DNA from: Rhodopirellula sp. SM50
GTDB lineage: Bacteria; Planctomycetota; Planctomycetia; Pirellulales; Pirellulaceae
DNA length: 64,000 nucleotides
Assembly (NCBI RefSeq): GCF_002289565.1
Contig: NZ_NTFY01000004.1
Span: 62,001-126,000 of the forward strand
Direction of reading: 5' to 3'
This document shows positions 1 to 64,000 of this stretch, piece by piece. Below the pieces are notes generated by a model. It was not told where the DNA came from. It saw only the letters and a list, made by a program, of their open reading frames with translations, and ran no database searches. Positions within the stretch are counted from its first letter, which is position 1. Each line of letters begins with the position of its first letter. The position numbers were made by a program, and so were the translations under genes.

Positions 1-807
1 ATCGATGTCGTCTTGATACTTTGCCCACGCGAACCAGCCCGGCATGCTGAAGGCCTGGCACAGCAAGAAACTTTCCCACAGCGGCCTGGGGATTTGCAAT
101 CGAGTCAGCAGGTCGGCGATCGCCGCGACGGGCGTGTGGGGTAGTTCCGCCACAAAGCGACGAAATCCTGTCAGCCCAAGAATCTCGGGATTGCAATCAT
201 GAATCGCCGCGCTCCGCCACGCTTGAAAGACCGGCAACTCCTTCCAGGGGCTGTTCCAGCTGGATTGGAATTGATCGTAATGTGCCGAGCAAAACTTGCC
301 CAACTCGTCGACGATCGTTCCGCTCCATCCCTGCGGCGAGAACTGGTCGGCCAGCTCGGCGATCGTTCGAATCGGACGTTGACCGTTGCGCGTCGTGGGA
401 TGCCGGTCGAGTGACTCGCCGCTCGTGGACACACGCAATCGATCCATCACTTGGTCGACGGACAATGGAACCGAGACCCCATCCTGCCGGCTTTCCGCAA
501 TCGCCTGACGAACATCGTCGATGGTGAAGCGACCCTTGGCGTACTGGGATCGATAATACTGAATCGGCATCAGCAATTCGCAGTCGGAAAAGACTTGCAG
601 AAACGCGCGAGCATCGGCAAAGGGGCGTCCGGCGATTCCGCTGTACGGATTGATCGCGACGTAGTCTTTCAACGGCCAGACTTTCGAAACCACTTGCGTG
701 ACACCGGCAAGGATCTCTTCGATCTGACGATAGATGTGGGGTTGGTCGTAGGCAGGGGAAATGAAGGTGTCGCTTGTTTGCTCGGTCGTGAACGGGGCGT
801 TTGACAT
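1..807 (-). CDS. dabA: DabA (DUF2309) inorganic carbon transporter subunit, partial
   Basis: N-terminal 269 codons of a DUF2309/DabA protein; the rest lies beyond the left edge. Translation from the ATG at 807 begins MSNAPFTTEQ and contains the stretch VWPLKDYVAINPYSG typical of the family N-terminus. DabA is the large zinc-containing, carbonic-anhydrase-like subunit that works with the membrane subunit DabB to accumulate bicarbonate. The Cys/Asp/His/Cys zinc residues known in the family lie further downstream and cannot be checked here. The gene is 90 bp downstream of dabB on the same strand, the usual DabB-DabA pairing. Identification rests on the family motif plus this neighbour. Confidence 0.9.
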   Translation of the reverse strand, partial: MSNAPFTTEQTSDTFISPAYDQPHIYRQIEEILAGVTQVVSKVWPLKDYVAINPYSGIAGRPFADARAFLQVFSDCELLMPIQYYRSQYAKGRFTIDDVRQAIAESRQDGVSVPLSVDQVMDRLRVSTSGESLDRHPTTRNGQRPIRTIAELADQFSPQGWSGTIVDELGKFCSAHYDQFQSSWNSPWKELPVFQAWRSAAIHDCNPEILGLTGFRRFVAELPHTPVAAIADLLTRLQIPRPLWESFLLCQAFSMPGWFAWAKYQDDID

Positions 808-825
808 GGGGGGATTCTTGATGGG

Positions 826-873
826 GGTGATGGGGTTGTAAGGTGATGGGGTTGTAAGGTGATGGGGTTGTAA
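826..873. repeat. Three tandem copies of a 16-bp unit between dabB and dabA
   Basis: The unit GGTGATGGGGTTGTAA occurs three times head to tail (826-841, 842-857, 858-873) with no mismatch. It fills half of the 90-bp dabB-dabA spacer and ends 18 bp upstream of the dabA ATG in coordinates (downstream of dabB in the sense direction). On the dabAB sense strand it reads TTACAACCCCATCACC. No protein is encoded. Confidence 0.9.
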
Positions 874-897
874 AACGTTTGTCGCAAGCGACGCGAT

Positions 898-2514
898 TCA
901 GCTTTTCGAAAGCGAACCAAAAACTCGGCGTAGAACGCTCTCGACGTAGAAACCGTTGCTGGCATGCACGTACCAGCGACCGCCTCGGGACTCCGGCCCG
1001 CGCCGCGTTGTGGCTCGCTCGGTCCAAAGCATCGAGATGAATCCACAACCGATGATCGATCCGATGACCGCCCATTGCATGACCGGTAACGTCACGACCG
1101 GCACACTGTCGGCGACAAAACCGTCGACGATGCGGTAGGAAAACGCGTAGAGAAAACAGAGCGCGAGCGCAAAGGCACTGCTTTGCAACACGAGCCGTCG
1201 ATCCGCACTCGCATAGACCTTCTCCAGCCAGTGGGCGATCGCCAGACACAAGACCGCACCCAACACCAATCCACCAGGTTTGGTCGAAGGGTTGATTCCC
1301 AGCGTGAGACTGGCAAGTGCCAAGCAACCCAGTGACACACCGGCGGCGGCCAGCCCCGTCGTCACCCATCGCGGCGCCTCGCCGCCGTCCGCTTTCCGGT
1401 CTGACCTCGCCCCCGCCACAGCACCCATGCGGGACCGCTGGGCGATCGCGTCCCCGCTGCCGAGAAACGCGTGTGCCTTGTACATCGAATGGGCCAAGAT
1501 GTGCAGCAGCGCCGCGGAGAAGGCTCCCAAGCCGCACTGCAACATCATGAAACCCATTTGCGCGATGGTCGAATAAGCGAGCGACTTCTTGACGCTGGTT
1601 TGGGTCAACATCACGACCGCGGCGTAACACGCCGTGACGGCACCGATCGTCGCCAGGACGGCCAGTGTCCATGGAGCGGCGGAGACAATCGGGCTGGTTC
1701 GTACCAACAGGTAACCTCCCGCGTTGACGATCCCCGCATGCATCAGGGCGGACACCGGAGTCGGTGTTTCCAACGTCTGGGGCAACCAAGTGTGAAACGG
1801 GAACTGGGCGGATTTGATCGCCCCAGCCAAAACCAGCAACAGCGCCGCGGTTTGCAGCGGAACGCTGGCGGACGAAAGGTCGGCGACGGCGGTAAACAAC
1901 TCGCTCAGGTACGCGGTTCCGAATTCGCGGTAAAGAAGGATGCAGGCGATCGCCAAGGCCACGTCAGCGATGCGGATGACCGCAAACTTGGTCCAGGCGG
2001 CCCGCACCGCCGCCGCTCGCGTCGAGTCGTGCAAGAGCAAGTGATGCAGCCCGATGCTGGTCATCAACCAGGCGATGTAGAACAGCAGCAAGTGTCCCGA
2101 AAGGACCATCAAGGCGACCGCCGCAAGCGTGAATCCGGTCCAAAGAAAATAGTTGCCTTGCGATCGATCGCCGTCGAGGTAACGCACCGAGTAGCGACAG
2201 ATCACCCAGCCGATGAAGCTGACCATCAAAAACATCAGCGTCGAAACGCCGTCAAGGTAGATCGGCAACGGATCGGAGCCACCGCCGGGAAACCCGGCGT
2301 GCCAGGCATCGGGGTCGCTCGAGCCGAAGGCGAGCCGCAGGGCCATGCCGATCGTCAGCACCGAAGCGACGGCCAATTGCACGGTGGCCAGGGCGGTCAC
2401 CCAGGTGCGGATCGCCAGCGGTGCGGCGTCGGCGTCGCGGCGGGGGACAACCGTCGCCAAGGCGAGCAGCAGCACCGCGGGCAGGGCTGAAATGGTTAAA
2501 ATGGTCCACGCCAT
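898..2514 (-). CDS. dabB: DabB, NdhF/NuoL-like membrane subunit of inorganic carbon transporter
   Basis: 538-residue polytopic membrane protein of the proton-pumping Nuo/Mrp antiporter (NdhF/NuoL) family. The core KSAQFPFHTWLPQTLETPTP followed by VSALMHAGIVNAGGYLL is the family hallmark, with its conserved Lys and His. With DUF2309 next to it, it is the DabB partner of DabA rather than a respiratory complex I subunit; no other nuo genes are nearby. The ATG at 2514 is chosen because a GGAGG precedes it at good spacing (CTGGAGGCCGACCTG) and a hydrophobic segment (AWTILTISALPAVLLLALA) starts immediately after; the longer upstream reading runs through repeat-like sequence. Confidence 0.9.
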   Translation of the reverse strand: MAWTILTISALPAVLLLALATVVPRRDADAAPLAIRTWVTALATVQLAVASVLTIGMALRLAFGSSDPDAWHAGFPGGGSDPLPIYLDGVSTLMFLMVSFIGWVICRYSVRYLDGDRSQGNYFLWTGFTLAAVALMVLSGHLLLFYIAWLMTSIGLHHLLLHDSTRAAAVRAAWTKFAVIRIADVALAIACILLYREFGTAYLSELFTAVADLSSASVPLQTAALLLVLAGAIKSAQFPFHTWLPQTLETPTPVSALMHAGIVNAGGYLLVRTSPIVSAAPWTLAVLATIGAVTACYAAVVMLTQTSVKKSLAYSTIAQMGFMMLQCGLGAFSAALLHILAHSMYKAHAFLGSGDAIAQRSRMGAVAGARSDRKADGGEAPRWVTTGLAAAGVSLGCLALASLTLGINPSTKPGGLVLGAVLCLAIAHWLEKVYASADRRLVLQSSAFALALCFLYAFSYRIVDGFVADSVPVVTLPVMQWAVIGSIIGCGFISMLWTERATTRRGPESRGGRWYVHASNGFYVESVLRRVFGSLSKS

Positions 2515-2795
2515 CAGGTCGGCCTCCAGGGCAAGTCGCAAAACACACGAAGCACAAAACGCGAAAACTGAAACACGTCTTACAATACACGAACCATGAA
2601 ACACGACACATTTGTCGTCAATAGTGTTTCGTGTGTTTTGCCTGTTGGCTTGAGTCGGTTTGGGGGCCGGAGCGGCGGCCGGGGCGAGAAAACACGGGTT
2701 TTTGGCGGCGATAAAATTCACGAATTTTTTTTCGTGGTTTCGGGTGCTAGAATGGATTTCCAGTGCAACGAGAACTCCAGGCGGACCGAACCCGA
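2515..2795. promoter_or_regulatory. Divergent promoter region with long-spaced inverted repeat
   Basis: 281-bp region between dabB (minus) and the winged-helix gene (plus). A 17-bp inverted repeat with one mismatch is visible: CAAAACACACGAAGCAC at 2539-2555 and GTGTTTCGTGTGTTTTG at 2624-2640. A second, smaller palindrome CACGAA/TTCGTG flanks a T-run at 2719-2736. TAGAAT (about 2748-2753) could be a -10 element for the plus-strand gene. An operator role is inferred from position only; ACACGAA-like words also occur elsewhere (for example near 9830). Confidence 0.4.
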
Positions 2796-3170
2796 ATGAA
2801 ATCCAACGTCAAAAAAAAGCGTTCCAGCAAGGTCGACGACCGACCCAAACCCAGCTCTTCAGCCCTCAAGGGGAGTGCTGCCAAGGCGAAAGAGGGTGGT
2901 TCGCGGTGGACGTTTCTGACCAACCACTCCCACGTTCTGATCGTCTTGCACGCCGAGCCGGAACTGGTCCTGCGGGAAGTTGCCGCGCGGGTGGGGATCA
3001 CCGAGCGGGCGGTCCAGCGGGTCGTTCAAGACCTGGAAGAAGGTGGATTCATTCGCCGCGAGCGGGTCGGGCGTCACAACCGCTACGAGGTGCGACCGGA
3101 CGTTCCCCTACGGCACCCGATCGAATCGCATCGCAATATCGGCGATCTGTTGAAGCTGATCACCGGCTAG
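2796..3170 (+). CDS. Small winged-helix transcriptional regulator (ArsR/MarR-like)
   Basis: 124 residues from ATG 2796. A basic, Ser/Lys-rich N-terminal tail (about 1-36) precedes a compact winged-helix domain: [14 protein letters not shown], then [20 protein letters not shown] as the helix-turn-helix and [14 protein letters not shown] as the wing. This type is common in planctomycetes. It is divergent from dabB, so a regulatory link to dabAB is plausible but inferred. An alternative start at 2763 would add 11 residues; 2796 gives the basic tail directly. Its stop codon overlaps the stop of the convergent ClC gene in a shared CTAG. Confidence 0.8.
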
Positions 3171-5011
3171 TCTTCGCTGGACTGCTTCAGTTCCATCAGC
3201 CGTTGGTTGTAGGCGGCGATGGTTTCCTTGCGTCGCAGCATGCCCAGAAAAACGCCCGGACGCTGGGGATCCAGGACCGGCAATTCGTCCAGGTTGTGCG
3301 ACGTGAAGCGGCGCAGCGCGGTGTTCAGATCGTCGTCGGGCGTCAGGTACAGAAAGTTGTCCACCATGATGTCGCGGGCGACCGCCAGGTTCCACAGCGT
3401 GTCGTCGTACAAGTACGCGCGGACGTCGTCATCACTGAAGATGCCGACCATCTTCTGATCGGCGTCGACGACGGGAAAGTAATCTTGGTTGGTGTAGGCC
3501 AATCGATGCACGATGCTATCGAGCGTCATGCCTTCGGGAATCAAGATCAGCTTGCGGTCTTTTTGATACAGGTCGCCGACGATCAATCCTTCCAGCACAT
3601 CGACGATGAAGTCACCGCGGTGGGCCATCGATTCCATCCGGGTCGCGGGCTGGTTGCGATAGAGTCGAAAATGTTGGCTGAACATGAACGTCAGCGTGGA
3701 AACCAACATCGTCGGCAGCAGCAGCCCATAATCGCCGGTCAGCGCACGGACCATGATGATGGTCGAGATGGGAGCCCGCGCGATGCCGGAAAAAAACCCG
3801 GCCATGCCGACCACGGCGAAGGCTTCGGGTTCGCTGAACAGTTCCGGCCAGAATCGCTGAAGCGTCAGACCGACGGCCGCCCCGGTGCAACCGCCGATCA
3901 CCATCGAGGGCCCGAAGACCCCGCCGGAGCCACCCGAACCGATCGTCAACGCGGTGGTCAAGATCTTCGCCATCGCGACCAGCAGGACGCAGGCGATGCC
4001 CAACTGGTCGGCCGTCGTCAACGCGATTTGCAGCACCCCATAACCGGTGCCCAAGGAACCGAGCAGGTTGAGATCACGATCGAACCAGTGGTACAGGCTG
4101 ACGCCGAAGATTCCGGCCAGAGTGGCGCCGATGGCCGGACGGACGTGCGGGAGGATCGGCAATCGCCCGAACGCCGCTTGGCTGGCGAACAGTGTTTTGA
4201 CGTAAACCGCCCCGACCGCGAACAACACCACCGCCAGCGCCACGTAGGCGGGCAATTGCAACGGCGAAACGAAGGTGTGTTCCAAGTCGGCGCCGAACAG
4301 GGGAATGAAACGCGATTGGACCGGCACGGATTGGACATAGACGCTGTAGGCGATCACCGAGGCCGTCGCCGCCGGGACAATCACGTCGGCTTCCAGATCG
4401 GCGTCGCTGTAGAGGATTTCACCGGCGAACACGGCACCGGCCAGCGGCGCACGAAAGATCGCGCCGATGCCCGCGCCCATCCCGGCGGCCAACAGCACGC
4501 GGCGTTCGCGGTTGGAGAGTTTTAATCGCGTCGCCAACCAAGAACCGAACCCGGCCCCGATCAGCGCGATCGGTCCTTCACGACCGCCCGAACCACCGGT
4601 TCCCAACGTGATCGCCGAGGCGAGCGTCTTGATGAACGGGATCCGCGCGCGAATCTTGCCGCGTTTGTTGTGGAACGCATCGATGGCGGCATCCGTTCCG
4701 GCACCCTCCGCTTCGGGGGCAAACGCGTAAACCAGCGTCCCGGACAGCAATCCGCCGACGGCCATGACGACGACGATCATCCAAGGCGAGAAGAAATCCG
4801 AGCGGTGTTCAAATCGATTGGATTCACCGGCCGCATCGAGCGGTTGATAGCCGGCGAACTCGGTCAGGGAATAGCGGACGACGAACTGACCGAGCACATC
4901 GAACGCGATCGCGCCGAGCCCCGCGACGACGCCGATCAACGACGCGAGGAAGATCCATTTTCCCAGCCAATGCAGCTCAAAACGCTTTAGCAATTTCTGC
5001 AGACGTTTCAC
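3167..5011 (-). CDS. ClC-family anion channel/transporter with C-terminal CBS pair
   Basis: 614 residues. The ClC core has [17 protein letters not shown] (GREGP carries the gating glutamate) and [17 protein letters not shown] (the GxFxP region), followed by two CBS domains (about 450-600). The position of the E. coli ClC proton glutamate (E203) is not Glu: [14 protein letters not shown] aligns Glu with E202 and Ile with E203. The usual GSGIP anion motif reads GAGTD. These changes suggest a channel or a differently coupled transporter, not a standard 2Cl-/H+ exchanger. It lies between DabAB and the SulP gene on the same strand (52 bp from the SulP stop), so it may balance charge or supply anion in the same system; this is inference. 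Confidence 0.9.
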
Positions 5012-5063
5012 TTGAAAGCGTTTTCCCGGAGCGGATGGCGAGTCGGAGGCGATCCGAGCCGAA

Positions 5064-7061
5064 TCAATCGTGGGCGATCACCTCGGCTCGAGCCCTATCG
5101 TCGGGCATAAAATCGTCCGCGCGAAGGACCTCGACATTCTCCACACAGATCGTGATCGAATGTCGGTCCACAAATTCACGCCGCAGCATGTCCAGCATCG
5201 CTTCGCAAACGGCGGCGGACACCACCAATTCCAACCGCACCTGGTCCTGCTTTGACAATCCCGCATGAAGACCGTGCCGCCCCGCTCCGCGGCAGGGGAT
5301 CGCGGTGTAACCACAGGCCCCACAGGCGATGAATTGGTCGATCAAGGTGTCTTCGAGGGACTCCGACGCCGTCACGGTGACCCGTCGCATTCGCGGCAGA
5401 CTTCGTTTTCTCGCCGCGTGCGGATTGTCGGCAAGCGGTTTCAGAAAATCTAAGCCGCGGACCTCGAATCGTAAGCCCTCTTGCTCAAAATCCCGCTCCA
5501 GCTCGACCAGCTTCTCCATCACGCTGTGGTCGACCAGTTTGGCGTCCGAGAGATCCACGATCAGGTTGCGGCGCTGCACCAAACCGACTTCTTCGATCTG
5601 CCGTTTGAAGGGAATCCAGTTGCTGAAGACCGCGGATTGGCGGGCGATGATCCGGCTGGTTTGCGCGTCGACTTCCTCGATTTCCAGATAGGGTTTAAAC
5701 ATCGATGCCAACGGGACGCCGTTGGAGACGTGGATGATCATCTTGAGCAGAATGCCGGCGGCCACACCGATCAACAGGTCCGTCGCCAACACCATGAACA
5801 TCGTCGTGACGAAGATCGCCAACTGTTCTTTGCCGATCCGCCAAACATGCACGAACTCCGCCGGGTGGGCCAATCGATACCCGGTGTAGACGAGCATCGC
5901 CGCCAGTGCCGCCAGCGGGATCCGGTGCAGCACGGTGGGGATCAACGCGACGCAGCAGAGCAGAAAAATGCCGTGCCAAAAATCGGCAAACCGTGTCCGG
6001 GCGCCGTTGTCGATGTTGGCTTTGGAACGCACGATTTCGGAGATCATCGGCAATCCGCCGATGCTCGCCGCACACAGGTTGGCCACACCGACGGCGACGA
6101 TGTCACGGTCCATGTTGGTCTTGCGTTTCCAGGGGTCCAACAGATCGATCGCCTTGGCGCTGAGCAACGATTCCAAACTACCGATGATGAAGAACATCAT
6201 CGCCCACTTCCAGGCTTTGAATTGCCACAGCGCCGAGAAGTCGGGCAGCGTGATGTCGTCGAACATCCCGAACGCCCGGTCGGGCATCTTGACCAAGTAT
6301 TGCTCGCCGAGTTGGTATTCGTGGTTGGCCAAGGAGTAGGCGTGGGCGTGTAACAAATCGAACCCCATGCCCATCGGAATGGCGACCAGCAAGACGACCA
6401 TCGGCGCGGGGACTTTTTTCAGAATCGAAACCCGTTTTCCCGCCATCGGCCAAAAGAACATGATCAACAAACTGACCACGCCGATCGTGGCAATCGCCGG
6501 ATTGGCTTGGATCACATAGTCGGGGAACTGGCGCAACATCTCCAACGGTCCCCCGCTGGCTCCGGTCACACCCAGGGCGACGGGAAACTGTTTGATCACG
6601 ATGATGATCCCGATCGCCGCGAGCATGCCGTGGACCGCCGAAATCGGAAAGAACTCGCCCAGAATCCCGGCCCGAAAGATCCCGAACAAAATCTGCAGGA
6701 TCGCGGCGGCCACGCCCACGGCCAGCGCGGCCTTGTAGGCGCTCAAGTCGGCGTCGGTCCAGCCGCCGATCAATCCGTCGCCGCCGAAGTCTTCGATGCA
6801 TCCAATGGCAATCACGATCAACCCCGCCGCCGGACCCTTGATCGTCAGCTCGCTATTGCTGATGAACGTCGTCACAATCGCTCCGATGATCGCGGTGAAG
6901 ATGCCCGCGATCGGCGGGTACCCGCACGCCAACGAGATCCCCAAGCACAGCGGCAGGGCGATCAGAAAGACCAGCAGCCCGGAAACAATGTCTTGTTTGA
7001 AGTAACGTCGAAATCCCGCCAAATTGCCGCGGGGTTGGTCGTCGATCTGAGGGGCTGACAT
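5064..7061 (-). CDS. SulP/SLC26 anion transporter with STAS and C-terminal PII-like domain
   Basis: 665 residues from ATG 7061 ([12 protein letters not shown]; the longer reading adds 28 low-value residues). Order: SulP membrane core (about 15-440, with [20 protein letters not shown] and [11 protein letters not shown]), STAS domain (about 455-555, [20 protein letters not shown]), then about 105 residues (560-665) resembling a PII/SbtB-type fold: [52 protein letters not shown] and [16 protein letters not shown]. Several SulP proteins (BicA type) move bicarbonate with Na+. The dabAB and carbonic anhydrase neighbours favour a bicarbonate role here; substrate and the PII-like assignment are inference from sequence pattern. 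Confidence 0.85.
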
Positions 7062-7285
7062 CAGCGTGTTTCGGTGAAGGATTGAACGAAAACGGGACAA
7101 AGACAATGTGGCTCGGGGCTTGTGCGGGCAGGGGGTGCCGCGCATATTCCAAGTCGCGAATGATGCCGGATGCCGGCTCCCCGGGCGTGGGGTGGTTGGG
7201 GTCTAGGAACCCGAACGGCCTCACGCTTCGACGGCAGGCTAGCTCGGCGGGCCAGATTCGGCGGATGATCGGCATCGCAAATGCA

Positions 7286-7301
7286 AGCAGGGTTTGTGCC
7301 A
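7286..7301 (-). promoter_or_regulatory. Candidate sigma-54 (-24/-12) promoter for the SulP gene
   Basis: On the minus strand the sequence reads TGGCACAAACCCTGCT. It has GG and GC separated by exactly 10 bases and TGGCAC intact, close to the consensus TGGCACG-N4-TTGCW. It points toward the SulP-PII gene, with an untranslated leader of about 210 bases. A sigma-54-dependent activator is encoded divergently from 7438, which makes the assignment more credible. Confidence 0.55.
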
Positions 7302-7437
7302 ACCGCTGCGTTTGGTCTGTTTCCCCGTGTTTTTGCGTTCTGTCGCCTCATCGTCGCCCAGTGAACGTGCAAGCGGTTGCACGCGGCGTGCAATCCATTG
7401 CAGTCTCCGATCGGCTCGAATTCCCCAGCAACGTCTC

Positions 7438-8796
7438 ATGACTGAACCCGTCCGAATCCTGATCGTTGACGATGAGCCGCACATCCGCAGCGGACTGGCC
7501 AAAGGTCTTGCCAAATCGGGAGACGTCATCGACACGGCCGGTGACGTCAATCAGGCGTTGGACAAATTGGAGCAAGCGGAATACCAAGTGGTGATCGCCG
7601 ATGTCCGGCTGCCCGGCGACCGCGACGGGTTGGACCTGGTCTCGTGGATCCAACAGCGCTGCCCGGAAACCAACACGTTGGTCATCACAGCACACGGGAC
7701 GGTCGAGACGGCCGTCGATGCGATGCGCCGCGGCGCGTTTGATTTCATCACCAAACCGGTCGACTTGAACCTGATTCGCCAGCAGGTCGGACGGGCCTTG
7801 GACCACGGTCGGCTACAGAGCGAAAACCGGGTCCTCCGCGACCGGCTGGCCGACGCCGGCGCGATCTCCGAGATCATCGGCAATTGCACGATCATGCAAG
7901 AGTTGTTTCAGCAACTGCGTCAGGTCGCCGACACCGATGCGACCGTCTTCATCCAAGGCGAGAGCGGCACCGGCAAGGAACTGGTCGCCCGCGCCTTGCA
8001 TGACCTGAGCAGTCGATCCAGCGGCGAGTTCGTCGCCGTGAATTTGGGAGCGCTGCCCGAGTCACTGTTGGAAAGCGAGTTATTCGGTCACGAGAAGGGT
8101 TCGTTCACCGGTGCCTCACGACAGAAACCGGGCTGCTTTGAACAGGCCCGCGGCGGCACCTTGTTCTTGGACGAGATCACCGAGATCCCGACCAAGAGCC
8201 AAGTCGATTTGCTCCGCGTCCTGGAAACCGGACAGTTCCAGCGGGTGGGCGGCGAAGCCCTGTTGAGCTCCGATGCCCGCATCGTCTCGGCAACCAACAA
8301 GGACCCGCTATCGCTGATCGACGACGGGGTCTTTCGCGACGACCTGTATTACCGTCTGAACATCGTCCCGTTGGTGATTCCGCCACTGCGGAAGCGTCGC
8401 GACGACATCCCCCTGTTGGTCGAACACTTTGTCAAGCATTTTTGCCAGCGGCACAAACGACCGGACAAACAGTTTTCCGACGACGCCTTGGAATTATTGA
8501 CGGCGGCCAGTTGGCCGGGCAACGTCCGTCAGCTCCGCAATGTCGTCGAGCGGTTGGTGGTCACCCATGTCGGCGACCGTATTGATGCCAACAGTCTGCC
8601 GTCGGAACTGACCGTCGTCCATGCGGTCGGATCGACCGAAGTTCGGACTTTGGCCGAGGCGACCGAGTCGGCCGAGAAAGAGGCCATCAAGGTGGCGCTG
8701 GGCGCGTGCGGGTTCCATCGCGAACAAACCGCCCGCGCACTCGGCGTCAGCGTCCGCACGCTGCACTACAAGATGAGCCGCTACGGACTGCACTGA
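7438..8796 (+). CDS. NtrC-family sigma-54-dependent response regulator (orphan)
   Basis: 452 residues from ATG 7438. Receiver domain: DDEPH near residue 11, phospho-acceptor Asp55 in VVIADVRLPG, conserved Thr and Lys in VITAHGTVE and FITKPVDL. AAA+ domain: Walker A GESGTGKE, and GSFTGAS as the sigma-54 contact (GAFTGA) loop. C-terminal Fis-type helix-turn-helix: HREQTARALGVSVRTLHYKM. It activates sigma-54 RNA polymerase after phosphorylation. No histidine kinase is adjacent. It is divergent from the SulP gene and upstream of a carbonic anhydrase, suggesting control of carbon uptake; that target is inferred. Confidence 0.93.
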   Translation: MTEPVRILIVDDEPHIRSGLAKGLAKSGDVIDTAGDVNQALDKLEQAEYQVVIADVRLPGDRDGLDLVSWIQQRCPETNTLVITAHGTVETAVDAMRRGAFDFITKPVDLNLIRQQVGRALDHGRLQSENRVLRDRLADAGAISEIIGNCTIMQELFQQLRQVADTDATVFIQGESGTGKELVARALHDLSSRSSGEFVAVNLGALPESLLESELFGHEKGSFTGASRQKPGCFEQARGGTLFLDEITEIPTKSQVDLLRVLETGQFQRVGGEALLSSDARIVSATNKDPLSLIDDGVFRDDLYYRLNIVPLVIPPLRKRRDDIPLLVEHFVKHFCQRHKRPDKQFSDDALELLTAASWPGNVRQLRNVVERLVVTHVGDRIDANSLPSELTVVHAVGSTEVRTLAEATESAEKEAIKVALGACGFHREQTARALGVSVRTLHYKMSRYGLH

Positions 8797-8809
8797 GGGC
8801 TTGCGTCCA

Positions 8810-8928
8810 ATGCCATCTACTTTGACGCCAAGCGGGGTGTTGTTTGTTAGCGGTAGGGCGCGAGCCCTCCGGTCTTTCACGGTGTTTTTGAAGCGCGACC
8901 GGACGGCTCGCGCCGTTCCGCTAACACC
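8810..8928. repeat. Dispersed palindromic repeat, family A (copy 1)
   Basis: Imperfect hairpin 8846-8926 with ends GTTAGCGG / CCGCTAAC and inner arms GGGCGCGAGCCCTCCGG / CCGGACGGCTCGCGCC. The left flank from 8810 (CCATCTAC...CGCCAAGCGGGG) is also shared with the copy at 24996. Related copies lie at 50184-50256 and 56671-56863. Non-coding; it sits just after the response regulator, between convergent genes. Confidence 0.9.
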
Positions 8929-8960
8929 TTGAGGCCGTCCGGTGTCCCTCGGACGTCATG

Positions 8961-9626
8961 CTAGATCGGCGGCAGCGTGCGGACCTGTGCATCGACCGGC
9001 AGCGCGATGTCTTGAAGCGGTAAGAACTGCGCCTCGTCGGGGTTGTACGCAAACACCTCACCGGTTTCGAACTTGTAGACCCAACCGTGCAGCTTCAATT
9101 GCCCGCGTCCGATCGCGGCGGCAACCGACGGGTGCGTCCGCAGACTTTCCAGTTGGACCAACACGTTCTCTTCGACGGTCAATGTCAGCCTCTTGTCCGG
9201 ATCGGTCAGGTGACCATAGTTCTCTTGGACGATCCGCCGTGTCGCTTCGGCGTGCTCCAGGTACGCTTTGACCGCGGGTAGCTGTTCGATCGACTGCGGA
9301 TCCAACAGCCCCGCCATCGCTCCGCAATGGGAGTGCCCGCAGATCACGATGTCGCGGACTTTCAAAACGCTGACCGCGTATTCGATCGTCGCCGCTTCGC
9401 CACCGTGAACGCTGCCGTAGGGAGGCACGATGTTGCCCGCGGTCCGCTGTATGAACAGCTCGCCGGGGCGGGTTTGGGTCAACCGACTCGGATCGATCCG
9501 CGAATCCGAACAGGTCACGAACAACGCCAGCGGGTTTTGTCCTTCGACCAACGTCTCGAACAACTGTTGGTCTTGGCTGAACAGTTCACGCTGAAATCGG
9601 TGAATTCCATCGACTAGTTTTTGCAT
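8961..9626 (-). CDS. Beta-class carbonic anhydrase
   Basis: 221 residues from ATG 9626, preceded by AGGA at about 8 bases. Zinc ligands are visible: Cys39, Asp41 and Arg43 in CSDSR, and His98 and Cys101 in CGHSHCGAM. The enzyme interconverts CO2 and bicarbonate; no signal peptide is seen, so it should be cytoplasmic. It is convergent with the sigma-54 regulator and about 1.9 kb from the SulP-PII gene, completing a carbon-uptake gene set. The longer reading from 9701 adds 25 residues without a good ribosome site. Confidence 0.95.
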
Positions 9627-9922
9627 CGTCAAAATCCTGGTTGCGGAAGTGGATAGACCGCCTGAAAAGGTGCTCGAAAAGCCGGCGACCGAGTTTATCA
9701 AAGATGGCTCGGTCCTGTCGGCTGTAATCCTATCGGAATCAATTCGCTTGTCGGCTGTAAGATTTTCGGCCCCGGGGTGAACTATGTTTGAGTCAGACCC
9801 CTGTCTGAGCTGCCATCCTTCCGTCTGCGAAACACGAATCGCGAAACTTTGCGGTCCGTCGCGGGTTGGAATACTACCGTCGCTCGTCTCTATTCCTGCT
9901 CGCTTGTCCCGGGAGAAATCCG

Positions 9923-12637
9923 GTGTTTTTCCAGCGAATTTTGCGATCTGTCCTTTTTTTTGTAAGCGCAGCCTCGCTGGTGGGGGTGGCCGATTTCAGC
10001 GCCGCTGCCGACGACTCTGCCGACGACGTTGCCGCCACACCGCTGACGCCCGAGCAATCGAAGTTTTTTGAAACCAAGATCCGACCTGTGCTGGTCCGTG
10101 AATGCTATGGCTGTCACAGCAAGCAAGCCGGACAGAGCAAGGGGGGGCTTCGGTTAGACACCCAAGCGGCGATGATCGAGGGCGGCGACAGTGGCCCAGC
10201 GATCGTGCCCGGCGACCTGGACGCGAGTCTGTTTTTCGGCGCGATCACGCACACCGATTTCGTGATGCCGCCCAAGCGAAAATTGACCGATGCCGAGATC
10301 GCCGATTTTCGAACCTGGATCCTCGACGGGGCGCCCGATCCCCGTGTCATCACACCGGTCGAAACGCCCGCGCAGACGATCGACGACGAGATGATCGCCC
10401 AAGCCAAGCGGACCTTTTGGGCCTATCAAGCACCGCGACGCAGCCGACCGCCAGAGCCGGACACCGCTTCCACGCACGCCGCCGCCTGGTCCAAGACGAC
10501 GATCGATCGTTTCCTGTTGAACGAACTCGACGACGCCGGATTGCAGCCCGCCGCCGACGCAGCGGCCCCGATCCTGTTGCGACGACTGTGCTTTGATCTG
10601 ATCGGTTTGCCGCCCACCCCCGAGCAACTTGAGTGGTTCACCGCGGCCTACGACCAGAACCCCGACGCCGCGGTCGCCCGCGTCGTCGATCGATTGTTGG
10701 ATTCGCATCAGTTCGGCGAGCATTGGGGACGTCACTGGTTGGACGTCGTCCGCTACGGCGAATCGACCGGACGTGAAGTCAACATGACGTACCCCAACGC
10801 TTGGCGCTACCGCGACTACGTCATCGATTCGGTCAACGCCGACAAACCGTACGACGAGTTTGTCCAAGAACAAATCGCCGGTGACCTCTTGCCCGCGGCC
10901 GATGACAATGAATGGTCCGAGCACCTGGTGGCGACCGGCTTCCTGGCGATCGGCACCAAGAACGTCAACGAGCAGAGCGGCGCCCAATTTGCCGCCGATT
11001 TGGCCGACGAACAGATCGATGCCACCACGCGAGTGTTCCTGGGAACTTCCGTCGCCTGTGCCCGTTGTCACGATCACAAATTCGACCCGATCCGCCAATC
11101 CGATTATTACGCGATGGCCGGGATCTTCCGCAGCACCAAAACCTTCTTCGGTACACCGCCGTCGCAATACGGCAGCTTCGGCGGTCCGCAGCAACGACGC
11201 GTGAGCAGCTTGATCTTGTTACCGACCGACGATCCCGATCCGGCCGGTCGTTCTTACTCTCCCGAAGAACTTCAACAGTTGCATCAGGACATCCGTGATC
11301 GACAAGCCGAACTCGTCGAACTTCGCCGCGGAGAAAGTGCGACGAGCACCCGTCGGGGCGCCTCGCCCCAACAGATGCGGATTCGTTTGACCAACGAACT
11401 CGGCACGCTATCGGCCAAGCTGGGAGTCGTCGACGAAAACGGGCAACCGCGAAGCTATTGCATGGGCGTCCAAGACGCGGACACCGTGGGCGACGCGCCC
11501 TTGTTGGTTCGCGGCGAAATCGATCAGCCGGCCGGACGAATCAAACGAGGGTTGCCCGCCGCACTCAGCGACGTGTCGTTTTCACCACAGCCCGGAACCA
11601 GCGGACGATTGGAATTGGCACGCTGGATCGGCAGCGACGACAACACCTTGGCCGCACGCGTAATGGTCAACCGCATTTGGCAGCACGTCTTCGGCCAGGG
11701 TATCGTGCCGACGACCGAAGATTTCGGGATGACCGGAACGGCCCCCTCGCATCCCGAATTGCTTGATCATCTGGCGATCGAATTTATGGAGTCGGACTGG
11801 TCGGTCAAAACCATGATCCGCCAAATGATGCTGACGCGGGCCTATCGGATGCAAAGCACGTTTGACGTCGCCAGCCACGAAGCGGATCCGGACAACCGTT
11901 TGCTTTGGCGGGCCAACGTGAAACGGCTGAACGCCGAATCGCTGCGGGACGCGATGCTGGTGATCGCCGGAGCGCTGGAAACCGAGCGGCCGACGGGATC
12001 CAAGGTCGCCCAAGCCGGTTACAGCCGTGTCCGCGACGGACAACTCGGCGATCCCCGCGATGCCGTCCGCCGTACCATGCAGACCACATTGACCAGCCGT
12101 CGCGGCAGACTGGCGCCGATCTTTGATCGCATCCGAAACGGCAATCCGCGCGAACAGGCGCTGGCCCGAAACCAGCTGCGATCGGCGATCGGCAACCAGC
12201 GGATGGCGGAACTCGCCACCGCGGCCTATGACGAAGGTTCGCTGGACAGCGTCTCGAACAATCACCGCAGTGTTTACTTGCCCGTGGTCCGTGACTTCGT
12301 GCCGCGATCGTTGGACGTGTTTGACTTCGCCGACCCCAGCATGGTGATCGGCACCCGCGAAACATCCAACACGCCCAATCAAGCGCTCTACATGTTGAAC
12401 AATCCGCTCACGCTCCGACTCAGCGAAGCCTTCGCCGAGCGGCTGCTTCAGGAAGGGCGATCGACCAAAGATCGTGTCGAGATGGCGTTCGTCTTGGCAT
12501 ACGGACGTCCGCCGTCGGCCGCAGAACGCACCGCCTCGCATCGCTTTCTCAGCTCGTCGGGCCTGTTGCCCAAATCGGCGCTCGCCGCGTTTTGTCAGTC
12601 GCTCTTCGCGGCCGCCGAATTCCGATATTTGAATTAG
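9923..12637 (+). CDS. Planctomycete cytochrome-type protein PSCyt1-DUF1549-DUF1553
   Basis: About 904 residues, exported: a hydrophobic N-terminal segment ([17 protein letters not shown]) ends near SAAAD. A cytochrome c-like PSCyt1 domain carries Cys61-x-x-Cys-His (CYGCHS) and ends in [20 protein letters not shown]1549 follows ([19 protein letters not shown]), with a second haem motif [12 protein letters not shown] near residue 379. DUF1553/PSD1 closes the protein ([21 protein letters not shown]). GTG 9923 is chosen for GGGAGA at suitable spacing; TTG 9866 is an alternative. It is paired with a DUF1501 gene 88 bp downstream, as usual in planctomycetes. The biochemical role is unknown; surface polysaccharide catabolism is often suggested. 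Confidence 0.92.
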
Positions 12638-12650
12638 GTCCCGTGAGATG

Positions 12651-12694
12651 GGCTTCCAGCCTGTCAGGGAAAACGCATCGACAGGCTGGAAGCC
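12651..12694. repeat. Dispersed hairpin repeat, family E (copy 1)
   Basis: Perfect 15-bp arms GGCTTCCAGCCTGTC (12651-12665) and GACAGGCTGGAAGCC (12680-12694) in the 88-bp gap between the PSCyt and DUF1501 genes. The second copy is at 40343-40395. Because it lies between co-directional genes it could attenuate or process the transcript. Confidence 0.9.
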
Positions 12695-12725
12695 TGTCCC
12701 ACTTGTCAATCACCTCGGAAATCCA

Positions 12726-14120
12726 ATGTACACACGTCGCGATCTACTCAAACACACCTCGGCCGGGTTCGGTTACTTGGCGCTGGCGGGGCTGGCATCA
12801 CTTTCCCGTACGTCCGCCCTCGGGGCAGGGGCGGACGTTGCGGCGAACCCGTTGTCGCCCAAGCCGCCGCACTTCCCGGCGAAAGCGAAACGGGTGATTT
12901 TCCTGTGCATGCAAGGCGGCCCGTCGCACGTCGATACCTTCGACTACAAACCGGCCTTGGCGTCCGACGATGGAAAACGAGGCAAGTACGGCGGCGCGCT
13001 GCTCAAGTCACCGTGGCAGTTTCGTCAACGCGGTGAGAGCGGACTGTGGATCTCGGATCTGTTTCCCGAAGTCGCCAAGCACGCCGATGAGATGTGTTTG
13101 ATTCGGTCAATGCATTGCGATCAACCGGTGCACCCGGGCGCGATGACGCAGATGCACACCGGAACGGCGCAGTTCGTTCGACCTTCGTTGGGCGCCTGGA
13201 CGCTTTACGGTCTGGGAACCGAAAACGAAAGCCTGCCCGGATTTGTCTCGCTCAGTCCACCCGCGGGAAGCTCTCGCAACTACAGCAGCGCGTTCTTGCC
13301 GGCGATCTATGGCGGCACCAAAGTCGGCGGATCGGGCGGTCGCTTTGCCCAAGCGGCGCGGTTCAATGCCGGAGGCGGCCAGGCGGTGCCGGATATCAGC
13401 AACCCGAAACGAACGACCGCTCAACAGCGTCGACAACTCGACTTCATCCAATCGCTCAATCGCAGCCAGATGCCGGCCGGTGATGGGGCGAACGTCGAAG
13501 GCGTGATCCAGTCCTATGAGTTGGCGTTTCGAATGCAGGACGCGATGCCGGAACTGATGGATCTGTCGGGCGAGGATCAGCGCACGATTTCGATGTACGG
13601 CGCCGATTCCGATCCGACGCGGACGTTCGGACGACAGTGCTTGCTGGCCCGTCGCTTTGCCGAAGCCGGCGTGCGGTTCATCGAAGTCACGCACGGCAAT
13701 TGGGACCAGCACGCCCGTTTGACCGAAGACCACGCCGCGCGGGCCGAGGCCTGCGATCAACCCATCGCGGCGCTGTTGGCTGATTTGAAACAACGCGACA
13801 TGCTCAAAGACACGTTGGTGATGTGGGGCGGCGAGTTCGGACGGACGCCGTCGGCCCAAAATGGGAACGGCCGCAACCACAACAACAAGGGTTACACGTT
13901 GTGGATGGCCGGCGGCGGAACCAAGGGCGGTTTCAGCTACGGGGCGACGGACGAACACGGATTCGAAGCGGTGGAAAACCCCTGCCATGTCCATGACTGG
14001 CACGCCACCGTGTTGCACTTGCTGGGGCTCGACCACACCCGGCTGACCTATCGCTATGCCGGACGCGATTTCCGATTAACCGACGTCTACGGAAACGTGG
14101 CGAGAGACATCCTGGCGTGA
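12726..14120 (+). CDS. DUF1501 protein (sulfatase-like fold), Tat-exported
   Basis: 464 residues from ATG 12726. The N-terminus TRRDLLKHTSAGFGYLALAG is a twin-arginine-type signal. DUF1501 features: RVIFLCMQGGPSHVDTFDYK, then HGNWDQHARL and WGGEFGRTPSAQNGNGRNHN, which carry likely metal-binding His/Asp residues of this alkaline-phosphatase-like superfamily. It pairs with the upstream PSCyt gene. The reaction is not known. An upstream in-frame ATG at 12648 lies inside a hairpin repeat and is unlikely. Confidence 0.92.
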   Translation: MYTRRDLLKHTSAGFGYLALAGLASLSRTSALGAGADVAANPLSPKPPHFPAKAKRVIFLCMQGGPSHVDTFDYKPALASDDGKRGKYGGALLKSPWQFRQRGESGLWISDLFPEVAKHADEMCLIRSMHCDQPVHPGAMTQMHTGTAQFVRPSLGAWTLYGLGTENESLPGFVSLSPPAGSSRNYSSAFLPAIYGGTKVGGSGGRFAQAARFNAGGGQAVPDISNPKRTTAQQRRQLDFIQSLNRSQMPAGDGANVEGVIQSYELAFRMQDAMPELMDLSGEDQRTISMYGADSDPTRTFGRQCLLARRFAEAGVRFIEVTHGNWDQHARLTEDHAARAEACDQPIAALLADLKQRDMLKDTLVMWGGEFGRTPSAQNGNGRNHNNKGYTLWMAGGGTKGGFSYGATDEHGFEAVENPCHVHDWHATVLHLLGLDHTRLTYRYAGRDFRLTDVYGNVARDILA

Positions 14121-14165
14121 GGGCACCCGCTGGTGTGCCGGCTTGAGGGACCGTCCAGCTTTTCC

Positions 14166-14219
14166 CTTGTTCCCAGGCTCCCGCCTGGGAACACGATGCC
14201 TTGGAGTCTCCCGCCTCCT
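14166..14219. repeat. Hairpin repeat, family K (copy 1)
   Basis: TTGTTCCCAGGCTCCCGCCT continuing to GGGAACA forms a short hairpin, followed by a second one, GGAGTCTCCCGCCTCC. The same pair of hairpins recurs at 14408-14460, with a family D element between the two copies. Confidence 0.8.
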
Positions 14220-14295
14220 GCCAGCGCACCGCGTGTGGCGAACGGCCGCACTTCAAACGCATTCCAAGGCAGAGCTTGCAAGCGAATGGAATAAA

Positions 14296-14370
14296 ACCCA
14301 CGGATGGCAGCGCGGACCCGCTGATCCCAGGCTGTTCTCCATCCGTGGGTCCGCGCTGCCATCCGTGGGT
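14296..14370. repeat. Dispersed palindrome, family D (copy 1)
   Basis: 75-bp palindrome: ACCCACGGATGGCAGCGCGG at the left and its near-complement ending ATCCGTGGGT at the right. Related copies are at 28298-28371 and 45778-45851. It gives rise to spurious reading frames (AARTHGW-type peptides). Together with the flanking family K copies it occupies most of the 525-bp gap 14121-14645. Confidence 0.92.
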
Positions 14371-14407
14371 TCATCTCCGCCTGACCTCAGAGCCTACGTG
14401 TTCTTTC

Positions 14408-14460
14408 CTTGTTCCCGGGCTCCGCCTGGGAGCACACTGTCATGGAGGCTGCTCGCCTCC
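14408..14460. repeat. Hairpin repeat, family K (copy 2)
   Basis: TTGTTCCCGGGCTCCGCCT...GGGAGCAC followed by GGAGGCTGCTCGCCTCC, matching the copy at 14166. The remainder of the gap to 14645 is GC-rich with no gene seen. Confidence 0.8.
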
Positions 14461-14645
14461 TACCCGCCACCGACGCGTGTCGAGCGGCCACTCCGGCCTT
14501 GCGTTCCAAGACGCCGCCCTGCGAGCGAGCGTGAGACCGGGGCGGGTCATGCACCCCGACTTGCCAAGAAGGCCGTCTGCCGGTCAGATTACATAGCGCG
14601 TTCGATCACACCCGCATCCACCCTCCTCGCCAATTCGCTTGCGTC

Positions 14646-15356
14646 ATGGACGGCATCACCGAGCCCGTCGTTTTGGTCCTCGGGCATCCCATTGCCGGAA
14701 ACCCGGCCCAATTTGCCCTTGAGCGAGCCTTCGCGTCGATGGATGTCGGGTGGCGGGTCTTTTCCTGTGACGTCCCCCCGGACCGCATCGACGAAGCGAT
14801 CGCGGGGGCCGAGGTGCTCGGCTTTCGCGGATTGCTGCTGGACCAGAATCTGGTCACCCGTCTGGGCGAGGGGGCTGAGCGGTCCGATCTGTACTGGCGA
14901 GGAACCCCCTCGGAGAGCCGATGGCATACCGAAAACGTTCTGTCGACGTGGCTGGAGACCGAGATTCGCAAGCACTTCGAATCACTCGAAACGGAAATCG
15001 GACCGTTGCTTTGGATCGGAACGCCCGATCCAAGTTTCCCCTCCAAGATCGCTTCCGAACAGTCGCACTCGCCGATCGCCTGGGCGTCGACCGAGGCGAT
15101 CGAGCACGCCCGATTGATCGCGATCGCCGAAACGGTCGACGTGTCTCAGTGGCCTCGCTGCCAGAACGCGACGCTGGTGGTGGATTTTGCCAACCCGGAA
15201 AACGACCTCGATCAAATCCGCTCGCTCGGATACACCGTCCTCGGCCGCGAACAGGCGCGGATCGGCATCCTGCTCGAATCCATCCAGCGATGGACGGGAA
15301 AGCAACCGATGGTCGACGTGTTGACCGAAGCGATCGAAGAGTATCTGGCGGTCTGA
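14646..15356 (+). CDS. Divergent shikimate dehydrogenase-like (AroE-like) protein
   Basis: 236 residues from ATG 14646. The N-terminus VVLVLGHPIAGNPAQFALERAF resembles the AroE substrate-binding start (LGxPIxHSxSPxxHNxAF), and the middle contains a Rossmann-like stretch (NATLVVDFANPENDLDQIRSLGYTVL). The usual catalytic Lys motif NVTxPxK is not seen, so true shikimate dehydrogenase activity is doubtful. The stop is 4 bp before the next gene, so the two are likely co-transcribed. The family call is moderate; the function is open. Confidence 0.6.
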   Translation: MDGITEPVVLVLGHPIAGNPAQFALERAFASMDVGWRVFSCDVPPDRIDEAIAGAEVLGFRGLLLDQNLVTRLGEGAERSDLYWRGTPSESRWHTENVLSTWLETEIRKHFESLETEIGPLLWIGTPDPSFPSKIASEQSHSPIAWASTEAIEHARLIAIAETVDVSQWPRCQNATLVVDFANPENDLDQIRSLGYTVLGREQARIGILLESIQRWTGKQPMVDVLTEAIEEYLAV

Positions 15357-15360
15357 TGGG

Positions 15361-16104
15361 ATGACAAACCGCAACGTAACAAACAGCAATGTTCAGGCAC
15401 TCGTCCGGGCCGCACGGGAGCTTTCTGATTCGGTCGACCTGCTTTCCTTCGCCGAGCCGGTCACCCACGTCTACAATCCGCTCGCCTACGCCTGGAAATC
15501 TCACCAAGCCTATCTGGGGCGGGTCAGCGAGGACGTCAAGGTTGTCCTGTTGGGGATGAACCCGGGACCCTGGGGAATGGCCCAAACGGGAGTCCCGTTT
15601 GGTGAAGTCGCCGCGGTCCGCGACTGGATGCAGATTGACGAGCCGGTCGGCAAACCCCCGATCGAACATGAAAAACGCCCGGTCGAAGGATTCGAGTGCG
15701 GGCGAAGCGAAGTCAGCGGGCGTCGCTTGTGGGGCCTGTTTCAAGAGCGATTCGAAACACCAGACGCCTTCTTTCAAGACCACTTTGTGCTCAATTACTG
15801 CCCGCTGGTTTTTATGGAAGAATCGGCCCGCAATCGCACGCCCGACAAACTGCTGCCGGAGGAACGTGAACGGCTCACTGCGATCTGCGATGCCCACCTG
15901 CTGACCGTGATCCGCACGTTGGACCCGGATCACTTGGTCGGTGTCGGCGTCTATGCCGAAGCCTGTCTCAAGCGGGTCGTCCAGGTCGAAGGTTGCCGCG
16001 CGAACGTGACTCGCATCCTGCACCCCAGCCCCGCCTCGCCGGCATCGAACAACGATTGGGCGGGGAAGGTGACCAAGCAACTGGAAAAAGCAGGGGTCTG
16101 GTAG
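15361..16104 (+). CDS. SMUG1-type uracil-DNA glycosylase
   Basis: 247 residues. It contains the SMUG1 active-site signature LLGMNPGPWGMAQTGVPFGE, the intercalation-side motif EVSGRRLWG and the C-terminal HPSPASPASNNDW with the catalytic-loop His. SMUG1 (UDG family 3) removes uracil and oxidised pyrimidines from DNA during base excision repair in the cytoplasm. Most bacteria rely on Ung; family 3 enzymes are sparse in bacteria but known. It begins 4 bp after the AroE-like gene, suggesting one transcript. Confidence 0.9.
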   Translation: MTNRNVTNSNVQALVRAARELSDSVDLLSFAEPVTHVYNPLAYAWKSHQAYLGRVSEDVKVVLLGMNPGPWGMAQTGVPFGEVAAVRDWMQIDEPVGKPPIEHEKRPVEGFECGRSEVSGRRLWGLFQERFETPDAFFQDHFVLNYCPLVFMEESARNRTPDKLLPEERERLTAICDAHLLTVIRTLDPDHLVGVGVYAEACLKRVVQVEGCRANVTRILHPSPASPASNNDWAGKVTKQLEKAGVW

Positions 16105-16144
16105 CGGCCGGCGGTGACGTCAACCCTCGCGACTGGTGTCGACA

Positions 16145-16440
16145 CCACTTCAGCCACCCTCCCTGACAGAGGTCGTGCAGTTTGAAAGCCACCCTCCCGT
16201 GTGCGGGAGGGTCGAGCGCAGCGAGGGGAGGGCTTCCGAGATTGATGCTCCATCGTTGTGAGCAACTCTGGCGTCGCAGCGACCCTCCCCGCGTCGTCGC
16301 CAACTCCTCCGCGACCCTCCCAAAGGGAGGGTGATTACAACTTCGTTGATGAACGGATCGCTTCACTTGATGCGTATGGGGTCGAGCGCAGCGAGGAGAG
16401 GGTCGATGGGACGTCTCGTGCCAATTCAACGCATCGCGTG
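16145..16440. repeat. Complex of palindromic repeats, family H
   Basis: The gap 16105-16487 is filled with short inverted repeats based on ACCCTCCC / GGGAGGGT. GGGTCGAGCGCAGCGAGG occurs at about 16208-16225 and again, after GG, at about 16379-16396. Nested hairpins CCCTCCCGTGTGCGGGAGGG and CCCTCCCAAAGGGAGGG are visible. No gene is seen. Confidence 0.8.
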
Positions 16441-16487
16441 ACCCGAGGCTGAACCTGTTCCCCGGCTTTGGTTACATTACTGCCGAC

Positions 16488-17939
16488 GTGCCTTTCTATC
16501 CTCTTTCACCGACGAACACCGCCGAGCTGACCTTCGTGAGCCAATCCGCCGACGAATCGACCGAAACGGTCGCTGATGCCCTTCGAAACGACCCCCGTCT
16601 CGCCCAAGCCAAATGTTTGGTCGCCGAAGCGATCGGTGATCATGCCAGTCGATTGTCGGTGCGTCCCTCGGCCGAATCCCTGAAATCCAGCTTCGCCGAC
16701 CTGATCGACCGATTGTCGTCCGTTCGCGGCGGACCACCGATCTGGCCCTACCTGTCCTCCGGTCTCGGCCGTGGTCCCTACGTGGAACTGGCCGACGGCA
16801 GCGTCAAATTGGATTTTATTTGCGGGATTGGTGTCCATGGCGCCGGCCACAGTGACCCCGGTATGGTCGCCGCGGCGATCGATGCGGCGATCGAAGACAC
16901 GGTGATGCAAGGCAACTTGCAACAAAATCCGGCCAGCGTCGTGATGATGGAAAAGTTGACGGCCTTGGCCCAGGCTTCCGGCGCGGAGCTGCCGCACTGC
17001 CTGCTTTCGACCAGCGGCGCGATGGCCAATGAGAACGCGTTGAAGATCGCGATGCATCACAAGACGCCCGCCGATCGCGTCCTGGCGTTCGACAATGCCT
17101 TTGCCGGACGCACCTTTGCGATGGCGACCCTGACCGACCGACCGAACTATCGCATGGGATTGCCGCTCACGTTCCCGGTCGACTACTTGCCCTTTCGTGA
17201 TCCCGCCAATCCCGAGCGCAGCACGCGCTGGGCGGTCGATGAACTGCATCGATTGTTGAAACGTCATCCCGGACGCTATGCCGCGTTTTGGGCCGAGCCG
17301 ATCGCCGGTGAAGGCGGCTATTATCCCGGCAGTCACGAGTTCTTTACCGCGCTCTGTCAGCCGCTCAAGGACGCCGGCGTGCCGATCATCTTTGATGAAG
17401 TCCAAAGCTTCTCCAGGACCAGTCGCCCCTTCGCGTTCCAGCACTACGGGCTCGACGCCTTCGCCGACATCGTCACCGTCGGAAAGATCACGCAGGTCTG
17501 CGCGACGCTGTACAGCAGCGAAATGAAACCGACCGGCCCGATCCTCAGCCAGACCTTCACCGGAGCCACCGCGTCGATCGCCACCGGGATCGAAATGCTC
17601 AATCGCCTTGAAAGCAACCACTGTTTCGGCCCCTCGGGTCAGAACATGCAAATGGCGTCCTCTTTTCAAGACGGTCTTGCGAATCTGGCGACAAAGTATC
17701 CCGACCTGGTCCGCGGCCCCTATGGCGAAGGCATGATGGTGGCATTCACCCCCGGCGATGGCAGTTTCGACTTTGCCAAGAAGTTGATGATGCACCTGTT
17801 TGACATCGGCTTGCTGGGATTCGTCTGCGGTGGCGATCCGACTCGCATCCGGTTTCTGCCGCCACCGGCAACGACGACCCAAGCACACATCGATCACGCC
17901 ATCGAGCTGCTCGACCAGGGACTCGCCACGCTGCCGTAG
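16488..17939 (+). CDS. Class III PLP-dependent aminotransferase
   Basis: 483 residues from GTG 16488. Fold-type I, class III signatures: IGVHGAGHSDPGM, LLSTSGAMANENALKIA (phosphate binding), IIFDEVQSFSRTSRPFAF with the cofactor Asp, and IVTVGKITQVCATLY, where the Lys should form the Schiff base. Related enzymes include acetylornithine, ornithine, GABA and lysine 6-aminotransferases; the substrate cannot be assigned. The N-terminal 60 residues are longer than usual and Ser/Ala-rich, so the start may be further in. Confidence 0.85.
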   Translation: MPFYPLSPTNTAELTFVSQSADESTETVADALRNDPRLAQAKCLVAEAIGDHASRLSVRPSAESLKSSFADLIDRLSSVRGGPPIWPYLSSGLGRGPYVELADGSVKLDFICGIGVHGAGHSDPGMVAAAIDAAIEDTVMQGNLQQNPASVVMMEKLTALAQASGAELPHCLLSTSGAMANENALKIAMHHKTPADRVLAFDNAFAGRTFAMATLTDRPNYRMGLPLTFPVDYLPFRDPANPERSTRWAVDELHRLLKRHPGRYAAFWAEPIAGEGGYYPGSHEFFTALCQPLKDAGVPIIFDEVQSFSRTSRPFAFQHYGLDAFADIVTVGKITQVCATLYSSEMKPTGPILSQTFTGATASIATGIEMLNRLESNHCFGPSGQNMQMASSFQDGLANLATKYPDLVRGPYGEGMMVAFTPGDGSFDFAKKLMMHLFDIGLLGFVCGGDPTRIRFLPPPATTTQAHIDHAIELLDQGLATLP

Positions 17940-17976
17940 CGTTTCCTCTCAGGGACTCGTTGGTGTTTAGCCAGTA

Positions 17977-18117
17977 GGCCAATACCACTAAGTTAACATG
18001 AATGAGGGGGCCCGGACGCTGGCGCGAACCGGCTGATGTCAAACGAATATCAGCCGTTTGGCGCGAGCCTACGGGCCCTCATCTGAAGAAACGACGCTTA
18101 ACTTAGCGGTATTGGCC
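17977..18117. repeat. Palindromic element, family C, with nested core hairpin
   Basis: 141-bp element with 20-bp ends, GGCCAATACCACTAAGTTAA (17977-17996) and its complement at 18098-18117, one mismatch. Inside is a second palindrome (about 18000-18083) whose right arm CAGCCGTTTGGCGCGAGCC continues to CTACGGGCCC; the same core occurs inside the differently bordered element at 35240-35367. The gap 17940-18305 holds no gene. Confidence 0.88.
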
Positions 18118-18305
18118 TTTAGGCGATTCCCGGTCGCTGCGACGCAGCGAAAGTGGGCGGCTGAAGCCTGTACACCAACACGTCTACCCGTGCCATTCGT
18201 ACCTGACTGCCGGTCCTAGCCGCTTCGAAAGTTTGACACGCCGGGACCAAAGGTTGTTAAACTTTCTGTCTCCTCGCTTCTGTTTCCTCTTGGCGGTGAA
18301 CTTGC

Positions 18306-19103
18306 TTGAACGACAAGACGAAAGCTCGACCGATGACGGTCGACGATCTGCAAGATCTGTACGGTGAATTGCGCGGCAGCCGCTCGGCGCCGGCCATCAT
18401 GGACGCGCGAGCTTTTTTTCTCGAGCGACAGTGGGCCGATTCGCACACCAAACTGAACGAAGCCTACGAAAAATACCGCGAGAGCCGGCAACGGATCCTT
18501 CGCCAGGACCCCGAAAAAGAAGTCGACGCCAAAGCCAAAGATCGTGATCGACAGGTCAGGCGGTTGCAGCGGAAACAAGACAAGGCTCGCGAGATCATTC
18601 AAAAATTCGAAACGTATCTCCCGCAATTAGAACGGCTGGCTGAGAAAGATCGGGCCAAGGAAGTGAGCAAGGCTGCGACGCCCACCGACTCGCCATCCGA
18701 GCAACCCGACGACGACGACGCTCCCGACGTTCAAGTAACGCCGCCACTGCCGCAGGATCGCCAAATCGTCACCAAGGACTCCGTCGACGAAGCTTTCCTG
18801 AATCAGTTTTCCGTCCTGATCGGTGACCGACAGCTCGAATTTGTCAGTGGCCGGTTCGATTTTCAACCGCTGACCGATCCCCAGCAAGTCATCTCAGACG
18901 CCATCTATCTGCTTCGCAAGGGCGACCGCTGCATGATGATTCATGCCGAGACCCTGGCCGATGACACGGATTCCGATGACAACGCGAAATTGTTGTGCGT
19001 CGACATCGTCAAGGCCAAGAACCGTGTCGAGCTTTCACCCAACGCCATGGTCCGGCTCAGCCAAAAACGAAAGCTCGTCCTCCTGCTGACCAAAGTGGGC
19101 TGA
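18306..19103 (+). CDS. Conserved-looking hypothetical protein with coiled coil
   Basis: 265 residues from TTG 18306; ATG 18333 (MTVDDLQDLYGEL) is an equally possible start. Residues 35-115 are highly charged and helical (KYRESRQRILRQDPEKEVDA), likely a coiled coil. A Pro/Asp-rich linker (about 120-150) leads to a C-terminal globular part ending AMVRLSQKRKLVLLLTKVG. No catalytic motif or signal peptide is recognised. Codon use resembles the neighbours. Function unknown. Confidence 0.65.
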   Translation: MNDKTKARPMTVDDLQDLYGELRGSRSAPAIMDARAFFLERQWADSHTKLNEAYEKYRESRQRILRQDPEKEVDAKAKDRDRQVRRLQRKQDKAREIIQKFETYLPQLERLAEKDRAKEVSKAATPTDSPSEQPDDDDAPDVQVTPPLPQDRQIVTKDSVDEAFLNQFSVLIGDRQLEFVSGRFDFQPLTDPQQVISDAIYLLRKGDRCMMIHAETLADDTDSDDNAKLLCVDIVKAKNRVELSPNAMVRLSQKRKLVLLLTKVG

Positions 19104-19172
19104 CGCCCAAAATAAACACTAACCCTCCCTGCAACCGATCGGCGTCGTTCATCGCGATGAGATGGGCAAGAA

Positions 19173-19284
19173 GGTTGGTCAAAAAATTGGTTGGTCAAAA
19201 AATGAGAAACGAGAAATAGCACACGAATCACCCTGCCCTTCCCTGGCGGAATGCTTTATTTTTTGACCACCAAATGTTTTGACC
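19173..19284. repeat. Inverted repeat, family G (GGTCAAAAAAT type)
   Basis: Left arm 19173-19203 has two GGTCAAAAAAT words; right arm 19258-19284 is the approximate complement (ATTTTTTGACC, then GTTTTGACC). About 55 bp of unrelated sequence lies between. It sits between convergent genes and could act as a bidirectional terminator, although it has the form of a dispersed repeat. Confidence 0.75.
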
Positions 19285-19372
19285 CTTTCCCCGTCGTCCA
19301 ACGGGCGGTTTGAATCAAATGGGGTGGCGTTCAGCGAGAAGTGTCCATTTAAGCTTCGTTTTCAATGGATAC

Positions 19373-20965
19373 CTAATCCGTAAACGGTGATCGTTCAAAC
19401 ACCACGTCGTCGCTAACCCGCGGATCACCGGTCTGTTTCAGCTTTGACATCAGTCGCTGATGCAACGCTTCGCGGGTCACACGATGGTTCACATCCGTCG
19501 CCAAGTTGACCATGCAATGCGGGTCGGCTTGGATGTCGTACAGTTCGAACCTTGGACGTTTGCCCACCGCGTATTGAAACGATTCGGGATCCTGATCGCG
19601 ATGCGTCACCACCCAGGCTTTGGTGGGGCTCGCATCAAGATCGCCGAACGCGCTGAACGTGTTCTCGCGCAGCAACTCCAGCGACGGCATCGGGCCGTCT
19701 GCTCTGCCGAATCCCGCCGCATCACCCATCGGCCAACGGTCGGGCTCGAAATTGATGATGTACAAGTACTGGTCCGTGCGAATCGCACGTTGCGGATACG
19801 GTTTGTTGCCCTGGCGTGCTTTGGCGACGTGCCGCTCGCGACCGGTGAAGACGGCATCACGCGTCGGGTCGACCTGTCCGCCTTGTTCACTCGCAAAGAG
19901 GTTCAGCAATGACTTCGCGGTCATCACATCCGGAACACGCTCGCCCGCAGCTTCCAGGAACGTCGGTGCCAAGTCGGGCAGCGAGACGAAGTCGTCGACG
20001 ACGCGGCCGGGATGCTTGATACCTTGAGGCCAACGGATCGCCAGCGGAACGCTGGTCCCCAAATCGTACAGATTGCATTTGCCGCGGGTGACGCCGGGAA
20101 TCCCGTGGTCGCCACTGACCACCAAGATCGTGTTGTCCAGTTGTCCGATGCGGCGCAGTTCTTCCTGGATCACACCCAGCGATGCATCAAACGCCTGGGC
20201 TTCTCCCAGGTAATCGGCAAAGTCTTCGCGGACGACGTCGACGTCCGGCAGATATGGCGGCAGCTTTCCCTTCAAGTCGTCCGGGTTGATCCCCCACAGG
20301 GTCTTGCCGCTTCCGGCGATCCACTTTCGGTGACAGTTTGTCGGGCCGAACCAATAGCAAAACGGTGCGTCTCCATCGACCGCGCCGTCACCGTCGGCGT
20401 CCACGAACGAACGAACATTATTGCGAACTTCATCCAGCAACGCCGCCTTTCCCGCTTCATGGTCCTTGGCCTTCATCGCGTTTTGAGAAAACCCGTTGAA
20501 CTTGCGACCGTGTTTGTTGAACGAAGTGCGTTTGGCACCGTGAGGCGCATCGGCGGGTGATCCCGGCGACCAGACTTTGTAGGTGTGACCGATGCGGTAA
20601 CCGGATTGTTCCAGGATCAGCGGATAGGCGGGATTGGAAAAGTCCCAGATCGCACCCTGCAAGATCGACGCCCGACCGCAGCGCCAAAAGTGCTGACCAG
20701 AAAGCAGCGAGCTGCGACAGGGGGTGCACGACGGCGCACTGACATACGCCCGGGTAAACAGGATGCCGTCGGAGGCGATTGCGTCGAAGTGGGGCGTCGA
20801 GATGACATCGGACGGGCCACCGGGCTGAAGCTTTGCGTAGGCGCTGGCGTATTTACCCCAGTCATCGGCAAAGGCCATCACGATGTTCGGCCGCTCGGCG
20901 GCGCTACACGACAGCGCGACGAAGCCGATGGCCGTCGCCAATGCGAAGCTGACGATTCGATACAT
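19373..20965 (-). CDS. Secreted sulfatase (formylglycine-dependent)
   Basis: 530 residues. Signal peptide MYRIVSFALATAIGFVALSC with likely cleavage after SAA. Sulfatase motif Cys80-Thr-Pro-Cys-Arg84 in SAPSCTPCRSSLLSG; Cys80 should be converted to formylglycine by a maturase encoded elsewhere. Metal ligands: AFADDWG near residue 33 and VVSGDHGIPG in the middle. Overall it resembles N-sulfoglucosamine sulfohydrolase-type (type I) enzymes acting on sulfated glycans in the periplasm or outside. Such enzymes are abundant in marine planctomycetes. The exact substrate is not assignable. Confidence 0.93.
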   Translation of the reverse strand: MYRIVSFALATAIGFVALSCSAAERPNIVMAFADDWGKYASAYAKLQPGGPSDVISTPHFDAIASDGILFTRAYVSAPSCTPCRSSLLSGQHFWRCGRASILQGAIWDFSNPAYPLILEQSGYRIGHTYKVWSPGSPADAPHGAKRTSFNKHGRKFNGFSQNAMKAKDHEAGKAALLDEVRNNVRSFVDADGDGAVDGDAPFCYWFGPTNCHRKWIAGSGKTLWGINPDDLKGKLPPYLPDVDVVREDFADYLGEAQAFDASLGVIQEELRRIGQLDNTILVVSGDHGIPGVTRGKCNLYDLGTSVPLAIRWPQGIKHPGRVVDDFVSLPDLAPTFLEAAGERVPDVMTAKSLLNLFASEQGGQVDPTRDAVFTGRERHVAKARQGNKPYPQRAIRTDQYLYIINFEPDRWPMGDAAGFGRADGPMPSLELLRENTFSAFGDLDASPTKAWVVTHRDQDPESFQYAVGKRPRFELYDIQADPHCMVNLATDVNHRVTREALHQRLMSKLKQTGDPRVSDDVVFERSPFTD

Positions 20966-20987
20966 GTTGCAGGTTTGATCCTTAGTC

Positions 20988-21536
20988 TTATAGAAACAGA
21001 TCCGAAAGCGGGAGCTTTAGAGACGGATGGAAGGCTGGGCTCACGGTCGAATGTCGGTCGTGACGCGAGATCATTTGGTAACTGCCATTCGTTGGATCGA
21101 TGTGCCGATGGAGCGTTCGCCCATCCACGTCGACGACCCAGTATTCCCGAATCCCATGTCGGGCGTACAGTTGAGCCTTCTCGCCGAGGTCATACGTCAA
21201 ACTGGAATCTGCGACTTCCACCAATAGCAGGACATCATCCGCTGTCGGTCGGTTGCGTCCGTATCGCTTGGGAGCGAGAAGCGCAAAGTCTGGTTCCGGC
21301 ACACTGTCGCCGACCCGCAAACCCGATTGACAGCGAATCCTGCACTCATTCTTTGACACAAGTCCGGCCGCCCAGGCAAGCAAGAACTCAATGTAGTCAT
21401 CATGCACCGGCCCGGCTGGACTCATTTCTCTCAATTCTCCTCCGATGAATTCGATCTTGCGATCGAGACCAGCAAATGCACCTCGAGCAATCATTTGCTC
21501 GTACTCGGGGACTGACAATTTTAACGTCGCGCTCAT
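20988..21536 (-). CDS. Uma2-family (DUF820) putative restriction-like endonuclease
   Basis: 182 residues from ATG 21536, with AGGA upstream. The DUF820/Uma2 pattern is clear: LSVPEYEQMIARGAF, KIEFIGGELREMSP, VPEPDFALLAPKRYG, VLLLVEVADSSLTYD and YARHGIREYWVVDV, containing the PD-(D/E)xK-like Asp and Glu-x-Ala residues. The family is widespread in planctomycetes and cyanobacteria; its biological role is not established. In-frame starts upstream (to 21938) run through unlikely Arg-rich sequence. Confidence 0.88.
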   Translation of the reverse strand: MSATLKLSVPEYEQMIARGAFAGLDRKIEFIGGELREMSPAGPVHDDYIEFLLAWAAGLVSKNECRIRCQSGLRVGDSVPEPDFALLAPKRYGRNRPTADDVLLLVEVADSSLTYDLGEKAQLYARHGIREYWVVDVDGRTLHRHIDPTNGSYQMISRHDRHSTVSPAFHPSLKLPLSDLFL

Positions 21537-21709
21537 TTTGAATTCCTTGAAGAACCCCTCCATTGTAACATCGGTGGGGTGCTCGATTTCAACGCGACTC
21601 GGGATTTCGCCATCGACGTGTCGCACGGTGATCGACCGCGCGGGGAAAGCGGCTAAAATCGAATCCGACACGACCCGTTGCACTTTGTCAGCAGAGCGAA
21701 CCATCCGAG

Positions 21710-22342
21710 ATGCCTTGGCCGACGACAAACGGACTGCGAAATCTGCGGGGTGCCGAAGCGGATCTGGTGCGGGGGGCGATCGGAATGATGGTCGATCATC
21801 TTGTCGCCGAGCTGCGCGACGGCGAGCAAGCGTGGAAATACGGCGTGGAGTGGTTCGATCAGTGGGATGCCGGCCAGCGACTGTGGTTACTCGAGCGGGT
21901 CGCCGCGGCGCTGTTGGGAGCCGAAATCGTCGAGCCATCCGCTGCGATGTTTGATGCCACCGTCGACGCCATCTTCTATGAAGTCAACGACTTAGTACGA
22001 GTGGAGATCGAACAAGATGCGGTCGACGATTCGAACCGCTCGTGGCGACTGAGTGTGATCGATGCGTGGGAATGCCAAACCGATCGCCTATCCATCCTCA
22101 CGGCCGACAGTGTCGATCAACTGGCATGGCAAACCACGATCACCCAAATTGCCGATGCGATCTTGGGGATTCGGCTGTACCAGCGGGCGGAACATTTTCG
22201 CGACGCCGACTACGAGAAGACCGAGTCCTTCCTGCGTGATCGAGGTTTACCCGAAGACTACCTCACCCAGATCCCACCGCTGCGAACCGTCGATCAAACC
22301 CAGTGGTCGATCGATCGCATTCAAGCCTACGTGTTTGCGTAG
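21710..22342 (+). CDS. Hypothetical protein (no recognised domain)
   Basis: 210 residues from ATG 21710, acidic, mostly helical in appearance (MVDHLVAELRDGEQAWKYGV, QRLWLLERVAAALLGAEIV, ITQIADAILGIRLYQRAEHF). No signal peptide, membrane segment or catalytic motif is seen. Composition is like a real cytoplasmic protein. It is divergent from the Uma2 gene across a 173-bp spacer. Function not assigned. Confidence 0.65.
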   Translation: MPWPTTNGLRNLRGAEADLVRGAIGMMVDHLVAELRDGEQAWKYGVEWFDQWDAGQRLWLLERVAAALLGAEIVEPSAAMFDATVDAIFYEVNDLVRVEIEQDAVDDSNRSWRLSVIDAWECQTDRLSILTADSVDQLAWQTTITQIADAILGIRLYQRAEHFRDADYEKTESFLRDRGLPEDYLTQIPPLRTVDQTQWSIDRIQAYVFA

Positions 22343-22543
22343 ATCGAGCTGGATTATTGACCACCGCGACGTCGATGAACTGCGTGCAAGTGATTGATGA
22401 AGCGGACGGTTTTCGGATGGGCAGACGGTTCGGCGTGACCCGGCCCTTGAGGTGCGTCCCTGCGAGAGATTGCGTTGGCATCCTTGCCTGATGCAGGAGT
22501 GCCGTAACGTTGTGCGATCCCGTCCGGGATCGAGGGGAGGATT

Positions 22544-22607
22544 GGGGGCGTGGTCCGGAGGTGCCGCGGCGCTTACCTCCGGCTACTCGCTGTGATCCCT
22601 TCGGGAT
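22544..22607. repeat. Dispersed repeat, family I (copy 1)
   Basis: GGGGGCGTGGTCCGGAGGTG, CTACTCGCTGTGATCCCTTC and a terminal GGGAT, with hairpins GGAGGT/ACCTCC and GATCCC/GGGAT. The second copy is at 42196-42259. The rest of the gap 22343-22766 has a further hairpin (GATCCCGTCCGGGATC at about 22525) and no gene. Confidence 0.85.
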
Positions 22608-22766
22608 GCTCGGTTCGCTGCCGCTCGCCTGTGACATCAAACGGAGTGATACTTGCTAGCGGCAAGCCACAAGCCCTTCAAAAGGTCAGCCCTCATTGAT
22701 GTAAATCGGTCAACAAAGTGGCCTGACCCCGTTGCTCATGCGGTGTCGCGATCGCAAGCTGGAAGC

Positions 22767-23492
22767 TTACGCCACTTGTTGCGGCTGAACCGCGTGCAGT
22801 TCCATCACCCGGATCGGGTGTTCGGGGTCGTCTTTCATTTCCAGCTTGTGTTCGGTGTAGGTCCAAGGACGTTTGCCGATCCACTCGCGGAACTCGTTGG
22901 CGATGATGCGGTACGGATCACTCAATAAGACCACGCCGTCGGCAGCCAAATGATCCATTAAGCATTGCTCCAGCTCCGGCCACAATTGACGCAGGTAGGT
23001 AACGTCGCTGCCCAAGATGATCGGAAATTTTCGGTCCAGTCGATCGATCCCGAATCTCAACCGACGGATCTCACAGCGATCCGCGATCGGGTGACTGCTC
23101 AGCCGGACCAGATGCAGGGGGTCTTCTACTCCGTCGGTCAGCGTCACCTGAGCACCGCGGAGCGCCGCGGAGATGCCGGCATGGCCCGTTCCACAGCCCA
23201 ATTCCAACACCGATTGACCGTCCAGTTGTAGAGTCTCTAAAAAACGGTCCAAGCCGGACGCCGCCCGCCAGGTGGCCGCCCAAAAGGGGTCGATGACGCC
23301 GGTTTCACCGTCGTCCTGCCGTTTGCAAGCATCGATCAGCATCGCATCGGGGTCCGCTGCGACCGCCAGCGGCCAGGTTTTGCCCGCGATCGACGTGTCT
23401 TCCCAGCGCCAATCGAGCACTCCGTTGGCGGTGGCGATCAGCTCGGCGGGAAGATCCGCGGGGTGAATTTCAGTGGAGTCGGTGTGTGTCAT
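22767..23492 (-). CDS. Class I SAM-dependent methyltransferase (Methyltransf_16/FAM86-like)
   Basis: 241 residues from ATG 23492. SAM motif I VLELGCGTGHAGISAALRGA, acidic motif II VTLTDGVEDPL, and FPIILGSDVTYLRQLWPEL as the post-motif region typical of METTL-type protein lysine methyltransferases, preceded by the FWAATWRAASGL motif. The target is probably a protein, but this is inferred from the family only. Divergent from the cation antiporter gene. Confidence 0.82.
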   Translation of the reverse strand: MTHTDSTEIHPADLPAELIATANGVLDWRWEDTSIAGKTWPLAVAADPDAMLIDACKRQDDGETGVIDPFWAATWRAASGLDRFLETLQLDGQSVLELGCGTGHAGISAALRGAQVTLTDGVEDPLHLVRLSSHPIADRCEIRRLRFGIDRLDRKFPIILGSDVTYLRQLWPELEQCLMDHLAADGVVLLSDPYRIIANEFREWIGKRPWTYTEHKLEMKDDPEHPIRVMELHAVQPQQVA

Positions 23493-23601
23493 GGGTGCAA
23501 TTTAGCATGACCGTGTTTTCCTGCGCCCTATCCGCAAACAATTCGCTCCCAACTACACTTCGTTTCGTCCAGCCACCGTTCCCGCCCATCTCGAGAGTCG
23601 A

Positions 23602-24972
23602 TTGTCCGCTTCCGCCCCGTCTGATTCTCCTTCCCGCTTCGGCCTCGCCGTCTGGGTCACCGCCGCCTGTTTCCTCGGGCTGTGTGCCAGCTTCGGATGG
23701 GTGAGTCTGGCCCCCGCGTCGGTTGCCGCCAAGCTGACACTTGCGGTGTTTCAAATCGCGATGATTTCGATCGTGATTTGGCAAGCGTGCGACCCGTTCG
23801 CCGACGCCGCACAGTATTTGGGGGAACAGTGGCGGATTCCCAGCAGTGTTCGCGGCGCGACGTTGGACGCGGTTGCCAGTTCGCTACCCGAATTATTCAC
23901 CGGATTTTTCTTCGTCCTGTACGCCATGAACGCTTCGGTCTTGGCCCCGCCGGGGGAACCCGGCCTACATGCCGGCGAGGGATTTGGGGCGACGATCGCG
24001 ACCTGTGCCGGATCGGCGGTCTACAACATGATCTTGATTCCGGCGTTTTGCGGCATCGCCATCGCGTTGACTCGGCACCGCAAACCGATCATCGAAATCC
24101 ATCGCACCGTGATCACCCGCGACGGGTTGTGGTTTTTGGTCTGTGAAATCGTGCTGGTCGTGTTTCTGTTCAGCAAACAACTCTCCTGGCACCTGGCCGC
24201 GATCTTGCTCGGCCTCTATGGCGTGTATTTGATCTGGCTATGGATCGATGCCCGCAAGTATCGGATTGCCCGATCGGTGGCGATCGAGACGATTCGATCG
24301 ATCGACAAACCCAGCGATCAACAGATTCAATCCGCCCTGACCGATCATGGGATCAACGCGACGCCGAGTCTGATCGACTATGTCGCACGCGAGCTGCGGG
24401 GTGATAGCGATGACGAGGAAGGTGACGACGAAGTCGACTCAGCCGGCATGTTGTTCGGGCGGATCCAAATCCCGCTTCGCCCGTCGATCTCCTACAGCCT
24501 GTTGGTCGGCTCCACCGCGATCACCGCGATCGCCTGTTACTGGCTGGTGGAAGTCACCGTGTCGATCGCCACCACCCTGGACATCCCCGTGTTCTTTGTC
24601 GCCGTGATTGTTGCCGCGGCTGCCAGCAGTGTTCCCGATACGTTGCTGTCCATCGGAGCGGCCAAGCGCGGAGATGACGACGGTGCGGTCAGCAACGCCT
24701 TCGGATCCAACATCTTTGACATCTGCATCTGTCTGTCACTGCCGCTGATCGCCGGAATCTTTCTCAACAACGGGCAACCGATTGACTTGCTGATCGACGG
24801 CAAGCCGATGCCTGGTTTATTCGGTCTGCAGGTCCTGTTGCTGTCCTTGACCGTGATCACGCTGGCAATTCTGTCACACCGGTTACAACTGACGCTGCGA
24901 AAGTCGCTGGTCTTGGTCGGCTTGTACCTGGTGTTTATCGGCTACGCGGTGTTGGGGTCGCTGGGATTTTAG
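23602..24972 (+). CDS. CaCA-family Na+/Ca2+ (cation) antiporter
   Basis: 456 residues, inner membrane. Two alpha-repeats are visible: GATLDAVASSLPELFTGFFF with FGATIATCAGSAVYNMILI, and VIVAAAASSVPDTLLSIGAA with AVSNAFGSNIFDICICLSLP; each carries the conserved Ser-x-Pro-(E/D) and GS(N/A)xxN/D elements. An acidic loop (about 268-285, DSDDEEGDDEVDS) separates the halves. The TTG at 23602 is the start that includes the first hydrophobic helix; no ATG is well placed. Ion specificity (Ca2+ against K+) is not determinable. Confidence 0.88.
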   Translation: MSASAPSDSPSRFGLAVWVTAACFLGLCASFGWVSLAPASVAAKLTLAVFQIAMISIVIWQACDPFADAAQYLGEQWRIPSSVRGATLDAVASSLPELFTGFFFVLYAMNASVLAPPGEPGLHAGEGFGATIATCAGSAVYNMILIPAFCGIAIALTRHRKPIIEIHRTVITRDGLWFLVCEIVLVVFLFSKQLSWHLAAILLGLYGVYLIWLWIDARKYRIARSVAIETIRSIDKPSDQQIQSALTDHGINATPSLIDYVARELRGDSDDEEGDDEVDSAGMLFGRIQIPLRPSISYSLLVGSTAITAIACYWLVEVTVSIATTLDIPVFFVAVIVAAAASSVPDTLLSIGAAKRGDDDGAVSNAFGSNIFDICICLSLPLIAGIFLNNGQPIDLLIDGKPMPGLFGLQVLLLSLTVITLAILSHRLQLTLRKSLVLVGLYLVFIGYAVLGSLGF

Positions 24973-24995
24973 CAAGACCGCTGGGCTCGCTCCCG

Positions 24996-25109
24996 ATGGC
25001 ATCTACTTCCACGCCAAGCGGGGCGTTTTGGTTAGCGGTAGGGCGCGAGCCCTCCGGTCTTTCACGGTGTGTTGAAGCGCTACCGGACGGCTCGCGCCGT
25101 TCCGCTAAC
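24996..25109. repeat. Dispersed palindromic repeat, family A (copy 2)
   Basis: Near-identical to 8810-8926, including the left flank (CATCTACTTCCACGCCAAGC) and the hairpin 25031-25109 (GTTAGCGG ... CCGCTAAC). It is followed directly by a truncated second element. Confidence 0.9.
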
Positions 25110-25126
25110 ACCGTCGGACGGGTGTT

Positions 25127-25218
25127 TTCTTCGTCCTACACGCCCGTACGCTCGCGCGAAACGGCTGATCCCACGTGTGATCGGATTCAATCAACAGGCC
25201 GTCATACGTCCCGCTGGC
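25127..25218. repeat. Truncated right half of the composite repeat seen at 35 kb
   Basis: The sequence TTTTCTTCGT..CCCGTACGCTCGCGC, GATTCAATCAACAGGCCGT and the terminal CCCGCTGGC match the right half of 35240-35383 with scattered differences. The left half is missing and is replaced by the family A hairpin at 24996-25109. The match extends past the CAGGCCG end into the outer element, so the composite was already nested when it spread. Confidence 0.75.
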
Positions 25219-25221
25219 TTT

Positions 25222-25545
25222 TCACGATCGGGTCAGCACGGCGAATCGGATGTCGCTGATCTTGGCGTCGGGCAGTTGTTTGGCGATGTGCTTGATGATC
25301 GATCGTTTTTGAAACGTCAATTCCTGGATCGTGACGGAGTCTTTGGCAAAGACTTTGAGCACGCCACGATTGAGTTTGCCGACGGTGACTTCGGCCGCCA
25401 GATCGTTGCCGACGGCCGCCGCGATCGCTTCGTGGAATCGGTCGGTGGCCGCGATTTGTGCATACCCGCGTCGCGAGATCAATTGGCCGACGAGCGAGCC
25501 GATCGATTGAACGCGGGGTTTCGGCGGATCCGGCGGTCTATTCAT
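25222..25545 (-). CDS. DUF721/DciA-like protein (putative replicative helicase loader)
   Basis: 107 residues. DUF721 pattern: IGSLVGQLISRRGYAQIAA, then VTVGKLNRGVLKVFAKDSVTIQELTFQKRSIIKHI, the KH-like domain. DciA is the DnaB helicase loader in bacteria lacking DnaC/DnaI. The position close to dnaN and dnaA fits. It follows transaldolase by 9 bp on the same strand, so the two are likely co-transcribed. Symbol not given as certain because the family is divergent. Confidence 0.8.
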   Translation of the reverse strand: MNRPPDPPKPRVQSIGSLVGQLISRRGYAQIAATDRFHEAIAAAVGNDLAAEVTVGKLNRGVLKVFAKDSVTIQELTFQKRSIIKHIAKQLPDAKISDIRFAVLTRS

Positions 25546-25554
25546 CGGTGACGT

Positions 25555-26541
25555 TTAAACAGCAGCCTCGGCTTTTTCGCTGATCATCGTTTCCAGCTTG
25601 CGGATGTCGGCGGCAAAGCGACGGATCCCTTCGGCCGTTTTCTCGGTCGCCATGGCATCCTCATTTAATTCAAACCGAAACGTGTTCTCATCCATGGTGA
25701 CCTTTTCGATGCCGCTCTGCTTGGCCGTCGCTTCGTCGAGTTTCTTTTCGATCGGGTCGGTCGACGCTTGCAGTTCTGCCAGCAGATTGGGGCTGATCGT
25801 CAGCAGGTCACACCCGGCCAATTCGATGATCTGACCGACGTTGCGGAAGCTAGCACCCATGACTTCCGTTTTGTAATCGAATTTCTTGTAGTACTCATAG
25901 ATCTGCCCGACCGACTGGACGCCCGGGTCGTCGGCACCGCTGTATTCCTGTCCGGTCGACTTCTTGTACCAATCGTAGATACGACCGACGAACGGCGAGA
26001 TCAATTGCACCTTGGCTTCGGCACAGGCGATCGCTTGAGGCAGCGAAAACAGCAATGTCAAGTTGCAATGAATGCCATCTTTCTCCAGCACCTCGGCCGC
26101 CCGGATGCCTTCCCACGTCGACGCGATCTTGATCAGCACGCGGTCTCGCTCTATCCCTTCGCTGGCATACTGGTCGATCAGCCGCCTGGCCAGCTCGATG
26201 GTGCCCTGGGTATCGAACGACAGTCGTGCATCGACTTCGGTGGACACCCGCCCCGGAACGATCTGCAAGATCTCTTTACCGAACAGGATCAGGACGCGAT
26301 TGAGAATGCTGTCGATGCGTTCTTGCCCGCTGAGCGATCCACCGGCGTGTTCGTCGATCGCTTGTTCGATCAGGTGGGCATATTGCGGTTGGCTCGAAGC
26401 GGCCAGGATCAGCGAGGGGTTGGTGGTGGCGTCCTGCGGCGCGAACTCCCGCATCGATTCGAAGTCGCCCGTGTCAGCGACCACTTTGGTGAACTGTTTG
26501 AGTTGATCGAGCTGGCTGGCCGGATTTGAAACGTCGTTCAC
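25555..26541 (-). CDS. tal: Transaldolase
   Basis: 328 residues. Class I aldolase barrel with [19 protein letters not shown] (substrate phosphate side), [19 protein letters not shown] carrying the Schiff-base Lys, and [18 protein letters not shown]. Length matches the long (TalB-type) subfamily. It moves dihydroxyacetone units in the non-oxidative pentose phosphate pathway in the cytoplasm. It lies between dnaN (155 bp upstream) and the DUF721 gene (9 bp downstream). Confidence 0.96.
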
Positions 26542-26696
26542 GAGCGCTGTTCCCCTGAGTGGAGTGGTCTTGGTCCGTTGGATGATGATTCCGTCATCGG
26601 TAGCCTAGCATGGCCGCCTTCGGAGCACCAAACCGTATCCGTGCCCCATCCCCGCCGTTCGGGGGCAACGGCCGATCCTGCCCCCCAAAGGGTGTT

Positions 26697-27815
26697 TTAT
26701 CGATCTCGTGACATCGGCATGATCACGTACGAATAGCCATCGTCGGTGGTCATCAAGGCCGGCGACGCTCCGGATTCGATCTCGATCTGAAAACTCTGCT
26801 CGCGGTCGAGCACCTTGCAAAAATCAGCCAGGTAGCGGTGGTCCATCGTCAGCGTGATCGGTTCGCCGTCGTAGGCGATCGGCAATTCGATTTGTGATTG
26901 CCCGACATCCTTGGTGCTCGCTTCCAGTTTCAAGGTTCCGTCGCCGAACGTGAAATCGATGCCACGACTGTCTTGATCGGTCACGATCGCAGCCTGCCGC
27001 AACGCTGCAAACACTGGACCGACGGTCAGGTCCAATTGAACCGCGTCGTCGCGTTTGGGGATCACCTGCCGCCACGTCGGATAACGTCCTTCCACGAGCC
27101 TGGAATAGATCACCGCGGTTTTGGTTCGCAGCAACAAATCGCTTTGCCGCGCCGCGACATCCACCGTGTCTTCGTTTTCGTCGACCGCCCGTTCCATCAA
27201 TTGAATCGCCCGCGTCGGCACGATCGTGCTGGTGCCGCTGGTCTCGTGCCCGCCAATCGATTCGCCTTCGCCCTGCATGCTCGCCAGCCGTCGCCCGTCG
27301 GTTCCCACCGCCGTGACCGAATTGCCACTCATTTCCAACAGCACACCCCCGAGGGCGAATCGGCTGTTGTCGGTGTCGGTGGCGAAGACGGTTCGACGCA
27401 CCATCGAACGGAAAAACCGCGTCGAGATCACGTGGTATTTGTCTTCTTCGAATGACACCACCGGCGGAAACTCGTCCGGGTTGCTGCCGGGCAACCGAAA
27501 TTTGCTGCGGGCCCCGCTGACCTGAATCCCCGAATCATCGGTCTGCAACGTCAACGTCTCATCGTTGCTCTCCCGCAAGATCGCCATCATGCGTTGGACC
27601 GGCAGCAGCGCGGTGCCTTCGGTTTCGATCTCCACCCCTTCCTCGACTTCCAATCGGATCCCGACTTCCATATCGGTCGCGGTCAGCGTGAGCTTGCCGC
27701 CCGACGCGGTGATTTTCACATTCTGCAAGATCTCCTTGGGAGACCGAGCCGGGGCGACGCTGGCCGCCAGTGAAAAGGCATTCGTTAGAGGTTCACGCGA
27801 GCAAGATATCTTCAT
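26697..27815 (-). CDS. dnaN: DNA polymerase III beta sliding clamp
   Basis: 372 residues, the usual length. Starts MKISCSREPLTNAFSLAASV and has the three-domain clamp pattern: LTLTATDMEVGIRLEV, RRTVFATDTDNSRFALGGVL with VTAVGTDGRRLA, and C-terminal MTTDDGYSYVIMPMSRDR. It tethers polymerase III to DNA. It lies downstream of dnaA in the same orientation, but separated by 595 bp of non-coding sequence instead of the short spacer usual in other phyla. Confidence 0.97.
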   Translation of the reverse strand: MKISCSREPLTNAFSLAASVAPARSPKEILQNVKITASGGKLTLTATDMEVGIRLEVEEGVEIETEGTALLPVQRMMAILRESNDETLTLQTDDSGIQVSGARSKFRLPGSNPDEFPPVVSFEEDKYHVISTRFFRSMVRRTVFATDTDNSRFALGGVLLEMSGNSVTAVGTDGRRLASMQGEGESIGGHETSGTSTIVPTRAIQLMERAVDENEDTVDVAARQSDLLLRTKTAVIYSRLVEGRYPTWRQVIPKRDDAVQLDLTVGPVFAALRQAAIVTDQDSRGIDFTFGDGTLKLEASTKDVGQSQIELPIAYDGEPITLTMDHRYLADFCKVLDREQSFQIEIESGASPALMTTDDGYSYVIMPMSRDR

Positions 27816-28297
27816 GGATGCAAAGCAATCGGCTGGAGGAGCGATTTACAGGCTCCATGTTTTAACGCAATCCGTCGGTTTCGGCAGCATGGCACCACGA
27901 GCCGTCCACGTTTCATCCGATGGGTTTTTATTCTGGTTAGATGTATTTATTTATCGTCGTTATCGTAATCTTTCCGAAGAAGCGGTCAGCGGATCCCATT
28001 TGCTGGCGATAAGTAGCATCCCTAAAACCACTTACGCGAATTAGACCGAAGTGGAAAAGTCGTCGGTCTAGTGTCGAGGAACGGTCGGAAACCAGCCCGG
28101 TTGCTGACAGTGGCCGACGGCATGGTGGGACGGGACCGGTTCGACTGACGATTCAGTCGTCCGGACACCGACGACGTGCTGACGCGTTTTCCACGCCAAA
28201 AGGGCTGGAAAAAAAGCAAGAATCAGCGGCGTCGGACGTTTGCATTGGCGTCGAGCGTGCGATCCGATGTTCCAGGGTTACAGGTGAAACGGATCAC
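27816..28297. other. dnaA-dnaN intergenic region, candidate origin or dnaN promoter
   Basis: Non-coding region with an AT-rich stretch (about 27925-27975, GGTTTTTATTCTGG ... TTATTTATCG) unlike the GC-rich surroundings. AGTGGAAAA at 28050-28058 is the complement of the DnaA-box-like TTTTCCACT and sits in the loop of an inverted repeat TAGACCGA (28042-28049) / TCGGTCTA (28063-28070). No gene is seen. Confidence 0.45.
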
Positions 28298-28371
28298 ACC
28301 CACGGATGGCAGCGCGAACCCACGGATGGAAAGCAGCCTGTGATCCGTGGGTTCGCGCTGCCATCGGTGGG
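28298..28371. repeat. Dispersed palindrome, family D (copy 2)
   Basis: ACCCACGGATGGCAGCGCGA at the left, and at the right TTCGCGCTGCCATCGGTGGG. It closely matches 14296-14370 and 45778-45851. It ends about 40 bp from the dnaA stop codon. Confidence 0.92.
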
Positions 28372-28410
28372 CTCATTCATATCCGGCTATCGGCCGCGAT
28401 CCAACCAGCC

Positions 28411-29520
28411 CTAGGCGGCCAGCTTTTCAGTCGCTTCGACCATCATGCGACTCAGGTCGGCGTCCTGCTGGAGCAACGTCTCGGTCTTGCGGATCGCGTG
28501 CAAGACCGTCGAATGATCTCGGCCGCCGAAGTACTCGCCGATCTTGTCCAGGCTGGACGAGGTGAATTGGCGGGCCAGCAACATCGCCAACGATCGGGCT
28601 CGGACGACGGATTGCTTTCGCGAACCGCTTCGCAGGTCTTTGGTGCGATGCCCCCAGATTCGGGCCACGATACGGGTGATCTTTCCCAAATCGATCTCGC
28701 TGCGTTGGCCCGCGGCGTTGATCGCCGATTGAACCGCCACGACATCGGCCGCGGATTGATTCATGCGACAATACAAGTCGACTTGCTTGATGGCCGAGTC
28801 GAGTGCCAGCACGGAAATGTCGGTCCGCAGCCCGGCATCGAGCAATCCGATCAAGTCGTCGGAGAGTTCCAGACCGCGAAGCAAGGCGAGTTCGCGAAGG
28901 ATCGTCAAACGCGATTCGCCGGCCGGGTATGCGACCGGGATGGTCAGCCCGATCACGCATCGACTGGCCAGTTGTGGGCGGATCGCCCGCGTTTCCGAAG
29001 GCAGTCGTTTGCTGGTGAAAATCGTCGGCTTTCCCGCCGCAATCCGCCGTTCGATGCGAATCGACAATTCATCTTGAGCGGCCATCTTTCCGGCGATCGA
29101 ATCGAGATCATCGATCACCAGGATCGCGGCGTCGTCCAGCGACTCACGAAGCGGTGGCAAATCGTCGGCCGCAACCGCTTCGGCATACTCGCGGGCAAAG
29201 TCCGAGGCCAAGAAATACTTGACGGCCGTGGCGTCACCGCCGAGTGAAAGCGAGGCGGCGATGCGAGCGGCCAAATGCAACGCCAACGTCGTCTTGCCAC
29301 ACCCCGAGGGACCGATCAACAGGATCGGTTGTGACATCGCGATCGTCGGTTCCGACTGAGCCACATAGGTCGCCAAGCGGTTCTCGTTACCGCTGATGAA
29401 GAACGACAGCGACGCCGCCGCACGGCTCCGCGCCAGCTTCGCATCACGCGACCGTTGACGCAACAACGGCCGCTCCAACGGAAACGTTTCGATCTTCGGG
29501 GTGGCGGGAGACAGGTTCAC
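28411..29520 (-). CDS. dnaA: Chromosomal replication initiator DnaA (short, lacking domain I)
   Basis: 369 residues against about 450 for most DnaA proteins. AAA+ core starts after only about 38 residues (SFFISGNENRLATYVA). Walker A is GPSGCGKTT at 70-78, unlike the usual GxxGLGKTHL. Walker B reads ILVIDDLDS. The C-terminal DNA-binding domain IV carries the DnaA signature GGRDHSTVLHAIRKTE. Domain I (helicase/DnaB interaction) and the linker are absent. DnaA-box-like sites lie upstream and downstream. The identity is firm from domain IV; the shortened architecture is the notable feature. Confidence 0.9.
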   Translation of the reverse strand: MNLSPATPKIETFPLERPLLRQRSRDAKLARSRAAASLSFFISGNENRLATYVAQSEPTIAMSQPILLIGPSGCGKTTLALHLAARIAASLSLGGDATAVKYFLASDFAREYAEAVAADDLPPLRESLDDAAILVIDDLDSIAGKMAAQDELSIRIERRIAAGKPTIFTSKRLPSETRAIRPQLASRCVIGLTIPVAYPAGESRLTILRELALLRGLELSDDLIGLLDAGLRTDISVLALDSAIKQVDLYCRMNQSAADVVAVQSAINAAGQRSEIDLGKITRIVARIWGHRTKDLRSGSRKQSVVRARSLAMLLARQFTSSSLDKIGEYFGGRDHSTVLHAIRKTETLLQQDADLSRMMVEATEKLAA

Positions 29521-29594
29521 GGGAACAAATCGGATGGCGGTATCGAGTTCACGGCCACCCCTATTTTACCCCAAACGAGACTTTTTCAAGTCAG

Positions 29595-29615
29595 TTTTCC
29601 ACTTAGTTTTCCACA
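29595..29615 (+). promoter_or_regulatory. Two DnaA-box-like sites upstream of dnaA
   Basis: TTTTCCACT (29595-29603) and TTTTCCACA (29607-29615) start 12 bp apart; the second differs from TTATCCACA at one base. They lie in an AT-rich 100-bp spacer between dnaA and the cysteine desulfurase gene, beside the perfect palindrome TTAAGATCTTAA (29621-29632), which overlaps the upstream gene's stop. They may serve dnaA autoregulation or belong to oriC. Confidence 0.55.
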
Positions 29616-29620
29616 AAGTC

Positions 29621-30766
29621 TTAAGATCTTAACCTATTGTAAACACGGCAGATACGATCGGCGGCATCGATGATTTCTTCATCGGTGGAAAACCGGCTCA
29701 GGCTGAATCGGATCGCACTCTCGACCGCCCAATCGGGGCACCCCATCGCCAGCAAAACGTGGCTCGGAGGGCTGCTTCCGCTGCTGCAGGCCGATCCGCT
29801 GCTGCAGGCCACCCCGGCGAAGTCCAAGGCCATCAACATCGACTGCCGATCGGTCCCGGCAAAGGAGACGCAACTCGTTCCTGGCAAACGCTTTTCGTTT
29901 TCCCCGTGGATCAGCAACCCGGCGCACTCGCGACGCAACGTCGCTTCGAACTGATCGCGTCGACTGACCATCCGCTGACACACCGCCGACTGGTTTTCCA
30001 CTGCCATTTCGAGTGCTTTGGCCATCCCCAAAATCAGCGCGACCGGCTCGGTGCCCGGCCGGGTGACGAGCTGTTGCTCCCCACCGAACAGCAGGGGGCG
30101 GAGCTTGATTCCGGCATCGATCCAAAGGGCACCCACACCCGCCGGACCGTGGAATTTGTGCGGGGTGATGGTGATCGCGGCGGCGGGGATCTCGTTGACG
30201 GTGGCGGGGAGTTTGCCGATCGATTGGGTTGCGTCGACGTGTAACAATGCACCCGCCTGGCGACAGACCTCGGCAACCTCGGCGATCGGTTGGACCACGC
30301 CGGTCTCATTGTTGGCCGACATCACCGACACCACGGCTTGGTCGGCGTCCAGCTGGGCAAGGGTCTGCTGCAAGGTGTCGATGCGGACGACGCCATCCGG
30401 AGTGACCGGCAGCACATGAACCTGGCGACCAGACTTCTTCGCCTGCTCGGCAAACGCGATCACGCTGGCGTGCTCGATGCTGCTGACGATCAGCGGCGAA
30501 TCGGGTGCGGCCAGACCGGCCAACGCCAGGTTGTTGGACTCGGTGCCGCCGCTGGTGGTGATCAGCCGCGCTCCGCCGGGCAGCGACAGATCGCTTCCCA
30601 AGCAGGCTCCGATCCGCAGGATGGCGTCGTCCAGCCGATCGCTGCTGGAACGCCCGATGGCATGTTGGCTGGACGGGTTGGCCGGGCCACGTTGGAATTC
30701 AGCGGCGATCACTTCGGCGACTTGCGGGTCGATCGCCGTGGTCGCGTTGTTATCAAGATAAATCAT
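29621..30766 (-). CDS. Cysteine desulfurase (NifS/IscS-like)
   Basis: 381 residues. PLP enzyme with MIYLDNNATT at the N-terminus, TTSGGTESNNLAL, HVDATQSIGK, the Schiff-base Lys204 in ITPHKFHGPAG and the active-site loop CSSGSACSSGSSPPS, in which Cys327 is the likely persulfide carrier. It supplies sulfur for Fe-S clusters or thio-modified tRNA; no scaffold gene is adjacent. The upstream membrane-protein gene ends in TGA directly abutting its ATG (TGAATG), so translation is probably coupled. Confidence 0.94.
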   Translation of the reverse strand: MIYLDNNATTAIDPQVAEVIAAEFQRGPANPSSQHAIGRSSSDRLDDAILRIGACLGSDLSLPGGARLITTSGGTESNNLALAGLAAPDSPLIVSSIEHASVIAFAEQAKKSGRQVHVLPVTPDGVVRIDTLQQTLAQLDADQAVVSVMSANNETGVVQPIAEVAEVCRQAGALLHVDATQSIGKLPATVNEIPAAAITITPHKFHGPAGVGALWIDAGIKLRPLLFGGEQQLVTRPGTEPVALILGMAKALEMAVENQSAVCQRMVSRRDQFEATLRRECAGLLIHGENEKRLPGTSCVSFAGTDRQSMLMALDFAGVACSSGSACSSGSSPPSHVLLAMGCPDWAVESAIRFSLSRFSTDEEIIDAADRICRVYNRLRS

Positions 30767-31507
30767 TCACCCGCCGCTGCTGCGAAGGTCAGCCAGTTCA
30801 GGGGAGGAGGGATAATCGCGGATCGCTTCGGCCAACAATTCGTCGGCCAACACACCGCGGTCGGCATCGCGAAGGTCCTTCACCAGACCCACGTATTGGC
30901 CGATCAGCCAGCGATCGATCGCCGCGGTCATCTCGGCGGCGTTGTCCTTGCCTGGCAAGGTGCGGGCCATCTGGAACAGTTCGGGAATCAGCACATACAG
31001 TTCCCGCTCGGCGAGCTGCTGGACGGTCGGCCAAAGGACGGATGCCCGATTGGGATGGTCGCTGTTCCAGCCGACCCAAAACGGGTTGGTCGAATCTTGA
31101 ATCTGCATTTGATCGGACAGCAGACCGGCGACGGCGGGAGTCGCCGTGGGGCCACGACTGAGGCTGACCAGGTGCCACTGGGTCGGCTTCTTTCCCCTCG
31201 GAACGGTGATCCAACCCTTGGCACGAAGCTGCCGCTGGACGGCTCCGGTCGTGTTTTTTCGGGTGATGGGCGTGATCTGGATGTGGAAAAACGGGATCTC
31301 GTAGAACGCGAAGTCACGCGTCTGGAAGTGGCTGGGCGCAAATTCGGTTCCCGAAACATTGCCCTTGATCGCGACGACGGCGCCGACCAAGAATAGGCTG
31401 AGAATCGTGCACACGATAATCAGCGAGCGACGGGAGCCCCGGCGAGCACGGCTCGAAGGGCGGGGCGAATGGGATGAAGAGACCGACGTGGACACGATGC
31501 CAACCAT
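30767..31507 (-). CDS. Hypothetical single-pass membrane protein
   Basis: 246 residues. A basic, Ser-rich N-terminus is followed by one transmembrane helix (about 27-48, RSLIIVCTILSLFLVGAVVA) and a soluble, probably periplasmic domain with FFHIQITPITRKNTTGAVQR and LWPTVQQLAERELYVLIPEL. No enzymatic motif is recognised. It abuts the cysteine desulfurase gene and is divergent from scpB (50 bp). Confidence 0.75.
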   Translation of the reverse strand: MVGIVSTSVSSSHSPRPSSRARRGSRRSLIIVCTILSLFLVGAVVAIKGNVSGTEFAPSHFQTRDFAFYEIPFFHIQITPITRKNTTGAVQRQLRAKGWITVPRGKKPTQWHLVSLSRGPTATPAVAGLLSDQMQIQDSTNPFWVGWNSDHPNRASVLWPTVQQLAERELYVLIPELFQMARTLPGKDNAAEMTAAIDRWLIGQYVGLVKDLRDADRGVLADELLAEAIRDYPSSPELADLRSSGG

Positions 31508-31557
31508 TGGGGATGTTTGGGCAAACCATCAAAGTACCGCATCCGCCATTTTATGCC

Positions 31558-32334
31558 ATGTCTCGACCCACGTCCCTGCACCATTCACTGCGAAAGGTCT
31601 CCGCGGGCGGCGGCGACGGTCGCCCCGACACCGGCTCACTGCCAGCCTATCCGGGGCCGCCCAAGCCGGTGCGACGCCCCTACGCGGTGCTTTTGCCGAG
31701 TTCACCAACGCCGCAATCCAGCCCGCCGGGGGAACGAAGCGACGACGACCCGGCCGACGAGGGTGACCCCACGATTCGCCGGATGCGGTTGGAAGCCGTT
31801 TTGTTGCTCGCCAAAACCCCGTTGACCAGTCGCAAACTGGCCCAATTGGCTCACTTGGCGGATGGTACCGAGACTCGTACACTTGTCCGCCGCCTGAATC
31901 AAATCTACGACAACCTGGGGCGATCGATCCGGATCGAGCAGGTGGCCGGGGGTTTTCGAATGTTAACCCGCGCCGCTTATGCCCCTTGGTTGGCCCGACT
32001 GGGACATTTACCTTCAGCGGTTCGGTTATCATCGCCGATGATGGAGACGCTGGCCGTTGTCGCGTATCGCGGTCCAGTTTCACGCGCCGATATCGAAGCA
32101 ATTCGCGGTGTGGCCTGTGGTGAGTTGTTGCGGCAGCTGATGGAACGCGATTTAATTCGAATCTCCGGGCGAAGCGAAGAGCTCGGACGTCCCTACCTTT
32201 ACGATACAACAAAGCAATTTTTACAACTTTTTGGACTTCCCTCCGGCGACTCGCTGCCGCCGATCAACTGGGAACCGTTACAAGAAGATGAAGATTTTGA
32301 GCCAGAATCAATTGATCCAGAACACTCGACCTAA
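31558..32334 (+). CDS. scpB: Segregation and condensation protein ScpB
   Basis: 258 residues from ATG 31558; an in-frame ATG at 31474 overlaps the divergent gene's start region and is less likely. A Pro/Ser-rich N-terminal 70 residues precede the ScpB winged-helix pair: RMRLEAVLLLAKTPLTSRKL, ETLAVVAYRGPVSRADIEAI, GVACGELLRQLMERDLIRI and GRPYLYDTTKQFLQLFGL. ScpB bridges ScpA and SMC in chromosome segregation. No scpA is adjacent. A strongly acidic gene follows by 30 bp. Confidence 0.93.
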   Translation: MSRPTSLHHSLRKVSAGGGDGRPDTGSLPAYPGPPKPVRRPYAVLLPSSPTPQSSPPGERSDDDPADEGDPTIRRMRLEAVLLLAKTPLTSRKLAQLAHLADGTETRTLVRRLNQIYDNLGRSIRIEQVAGGFRMLTRAAYAPWLARLGHLPSAVRLSSPMMETLAVVAYRGPVSRADIEAIRGVACGELLRQLMERDLIRISGRSEELGRPYLYDTTKQFLQLFGLPSGDSLPPINWEPLQEDEDFEPESIDPEHST

Positions 32335-32364
32335 GCAGTTTCGACATCTACGAAGGAGTCAGTC

Positions 32365-32910
32365 GTGAGCCTTGTTGCTTTCGCATCGGTCACCCCAACC
32401 ACCCGTTACGCGTCATTCCCAGTGTCACCGACAAGTCGTCACGCCGATGATCTGTCGCTGCTGTTCTCCGTCGATTCGGTCCTCGATGCCCCGCTCGCAG
32501 GTGCCGATGGCCCGCTCGCAGACATCAATGGCCCGCTCGCAGACATCAATGGCCCGCTCGCAGACATCAATGGCCCGCTCGCAGACCTCGATGGCCCGCT
32601 CGCCGTGATCGAAGACGAAGAAGACGATCTGTACGAAGGCGACCATGACTTCGACGATGAGGACGATGACTGGGACGAACTCGACGACGACGAGGATGAC
32701 GACGACGAGGACGATGATGAGGACGACGAAGAAGACGATGACTGGGAGGAAGTCGACGACGAAGACGACGACGAGGATGACTTCGCCGATGACGACGAAG
32801 AAGACGCCGACGACTTCGACGACGACGACGAAGCCGATGACTGGGACGACGACGAAGACGACGACGATTGGGAAGAGGGCGGAGACGACGACGACGAGGA
32901 GTGGGATTGA
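32365..32910 (+). CDS. Acidic low-complexity protein with GPLADIN heptad repeats
   Basis: 181 residues from GTG 32365, with GAAGGAGTCAGTC as a good ribosome-binding site. Residues about 42-83 are six copies of a seven-residue unit (APLAGAD, three GPLADIN, GPLADLD, GPLAVIE). From about residue 84 to the end it is almost all Asp/Glu, with Trp or Phe at intervals (DDWDE, DDWEE, DDFDD). It has no signal peptide. It should be disordered and very acidic. It is 30 bp downstream of scpB, so co-transcribed, and convergent with hemA. The function is unknown; a DNA-mimic or chaperone-like role for basic partners is speculation. Confidence 0.75.
   Translation: MSLVAFASVTPTTRYASFPVSPTSRHADDLSLLFSVDSVLDAPLAGADGPLADINGPLADINGPLADINGPLADLDGPLAVIEDEEDDLYEGDHDFDDEDDDWDELDDDEDDDDEDDDEDDEEDDDWEEVDDEDDDEDDFADDDEEDADDFDDDDEADDWDDDEDDDDWEEGGDDDDEEWD
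32488..32610 (+). repeat. 21-bp coding tandem repeat
   Basis: The unit GGCCCGCTCGCAGACATCAA+T is repeated at 32509-32529, 32530-32550 and 32551-32571 without change, with degenerate units at 32488-32508, 32572-32592 and from 32593. It encodes the heptads of the acidic protein. Identical DNA in the central copies implies recent expansion. Confidence 0.95.
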
Positions 32911-32920
32911 GCGGTGACGC

Positions 32921-34198
32921 TCAGTCCCCCAGCCGGAACAACTCTCGGAGCGCTTTGACCAATCCCTTTTGATGCCCCTCGGCGGCATCCTCTTTCAGCG
33001 ACGACAGGGGTGGATGCAGCAGTTTGTTGATCAAACGATCGAGCGATTTTTCAATCTCTTTCTGCATCGCCGGCTCACCACCCAACGCACGCAACTTGGG
33101 CAACAATCGTTCCAGCTCGTCCCGCTTGATCTGCTGCGCGTGCTCCCGCAATCGTTTGATCACCGGGCCGGTCGCACGATGATTCAAATCGACCAATAAC
33201 CGCTGCGTCTCCTCGGTGATGATCCGCTGCGCCTTGGGCCATTCCTTCTCGCGCTCGTGCCGATTTCGCTGACAGGCCGCTTGCAAATCGTCGATCTGGT
33301 ACAGGTACAGGTTGGGAAAATCATCCAGTGCGGGGTCGAAATCGCGTGGGACGGCCAGGTCCAACACCAGCAGCACGCGGTCACGTCGCTGCGGGCGAAG
33401 CCTGTCGTATTGTTCGTAGGTCAGAATCGGTTCGGTGGCCGCCGTGGTGCCCACCAACAAGTCGGCTTGGACGACTTGCTCCAGCAAGGTCTCCCAGGGG
33501 GCATACCGGATCGAGAACGCATCGGCCAGCGTCTTGGCACGTTCCAGCGAGCGGTTCAACACCACGATGTCGTCGGCGCCGGCTTGGATCAGGTAACGCA
33601 GCGTCTCTTCACCCATCTCGCCGGCACCGCAAATCAGCACCCGCTTGCCGACCAGCGAATCGAACACCTCGGGAACCACTTCGCCGACCGCCACGCTGGG
33701 CACACTGACCCGTCGGCGGTGGATTTCGGTCTCCGTTTGCACCCGTTTGGCCGCGTGGTTGGCCGCTTGAAACACCGCGTGGGTGAGCGGTCCGGCCGAG
33801 CCCGATTGGCAGGCTAAATCGTAAGCCTGTTTGACTTGCGAGAGGATTTGCGATTCGCCGATCACCATGCTGTCCAAACTCGACGCCACCGTGAACAGGT
33901 GCTCGACCGCGTCGTTCCCGCTGCGATAAATCATCTGCTCGACCACTTCGTCGGTGGGCAGCTGATGTTGCTCGGCGAGAAAACGGACGACGGCTTCCCG
34001 GTCCAGCTCGAACTCTTCGTCGGTCGTCGTGTACAGCTCGGTCCGATTGCAGGTGCTCAACAGCACCAGTTCGCCCTTGGGATAACGCCGGCGAAACTCA
34101 TTCAAGGCCGAATCGATTTGATTGCCGGAAAACGCGACCCGTTCGCGAAATTCGACGGCCGCGTCATGATGGCTACAGCCGATCATCTGCAGCTTCAT
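32921..34198 (-). CDS. hemA: Glutamyl-tRNA reductase
   Basis: 425 residues from ATG 34198. Catalytic Cys50 in LLSTCNRTELY, SSLDSMVIGESQILSQVKQA as the substrate region, VLICGAGEMGEETLRYL as the NADPH-binding Rossmann motif and a C-terminal dimerisation helix. It reduces glutamyl-tRNA to glutamate-1-semialdehyde, the first committed step of C5 tetrapyrrole synthesis. The ATG overlaps the TGA of the upstream hemX/ccsA-like gene by one base (TGATG), a classical hemX-hemA arrangement. Confidence 0.96.
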   Translation of the reverse strand: MKLQMIGCSHHDAAVEFRERVAFSGNQIDSALNEFRRRYPKGELVLLSTCNRTELYTTTDEEFELDREAVVRFLAEQHQLPTDEVVEQMIYRSGNDAVEHLFTVASSLDSMVIGESQILSQVKQAYDLACQSGSAGPLTHAVFQAANHAAKRVQTETEIHRRRVSVPSVAVGEVVPEVFDSLVGKRVLICGAGEMGEETLRYLIQAGADDIVVLNRSLERAKTLADAFSIRYAPWETLLEQVVQADLLVGTTAATEPILTYEQYDRLRPQRRDRVLLVLDLAVPRDFDPALDDFPNLYLYQIDDLQAACQRNRHEREKEWPKAQRIITEETQRLLVDLNHRATGPVIKRLREHAQQIKRDELERLLPKLRALGGEPAMQKEIEKSLDRLINKLLHPPLSSLKEDAAEGHQKGLVKALRELFRLGD

Positions 34199-35094
34199 CA
34201 GCTCACCCCGTGGGAACTGAGGATGACGCCGACGAGTGCCAGGACCAGAAAGCCCAGACTGGCCAAGGTCATGTAAAACGCCTTCCGCCCCCGGCTGGCC
34301 GGCGAATAGAGATACTCGATGGCCGTGGCGGCCAATAACCACAGGAACAGCACCAGCGACAACAAAATGCCGCTGTCGGTCCAATTGAATTGTTCGTTCT
34401 GGTTCAAATTCATGATCGCCCCGGCCACGACCCCGATCGCCACCGCAGCGGTGCTGATCAGCAGCGTTCGCCGGTTCGCCCGATCAAGCGTCTCCAGCGT
34501 CGGTAAGCGAAACATCCGCGACCCGGCGCGTTTGTGTTTCAGTCGCCAGGATTGCACCAGATACATCACGCCGGCCAAAAAACCGACCAGGACCGCACCG
34601 GTCCCGACCATCATCGCCACCCCGTGGATCGAACGCCACGCGTTGGCCGTTTCGGTCCGCGAAAAACGCTCCCATCCGCCGACCCAGATCCCCAGCCCGA
34701 TCGTCAACAAAATCAGCGGCAGAAAAAAGAAACTGATGATCGTGTCGCTGCGGCGGATGTAGGCGATGAAAAAACAAATCGCCAGTCCCAGGGCCAACAA
34801 CAGTGACCATTCCGCCCAGCTGGACAGCAACCCGCGGCCGTCTTCGACCGGCAGATCGATCGCCCGCAAGAACAGGTAACTGACATGGGTGAATAACCCC
34901 AGACCCATCATCGTCAGCACCGCCGGCATCCGAAAGCGGAATTGACCGAAAAATCGTGTCAGTTCCAGCAGCAACGCCACCAAGTAACTGGTGAAAAAAC
35001 AGGTGATAGAAATCTGGTGAAGGATTCCCAACACGGGCGAAGTGGCTCCAAAAGCGGTCCCGACAATTAAACGACTCAGCCTGCCATGGTACAC
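34198..35094 (-). CDS. HemX/CcsA-like cytochrome c assembly membrane protein
   Basis: 298 residues, about eight transmembrane helices (for example ISITCFFTSYLVALLLELT and WSLLLALGLAICFFIAYI). The region WRSIHGVAMMVGTGAVLVGF corresponds to the CcsA-family core with its His; the full tryptophan-rich WWD haem motif of true CcsA is not seen. Position directly upstream of hemA with overlapping codons points to HemX, which modulates glutamyl-tRNA reductase in other bacteria. Confidence 0.85.
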   Translation of the reverse strand: MYHGRLSRLIVGTAFGATSPVLGILHQISITCFFTSYLVALLLELTRFFGQFRFRMPAVLTMMGLGLFTHVSYLFLRAIDLPVEDGRGLLSSWAEWSLLLALGLAICFFIAYIRRSDTIISFFFLPLILLTIGLGIWVGGWERFSRTETANAWRSIHGVAMMVGTGAVLVGFLAGVMYLVQSWRLKHKRAGSRMFRLPTLETLDRANRRTLLISTAAVAIGVVAGAIMNLNQNEQFNWTDSGILLSLVLFLWLLAATAIEYLYSPASRGRKAFYMTLASLGFLVLALVGVILSSHGVS

Positions 35095-35178
35095 ATCGCC
35101 GTGAAAATGGCCAGTGTCAACCGCCGACCGAAGGATCCCCCGGGTGCACCTTGCGATGCGCCGAAGAGCAGATCCATC

Positions 35179-35383
35179 CCAGCGGGAAGCGTCAGCGAGC
35201 GGCGAGTCAGAAACGCCAAACAGCGGGCCGCTCGCTGACCGGCCTGTTGATTCAATCAGCCGTTTGGCGCGAGCCTACGGGCCCCGGTGCTTTTCTTCGT
35301 GCGACAGGCCCGTACGCTCGCGCCAAACGGCTGATGCCACGTGTGATCGGATTAAATCAACAGGCCGTGACGCTTCCCGCTGG
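35179..35383. mobile_element. Palindrome interrupted by an inserted small element (outer repeat)
   Basis: Outer left arm 35179-35203 begins CCAGCGGGAAGCG. Its complement is split: 35227-35239 and 35372-35383. Joining the halves after deleting 35240-35367 plus one TGAC gives a perfect 25-bp inverted repeat. It fills the gap between hemX and comEC; no gene is seen in 35095-35409. Confidence 0.88.
35240..35367. mobile_element. Inserted 128-bp element with CGGCCTGTTGATT ends and TGAC duplication
   Basis: Ends CGGCCTGTTGATT and AATCAACAGGCCG are inverted repeats. TGAC flanks it on both sides (35236-35239 and 35368-35371). The interior is a hairpin, CAGCCGTTTGGCGCGAGCCT...GGGCCC and its complement ending CGCCAAACGGCTG. 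There is no reading frame for a transposase, so movement would need an enzyme encoded elsewhere. Confidence 0.85.
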
Positions 35384-35409
35384 CAGGCAAGATTTCAAAC
35401 AGGCGGCGT

Positions 35410-38031
35410 TCACCAGGGGCTGACCAGCCACTTGCGGACGTCGATCTGACCAGAGCCATTCAGTCGCACCCGAATGGCGCCCTCGCGGGCCGTGATGTGC
35501 ACGCCGCTTCCGGTCACCGACAACATCGCTTCCACCTCGGTCCGCGCCGCCCGACGGCTGCCGCTGACGATCGTCTGCCGCGGACGAGCCCAGGCCAACA
35601 CCACGTCCGCGTCCATCGACAAACTGCCATGGTGCGGCGCCATCAAGACACCGCCCGCCGGCGGCCGAGGACGTGAAACCAGCGACTCGGTGCCCGGTGG
35701 CTCCAAATCACCCGGCAGAATCAACGCCCTGCCGCCATGATCGATCCGCAACACCAAACTGTTCGCGTTGTCACTGCCGGCAATCCCCGCCCGCGGAGGA
35801 TGCAACACCGACATGCCCGTTCGCTCGACCCATGCGTCCTGAACGTCGGCGGAAACCTCGCGGACCTCGATCCGGTGTCGCCGCACCGCCGAGCGGACCT
35901 CCGCCAGCGCCGCGTCGCTGCCCTCGAGCATCCCCGGCGGCGTGATCAAGACGTCCACCGAAAACCGATCCAAGATCGCCGGTAACGCGTTGTAATGATC
36001 CGCGTCGGCGTGGGAGAGAAACACGCCGTCCAACCTCGTCACGCCCAGCGACCAAAGCGCGGTGTCGATGTCGCGGCTGGTGCCCAAACGGTTGCCCATC
36101 CGGCCGCAATCGTACAACCAGATTTTTCCATCGGGCGTCCTCACGATCACACTCGTTCCGTGCCCCACATCGATGAACGTGGCTTCTAACGTGTTCGGCG
36201 GCAGCGCCGCCATCCGCGTCGAAACCCCAAACATCACCACGCCCCAAACCAGCACCCAGCCGCAACGAAACCATCTCGCCCGACGCGATCGCCAGATCAA
36301 CGATGCCGCCATCACGACGTAAAACAACGCCACGCCGATCCCCGGCGGCGACGGCAGCCAGGCATGCCCGCGCGGCCAACCCGCCGTCCACTCGATGATC
36401 CACCACATGTAACGCAGTGCGAGGTGACACACCGTTCCGGGGACCGCACCCAACCACGCATGAACCGGATCGACGATCACCGTCAACACGCCCGCCGGTA
36501 ACGCCACCATCAACCCCGCCCAAACCAACACGTTGGTCAACACGCTGACCAACGAGACCAAATGGAATTGCGACCACACCAACGGCAAACTGACGGCCGT
36601 CACGCACCCGCTCAACCAAGCCATCTGTCCAAAGAATCGCGCCACCGTTTTCAGAGTTCGCACCCATGAACTCGATGACGCGTCGACCATCGATTGAAAC
36701 CCGGCCTCACGCTGTAATTCCAATTCCGAGCGCATGGATCCCGGCGCGATCGGTCGACCGGCCAACATCAACGTGATCACCGCCAAGAACGACAGATGAA
36801 CCCCGACCGAAAAGACGTTCATCGGATTCACCAAGATCAACACCATGGCTGCCACGCCCAAGGTGTTGAGCGGTTGAGATGTCCGCCGGACACAGGTCGA
36901 TAACAGCAACATTGAAATCAGGATCGCCGCCCGCATCACCGGTGGCCGGCCGCCGGTGACGGCGACGTACAACGCACTGATCGCCACAATCACCACGAAG
37001 CGACTGACCGGTTGCAGCCCCACCGCCGAAACGATCCAAGTCGCCACCAGCACCAGGATCGCCAGGTGCATGCCGCTGACCGAAAGCAGATGGGCCGTGC
37101 CGGTCGCCAACAAGGCGTCACGTGTTTTCGGATCCACAAATTCCCGCTGCCCGATCACCAATGCGACCGCCAGCGGTCCGGTTTGATCGTCGGTGTGGCT
37201 GAGCAACGACTCTCGGCCCCGTGTCGCGATCGATGCGACCGCCGACGCGATCGGGTTGGACGATGTTTCCAACAACGTGATCGCTCCGGCGTTCTTGGTC
37301 TCGATTCGGGCATGAAGCCCACGTCGTCGATAGGCGGGTCGAAGATCAGGTTCGCCGGGATTGGTGGGACCTTCAAACGGATGCAACCATCCATAAATCT
37401 CCAACCGGTCACCGGGCCGAAGCTCGCTCAAGTCCCCGTCAACGTAAACCAACACCTTGCCGTCAGTGGCCTCAAACCCGTCTTCGACACGCCGCTGTTG
37501 CAGGGCGACGGTCAGTTGACTTTGCCAAGGAGATTCATCCGCCCCGCGGCGGCCAAAGGAAACCGGGTTTCGCCGCAACGAGACCGTCCGATCCAATGTT
37601 CCCCGAACCACGATCGGCTGCGCGGATTGATCGACCAAGGGAAGGATCGACGCGCTGCGAAACGAAGCCTCGCTCCACGCGTGCAAGGTTCCAAAGCAGC
37701 TCGTCCACAACACCGCGTTGCAGACCCAGGTGATGACTCTCGCCAAACCCTTGACACCGGGCCGCGACGGTCGGAACACGCGATGAACCAGTTCCGGCAG
37801 CAACCCCGCGACCACGCCGACCAACAACCAACGTGTCACGCTGGTCCAAAACGATTCGTACCACAACGCATCACAGATCACACCGAGTGTTGCGAAGAAG
37901 CTGGCGAAGACAAACGGAAACCGATGAAGGCTCGACGCCACGCGGCCGCGGGGCTCGAACCAGTCCCGGTCCAACCGCTGCCGCAGCAGCAATCGTCCCC
38001 GCAGCAATCGTCGCCTCCAAGCCGCTTCCAC
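35410..38031 (-). CDS. comEC: ComEC/Rec2 DNA-uptake channel protein
   Basis: 873 residues from GTG 38031 (GGGAG nine bases upstream). N-terminal membrane segments, a DUF4131-like soluble region (VLVYVDGDLSELRPGDRLEI), the Competence core GTAHLLSVSGMHLAILVLVA with TGGRPPVMRAAILIS, and a C-terminal metallo-beta-lactamase domain: TFIDVGHGTSVIVRTPDGKI, LSHADADHYN and APHHGSLS. ComEC moves single-stranded DNA across the inner membrane during transformation; the MBL domain probably degrades or processes one strand. No other com or pil genes are nearby. Confidence 0.93.
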   Translation of the reverse strand: MEAAWRRRLLRGRLLLRQRLDRDWFEPRGRVASSLHRFPFVFASFFATLGVICDALWYESFWTSVTRWLLVGVVAGLLPELVHRVFRPSRPGVKGLARVITWVCNAVLWTSCFGTLHAWSEASFRSASILPLVDQSAQPIVVRGTLDRTVSLRRNPVSFGRRGADESPWQSQLTVALQQRRVEDGFEATDGKVLVYVDGDLSELRPGDRLEIYGWLHPFEGPTNPGEPDLRPAYRRRGLHARIETKNAGAITLLETSSNPIASAVASIATRGRESLLSHTDDQTGPLAVALVIGQREFVDPKTRDALLATGTAHLLSVSGMHLAILVLVATWIVSAVGLQPVSRFVVIVAISALYVAVTGGRPPVMRAAILISMLLLSTCVRRTSQPLNTLGVAAMVLILVNPMNVFSVGVHLSFLAVITLMLAGRPIAPGSMRSELELQREAGFQSMVDASSSSWVRTLKTVARFFGQMAWLSGCVTAVSLPLVWSQFHLVSLVSVLTNVLVWAGLMVALPAGVLTVIVDPVHAWLGAVPGTVCHLALRYMWWIIEWTAGWPRGHAWLPSPPGIGVALFYVVMAASLIWRSRRARWFRCGWVLVWGVVMFGVSTRMAALPPNTLEATFIDVGHGTSVIVRTPDGKIWLYDCGRMGNRLGTSRDIDTALWSLGVTRLDGVFLSHADADHYNALPAILDRFSVDVLITPPGMLEGSDAALAEVRSAVRRHRIEVREVSADVQDAWVERTGMSVLHPPRAGIAGSDNANSLVLRIDHGGRALILPGDLEPPGTESLVSRPRPPAGGVLMAPHHGSLSMDADVVLAWARPRQTIVSGSRRAARTEVEAMLSVTGSGVHITAREGAIRVRLNGSGQIDVRKWLVSPW

Positions 38032-38164
38032 CCCGATTCGCTCCCATTAGCGTGCTTGCCAAAACCGTTAGAATAGGCAAGTCGCGACCGATAATGAAGT
38101 AGTCCGACACCCCCCGTGAAAAACTTTACATCGCCACGCCACTCCACTCGGGCAATCCACCGCC

Positions 38165-40303
38165 ATGAATCATCCCACGCGAGCGATCACGTCCATCATC
38201 TTGCTGTTAGTTGCTGTTTCCACTTTGAACGCACAAGTCACACCCACCACGCTGAAATACCCCGTCACCAAACAGACCGATGTTCGCGATTCCTATCACG
38301 GCATCGAGGTTGCCGATCCCTATCGCTGGCTCGAAGACACCGAGAGTGCGGAAACGGAAGCCTGGGTCACGGCACAAAACGAAGTCACGCAGGCCTACCT
38401 GAAATCGCTGCCGCAACGCGAACCGATGCGGCAGCGGCTGGAGAAATTGTGGAACTACGAACGCTACACCATTCCCCGTCGCCGTGGCGATCGCTACTTC
38501 TATTCCCACAACGACGGGCTGCAAAACCAAAGCGTTCTCTACAAGGCCGATTCGCTCTCGGCTGAACGTCAGGTGTTGATCGACCCGAACAAACTCAGTG
38601 ACGACGGCACGGTCGCGCTGGCGGGAACGGTGATCACCCGTGACGGATCCCTGGTCGCGTATGGATTGGCCGACGGGGGCAGCGATTGGCGGACTTGGAA
38701 AGTCCGTGATGTCGCGACCGGCAACGACCTGCAGGATGTGATCCATTGGGTCAAGTTCAGCTCGGTCGCCTGGTTGCCCGACAACAGCGGTTTTTTCTAC
38801 GCCCGCTACGACGAACCCGATGCCGGATCCGAACTGACCGGCACGAACGAAAACCAACGGTTGCACTTCCATCGCCTGGGGACCGACCAGAGCGAAGACC
38901 CGTTGATCCTGCAGCGGCCCGATCATCCCAAATGGGGCTTCTCACCGGTCGTCACCGATGACGGGCGATACCTGGTGATCCAAAACTGGAAAGGCAGCGA
39001 GCCGAAAGCGCAAATCTTTGTCAAAGATCTCCGCGACCCCGATTCAGAAGTCACGCCGCTGATCACCGGATTCGACTTCGAATACGACTTCATCGCCTCG
39101 GTCGAGGACACGATGTACTTCTTGACCGATCACCAAGCCCCGCGGCGACGCGTGATCGCCGTCGATGTCACGTCGCCGGAGCGCGAGCACTGGAAACAGG
39201 TGATCGGTGAGTCGAGTGACGTGATCGAATCGGTGAGCTTGTTCGGCGATACGTTTTACGTCGATGCACTCCGCGATGCCCGCAGCCACGTCAGCCGTTA
39301 CGCGATCGACGGATCACCGATCGGCGATTTCGATCTGCCCGGTGTCGGCACCGTCAGCGGGTTCGGTGGTCGCCAAGACGCCACCGAAACTTTCTTTCGC
39401 TTCACCAATTACGTCACACCGGGTGCGATCTATCGAGTCGACTTGACCGAAACATCGCCCGAGAAAGCGACGTCACTGTGGCGACAAAGCGAAATCGACA
39501 TGGACTTGGACGCGTTCATCACCGAGCAGGTGTTCAGCGAAAGTAAAGACGGCACGAAGATCCCGATCATCATCACCCGCCGTAAAGACAGCAAACTGGA
39601 CGGAACCAATCAGACATTGCTGTACGCCTACGGCGGTTTCAATGTGTCGCTGACGCCCCTGTTCTCGCCGGCCAATGCCGCTTGGGTCGACGCCGGAGGC
39701 ATCTACGCGGTGGCGAACCTACGCGGCGGTGGTGAATACGGACGCGAGTGGCACGAATCGGGCATGCGGCTGAACAAGCAGAACGTCTTCGACGACTTCA
39801 TCGCGTCGGCCGAACATTTGATCGATGCCGGGTACACGACCAGCAGTCGATTGGGCATTCGCGGCGGCAGCAACGGCGGTTTGTTGGTCGGCGCCGTGAT
39901 GACTCAGCGGCCAGACTTGTTCGGCGCCTGCTTGCCGGCCGTCGGCGTGCTGGACATGCTTCGCTACCACAAGTTCACCATCGGATGGGCCTGGGTCACC
40001 GAATATGGCAGCAGCGACGAAGCGGACCAGATCGAGAACCTGTTGTCTTATTCACCGCTCCACAATTTGAAACCGGGCACCTGCTATCCGGCAACGTTGA
40101 TCACCACCGCCGATCGTGACGATCGCGTCGTCCCCGGCCACAGTTTCAAGTTCGCTGCAGCACTGCAAGCGGCTCAGGGTTGTGATCATCCGACGTTGAT
40201 CCGCATCGAAACCCGAGCCGGACACGGGGCGGGCACGCCGGTCAGCAAACAGATCGACCAGTACGCCGACTTGTGGGCATTCTTGAAAGCAAACCTGAAC
40301 TGA
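38165..40303 (+). CDS. Prolyl oligopeptidase (S9A), exported
   Basis: 712 residues from ATG 38165. Signal peptide MNHPTRAITSIILLLVAVST ending NAQ. N-terminal S9 seven-bladed propeller (DPYRWLEDTES, WLPDNSGFFYARYD) and C-terminal alpha/beta hydrolase with nucleophile Ser569 in GIRGGSNGGLLVGA, Asp in TTADRDDRVVPGHSFKF and His in IETRAGHGAG. It cleaves short peptides after proline; the signal peptide suggests a periplasmic role in peptide use. Confidence 0.95.
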   Translation: MNHPTRAITSIILLLVAVSTLNAQVTPTTLKYPVTKQTDVRDSYHGIEVADPYRWLEDTESAETEAWVTAQNEVTQAYLKSLPQREPMRQRLEKLWNYERYTIPRRRGDRYFYSHNDGLQNQSVLYKADSLSAERQVLIDPNKLSDDGTVALAGTVITRDGSLVAYGLADGGSDWRTWKVRDVATGNDLQDVIHWVKFSSVAWLPDNSGFFYARYDEPDAGSELTGTNENQRLHFHRLGTDQSEDPLILQRPDHPKWGFSPVVTDDGRYLVIQNWKGSEPKAQIFVKDLRDPDSEVTPLITGFDFEYDFIASVEDTMYFLTDHQAPRRRVIAVDVTSPEREHWKQVIGESSDVIESVSLFGDTFYVDALRDARSHVSRYAIDGSPIGDFDLPGVGTVSGFGGRQDATETFFRFTNYVTPGAIYRVDLTETSPEKATSLWRQSEIDMDLDAFITEQVFSESKDGTKIPIIITRRKDSKLDGTNQTLLYAYGGFNVSLTPLFSPANAAWVDAGGIYAVANLRGGGEYGREWHESGMRLNKQNVFDDFIASAEHLIDAGYTTSSRLGIRGGSNGGLLVGAVMTQRPDLFGACLPAVGVLDMLRYHKFTIGWAWVTEYGSSDEADQIENLLSYSPLHNLKPGTCYPATLITTADRDDRVVPGHSFKFAAALQAAQGCDHPTLIRIETRAGHGAGTPVSKQIDQYADLWAFLKANLN

Positions 40304-40342
40304 CATTGCCGCCCGCTGGCCGCATTTGTTATCGGCAACGGC

Positions 40343-40395
40343 GGGATAGGTTTCCAGCCTGTCATTTCAGAATCGACAGGCTGGAAGCCTATCCC
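40343..40395. repeat. Dispersed hairpin repeat, family E (copy 2)
   Basis: Arms 40343-40363 and 40375-40395, one mismatch in 21 bp (inner parts CCAGCCTGTC and GACAGGCTGG). It matches the copy at 12651-12694, with longer arms here. Confidence 0.9.
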
Positions 40396-40425
40396 ACTAC
40401 CTCTCCCACGACCAAAAATGCGCCA

Positions 40426-42111
40426 ATGGATTGCCAGCGGACCCCACGCGAATCGTTCCGGTTTGTTTACACGATCAACCGTGACTACATCCCGTTCGCC
40501 TTGGTGAGCATGCTGTCGGTCATCGAGTCTCAGACACAGCCCAGTGTGTTTCACATCGTTCACGACGGCGATCTCGACGACCGCGATCAAGCCAAGATGC
40601 GACAATGGATCGACGCGAAGGGTGCATCGGTGAACTTTCATCGCGTCAGCGACGACTTTCCCCGCCGGTTCGCCGAACATTCCAGCTGGGATGTCTCCGT
40701 CCTGTTTCGTCTCGCGCTGCCCCAGATTCTGCCGTCAGACATCGATCGCGTGCTCTACCTGGACGGCGACACGCTGGTGCGCCGGCCCCTGGACGAACTC
40801 TTCCAACTCGACTTGGGGCAGTCCGGTTTGGCAGCGGTTCCCGAAGCCCATCCGGCCGTCCAGCGACTCGGTTTGCCGCTCGATTCGGCCTACCTCAACA
40901 GCGGCGTGTTGGCCATCGACCTGTCCACGTGGCGCAGCAACCGGACCAGCGAAACGATGTTGGACAGGGTGATGCAAGATCCCGATCGCTGGGTCTACCC
41001 CGACCAAGACATCTTGGCCGTCCAGTTTGCCGACGGCTGGACCCGATTGGCACCGGAATACAACGTCACGCACCGTTTCTTTGCCGGTCCCTCGTCGTTG
41101 CCGCTGCCGACTTCGGATCCGCACATCATTCATTTCACCGGCCAGGGACTGAAGCCTTGGCAGACATCTCGGCCTCATCCGTATGCCGATGAGTTTTGGG
41201 CGGTCGCGGAAGTCGTTCGCGATGCCGGATTCGAACTTCCCGATCGTCCGCAAAAGAAACGTCGCTGGTACCAACGCGGTCCGATCGCGGCTTATCGAAA
41301 CCACCGTCGCGGGGTACGTCAGCAGCGTCGTCAACGGGCGGAAGCCGAGCGGCATTCGCGACGCGCGATGTTGCAAACACGCGACCGTGAAATGGTGATG
41401 CAATTTGCCAGTGAAATGACGGTTCGACGCGGCCCGTTTGCCGGACTGTGTTATCCCGAATCCTATTCACACGGCAGCACGCTCGCGCCGAAGTTGTTGG
41501 GAACCTACGAAGCCGAATTGCAACCGATTCTCGAACGCTTGCTCAGCAAAGATTATCCGGTGATCGTCGATGTCGGGGGCGCCGAAGGGTACTATGCGAT
41601 CGGTTGTGCGCTGCGTTGGCCGGACGCCAACATCATCGCCTATGAATTGCAACGCGAAGCCCGCGCCGCGATCGCCGAGATGGCTGCCGCCAACGGTGTG
41701 GCCGATCGCGTGGCGATCCAAGCCGAGTGCATGTTCGGCGACCTGTATGGAAAACGCGGCCTGGTGATCTGTGACATCGAAGGCGGCGAAGCCGACTTGT
41801 TGGTCAACGATCATGCCGCCGAAGCCTTCGCCGATTGCGACTTCATCATCGAAACGCACGAAATGTTTCGAGCGGGGATCTGCGAACAATTGTACGATCA
41901 GTTTGCCAGCACCCATCAAGTGACCGTGATCGATGCGGTGTTGGACGACCAGCGTCCCCAACATTGGTCGCTTCCCGAGTTGGCCAACTTGAGCGAACCA
42001 CGGCAAGCCCAAGTGATCGGGGAACGCCGCGGCGGCCCGATGCAATGGCTCGTCTGTGAATCCCGAAACGATTTCCCCACGCGCCAAACGACCACCGCCC
42101 GCGCCGCGTAG
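40426..42111 (+). CDS. Family 8 glycosyltransferase fused to a methyltransferase-like domain
   Basis: 561 residues from ATG 40426. N-terminal GT8 domain (about 10-270): FVYTINRDYIPFALVSMLSV, DxD motif in VLYLDGDTLVRR, LDSAYLNSGVLAIDLSTW and HIIHFTGQGLKPW. A basic helical linker (about 275-325, many Arg) leads to a C-terminal Rossmann SAM-type domain: YPVIVDVGGAEGYYAIGCAL, IIAYELQREARAAIAEM, LVICDIEGGEADLL and FIIETHEMF. It probably acts on surface glycan or lipopolysaccharide-like material. The donor, acceptor and methylation target are unknown. Confidence 0.85.
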   Translation: MDCQRTPRESFRFVYTINRDYIPFALVSMLSVIESQTQPSVFHIVHDGDLDDRDQAKMRQWIDAKGASVNFHRVSDDFPRRFAEHSSWDVSVLFRLALPQILPSDIDRVLYLDGDTLVRRPLDELFQLDLGQSGLAAVPEAHPAVQRLGLPLDSAYLNSGVLAIDLSTWRSNRTSETMLDRVMQDPDRWVYPDQDILAVQFADGWTRLAPEYNVTHRFFAGPSSLPLPTSDPHIIHFTGQGLKPWQTSRPHPYADEFWAVAEVVRDAGFELPDRPQKKRRWYQRGPIAAYRNHRRGVRQQRRQRAEAERHSRRAMLQTRDREMVMQFASEMTVRRGPFAGLCYPESYSHGSTLAPKLLGTYEAELQPILERLLSKDYPVIVDVGGAEGYYAIGCALRWPDANIIAYELQREARAAIAEMAAANGVADRVAIQAECMFGDLYGKRGLVICDIEGGEADLLVNDHAAEAFADCDFIIETHEMFRAGICEQLYDQFASTHQVTVIDAVLDDQRPQHWSLPELANLSEPRQAQVIGERRGGPMQWLVCESRNDFPTRQTTTARAA

Positions 42112-42113
42112 AA

Positions 42114-42192
42114 AAAAAGGGTCAGGAGCATTTAAAATAGAATAGGTAAGCCGAGACACCCCAGTTTGCCAAAAAAGCTCCTGACCCTTTTT
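42114..42192. terminator. Long hairpin between convergent genes (family F repeat / bidirectional terminator)
   Basis: Perfect 16-bp arms AAAAAGGGTCAGGAGC (42114-42129) and GCTCCTGACCCTTTTT (42177-42192) with A/T runs at the ends, starting 2 bp after the glycosyltransferase stop and lying between convergent genes. The form fits a bidirectional terminator; the 47-bp loop is longer than usual for one. Confidence 0.65.
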
Positions 42193-42195
42193 CAT

Positions 42196-42259
42196 GGGGG
42201 CGTGGTCGGGAGGTGCCGCAGCGCTGACCTCCGGCTACTCGCTGTGATCCCTTCGGGAT
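42196..42259. repeat. Dispersed repeat, family I (copy 2)
   Basis: Close match to 22544-22607: GGGGGCGTGGTCGGGAGGTG ... CTACTCGCTGTGATCCCTTC, ending GGGAT. It follows the family F hairpin directly. Confidence 0.88.
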
Positions 42260-42297
42260 CATCTCAAGACTCGCGCGTCACGTCGTCTGTGAGTGTG

Positions 42298-43821
42298 CTA
42301 CTGCCCCACGTTCCAACGTCGCAACAAGCTCAACACCGTTTTGCTGGTCGGGGTCAATCGCGTTCGATTGTATTGATCGCCCAACTTGCGAATCGCTTCC
42401 GCTTGAGTCGGATAGGGGTGGATGACGCTGGCGATCTTTCCCAGTCCCACCTCATTGACCATCGCCAGCGTGATCTCGGAGATCATGTCGCCCGCATTTT
42501 TGGCGACGATCGTTGCCCCGACAATTTGCCCCGTGCCTTGCTTGGTATGGACCTTCACAAAACCTTCTTCTTCGCCTTCCAGGATCGCGCGGTCGACGTC
42601 ACTGAAGTGCTGGACGTAGGTGTCGATCTCGATTCCCGCGTGCTCGGCGTCGTGCCCGTACAGGCCGACGTGGGCGATTTCCGGTGACGTGTAGGTGGCC
42701 CAAGGAATGACCAAGTCACTGGCCTTCTTTTTGCCAAATGGCCCGACGGCAAACAAGGCATTCTGGATCACGATCCGGGCCATAAAATCGGCCGCGTGCG
42801 TGAATTGATACTTCGAACACACATCGCCCGCGGCGTAGATCCTCGGATGGGTCGTCTGTAGCCGATCATTCACGCGGACGCCTTTGGAATCAAAATCAAT
42901 ACCGACCGCGTCCAGGTTCAAATGTTCCACGTTCGGTGCGCGACCGACGGCGACCAGTAACTGATCGATCGGCTCGTCAAAGTGCTGGTCGTGCGAATCG
43001 ACCGTCAGCCGGATTGTTGCGTCTTGCCGGAGCTTTAATTGACGACCACAACACAATAGTTTTACCCCGTCACGCAGCATCGCTTGTTGAACGATCTCGG
43101 CGGCGTCACGATCTTCTTTGGTCAGGATGCCATGCTCGGATTCGACCAACAACACCTCCGAGCCGAGCTGGGCGAATGACTGTGCCAGCTCGCACCCGAT
43201 CGGACCGGCACCGATGATTCCCAATCGACGCGGAAGCTCGGTCAGCGAGAACACCGACTCGTTGGTCAGGTAGTCGATTTGATCGAGTCCATCGATCGGC
43301 GGCGCCGCGGCTCTGGCACCGGTCGCGATGACCGCCCGCTTGTACTGCAGCTTGGTGCCGGCGACATCGATGGTCGCGGCGTCGACGAAACTGGCTTGGC
43401 CGAAATAGACATCCACTCCGAGATCGCGAAAACGGTCTGCCGCATCGTTACGGCTGATGCCGGCGCGCAGTCGACGCATCCGCTGCATGACTCCCGCAAA
43501 ATCGACTTCCGCTCCATCGGGCACGTCGACGCCATAGTTCGAGGCCTGCTTCACCGTGGCGGCAATCCGCGCCGAACTGATCACGCCCTTGGATGGAACG
43601 CAACCGACGTTCAAACAATCGCCGCCCATCAAATCGCGTTCGATCAGTGCCACACGGGCACCCAAACCCGCGGCGCCGGCGGCGGTCACCAGACCGGCGG
43701 TCCCGGCACCGATGACAACCAAGTGATAAGGAGCTTGGGGTGTCGGATTGATCCAGGTCGGCGGATGAACGTTCGCTTCAAGTTGTTGATTGTGCTGGTC
43801 GCGCGGTAGAAGTGCGTTCAT
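42298..43821 (-). CDS. MerA/lipoamide dehydrogenase-like flavoprotein disulfide oxidoreductase
   Basis: 507 residues from ATG 43821. FAD motif HLVVIGAGTAGLVTAAGAAG, redox-active pair Cys69/Cys74 in GGDCLNVGCVPSK, NAD(P)H motif LGIIGAGPIGCELAQSFAQL, second FAD motif IYAAGDVCSKYQFTHAADF and the C-terminal dimer/active-site segment ATIVAKNAGDMISEI ... SVIHPYPTQAEAIR with the His-x4-Glu-like pair. It has no C-terminal vicinal cysteines as in classical mercuric reductase and no 2-oxoacid dehydrogenase genes nearby, so the substrate is uncertain. Confidence 0.87.
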   Translation of the reverse strand: MNALLPRDQHNQQLEANVHPPTWINPTPQAPYHLVVIGAGTAGLVTAAGAAGLGARVALIERDLMGGDCLNVGCVPSKGVISSARIAATVKQASNYGVDVPDGAEVDFAGVMQRMRRLRAGISRNDAADRFRDLGVDVYFGQASFVDAATIDVAGTKLQYKRAVIATGARAAAPPIDGLDQIDYLTNESVFSLTELPRRLGIIGAGPIGCELAQSFAQLGSEVLLVESEHGILTKEDRDAAEIVQQAMLRDGVKLLCCGRQLKLRQDATIRLTVDSHDQHFDEPIDQLLVAVGRAPNVEHLNLDAVGIDFDSKGVRVNDRLQTTHPRIYAAGDVCSKYQFTHAADFMARIVIQNALFAVGPFGKKKASDLVIPWATYTSPEIAHVGLYGHDAEHAGIEIDTYVQHFSDVDRAILEGEEEGFVKVHTKQGTGQIVGATIVAKNAGDMISEITLAMVNEVGLGKIASVIHPYPTQAEAIRKLGDQYNRTRLTPTSKTVLSLLRRWNVGQ

Positions 43822-43965
43822 GCTGTCGGTGTTCCAGGCTTGCTTGACGGATCGGTGATCAGACGGCACGCAGCACGTTCACACGATGCACGCGATCGCT
43901 TCCAGATCGAATAATAGTGAACCGCGCCTGCGGACCGCCAAGGGTCGCCGACAGCGAACACACCG

Positions 43966-45513
43966 TCATCGCGATCGGTTGCAGGCTTCCGTCAAATCCC
44001 GCAACCGCCGGCAGGCCGCCGCGGACAGCATCGATGGGGTCGCGCGCCAGCTCCAATTCCCCAGCGTCGTTCCCGGAACGTTCATGCGAGCTTCCGCGGC
44101 CAAGCCTAACAGATCCTGCAACGGAGCAATCGCCAGGTTCGCCGTCGAGGACCAGGTCAGATGCAGCAATTCGGCGGCAGCGGCTTCACCGTCCAGACCG
44201 GGTTTCTCCAGGACGCTGCAAACCGTTTCCTGCTCGTCCTCGGTGAGCGATTCGAACCAACCCCGCGTCGTGTTGTTGTCGTGCGTTCCGGTGTACACCA
44301 CGGTGTTGGGCACGTGGTTTTCCGGCAGATAGGGATTGTCGGGCGTACCGTCAAACGCGAACTGCAACACACGTGTTCCCGGCAGATCAAACTGGTCACG
44401 CAGCTGATTGACATCTGGCGTGATCAGGCCCAAATCCTCGGCGAGGAACGGCAGTGCCCCCAGATCCGTTTGCAGGGCGCGAAAGAAATCGGCACCCGGA
44501 CCAGGCTCCCAGTCGCCGCTGAGTGCCGTCGCCGCGCCGGCGGGCACGTGCCAGGCAGCCGCGAATCCGCGGAAATGATCCAGCCGAACCAGATCCACTT
44601 GAGTCAACAACGCGCGGATCCGTTGGATGTACCAGCGGTAACCGGTGGTTCGTAGCGCCGCCCAGTCATAGACCGGGTTCCCCCACAGCTGACCATCGGC
44701 GCTGAAGTAATCCGGTGGGACTCCGGCGACGAAATGCGGCCGACGCTCATCGTCCAGCAGGAACATTTCCGGATTGGCCCAGACGTCGCTCGAATCGGCC
44801 GACACGAAGAACGGCAGGTCGCCGATCAATCGCACACCCTTGGCATGGGCATAGGCTTTCAATCGGGCGATCTGACGGAACACCAGGAACTGGCTGAATC
44901 GAACCTGATCGATTTCGTCCGCCAGATCGCGCTGGGCTTGGGCCAACGCGTCGGCGTCACGATGGACCAGTTCACGCGGCCATTGCAGGTAGTGTTCGCC
45001 GTGCCGATCACGCAGCGCGCAGAACATTGCGAAATCGTCCAGCCAGTGCGACGCAGCCAGACAGAATTGCTCGTAAGCCGGTCGCAATTCGGCGTCGCCG
45101 GAGCCGCTGCGAAAATTGGTCCAGACCGTCGTCAGCAACCGCTGCTTGAAAGCGATGACGGAATCGTAGTCGACGGACGTTTCCGAGTCGCTCGCGGCGG
45201 AATGGGACTCGTCGGCCAGTTCGTCGGCCCGCAACAGACCCTCGGCGACCAGATCGTCGGGACTGATCATCAGCCAGTTTCCGGCGAACGACGACAGCGA
45301 CGAATATGGGGAGTAACCACACCCGATCGGTCCCAGCGGCAAGACTTGCCAACAGGATTGCCCGGCGTCGTGAAGCCAGTCGATCCAAGCCCGCGACTGC
45401 GGCCCAAGGTCGCCGATGCCGTAACGTGACGGCAGCGACGTGACGTGCAATAAGACGCCCGCGGCGCGATCCTGCAACGAAAACATGGGGTTTGGCTGGC
45501 TCTCGTCAGTCAT
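43966..45513 (-). CDS. malQ: 4-alpha-glucanotransferase (amylomaltase, GH77)
   Basis: 515 residues. GH77 landmarks: AGVLLHVTSLPSRYGIGDLG, CWQVLPLGPIGCGYSPYSSL, VRLIGDLPFFVSADSSDVWA, the nucleophile Asp in VRLDHFRGF, the acid/base Glu in LAEDLG and the stabilising Asp in YTGTHDNNTTRG. It transfers maltodextrin units and takes part in glycogen/maltodextrin turnover. It stands alone with no glycogen operon adjacent. Confidence 0.96.
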   Translation of the reverse strand: MTDESQPNPMFSLQDRAAGVLLHVTSLPSRYGIGDLGPQSRAWIDWLHDAGQSCWQVLPLGPIGCGYSPYSSLSSFAGNWLMISPDDLVAEGLLRADELADESHSAASDSETSVDYDSVIAFKQRLLTTVWTNFRSGSGDAELRPAYEQFCLAASHWLDDFAMFCALRDRHGEHYLQWPRELVHRDADALAQAQRDLADEIDQVRFSQFLVFRQIARLKAYAHAKGVRLIGDLPFFVSADSSDVWANPEMFLLDDERRPHFVAGVPPDYFSADGQLWGNPVYDWAALRTTGYRWYIQRIRALLTQVDLVRLDHFRGFAAAWHVPAGAATALSGDWEPGPGADFFRALQTDLGALPFLAEDLGLITPDVNQLRDQFDLPGTRVLQFAFDGTPDNPYLPENHVPNTVVYTGTHDNNTTRGWFESLTEDEQETVCSVLEKPGLDGEAAAAELLHLTWSSTANLAIAPLQDLLGLAAEARMNVPGTTLGNWSWRATPSMLSAAACRRLRDLTEACNRSR

Positions 45514-45777
45514 ACGGGTCCCTTTGATTTGCCGTCATCATCACGTGGACGAGCCGAACGGGGCCGGCCGATGGGTTCGCGGCCGGCCAGTGGGTTGAGG
45601 CGTGCGCTATGTTGCTGCAACACTCTCGTCGCAGACACCGAGCAACAGACCGGGCGGTGACCGATCAGTCAAGCCGGCCAATCGGCTATCGCGGTTGAAC
45701 CCACGCTGCCATGCCCTAGCGCCGGTTTCACCCTCGAATGCGGCAGCGATTCCAGCGGGCTAACCATGGAAAATAAG

Positions 45778-45851
45778 ACCCACCGATAGCAGCGCGAACC
45801 CACGGATGACAGGCTGCAAGAAATCCGTGGGTTCGCGCTGCCATCCGTGGG
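45778..45851. repeat. Dispersed palindrome, family D (copy 3)
   Basis: Same design as 14296 and 28298: ACCCACCGATAGCAGCGCGA ... TTCGCGCTGCCATCCGTGGG. The left arm has two extra mismatches. The rest of 45514-45940 shows a GC-rich palindrome GGCCGGCC...GGCCGGCC near 45562-45590 and no gene. Confidence 0.9.
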
Positions 45852-45940
45852 CCCAGTCATCGTTTCATCGTTCCGCAAGTTACAGCCTGGCCTACTTTCG
45901 CTCGACCAACACCACCCTAGATTCAAATCGAGACTAGGCA

Positions 45941-47383
45941 CTAGGCACGAATCGCATCCACGGCTCTCGCGTCGCGTTTCTGGGGGCCGAGGCGATCGTT
46001 GCAGCCCATCGCGGTCAGCATTGTGTTGTAGACGTCGACACCCTCGGCGCCGACGTCCAGGATTTGGCCGGTTTTGAAACGCCCCCCGGCTCCGCTGATC
46101 GCATGGAACACGCCCGACAGCTCGCGTTTGACGTCGTTGTGACGGCCGTCGCCCGACTCGGTGGAAATCGTGATCAATGAGTTCTCCAGAATCGTCTTGC
46201 CGTTGGCGTCCACTGAATCCTCGCTATCAAGTCGGCTGAGGAAGTAGGCGACCTCGCGCATCTTCAGGTGCGCGTGGGCGCGCAGTGCTTCGTTCTTCTT
46301 GTTTTCATTGAACTGATGCCACCACTCGTGACTACAGCCCGCCGAACCGGATTTCTTGTGTTGCCCTTCGTCGTCGAATTGAAAGACCGTGCGGCCGTCG
46401 TATTCGTAGTCGCCTTTCAAACGAATGCGTTCGCCGGCGGCTAAAAACGTCAACGCGCCGAAGCGGGTGCGATCGGTTTGGATGGCCAAGGCGTACAGAT
46501 CAGCCATCAGACGCCACTCCGACGACAATTCCTCCAGCGTGATATCGATGCCTTCGCCACCCGGATCGGCTGACCCGCCGTGCAGCAACTGCGACCGCGG
46601 CGGCAACGGGGGCGCGCCGGCGACTTTGCCCTTCATCGCATATGCCCGCTGTTCGAATTCACGAATCCGGTCCAGGTGCTCGGCGATGCGAGCCTTGGAA
46701 GTAGAGCCCAGCGGCGAGTTGGCGCCGGTGTAGAACTTGTACTGGTCGACGACCGTATCCAGCACGCTCCGTTTCAAACGGGCGCGGCGTGTGTCGGGAT
46801 CCTCGTCGACCGCGCCGATGGTACCGAACACGCGTTCGAACAGGTCACGCGGTTTTTCCTGCATCGTCGCGGCAACCGTCCCGTCGGCGTTGTAACTGTG
46901 AACGTACCGACCGATCCGGCTGCGGCGAAAGAACGTTCCGGCGACCAGCGTGGGCACCATGCCGGCCGGCATGCCGTCGCGGTAGTGGTAGCGACGGATC
47001 ACTTGATCGATCGACGCGCCACCCGCCTTCGCTTCACCATCGGGCGGTTCGGCGGTAAACGCCGCGGTCGCGCCGTCGTAGTGCGCGTTGATGCCTTTCT
47101 CGTCGGCACGCAACTGATCGACGCCGCGCATGATCAACAATTTCTGGCTCAACGGTTTCAGTGGCTCCAGTACCCCGTCGAAACCCTCTTTCTGCAGCGG
47201 GGCCGGGATGCCGAGTCCGAAGAACACATTAAACGCCCGAACCGGAACATCAGCTTGCTCGGCTGCCATCGCCTTCGTCAGCGTCATCTCCTCCAACAAC
47301 GGCAACCCGATCGTGACCGCCCCGGCCCCTTTGACCGCGACGCCCTTGAGCATGGTGCGGCGGTCGATTCGTTTCCTGTGCAT
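45941..47383 (-). CDS. DUF1552 protein, Tat-exported
   Basis: 480 residues. The N-terminus KRIDRRTMLKGVAVKGAGAV is a twin-arginine signal. DUF1552 body: RAFNVFFGLGIPAPLQKEGF, HYDGATAAFTAEPP, ITISTESGDGRHNDVKRELS. The family is almost restricted to planctomycetes and some other PVC/acidobacterial groups and is partnered with DUF1592-class proteins, as here (34 bp from the next gene on the same strand). Function unknown. Confidence 0.93.
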   Translation of the reverse strand: MHRKRIDRRTMLKGVAVKGAGAVTIGLPLLEEMTLTKAMAAEQADVPVRAFNVFFGLGIPAPLQKEGFDGVLEPLKPLSQKLLIMRGVDQLRADEKGINAHYDGATAAFTAEPPDGEAKAGGASIDQVIRRYHYRDGMPAGMVPTLVAGTFFRRSRIGRYVHSYNADGTVAATMQEKPRDLFERVFGTIGAVDEDPDTRRARLKRSVLDTVVDQYKFYTGANSPLGSTSKARIAEHLDRIREFEQRAYAMKGKVAGAPPLPPRSQLLHGGSADPGGEGIDITLEELSSEWRLMADLYALAIQTDRTRFGALTFLAAGERIRLKGDYEYDGRTVFQFDDEGQHKKSGSAGCSHEWWHQFNENKKNEALRAHAHLKMREVAYFLSRLDSEDSVDANGKTILENSLITISTESGDGRHNDVKRELSGVFHAISGAGGRFKTGQILDVGAEGVDVYNTMLTAMGCNDRLGPQKRDARAVDAIRA

Positions 47384-47417
47384 CAGCCTGTTCTCCCCAA
47401 ATGGGTTTGTTTGATTT

Positions 47418-50054
47418 CTACTCGGTCGCTTCGGTTCTGGCCCGCTGAACCAGATCGCTCATGACAATCGCGGTGATCAAGTCGGAGTAGGTTCCGCCGG
47501 CTTGTTGTGCCGTCCGGTGAATCTTGCCGACGGTCGCGGCATCGTCGGCGACCAGCGGTCTGCCGAGCGCGAACTGGGTCACCTTCCAAGTCAGACTTTG
47601 CTGCACCCGCTCGCTGGTCGCCAGCAGCTCCATCAACTCGGCTGATGTCTGATACGCGACCGGTTTCGCCGTGCCTGGGAACAGCACTTCACCGTCGTCG
47701 CGCAACGTGTTCCCATGCTCGTCTTTGTCGTGGTACGCACCGATGCCGTCGAATTTTTCCAGCCCGAACGCCAGCGGTTCGAAACGGGTGTGGCAGACAC
47801 CGCACTTGTTGTCCGCGATGCGAGCTTCCGCGATCCCCCGTTGGGTCAGACCCGTTTTGGTCGGCGGCGGTACGGTGTTGACGCAGGGCGGGGGGGCGTT
47901 GATCGTGCCTCGCAGCAAATCGTTCAACACAAACAAACCGCGTGCGACCATTGAGGCTTCATCACCGCCGATCGTCAAGACGCTCGCTTGAGTCAGCAGG
48001 CCGCCGCGACTGGGGACCTTCGTCAGATCGTATCGAGTGGGCTTGCTATCAGTGTTGTTGCCAGTCGGTTTGAGTCCATAATGCCGCGCTAGCGCTGGCG
48101 TTGCGAAGGTGACTTGGGTGTTCAACAAATCCGATAGCGGCCGATTTTGGGCCCACACCACCTCTGTGAAATAGGCGAGTGTCTCCTGTCGCATGTCCGC
48201 AGCGAGCTGGGCACTCCAGTTCGGAAACTTCTTGGCATTGGGGCGCAAGTTGGCCAAGCGTCCCAGGTTCAGCCACTGTGAAACAAACTCCTCGGAGCGC
48301 TCGATCGTTCGGGGGTCCTTGAGCATGCGTTTGACATGCGCTTCGACCACGTTTCGGTCCGTCAATTCGCCCTTCTCGGCCGCGCGCAGCAAGTCCTCGT
48401 CCGGCGGCGCTCCCCACAGGATGTAGCTCATCCGGGACGCGAGTTCATAATCATCGACCAGCCGCGAACTGCCGTCGCCGTGTTGGTATTCGATGCGGTA
48501 CACGAACCGGGGCGATTGCAGCATCGCTTGGACGATGTAGCCGATCGCTTCCTTGAAGTCACCGCCGGCGCTGGCGACCGTCGTCGCGATGCCGCTGTAC
48601 TTGTTGATCTCGTTGGAATCCAGTGGGCCACGCAGCAACCATTTCCCCATCGCGGCGACGTGATCGCGCATCGTGTCGTCGGTGGAAAGTTTTCGACTCT
48701 TGGAGAATCGCCCGGCGAACGCCAGGATGTCCATTCGGCTGACGATGATTTCCGCCAATTTGTTGTACGCTTCGACATGCTTCAAATCGATGTTCAAGTT
48801 GTAGGCGGTGTTATTGAAGCCGTCGGCACGCAAGTCGGGTGGCAAGATCTGGCGGGCTTCGTCTGCAATGTCGACGCCGACCGCGCTGCGCACGGTGGCG
48901 ATGTACTCGCTGACGGTCAGTCGCTGCAACCAAACTTCACCCGCATGGCCTTCGTTCAGATAGACCGCCGGATCAATTGCCTCGACCGGCCACGCCGCGC
49001 CGGAGTCGATCCATTTTCGCAGCGCGTCTTTTTCTTCCGAGGACAGGGGTGGGCGATCCTTCGGCATCTCATCCGAGGAGACCAGTTCCCAGAGCAGACT
49101 TTGCGACGCTTTTCCAGCGACAACCAACTTGCCGCTTTCGCCCCCGGCCACGGCGGACGCCTTGTGGGAAAGATCCAGTTCGCCCTTCTTGATCGCCGCG
49201 TCATGGCATTCGAGACAATGTTTTGCAAACAGCGGCGCGACGTGTCGGTCGAACAGAAGGGTGTCGGCGTTGGCAACGTTGCCGGCGGAGGACGACGCAC
49301 GCCCGGCACGACTTCCCGCCGCGAAATTCTGTCGCACGTCCTTGTCCGAGAGCGCCCGATCATAGATCGCCACCAGGTGCAGCTCGCCGAACCAGGGCCG
49401 GTCCTTTGTCGCTTCATTGGCCAGATACAAACGCTGCCGGTCGTCCCAGTTGCGGAAGTTGCCTTTGACCATCTTGCTGGCCACTCGCTTTCCATCCAGA
49501 TACATCAACGTCTTGCCGCCGGCATCGCGCGTGAACACGACATGGGTCAGCTTGGTTTGCAGGGATCGCTTGGGACTACTCGTTGAAGGCAGTCCGTTGT
49601 TGTCGCTTCCGGTCGCGCGCAGCCGGACGTCGTAGAAATCCTTGTCTTGCCCCAGCGTGAGATTGCGATGGCTGGTGTCCGAAGAGATGGAAACGATGCG
49701 GGCCGGGCCGGATTGGGATCGATTGGCGGGTTTCAGCCAGACTTCGACGCTGATCGCATTGGACTTTTTGACGGCATCGATGATCTTCGTGGCGGGTTGC
49801 GTTGACGCGATCGACGAAGACGATTCGACCACCAATGTCCCATCGGAACGTCGCACGCGACTGGATCGATCGATCTCCAAATTCAACGGCTTTCCGACGC
49901 CGCCGCGATCGACAATCGTCTGCCCGTCGTCTTCGCTGAAGTCGTATCGAACCAACAAGCCGCGCCCGACGCGATTGGCGGCAAGAGCGACGGGCGCGAC
50001 GAACGCCAGGGATGCCAGCGTCAGCAGAATCCGAAATTGCACAAGATGCCTCAT
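47418..50054 (-). CDS. Planctomycete DUF1587/1595/1592/1588/1585 protein with LamG and cytochrome-like domain
   Basis: 878 residues from ATG 50054, with signal peptide ILLTLASLAFVAPVALAA. Domains in order: LamG-like (about 35-240: VRYDFSEDDGQTIVD, SVEVWLKPANRS, THVVFTRDAGGKTLMYLDGK), PSCyt1 with haem motif CLECH, DUF1587 (LQRLTVSEYIATVRSAVGVD), DUF1595/1592 (YIVQAMLQSPRFVYRIEY, SRMSYILWGAPPDEDLL), DUF1588 with CGVCHTRFEPLAFGLEKFDG, and DUF1585 at the C-terminus (TWKVTQFALGRPLVADD). Exported; probably linked to the DUF1552 partner. Activity unknown. Confidence 0.93.
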   Translation of the reverse strand: MRHLVQFRILLTLASLAFVAPVALAANRVGRGLLVRYDFSEDDGQTIVDRGGVGKPLNLEIDRSSRVRRSDGTLVVESSSSIASTQPATKIIDAVKKSNAISVEVWLKPANRSQSGPARIVSISSDTSHRNLTLGQDKDFYDVRLRATGSDNNGLPSTSSPKRSLQTKLTHVVFTRDAGGKTLMYLDGKRVASKMVKGNFRNWDDRQRLYLANEATKDRPWFGELHLVAIYDRALSDKDVRQNFAAGSRAGRASSSAGNVANADTLLFDRHVAPLFAKHCLECHDAAIKKGELDLSHKASAVAGGESGKLVVAGKASQSLLWELVSSDEMPKDRPPLSSEEKDALRKWIDSGAAWPVEAIDPAVYLNEGHAGEVWLQRLTVSEYIATVRSAVGVDIADEARQILPPDLRADGFNNTAYNLNIDLKHVEAYNKLAEIIVSRMDILAFAGRFSKSRKLSTDDTMRDHVAAMGKWLLRGPLDSNEINKYSGIATTVASAGGDFKEAIGYIVQAMLQSPRFVYRIEYQHGDGSSRLVDDYELASRMSYILWGAPPDEDLLRAAEKGELTDRNVVEAHVKRMLKDPRTIERSEEFVSQWLNLGRLANLRPNAKKFPNWSAQLAADMRQETLAYFTEVVWAQNRPLSDLLNTQVTFATPALARHYGLKPTGNNTDSKPTRYDLTKVPSRGGLLTQASVLTIGGDEASMVARGLFVLNDLLRGTINAPPPCVNTVPPPTKTGLTQRGIAEARIADNKCGVCHTRFEPLAFGLEKFDGIGAYHDKDEHGNTLRDDGEVLFPGTAKPVAYQTSAELMELLATSERVQQSLTWKVTQFALGRPLVADDAATVGKIHRTAQQAGGTYSDLITAIVMSDLVQRARTEATE

Positions 50055-50183
50055 TGGGTTTTGGTCGAACGCACCCCGATACGAAGTGCGAACCATCTAG
50101 CAGTATAGCGTCACCGCGTCGATCCGCGTCGAGCAGTCAGCAAAGACGCCCGGACTCTGGCTCGCAACGCTGTCAGGGATTTT

Positions 50184-50256
50184 TTAGCGGGAGGGCGCGA
50201 GCCCTCCAGTGTTTCGGGAATGATGACGGACCGGAGGGCTTGCGCCTTGCCACTAA
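50184..50256. repeat. Dispersed palindromic repeat, family A (copy 3, diverged)
   Basis: TTAGCGGGAGGGCGCGAGCC ... CCGGAGGGCTTGCGCCTTGC with terminal CACTAA. The left flank AACGCTGTCAGGGATTTT is shared with the copy near 56652. Confidence 0.85.
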
Positions 50257-50285
50257 GCAACGCACGATCAATCATTGTCGGATTT

Positions 50286-50342
50286 CGTAGTGGACGAGGT
50301 TACGAGTCCCTCGCGCGGGGACTCGTAACCTCGTCCACTACG
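50286..50342. repeat. Perfect 25-bp inverted repeat, family J
   Basis: Arms 50286-50310 (starting CGTAGTGGACGAGG) and 50318-50342, no mismatch, 7-bp loop. It is the strongest hairpin in the window. It lies about 400 bp upstream of csrA between repeat elements. No other copy in this window. The remaining gap 50343-50654 shows no recognisable gene. Confidence 0.9.
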
Positions 50343-50654
50343 CCAGTAATTAACCGACAAGTACGATGGGGCGTTTCATGTAACGCGCGACGCAGCTGTG
50401 GCGGCCTCGCCGCCTGCGCGATCCTAACGGCTCTTCTCCACCACCCGACAAGAGCAGTCCGCATTGTTGCGCAGTGGAAAGAAAGCAGTGGCAAGAAACC
50501 TGCCAAGCCGGCAAATTTTTTCCGGGCCATGCAAGCGGATGCAGCCCGTTCATTGTTTGCTTGCATTTACAACCGACGCGCCGTGGCAGTGAACAAGCAC
50601 CTCCGCAACGCCAATTCGGGTTGTTTGCAAGAACTTTCGCGAAAATAGAAAAAT

Positions 50655-50669
50655 TGGCTCAACATTTGC
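50655..50669 (+). promoter_or_regulatory. Candidate sigma-54 promoter for csrA
   Basis: TGGCTCAACATTTGC has GG and GC separated by exactly 10 bases and TTGC intact; only the fifth and seventh positions differ from TGGCACG-N4-TTGC. It is 80 bp upstream of the csrA ATG. Confidence 0.5.
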
Positions 50670-50749
50670 GGCGACAAGAAAAATCCCGATTCGGCCCAGT
50701 GCTTCCTCGCACTCGGCGACCTCCCACATTTCTCAGCAAGGATGGCCCC

Positions 50750-50968
50750 ATGTTAGTTCTTTCTCGCAAGGTCGGCGAAACGATTCAAATCGGATCCGAC
50801 ATCATCATCAAGGTATCGAGCCTCTCCGGCGGTCGGGTGCGGATCGGAATCGAAGCGCCCCGCGACGTGGCCATCCAGCGGGGCGAACTGCGTCCCTTCA
50901 TCGAGCCTGTCGCGGCGCCGCTGCAACCGACGCCCGCCTGTGGCGATTTGAACGCACAGGCGTCCTAA
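50750..50968 (+). CDS. csrA: Carbon storage regulator CsrA
   Basis: 72 residues from ATG 50750, with AAGGA seven bases upstream. MLVLSRKVGETIQIGSDIII and GRVRIGIEAPRDVAIQRGEL are the canonical CsrA strands, including the RNA-binding IGIEAP...R region. It binds GGA motifs in mRNA leaders to control translation. A 15-bp unit ACAGGCGTCCTAAGC is duplicated at the stop codon (50956-50970 and 50971-50985), so the stop was probably preserved after a tandem duplication. Confidence 0.95.
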   Translation: MLVLSRKVGETIQIGSDIIIKVSSLSGGRVRIGIEAPRDVAIQRGELRPFIEPVAAPLQPTPACGDLNAQAS

Positions 50969-51078
50969 GCACAGGCGTCCTAAGCTTCGATCCGGATCCG
51001 CAATGAAGGTCATGGCGGTCGTCAAGCACTTGGCGAGTTCCGGGTTGCGTGGTGGTTGTTCGCCGCAAACGTCCCGAT

Positions 51079-51558
51079 TCACTCTCGCAGCACGAGGACC
51101 GGACAGTGCGCCAACCGCGCGACGCGTTCGGCGGTGGAACCGATCAGCAAACGTTTCATACCGGTGCGGCCGTGTGAAGGCAAGACGATCAAACCGAACG
51201 CGTGGTGTTCGGCATACTCGGTGATTCCGTGAGCGGCTTCGTTGACCGCGGTGTCAAAATTCAATCCTTGATGGCGGCCGTCACTGAACTCGTTCTTCAG
51301 CGACACGATCGCCTTTTTTTCATGTTGTTCGTCGATCTCGCTGGCCAAATCGACATCGGGGACCCCCAACACGCGACCGGCGCCCAGTTCTAACCCCATG
51401 TCGCCGGAATACCCATACAGCGGCGACGGATCGACGACGTGTAAGACGGTGACGTTCTCGTTCTTTCCCGCGATCTTGATCGCCGTTTCCACGGCCGCCC
51501 GAGAGAACTCGGAAAAGTCGTAGGGTGCTAGGATTTTCGTGTTTTCAAAATAGTTCAT
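51079..51558 (-). CDS. Universal stress protein (UspA family)
   Basis: 159 residues. KILAPYDFSEFSRAAVETAI at the start and the ATP-binding motif GRTGMKRLLIGSTAERVARL (G-2x-G-9x-G-S/T) near the end, so the ATP-binding subclass. It lies downstream of the CPA antiporter gene on the same strand (129 bp), a common pairing in which Usp modulates transport; that link is inferred. Confidence 0.94.
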   Translation of the reverse strand: MNYFENTKILAPYDFSEFSRAAVETAIKIAGKNENVTVLHVVDPSPLYGYSGDMGLELGAGRVLGVPDVDLASEIDEQHEKKAIVSLKNEFSDGRHQGLNFDTAVNEAAHGITEYAEHHAFGLIVLPSHGRTGMKRLLIGSTAERVARLAHCPVLVLRE

Positions 51559-51687
51559 GTCGGCCGCTCGTGGAAAGACTTCTGTCGTCTCTTCAATGGC
51601 ACACCAGCGACAAACTGGCGATCCGTCCTACGGTTCAGTTTACCTTCTCCATCGACGACGAACTGCCCTTCCGCTACGGCAAACGGT

Positions 51688-53877
51688 TCAGCTGCGGACG
51701 ATCAGCCGATGCAACTCGGCGGCGTCGTCGGCGGCGAGGATGCGTTCGCGGCGGGATTCCGTGCCGATCAGCCGCGCGATGTAGGAGAGACAGGCCAGGT
51801 GCTCGTCGGGTTGGCCGGCGGGGCTGAGCAACATGAACACGATTTCGATCGGCAGATCCGTCAGCGGGCAGAGCAATTGATTCTTCGGACGCGCGACCAT
51901 CAACGTCGCGCGGTCCACGGCGCTGGACCAGGTGTGCGGCAACGCGATCCCATGACCGAGCAGGCTGGTGTAGTCCTCCTCGCGGCGCCAGATTTCGACC
52001 AGCATCTGCTCCGGGTCGATGCCGGGAAGTTGATTTCGCAGGTGGTACAGCATCTCGCGATAGAGTTCGCGGAGATCGGTTTGGTCGGAGAAAATGACGT
52101 TCTCTTGAGTGAGCGGCAGGACACTCGTTTCTTGTTCCCCGCGGGGATCGTAGACCAGCCATTCGACGTCGTCGTCATCCAGCTCGCGAGCGTCGCCGGG
52201 CACCACCACGCCGTTGCGTATCGTCATCAAGACATTCTCGGGTTCTGGCAACGCATCGGTCGCGCGCAGCCGGATATCCAGCGGTGGCGGTTCGCTGTTG
52301 GGGTGCATCCAATGGTTCAGTGGCAATTCGGTCCAGACCCGCTGTCCGACCAACAGGTGTTCGTTGTTCGCCGTTTGATAACCGGACCTCTCCCAGCGAA
52401 ACAAGGTTGCCTCTTCCAACAATTCGGACCAGCGGCGACACAACATCCGGTTGAGATCGGCGTTGGCGGTCAGTGCCAGCAGATTCCCGCATCGGTAGAA
52501 CGCGGCATATTTCTCCGGGGCCACTTGCATCGCGTCTTCGTTGATGGCGACCAATCCGTCTCGCTCTGCCGCACGCACCTCGCGGGCGTTGGTGTCGATC
52601 AACACGACATCCACGCCGTGCCGGCCAAAAAACCTCGCGACCTGACGGCCCAGCGCGTGCGCCCCGACGATGATCCATCCGGTCGGCACCGGACGGACAA
52701 CACCCAGCCAACGTCCGACCGATCCCGCCGTGAAGCCTTGCACCACGACGGTTCCGGCGATGACCGAATACGTGAACGATTCAAGAAAGACCGCGTTTTC
52801 AATCCCGCGACGCCGCAACTCTAACGCGAACAGCGACGCCATCGAGGCGGCCACAATCCCGCGGGGGGCGATCCAACACAGAAACAGTTTTTCTCTCAAC
52901 GTCAGGATGCTTTGACTCGTCGACAGAAAGATGTTTAGCGGCCTGACGATCAACATGATCCCGATCACGGCGAGGATCAGATTCCAGCCGAACTCGACGA
53001 ACGCACGCAATTCCAAATTGGCCGCCAACAGCACGAACAACAGCCCGATCGCAAAATCTTTCAGCTCGATCTTGTAACTGACAATCTCTCGCAACTGCGG
53101 CGTCTTGCGGCTGCCCAGGACCAGACCGGCGACCGTCACACTCAACAATCCGCTTTCGCTGATCGCTAGATCGGCCATGGCAAAGTTCAACATCGCCATC
53201 GCCAGGACGAAGATGTTGGTTTGGCCCTTGCTGATCCAATGGCGTCGCAGCAAGAAGTCCATCAGAAAACCGAACGCGACCCCGAACACCACGCCGACGG
53301 CAAACCGCAACAGAAAGTCTTTGACGACCAATTGCTGCGTGCCATCGGTACTCACATAGAACTCGAAACTCAACAACGCCAGGAACACGCCGATCGGATC
53401 GATCAGAACGCCTTCCCAGTGAAGGATATGATGCAGTTTGGACTGAACCCGGATCCGATGCAGCAGCGGGCCGATCACGGTGGGCCCGGTCACGATCACC
53501 AGGCTGGCCGCGAGCACGCAGAAAGCGATGTCAAATCCAAAGATCAATCGCAACAGGACCGCCGTTCCGATCCAGGTGACGAGCACACCGATGGTCAACA
53601 CGCGACAGATTTCCTGACTGACGGTCCGGTACCCGCGCAAGTCGAGCGTCAAGCCGCCTTCGAACAGGATGATCGCCACGGCCAGCGAGACGATCGTCCG
53701 AAGTCCGTCACCGAGTGCACTGGGATGAACCAGCCCCAGCACCTCGGGACCGGCCACGATCCCGCCGAGGAGCAACAACACGATCGGGGAGGTTCGCAAG
53801 TAAGACGCGACCGTGAACAGGCACACGCCCAGCGCAGCGGCCAGCGTGAAGCTCGTCAAGATTTCGTTGGTATGCAT
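51688..53877 (-). CDS. CPA1-type cation/H+ antiporter fused to RCK (TrkA-N) and PTS EIIA domains
   Basis: 729 residues. Antiporter core (about 1-395): LRTSPIVLLLLGGIVAGPEV, VSLAVAIILFEGGLTLDLRG, LAASLVIVTGPTVIGPLLHR and the conserved Asp in HWEGVLIDPIGVFLALLSFE. A TrkA-N Rossmann domain follows (WIIVGAHALGRQVARFFGRH, VVLIDTNAREVRAAERDGLV). After a linker, the C-terminus (about 585-729) is PTS EIIA type-2-like: LLGHGIALPHTWSSAVDRAT, with the candidate phospho-His, and IEIVFMLLSPAGQPDEHL. This suggests control by a nucleotide and by phosphotransfer. The combination is unusual; domain calls are by motif. Confidence 0.88.
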   Translation of the reverse strand: MHTNEILTSFTLAAALGVCLFTVASYLRTSPIVLLLLGGIVAGPEVLGLVHPSALGDGLRTIVSLAVAIILFEGGLTLDLRGYRTVSQEICRVLTIGVLVTWIGTAVLLRLIFGFDIAFCVLAASLVIVTGPTVIGPLLHRIRVQSKLHHILHWEGVLIDPIGVFLALLSFEFYVSTDGTQQLVVKDFLLRFAVGVVFGVAFGFLMDFLLRRHWISKGQTNIFVLAMAMLNFAMADLAISESGLLSVTVAGLVLGSRKTPQLREIVSYKIELKDFAIGLLFVLLAANLELRAFVEFGWNLILAVIGIMLIVRPLNIFLSTSQSILTLREKLFLCWIAPRGIVAASMASLFALELRRRGIENAVFLESFTYSVIAGTVVVQGFTAGSVGRWLGVVRPVPTGWIIVGAHALGRQVARFFGRHGVDVVLIDTNAREVRAAERDGLVAINEDAMQVAPEKYAAFYRCGNLLALTANADLNRMLCRRWSELLEEATLFRWERSGYQTANNEHLLVGQRVWTELPLNHWMHPNSEPPPLDIRLRATDALPEPENVLMTIRNGVVVPGDARELDDDDVEWLVYDPRGEQETSVLPLTQENVIFSDQTDLRELYREMLYHLRNQLPGIDPEQMLVEIWRREEDYTSLLGHGIALPHTWSSAVDRATLMVARPKNQLLCPLTDLPIEIVFMLLSPAGQPDEHLACLSYIARLIGTESRRERILAADDAAELHRLIVRS

Positions 53878-53976
53878 CCAGCTTCCTGCGCCCCACCCTG
53901 ATCTCGATTCCGACGCACCTGCTCAAAACCACGTCGGGGCGAAACGACAACCTGGGATGCGGCGTCGACTTTGCCG

Positions 53977-56253
53977 CTACACGTTTGCTTGATGTGAGGC
54001 TTGCGAGTCGACCGCATGATCCGTCATGAAATCAATTTCGCCGGTTTTTACATCATAAAGCGCACCGATGACCATGGCCTCGTCGTTTTCGACCGCTCGG
54101 CGGATGGCATCGCTGCGGGCAGTGATCTCACGAACCGTTCGTTGCACGTTCTTCCGAGCAACCGAGTCGATACAGGCGTCTTTGGCCTCCGGCGTCATGC
54201 TGCTGATGCCCCGACACTCGTCGGGATCGATGCATTGCTGGATCTCCGACACGATGGCGTGCAAGTGACCACAACCGCTCGCCTGCTCGACATCCGCCCT
54301 TTCCTCAAACAACTCCACCGACGACGTGACCGCGCCGCAGCGGGTATGACCGAGCACGACGATCAGTTTCGCGCCGGCAACCGCGACGCCATATTCCATG
54401 CTTCCCAGCGACTTCGTGCCGATGATGTTTCCGGCGACCCGCACGCTAAAGATGTCGCCGATGCCGAGATCAAACACCAGTTCGGCGGGAACGCGTGAGT
54501 CGATGCAGCTGAGCACCACCGCCAACGGGCTTTGCCCCGTTGCCGTCGCCCCCACCTGACGACCGAAATCGCGAGTGATGCGGTGTCCCGTGCGAAAACG
54601 CTCGTTGCCGTCGCGCAGAATCTTCAGCACCTGGTCCGGCGTGATGCGACTTTGCAGCTCTCGTGTCGAATAGTCGGCGAATTGAATGTCGTCCCGCAAC
54701 TCGTACTTGTCTCGGAAGCCGCGGAGGCTGACACTGACCCCGCGAGCCGGGCCGATGTTGTTCTTGAAATCACGAATCAGACTCAGAATGTCGGGGTCGA
54801 TGTAATCCGAACCCGACGCGTCGATCAACAGCTTGGTGTCCCGAGCGGCACTGTTAAACAATTTGTCCAACGCGGCACGATTCAAAAAGCTGACCTGATC
54901 GGCCAGTTCGATGTGCAGGATGTCGCCATCGAGATGGGTCTCGACCACCCGGCGGATCGGGCGGCGGAGGTTGCTGTTGAGGATGAACAACACGCTGATC
55001 ATCAAGCCGATCAGAATGCCGATCAGCAAGTCCGTCAGCACGATAGCCAAGACCGTCGAGATGAACGGGATGAACTGATACCGACCCTCTTTCCACATCT
55101 GCGCGAACAGTTGCGGGCTGGCGAGTTTGAAACCCGTCACCAACAGAATCGCCGCCAACGCGCTCAGCGGGATCATGTTCAAATAAACCGGGAACATACC
55201 GACGCAAACCAACAGCAAGATGCCGTGGAAGATCGTCGACAACTTCGACTTCGCTCCCGAGTTGACGTTCACGCTACTGCGGATGATCACCGACGTGACC
55301 GGAATGCCACCGATCAATCCGGCCGCCACGTTACCGCACCCCTGCGCCAACAGCTCGCGACTGGGCGGAGAACTTCGGCGTTGGGTGTCGAGCTTGTCGG
55401 TCGCTTCCAAGTTTAGCAACGATTCCAGCGAGGCGACGATCGCGATCGTGATGCCGCCGATGTAAACCGCGGGGTTGGCCCATTGGGAGAAATCGGGCGT
55501 CCGCAAAAAACTGCCGAAGTCCGAAAAGCTTTCCGCCACCGGAATCTGGACCAAGTGCGTCACGCCGATCGCCCAGGCGCCGCCGAACCCGGCAAACAGA
55601 GCTTGCAGTGCGACGCCCAGCAACACCACCACCAACGGCCCCGGAACGATCGAGTTCTTCAGCGGTTTCGTCCGATCCCAAACCAACAGCAGGCCGAGCG
55701 AGAGCAGTCCGACCACGGCGGCTCCAAAATGCAAGTCACCGGCGATCAACGTGAAAAGTTCTGAGAACGTGTTTTGGTCATCCGGTTGCGAAAACGACAT
55801 CTCCCCTTCCGGATCGGTATCGTGACCGAACAGGTGGGGAATCTGTTTCAAGATCAGGATCACCCCGATCGCTGCCAACAGCCCCTTGATCACGCTGGAG
55901 GGGAAAAACGCTGAAAGCGCCCCGGCCTTGGCAATGCCCAGCCCGATTTGGATCACGCCGCCGACGACGACCGCAAGCAAGAACGCATCGAAGGTGCCCA
56001 GATTCGCGATCTGGGCCGCCACCACCGCCGTCAATCCGGCCGCCGGGCCGCTGACGCTGGTGTGCGATCCGCTCAGCGATCCGACGACGATCCCGCCAAC
56101 GATCCCAGCGATCAGACCGGAAAACAACGGGGCACCGGACGCCAGCGCGATCCCCAGGCACAACGGAAGTGCCACCAGAAACACCACAATCGACGCCGTG
56201 AAATCACGAAGCAGATTGGTCGGTGCGAGTATCGAGTTGGATGAGTCATCCAT
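53977..56253 (-). CDS. SulP-STAS transporter fused to beta-carbonic anhydrase
   Basis: 758 residues from ATG 56253 (GGAG 12 bases upstream; 56271 is an alternative). SulP core (about 10-420: [37 protein letters not shown]), STAS (about 445-535: LHIELADQVSFLNRAALDKL, KLLIDASGSDYIDPDILSL), then a carbonic anhydrase domain from about 537 with Cys583/Asp/Arg in LSCIDSR and His636/Cys639 in GHTRCGAV. It should couple bicarbonate transport with CO2 hydration at the inner face of the membrane. Upstream (in coordinates, to the left) is the antiporter gene on the same strand, 99 bp away. Confidence 0.93.
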   Translation of the reverse strand: MDDSSNSILAPTNLLRDFTASIVVFLVALPLCLGIALASGAPLFSGLIAGIVGGIVVGSLSGSHTSVSGPAAGLTAVVAAQIANLGTFDAFLLAVVVGGVIQIGLGIAKAGALSAFFPSSVIKGLLAAIGVILILKQIPHLFGHDTDPEGEMSFSQPDDQNTFSELFTLIAGDLHFGAAVVGLLSLGLLLVWDRTKPLKNSIVPGPLVVVLLGVALQALFAGFGGAWAIGVTHLVQIPVAESFSDFGSFLRTPDFSQWANPAVYIGGITIAIVASLESLLNLEATDKLDTQRRSSPPSRELLAQGCGNVAAGLIGGIPVTSVIIRSSVNVNSGAKSKLSTIFHGILLLVCVGMFPVYLNMIPLSALAAILLVTGFKLASPQLFAQMWKEGRYQFIPFISTVLAIVLTDLLIGILIGLMISVLFILNSNLRRPIRRVVETHLDGDILHIELADQVSFLNRAALDKLFNSAARDTKLLIDASGSDYIDPDILSLIRDFKNNIGPARGVSVSLRGFRDKYELRDDIQFADYSTRELQSRITPDQVLKILRDGNERFRTGHRITRDFGRQVGATATGQSPLAVVLSCIDSRVPAELVFDLGIGDIFSVRVAGNIIGTKSLGSMEYGVAVAGAKLIVVLGHTRCGAVTSSVELFEERADVEQASGCGHLHAIVSEIQQCIDPDECRGISSMTPEAKDACIDSVARKNVQRTVREITARSDAIRRAVENDEAMVIGALYDVKTGEIDFMTDHAVDSQASHQANV

Positions 56254-56670
56254 AGTCCAGTTGTTCTCCATCGATCTTGAAACGAATCTTTCGCGTAATC
56301 GTGCAACACGCGCACGCCGAAGCGGGTTTTCGCTCAGCAAAGGTCGGGCCAACTCGCTCGGGCTGGTCCAAAGGCACCCTGGAATACCCCTGCAATCCTA
56401 CTGAAATTCCAGCTGACGTGCAGACCGATCGTCGATTTAACGCTCGATCACAACGCGGAATCGGTCTAATGTTTGTACAAACTGTCGATTTTCAGTCGCG
56501 CTGACTGTTTTTCGCCGCCGGCTGGCTGCACCGGCTGGATGCACTGCTCGCCGAACTGCTCGCTGAACCGCTCGCCAGACAAGACGAGCCAGGAAACGCA
56601 ATCGGGTCGCGGTGGGTGATCGGAGACCCATGGCTCGGAAACCCCCAACCGCAACGCTGTGAGGCATTTT

Positions 56671-56863
56671 TTAGCGGTAGGGCGCGAGCGGCCTGTCGAT
56701 TTAGACGATGTTCCGAAATCAACGTGATCATGCCAGCCCGACGCGTGAGCGAGGGGCGCCGCGTGGCCCCTTGCTAACGCGTGCGGGCTTAAATCGACAG
56801 GCCGCGAGCCCTCCGGTGTTTGGGCAAAGATGCGGAACCGGAGGGCTCGCGCCCTGCCGCTAA
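56671..56863. mobile_element. Family A palindrome (copy 4) interrupted by an inserted element
   Basis: TTAGCGGTAGGGCGCGAG (56671-56688) continues at 56809 with CCCTCCGGTG and ends at 56863 in TGCCGCTAA. Deleting 56689-56804 and one CGAG gives 27-bp arms with one mismatch. The non-coding gap 56254-57122 contains, to its left, short repeats CTGCTCGCCGAACTGCTCGC near 56540 and no gene. Confidence 0.88.
56689..56804. mobile_element. Inserted 116-bp element with CGGCCTGTCGATTTA ends and CGAG duplication
   Basis: Ends CGGCCTGTCGATTTA (56689-56703) and TAAATCGACAGGCCG (56790-56804) are perfect inverted repeats; CGAG flanks both sides (56685-56688, 56805-56808). The inside carries a further hairpin (AGCCCGACGCGTGAGCGAGG / CCCTTGCTAACGCGTGCGGG). 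The termini match those of the element at 35240-35367 apart from a few bases. Confidence 0.88.
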
Positions 56864-57010
56864 CACCTTAACAACCACAGGAAAAAATGCTTCACAGCGG
56901 TGCCCCAACCGGATCGGCATCAAAAAAGCGCCGCAAACCAATGATCCAACGCACCCCGGGCACGGCGTTTGCCAACAGGCGATCGGACGTGTCGCGTGCC
57001 TAGCAGGAAT

Positions 57011-57027
57011 AAACCCGCTCCGGGTTT
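57011..57027 (+). terminator. Small hairpin with T-rich tail before the histidine kinase
   Basis: AAACCCG (57011-57017), loop CTC, CGGGTTT (57021-57027), then TTCTTC. It lies 96 bp upstream of the kinase ATG. It has the form of an intrinsic terminator or leader attenuator; it is short, so weak. Confidence 0.35.
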
Positions 57028-57122
57028 TCTTCAGCCACTTCATCGACGTCACACCACCAACCGACCGCGCTCGAATTCCCGACGATCTGGCTGAATTTCA
57101 TGCACATCACGAGACCGATTCC

Positions 57123-58661
57123 ATGAAGCTGCGCGACAAGATTGGTTGCTTTCTGCCCGTCACCGGATGCATCCTGTTGTGTCTGGGCATTTCGGGCGCG
57201 TGGTACGTCATTGAAATTCAGAAACAGAATTCGCGTCTGTTGGACATCAACGTCGCCAGTATTCGCTGCGCCGAAGAATTGGAATTGATCGCTCGTGAGA
57301 TGCGACATGAACTGGATCGCTTTCTGTTGACGATGGACCGCAACTACCTGGTCAGGGCGGCGGAAAAGCAGGACAAGGCCAACGCGTGGCTGTCTAAGGC
57401 GCGTCAACTTTCCGCAACCGACCAGGAGCGAGCATTCGTCGCCGATCTTGAGCAACGACTGGAAAAGTATTTTGAACAACTGCATCAGTTGATCGATGAC
57501 CCGGACAGGGCGATTTCGTCCGAGGTGGTCGATCAGTTGGAGGAGAAAACGCTTTCCGAGCAAATCTTGGTCGCCGCCCACAACTACCTCAAGTTCAACG
57601 AGTCGGAGCTGGAACAAAGCAATCAAGAAAACCAACGTTTGGCCCAGAAGCTGGCCATGGTGATGGTGTTTCTGGGCATCTGCGGTGCCATCGCCGGATT
57701 AGAAGCCGGCTACGGTGTCGCCCAAGCCATCAACCGAACCATGTTCATGCTGTCGGTCCCGATCCGTGACGTGGCGGGCAAGCTCGAAACTGTCGTCGGA
57801 CCCGTCGAAGTCTCCGCGGACCCCAGCCTCCGCGATCTGCAACGGGTGCTCGAGACCGTTTCTTCGCGTGTCGGCTCGGTCGTCGAACAGTTGCATCAAC
57901 GGCATCAAGAAATCGTCCGGGCGGATCAGTTGGCGGCGGTCGGAAAACTGGCGGCCGGTCTGGCACACGAATTGCGCAACCCGCTGATGTGCATGAAAAC
58001 CCTGGTGCAGTCCGCCCGACGCAACCCCGATTCGGGCAGCTTGAATGCCACCGATATCGCCGTGCTGGATGAGGAGATCACACGGGTCGATAGCCTGCTG
58101 CAAACGTTCCTCGATTTCGCTCGGCCCTCGGAACCGCAGTTCTGTCTGGTCGAGCTTTCACCGATCGTGCATCAAACCGTAGACCTGGTGGCCAGCCGCG
58201 CCGAGACGCGGGACATTCGCATCGACTGTCAACTTCCCTGCGCATCCGCTCAGGTCCGCGGCGACGCCATGCAGTTGCGACAGGTGTTGCTCAATTTGTT
58301 ACTCAACGCGTTGGACGCGGTGCCCACCGAAGGCAGGATTACCGTTACGGTGGAACGGATCGGCCGCGACGATGTTCCGCACGCGACGCCGAACCGGCCG
58401 ACCGAGTGGGTATGCTTGAGCGTCGCCGACGATGGTTGCGGGATGCCCGCCGACCAGCGCGACCGAGACCGTATGTTCGAGCCGTTCTTCAGCACCAAAG
58501 ATCCAGGTCTGGGGCTCGGTTTAGCGATCTCCCAACGAATCATCGACGCACACGAAGGCCAGTTGCTGGCCGAAGATCGCCCCCAAGGCGGCACGGTCGT
58601 CAAGGTGATCCTGCCGCTGCCATCCTCCGGCTCGCAACCCCGCTTCAACGGACAGTGCTAA
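57123..58661 (+). CDS. Membrane sensor histidine kinase (NtrB-like)
   Basis: 512 residues from ATG 57123. Two membrane helices (about 9-31 and 177-197) flank a helical periplasmic sensor (about 35-175) with no recognised ligand motif. H-box AAGLAHELRNPLMCMK with His282; N-box LRQVLLNLLLNALDAVP; G1 VADDGCGMP, F FEPFFSTKDPGLG, G2 LGLGLAISQRI. It autophosphorylates His282 and should pass phosphate to the response regulator 24 bp downstream. Confidence 0.94.
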   Translation: MKLRDKIGCFLPVTGCILLCLGISGAWYVIEIQKQNSRLLDINVASIRCAEELELIAREMRHELDRFLLTMDRNYLVRAAEKQDKANAWLSKARQLSATDQERAFVADLEQRLEKYFEQLHQLIDDPDRAISSEVVDQLEEKTLSEQILVAAHNYLKFNESELEQSNQENQRLAQKLAMVMVFLGICGAIAGLEAGYGVAQAINRTMFMLSVPIRDVAGKLETVVGPVEVSADPSLRDLQRVLETVSSRVGSVVEQLHQRHQEIVRADQLAAVGKLAAGLAHELRNPLMCMKTLVQSARRNPDSGSLNATDIAVLDEEITRVDSLLQTFLDFARPSEPQFCLVELSPIVHQTVDLVASRAETRDIRIDCQLPCASAQVRGDAMQLRQVLLNLLLNALDAVPTEGRITVTVERIGRDDVPHATPNRPTEWVCLSVADDGCGMPADQRDRDRMFEPFFSTKDPGLGLGLAISQRIIDAHEGQLLAEDRPQGGTVVKVILPLPSSGSQPRFNGQC

Positions 58662-58685
58662 CCCTTTCCCGCATTGGAATCGAAT

Positions 58686-60134
58686 GTGCCGAAATTAATC
58701 ATCATTGATGACGAACCCAACCTCCGCTACTCGCTCAAGAAAAGTCTCGAAACAGACAGCTTGGAAGTGGTGACCGCTGCGACCGCCGAAAGCGGCATCG
58801 CGGCCGTTCGCGAGCATCAACCCGATGCCGTCATTTTGGACGTGCGGTTGCCGGACATGTCCGGGTTGGATGCTTTCAGCATCATCCACGAACTCGATGC
58901 CCGAGTCCCCGTGATCATCATCACCGCGTATTCGACGACCGAGACCGCGATCGATGCGATGAAGCGGGGCGCATTCGAATACCTGCTCAAACCCGTCGAA
59001 TTCGAAAAGTTACTGACAACCGTCCAAAACGCCATCGACGTCAGCTTGATGAGTCGCACCCCGGCCCAGTTCGGTATCGATTCAGACGGCGATACCTCCG
59101 CCGACCAAATCGTCGGTCGGTCCCAGGCGATGCAAGAAGTCTACAAATTGATCGGACAGGTCGCCCCGCAAGATGTCAACGCACTGATTTTGGGTGAAAG
59201 CGGAACCGGCAAAGAAATGGTTGCCCGCGCGATCTACCAACACAGCCGCCGAGCCGAACGACCGTTCATGGCCATCAACTGCGCCGCCCTGCCTGAAAAC
59301 TTACTCGAAAGCGAACTGTTCGGACACGAACGCGGTTCCTTCACCGGCGCCGACAAACGCCGCATCGGAAAGTTCGAACAGGTCAACGGCGGAACCATCT
59401 TCTTGGACGAAATCGGCGACATGACTCCGGCGACCCAAGCCAAGGTGCTGAGGTTGCTGCAAGACGGCAGTTTTGAACGCGTCGGTAACAACGAAACGAT
59501 CCGCGTCGACGTCCGGATCATCGCGGCGACCAACCGCAACTTGCTTCAGATGGTCAGAGAAGGCACGTTTCGCGAAGACCTGTACTACCGAATGAGCGTC
59601 TTCATGATCCAATTGCCGCCGCTGCGTGAACGGCCCGAAGACATCCCCGTGCTGGCCGAACACTTCATCCATCTGCTCAACCGAGACATGCAAAAACAGA
59701 TTCGTTCGATCGCACCCGACGCGATGGAACGGCTGAAACACTACCGCTGGCCGGGCAACGTCCGTGAACTGCAAAGCGCGATGAAGCACGCCTTGGTGCG
59801 AAACGTCGGCGAAGTGCTTACGGTCTCCTCCCTGCCGGATACCTGCCGCGACATCCGACCGGTCGGTGCAGAAAAACATCGGTCGGAGCTGGATGCCGAG
59901 AACATTCGCAACGTCATCCACGACCTGCTGTCCCAAGACCAGCACAACGTCTATCAAGAATTGCACAGCGAAATCGATCGCATCCTGCTGCCCGAGGTGC
60001 TCAACCACGCCGACGGGAATCAGGCCCACGCCAGCGAACTGCTGGGCATCGCCCGCAGCACCCTGAGAACCAAGATCACCGACCTGGGACTGACCTTCGA
60101 AAAACGGCTCAAGGCGGATTCGGACACCCGTTGA
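58686..60134 (+). CDS. NtrC-family sigma-54-dependent response regulator
   Basis: 482 residues from GTG 58686 (GGAA upstream). Receiver Asp52 in VILDVRLPDMSG, ITAYSTTETAIDAMKRGAF and LLKPVEFEKL. AAA+ domain with GESGTGKEMVARAIY, sigma-54 loop RGSFTGADKR and GNVRELQSAM. C-terminal Fis-type helix-turn-helix NQAHASELLGIARSTLRTKI. Partner of the upstream kinase. The jetA gene starts 65 bp after its stop on the same strand. Confidence 0.95.
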   Translation: MPKLIIIDDEPNLRYSLKKSLETDSLEVVTAATAESGIAAVREHQPDAVILDVRLPDMSGLDAFSIIHELDARVPVIIITAYSTTETAIDAMKRGAFEYLLKPVEFEKLLTTVQNAIDVSLMSRTPAQFGIDSDGDTSADQIVGRSQAMQEVYKLIGQVAPQDVNALILGESGTGKEMVARAIYQHSRRAERPFMAINCAALPENLLESELFGHERGSFTGADKRRIGKFEQVNGGTIFLDEIGDMTPATQAKVLRLLQDGSFERVGNNETIRVDVRIIAATNRNLLQMVREGTFREDLYYRMSVFMIQLPPLRERPEDIPVLAEHFIHLLNRDMQKQIRSIAPDAMERLKHYRWPGNVRELQSAMKHALVRNVGEVLTVSSLPDTCRDIRPVGAEKHRSELDAENIRNVIHDLLSQDQHNVYQELHSEIDRILLPEVLNHADGNQAHASELLGIARSTLRTKITDLGLTFEKRLKADSDTR

Positions 60135-60199
60135 GGCACCGAACCAGGACGTCGATCTCGGCTCTGACCCTGTTCTGCCATTGTGATTAAAATCGGGCC

Positions 60200-61729
60200 A
60201 TGAATCTCGACGCCCTCACCACCTTTCTGGAGTCTTCCCCGACCGCCCGATTGCTCAAGGCGGATCTCGGGGCGTTTGTGGTTTACTTTTTGCGGCAAGC
60301 GTTCAAGTCGGACACGCAGGATTCCGCCATCTCGTATTCCCATGACGAGCTGGCCAGTCGATTGCAGGTCTTCCAAGACGAACTCCGCGACGAGGAACGC
60401 CCCGTCTTGCTCGGCTCGCCCGATCGATACTTGCGCGAGTGGTCCGATGCCGGCTGGCTGCGACGCTTCTTGCCCGCCGACTCCACCGGCCCCCATTACC
60501 AACTCACCCGCTACAGCGAAGACGCCATCCGGTTTCTCGATGCCATGCTCCATCGTGACACGCGGTTGGTGGGCACCGAGAGCCGGTTGCGATTGGTCAT
60601 CGACACCCTGGTCGATCTGGTTCGCGGCGCCTCGCCGGACCCCGATCGGCGTTTGAACGACCTGCTCGCCCAGCGGCAGCGGATTGATGACGAGATCGCT
60701 TCGATTCGTGGCGGCGGCGAAGTGGAAACCTATCACCCGGCACAGATCCGCGAACGGTTCTACACCGCCGTCGATCTACTCAAGACGCTGCAAAGTGATT
60801 TTCGCGCCGTCGAAGATCGATTCGAAGCGATCGGCCGCCAAGTGCAGCGCGAGGCGATGAAAGACGACCGTCGCCGCGGAGAGATTTTGGCCACCGCACT
60901 CGATGCCGAAGACCTGATCAAACAACAGGACGAAGGGGTCAGCTTTGACGCCTTTGTCGCGTTCCTGTTCGCCCCCCAAGCCCAAGCCAAACTGCGCGAA
61001 ACGATCGCCGAAGTCACCCGTCTGGACGCCATCGCCGACCAGCGGGCGGCGCTCCAGCACGTTCGCGCCATGGTGCCCTCGCTGTTGGCCGAAGCCGACA
61101 ACGTGCTGCGGCAAACCGGACGCCTGTCTCAAACCCTGCGCCGCTTGCTCGACGACCAATCCGCCGGACACCGCAAACGGACCGCCGAAGTGTTACGGGA
61201 CATTCGCACGCTGGCGTCGCGACTGAAACACGACGTCGCCCAGTCCAGCCGGGAACCACCCGAAACGCTCGGCCTGAACGTCGAAACTTCGATCGGATTA
61301 AGCTCCCCGCTGACACGCCCGTTCTGGACCCCGCCCCAAGTCTTTGATGTCGCCCCCGAAACGCACGTCGTCGATTTTGAAACGGCCCGCCGCGAAGCCA
61401 AAAAACTGGCCCAGCTGCAGCGACTGGAATGGGACCGGATGCGTGACACGATCGCCCACGCGACCGGAAACTCGCCCTCGGTCCGACTTTCCGAGCTACT
61501 CGAAATCCGCCCGCTACAAGTCGGCATCATCGAACTGGTCGGCTGGATCCAGATCGCGCACGAAGACGGACATCGCATCGATCGCGACGCAACCGAAACC
61601 ATTCACGTGACCACGAAAGACCACGTCACGGGGACAGAACACCCGTTGTGCGTGGTCGTCCCTCGGGTCACATTTCACCGCACACGTGAGAAAGCCACGG
61701 CGCCGATTCGAACGAAACGACCGCGATGA
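60200..61729 (+). CDS. jetA: JetA (DUF3375), Wadjet kleisin-like subunit
   Basis: 509 residues from ATG 60200. DUF3375 pattern: an N-terminal winged-helix-like region (LDALTTFLESSPTARLLKAD, HDELASRLQVFQDELRDEER, DRYLREWSDAGWLRRFLPAD), a central coiled coil (RRLNDLLAQRQRIDDEIASI; REMA-type helices to about 330) and a C-terminal winged helix (LSELLEIRPLQVGIIELVGW). It is the kleisin analogue of the SMC-like Wadjet complex. Its TGA overlaps the jetB ATG (ATGA). Confidence 0.92.
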   Translation: MNLDALTTFLESSPTARLLKADLGAFVVYFLRQAFKSDTQDSAISYSHDELASRLQVFQDELRDEERPVLLGSPDRYLREWSDAGWLRRFLPADSTGPHYQLTRYSEDAIRFLDAMLHRDTRLVGTESRLRLVIDTLVDLVRGASPDPDRRLNDLLAQRQRIDDEIASIRGGGEVETYHPAQIRERFYTAVDLLKTLQSDFRAVEDRFEAIGRQVQREAMKDDRRRGEILATALDAEDLIKQQDEGVSFDAFVAFLFAPQAQAKLRETIAEVTRLDAIADQRAALQHVRAMVPSLLAEADNVLRQTGRLSQTLRRLLDDQSAGHRKRTAEVLRDIRTLASRLKHDVAQSSREPPETLGLNVETSIGLSSPLTRPFWTPPQVFDVAPETHVVDFETARREAKKLAQLQRLEWDRMRDTIAHATGNSPSVRLSELLEIRPLQVGIIELVGWIQIAHEDGHRIDRDATETIHVTTKDHVTGTEHPLCVVVPRVTFHRTREKATAPIRTKRPR

Positions 61730-62400
61730 TGAACGAATCCAAACACGAATCCTTGGACCCCGACTCGCTGCCGCCTCCGGTCCCCTGGGCTCCCGCCGCC
61801 GTCCGATTGTTGCAGGGCATCGTCTATCACGATGACGCCGGCGACACCTGGGAACGGATTCTCTCCGGTGTGACGCCGCTGAGCGATTACTTTGCCCGGA
61901 TCGGATTGATGTTGATCGTCAATGAAGATGATGGCATGGCGTACCTGAGGCAGATCGAACCCGAAATCTTGCCGCCGGATTATCCGTCCATTCCAAAACT
62001 GTTCCGCAGCATCCGCTTGAGCTTCGAGGCCTCATTGCTCTGCGTGCTGCTACGCGACGAGCTGCGCCGCTTTGAAGAAGAAATCCACCGCGACGACCGC
62101 TGCGTCATCTCCCAGGCTTCACTGTTGGAAATCTGGCAATCGCTTGTCCCCGGCAACGACGACGCGGTTCGCGCCAATCGCAACCTGGGCGGCCAGCTCC
62201 GCAAATTGGAGGAACTCAAGTACGTCAAGCGTTTCGAGAAACAACCACCCAGCTGGGAAATTCGCCGCATCCTCAAAGCGAGGTTGCCGTTGGCGGAACT
62301 GGAACGGCTGCGGACGGATCTGACCGCGGAACTGAAACGCCGCGAAGAACAGTCTGCGGACGCGGAACCCGAAGACGCCTTGGAGACAACGGATGACTGA
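61726..62400 (+). CDS. jetB: JetB (DUF4194), Wadjet KITE-like subunit
   Basis: 224 residues. DUF4194 features: AVRLLQGIVYHDDAGDTWER, YFARIGLMLIVNEDDGMAYL, IRLSFEASLLCVLLRDELRR and the C-terminal winged helix LGGQLRKLEELKYVKRFEKQ. It is the KITE/MukE-like subunit. It overlaps jetA by 4 bp and jetC by 8 bp, so translation is coupled. A second ATG three bases later is equally possible as the start. Confidence 0.92.
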   Translation: MMNESKHESLDPDSLPPPVPWAPAAVRLLQGIVYHDDAGDTWERILSGVTPLSDYFARIGLMLIVNEDDGMAYLRQIEPEILPPDYPSIPKLFRSIRLSFEASLLCVLLRDELRRFEEEIHRDDRCVISQASLLEIWQSLVPGNDDAVRANRNLGGQLRKLEELKYVKRFEKQPPSWEIRRILKARLPLAELERLRTDLTAELKRREEQSADAEPEDALETTDD

Positions 62401-64000
62401 ATCCACGTCGCGGCCACGCCCTCTGTCGCTCTTTGACATCGGCGAGGATGCCGCCGAAACGCCCCGACCAAGTGGCTTTCGCCTGTCCACGTTCGAAGTC
62501 TTCAACTGGGGGACGTTCGATGGCCAAGTCCATTCGTTCAAGCCCCACGGTGCCACGTCGCTGCTGGTGGGTGAAAACGGTGCCGGCAAGTCGACGCTCG
62601 TCGACGCGATGCTGACCCTGCTGGTTCGTCCCGGTGTTCGCAACTACAACGTCGCCGCGGGGGCCACCAAAAAAGAACGCGACGAACGGACCTACATTCG
62701 CGGCGCCTACGACCGTACCGCCGGCCGTGACGAGAAACCTCAAATCCAATACCTTCGCGATGGCAGTGGGTTTTACACCGCGCTGCTGGCGACCTTTGCC
62801 AGCGGCAGCTCGGGCAAACAGTTCACACTCTGCCAGGTCATGTACTTGACCGCCTCGGGTGATCGAAAAATTTATTACGCATTCGACACCCAAGCCCGCA
62901 GCATCGCCGGCGATCTGGGCGGGTTGAAGTCCGGCAGCGAGATCAAGTCCGACCTGACCGATCGTGGATTCCAGGTCACCGAAAGCTACAAACAGTACCA
63001 CGGTTGGTTCCAACGACAGGTCAAATTTCGCCCCAAGGCGATGGACATCTTCAATCAAACCGTCGCGGTCAAAGATGTCCAGCGCCTCGATCAGTTCATT
63101 CGTGACCATATGCTGGAAAAGAAACCTTGGAACGACAAGGTTTCCAGTCTGTTGCAGCATTTCGCCGAACTCAGCGAAGCACACCGCGCCCTCGTTCAAG
63201 TGCGCCAACAATCCGAGTTGTTGGCGCCCATCATCAAGACCGGCCGCCGTTATCGATCCGCTAACGATCAACTGCAACAAGCTCGCGACCAACATGAATC
63301 GGCGCCGTTGTTTTTCGACACTGCGATCGCCGACTTGCTGCGCCCACTGTGTGAACAATGGAAACTGCGGATCGAGCATCTGGACCAAGAGATTGAACTG
63401 CTCGACGCGTCGCTCCATGCCAGACGCAGCGATTCGGCACGGTTGGAACACGAGATTGCACACAGCGGCGGAGCCCGGTTGCAACGGCTGCCAGACTTGA
63501 TCGCCGCGGAGGAACAGCAGGCGAAATCGAAACGAGAAAAACGGCTGATCTTCGAAGCAAAACTGCAACAAGCCGGAATTCAGATTGCCATCAACAGCGC
63601 GCCACAGCTCGAAAAGGCGCACCAGCACATTTCGCAGACCCGACAAACGCTGATGGAACGTCGGCAGGCGGCCACCGAACAATTAAGTCGCTGCGATTAC
63701 GAACTGGGTGTCCTTCGGAACCGACTGGATGAAGATGCATCGGAGCTGGAATCGCTGCGGCGCCGCAAGGGCAACTTGCCGGACGCGTTCATCGAAGTCC
63801 GCGCGGCGATTTGTGCCGCGTTTAAATTGTCTCCTTCAGATCTTCCCTTTGCGGCCGAGTTGATCACCGTGAACCCCGAGCACGCCCGCTGGGAAGCGTC
63901 GATCGAACAGGTCCTGCATTCCTTCGCGCGCACCCTCCTGGTGCCGGACGATCTGTACGCCAAAGTTTCCGGTTACGTCGACGCCGAACGTCTGATCGAT
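62393..64000 (+). CDS. jetC: JetC, SMC-like ATPase of Wadjet (partial)
   Basis: N-terminal 536 codons; the gene continues beyond the right edge. FRLSTFEVFNWGTFDGQVHS leads to Walker A GENGAGKST at 60-68, then the ATPase lobe (VKDVQRLDQFIRDHMLEKKP) and a long coiled coil (LDQEIELLDASLHARRSDSA onward) with the start of a hinge near residue 470-536 (RAAICAAFKLSPSDLPFAAE). It works with JetA and JetB to extrude DNA loops and, with the JetD nuclease, to cut small circular plasmids. jetD is expected to the right. Confidence 0.93.
   Translation, partial: MTESTSRPRPLSLFDIGEDAAETPRPSGFRLSTFEVFNWGTFDGQVHSFKPHGATSLLVGENGAGKSTLVDAMLTLLVRPGVRNYNVAAGATKKERDERTYIRGAYDRTAGRDEKPQIQYLRDGSGFYTALLATFASGSSGKQFTLCQVMYLTASGDRKIYYAFDTQARSIAGDLGGLKSGSEIKSDLTDRGFQVTESYKQYHGWFQRQVKFRPKAMDIFNQTVAVKDVQRLDQFIRDHMLEKKPWNDKVSSLLQHFAELSEAHRALVQVRQQSELLAPIIKTGRRYRSANDQLQQARDQHESAPLFFDTAIADLLRPLCEQWKLRIEHLDQEIELLDASLHARRSDSARLEHEIAHSGGARLQRLPDLIAAEEQQAKSKREKRLIFEAKLQQAGIQIAINSAPQLEKAHQHISQTRQTLMERRQAATEQLSRCDYELGVLRNRLDEDASELESLRRRKGNLPDAFIEVRAAICAAFKLSPSDLPFAAELITVNPEHARWEASIEQVLHSFARTLLVPDDLYAKVSGYVDAERLID

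Follow-up and report, generated by a model that had tools for sequence, protein, structure and literature searches.

In staphylococci, IS1272 and TnSha1 of the IS1182 family use hairpin targets which are partly or wholly deleted upon insertion while nothing is duplicated, and the excerpted text of the reports on these elements ascribes palindromic targets for some IS1182 members to a review by Siguier and colleagues (PMC5678879, PMC4923244). As far as the excerpts go, duplication of a loop appears solely in a model, as one conceivable branch. For ISPse1, an IS1182 member from Paracoccus, inverted repeats of 16 bp are listed together with a duplication of 4 bp, and the excerpt describing it mentions neither palindromic targets nor miniature transposons (MITEs) (PMC3281130). 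In addition, REP palindromes are targets of elements from the IS3, IS110, IS4, IS256 and IS5 families, for example ISPsy8, ISRm22 and ISPpu9; in the excerpted text IS1182 is absent from these families and miniature derivatives are not mentioned (PMC1525189). According to an excerpt of PMC3733652, REPs are present in Planctomycetes.

The window analyzed here is a stretch of 64,000 nucleotides within contig C81 of the 9.8-Mb genome of Rhodopirellula sp. SM50 (G000). The likeness to IS1272 and TnSha1, as these are described in the excerpts, lies in the transposase family of a related element in the genome TBK1r (G012), in inverted ends of about 15-16 bp and in targets able to form hairpins. IS1272 and TnSha1 remove the hairpin and duplicate nothing, whereas the window element keeps its palindrome and duplicates CGAG, as judged by empty sites in the relatives G001 and G003, and does not fit hairpin replacement of the IS1272 type. 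It resembles ISPse1 in the 4-bp duplication and the REP-targeting insertion sequences in the use of a fixed point in a palindromic repeat, there often with a short duplication. Abundant short palindromic repeats are likewise found in REP/REPIN-RAYT systems and the family-A repeat of the window could be of the general REP kind, but the elements described here differ from those systems in their long inverted ends and 4-bp duplications. Single-strand (HUH) transposition is not known to make such 4-bp duplications. Literature searches on IS1182 palindromes and MITEs, Rhodopirellula, Stieleria, planctomycete MITEs and hairpin targets gave no description of the family in the titles and abstracts among the matches listed.

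The nested element at 56 kb

The features of this locus and of a second one at 35 kb are as follows; where no strand is given, none was assigned.

56689..56804: miniature transposon (MITE) of alpha type, 116 bp, from letters read directly and interior typing
56689..56703, plus strand: left inverted end CGGCCTGTCGATTTA, read directly
56790..56804, minus strand: right inverted end, matching CGGCCTGTCGATTTA exactly when reverse-complemented, read directly
56685..56688: CGAG, copy 1 of the 4-bp duplication; single copy in G001 and G003
56805..56808: CGAG, copy 2 of the 4-bp duplication, read directly
56671..56863: family-A palindrome interrupted by the MITE, unbroken in G001 and G003
56652..56902: outer unit around the palindrome, ends CAACGCTG and CAGCGGTG, flanked by CCCCAACCG at 56643-56651 and 56903-56911
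35240..35367: second MITE of the family, beta type, 128 bp, with TGAC at 35236-35239 and 35368-35371
35179..35383: palindrome interrupted by the 35-kb copy; at the same locus the palindrome of G003 holds a MITE of gamma type

An earlier note on this DNA had reported perfect 15-bp inverted ends, CGAG on either side and an insertion in a family-A palindrome, all of which could be read directly in the letters. When the element and one CGAG are taken out, the palindrome arms (56671-56688 plus 56809-56817 against 56837-56863) come to 27 bp with one mismatch, just as the note had it. The host palindrome is in turn the core of the larger unit 56652-56902, which has inverted ends of its own and a 9-bp duplication, CCCCAACCG. 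This outer unit is a second mobile repeat family, and TBK1r is without it.

At the orthologous locus of G001 and G003 the palindrome is uninterrupted, the MITE is absent and CGAG occurs once. In TBK1r the whole unit 56652-56902 is missing and a single CCCCAACCG is found versus two in the window. The nest was therefore built in at least two steps: the palindrome unit was inserted first, with its 9-bp duplication, and the MITE afterwards, with its 4-bp duplication. The MITE has 99% and 97% identity over 118 and 133 bp with copies at other G003 loci, which exceeds the 91-92% identity of its flanking DNA with G003 and fits recent movement. At the 35-kb locus, where the window has the beta MITE, G003 carries a gamma MITE, flanked by GTGA and GTAA with one mismatch, within a palindrome whose outer stem measures 12 bp; the aligned stretches of G001, G002, TBK1r and G013 contain neither the beta nor the gamma MITE.

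As is usual for a MITE, the element at 56689-56804 is short, is present in multiple copies and has inverted ends and a target duplication. A gene-bearing element with the same ends exists in TBK1r, though not in G000 itself. Since 116 bp leave no room for a transposase gene, the element cannot be assigned to IS1182 by an encoded transposase and, judged by its ends, may at most be a non-autonomous relative of that family. The fold predicted for its single-stranded DNA is a long, bulged hairpin spanning the element (-42.4 kcal/mol, z -8.2), the 35-kb element behaves likewise (z -10.8), and the palindrome restored by removal of the MITE also folds (z -9.2). In an alignment of 22 alpha copies, double changes occurred in one of 36 predicted pairs and this pair is located in the inverted end, so that the alignment says little on selection for the alpha interior hairpin. 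Rfam gave no match at gathering score over window positions 34000-58000.

Ends, duplications and interiors of the family

The end pattern CGGSCTGTYGATTBA matches G000 exactly at 126 places and, read backwards, at none. Within the window, 19 matches were found with up to three mismatches versus 6.5 in shuffles. The pattern is present in 29 of 60 relatives, with counts in the same genus, which we take to be Stieleria, of 153 (G001), 107 (G002), 177 (G003), 88 (TBK1r) and 59 (G013), and outside the genus of 48 (G030), 34 (G026) and 12 (G019). A scan of named genomes for the paired-end pattern returned 27 stretches: 15 in Stieleria sedimenti, four in TBK1r, three in Rhodopirellula sp. JC639, four in Roseimaritima sediminicola and one in a Planctomycetaceae MAG. 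Such counts are not a matter of chance. The claim of one family with separate nested insertions is supported.

In a 1.147-Mb sample of G000, 42 elements between 110 and 353 bp long are flanked by an exact 4-bp duplication. Among 90 candidate elements of this sample the duplication was exact in 38 and had one mismatch in 24, while the flanks of 28 differed at two or more of the four bases; as the sample was mostly chosen around listed end matches, these fractions are not a random-genome estimate. With genomes pooled, 76 of 175 candidates had an exact 4-bp duplication, compared with 7.8 when flanks were permuted. Duplications of 2, 3 and 5 bp numbered 3, 2 and 2 (permuted 6.5, 4.0 and 0.5), and none of 6 to 10 bp was found among the pooled candidates. 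Longer end-to-end pairs with a duplication in G000 (1543, 1671 and 2398 bp) were left aside as likely chance joins because CGAG is often used as a target.

Three interior types recur, alpha of about 116 bp, beta of about 129 bp and gamma of about 119 bp, and in each of them a strong hairpin adjoins one end and a spacer the other. Additional types occur in G002, G013, G019 and G026. Different interior hairpins behind the same ends had been claimed before and are indeed present. The accompanying idea that the ends move different "cargo" holds insofar as the interiors differ, but is overstated: what lies between the ends is a short hairpin, and a complete IS1182-family element in TBK1r is bounded by these ends as well.

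Tandem arrays of ends were also seen, with six copies 168 bp apart at L147:675-1631 (G026) and four ends 180 bp apart at L142:3500-4054 (TBK1r). At five contig ends of G000 (loci L102, L107, L117, L046 and L064 on C98, C109, C121, C18 and C62, respectively) the gamma hairpin is interrupted, at nearly the same point, by a different repeated sequence that continues past the contig end and is probably another insertion sequence targeting these hairpins.

An IS1182-family insertion sequence with the same ends

In TBK1r a transposase of 605 aa from the IS1182 family occurs in 36 full-length copies with 99-100% identity (NF033551, IS1182, 328.9 bits at a cut-off of 270; PF13751 and PF05598 above cut-off). 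Its gene lies in a 1993-bp element which bears the same ends as the MITEs, and element and insertion sequence have only about 15-16 bp in common. Eight of the 36 copies were left out of the duplication count; 22 of the 28 that were read have exact 4-bp duplications. A family-A-like 8-base core surrounds 21 of these 22 (18 by a stricter 24-base class, 15 with a clear partner arm), and ends and target are common to this insertion sequence and the MITEs. Being near-identical, the 36 copies are recent. No duplication is present in six of the 28 copies, some of which have flanks of the type left by recombination between copies. At the TBK1r copies at 7462744 and 9142074 and at L235 (G107) the same palindrome half stands on both sides in opposite orientation without a duplication, which might be due to recombination between copies of the insertion sequence.

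Neither the TBK1r transposase nor PF13751 has a match in the G000 assembly. Among G001, G002 and G004, each a genome of one contig, matches were confined to two distant ones (21% identity) in G001. Relatives at E 1e-60 or better turned up in seven of 149 genomes sampled from the family and, with a second query, in eight of 396 sampled from the order. The G000 MITEs thus look orphaned. We infer that an IS1182-family transposase moved the G000 copies and that the insertion sequence arrives, multiplies and disappears again, leaving MITEs behind.

Two other candidates were rejected. The distant G001 insertion sequence (21% identity to the TBK1r transposase) was ruled out as present mover by its ends, which begin GAGGCTGTGAATAATT. 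It is 1616 bp long with a 445-aa ORF, and at L179 and L182 it sits inside family-A palindromes at another position with an apparent 3-bp duplication. A 1615-bp element of G019 with perfect ends (L131:2311-3925; transposase P0002, IS4 family) had been considered as a self-sufficient copy and proved to be a 118-bp MITE holding an unrelated IS4-family insertion sequence, which lies within the hairpin of the 118-bp element and has an apparent 11-bp duplication, GGGCGTTAGCC.

Target choice and the possible role of hairpins

The 98 distinct sites with an exact duplication fall into class A (44), class B (13), class E (7), class C (5) and others (29). Of the 90 G000 candidates, 53 lie in these four recurrent target classes and 37 outside. 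The palindrome is plain in class A; the inverted repeats of B, C and E are imperfect and on average pair across the duplication at 3.5, 3.8 and 4.7 of 7, respectively, under a wider centring than that behind the 2.8 of random positions. The earlier note would have been contradicted by copies mostly outside palindromes and without duplications. The duplications speak against such an outcome, and with respect to palindromes the result is divided, since 27 of the 90 candidates are clear cases (A) and 26 imperfect ones (B, C and E).

Insertions in class A fall not on the big hairpin but on a small stem-loop within one arm. Every arm holds such a stem-loop, with 5 bp of stem and GCGA as the loop (AGGGC-GCGA-GCCCT or ACGGC-GCGA-GCCGT), and the duplicated CGAG is the GCGA loop shifted by one base. 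Both stem variants are used (C-G with 6 sites filled and 33 empty, G-C with 5 filled and 85 empty). Empty GGCGCGAGCC sites in the G000 sample comprised 117 in family A, 109 of them with a stem of exactly 5 bp, 64 in beta interiors, with a 3-bp stem, and 7 in neither. Sixteen insertions in family A (117 empty) compare with none at 72 other GGCGCGAGCC sites (Fisher p 8e-4), filled sites being recognized by the 8 bases GGCGCGAG and empty ones by the 10 bases GGCGCGAGCC, the tenth of which is different in one filled site out of the 16. Immunity of MITEs to their own kind could be an alternative cause for the untouched beta interiors. A clear partner arm was present at 12 of 17 filled and 110 of 189 empty sites, and an intact large palindrome is therefore not clearly required.

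Pairing across the duplication was assessed at 28 sites outside the classes, omitting those 69 of the 98 that belong to A, B, C or E and one of the 29 others that lies beside a neighboring end. The mean was 3.50 of 7 pairs versus 3.06 with permuted arms (19 of 2000 permutations); with other settings the signal was weaker, up to 310 of 2000. Distant IS1182 relatives have the same ends and a 4-bp duplication. Nine copies were used; L226, L230, L232 and L235 are without an end pair plus duplication, L301, L303 and L304 were left out, and L298-L300, L302 and L306-L309 are repeats of earlier places. Four of the nine showed a strong hairpin of 6-7 of 7 pairs around the duplication, the clearest sites being CCGTTGGC[GTAA]GCCAACGG, CCGGCGGC[GTCA]GCCGCCGG, CCGGCGGT[GTCA]ACCGCCGG and CCGGCGGC[TTAC]ACCGCCGG, and the remaining five had 2-4 of 7 pairs near the center. 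For the 28 sites plus seven sites of the distant relatives the mean was 3.80 of 7 versus 3.22 with permuted arms (2 of 4000; 1 and 0 of 4000 with wider centring). Six or seven of 7 pairs were reached at seven of these 35 sites outside the recurrent classes versus 0.6% of 14655 random positions, although a single genus, with two genomes, supplies four of the seven, which have similar stems and are not independent. Complementary arms around the insertion point are accordingly clear at some sites and weak at others, and a preference for hairpins is likely, if partial, sequence preference also contributing. The earlier proposal that hairpin DNA is the target is borne out in part: in class A the small stem-loop is used and not the big hairpin, many other sites lack an evident hairpin, and much may be due to sequence preference.

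We lean, with some reserve, towards a non-autonomous MITE that is moved in trans by an IS1182-family transposase with a preference for short inverted repeats, the 4-bp duplication falling at or beside the loop. Such an enzyme would recognize the ends of about 15 bp, CGG(C/G)CTGT(C/T)GATTTA, and its insertion would create the 4-bp duplication. It would favor short inverted repeats whose arms stand only a few bases apart, the duplicated bases being the loop of the small hairpin or lying one base beside it, and in Stieleria its commonest target would be the 5-bp stem with GCGA loop in the arm of the family-A palindrome. The interiors could vary freely with a strong hairpin in every type. Counting against this reading are the missing transposase match in the G000 assembly, the mere 15-16 bp common to element and insertion sequence, the weak pairing signal when the distant IS1182 sites are left aside, the weak pairing of classes B and C, and the 28 of 90 candidates with two or more differences in the four flanking bases. 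We infer that folded DNA, either a cruciform or a single strand, is read and not flat symmetric sequence.

That the same kind of transposase instead reads symmetric double-stranded sequence centered on 4 bp, palindromic repeats being targeted because they contain it, is a possibility to be taken seriously, if a rather doubtful one. It would agree with the recurrence of insertions at precisely the same points within a small number of sequence classes, with the many duplications of the form C-N-N-G (judged by eye), with the modest pairing outside the classes and with the excerpted report that REP palindromes are preferred targets of IS elements from several families (PMC1525189). Against it, sites such as CCGGGGAC[TCAC]GTCCCCGG, CCGTTGGC[GTAA]GCCAACGG and CCGGCGGC[GTCA]GCCGCCGG are alike in their perfect stem and not in sequence, and the decamer GGCGCGAGCC is free of insertions at all 72 sites outside family A, 64 of which are beta interiors.

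Near-random insertion, with selection retaining copies in harmless intergenic repeats, appears improbable. The other insertion sequence of G001 is also found within family-A palindromes at its own position, as if the repeats were safe havens, but the insertion point in family A is fixed to the base, the 36 near-identical recent TBK1r copies have the same preference among those read, and beta interiors, which are repeats too, are without insertions. It is more improbable still, to the point of being hardly credible, that element and palindrome spread as one composite repeat or were joined by recombination rather than by repeated insertion. The TBK1r copies without duplication, some with recombination-type flanks, would suit this explanation; it is opposed by the different interior types in the same target class, the empty palindromes at the orthologous locus and the different elements of G000 and G003 in the 35-kb palindrome.

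The MITEs described here have IS1182-type ends and leave the palindrome in place, with 4 bp duplicated in a small loop or next to it. More broadly, and only tentatively, a Pirellulaceae clade of IS1182 elements and its MITEs may insert into the loops of small hairpins, duplicating the loop and keeping the hairpin, which would be the pathway that the IS1272 model shows solely as a possibility. Because MITEs and target repeats are both strong hairpins, successive families would pile into each other and give layered palindromes throughout these large genomes. Few transposases are known that choose their targets by DNA shape. The 36 near-identical insertion sequence copies of one complete genome, the many MITEs and the empty sites at orthologous loci amount to a natural data set by which the reading of sequence could be told from the reading of hairpins, and with which IS1182 elements that keep the hairpin could be compared with those that remove it. 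For the Stieleria genomes, nested transposons account for part of the dense palindromic repeats.
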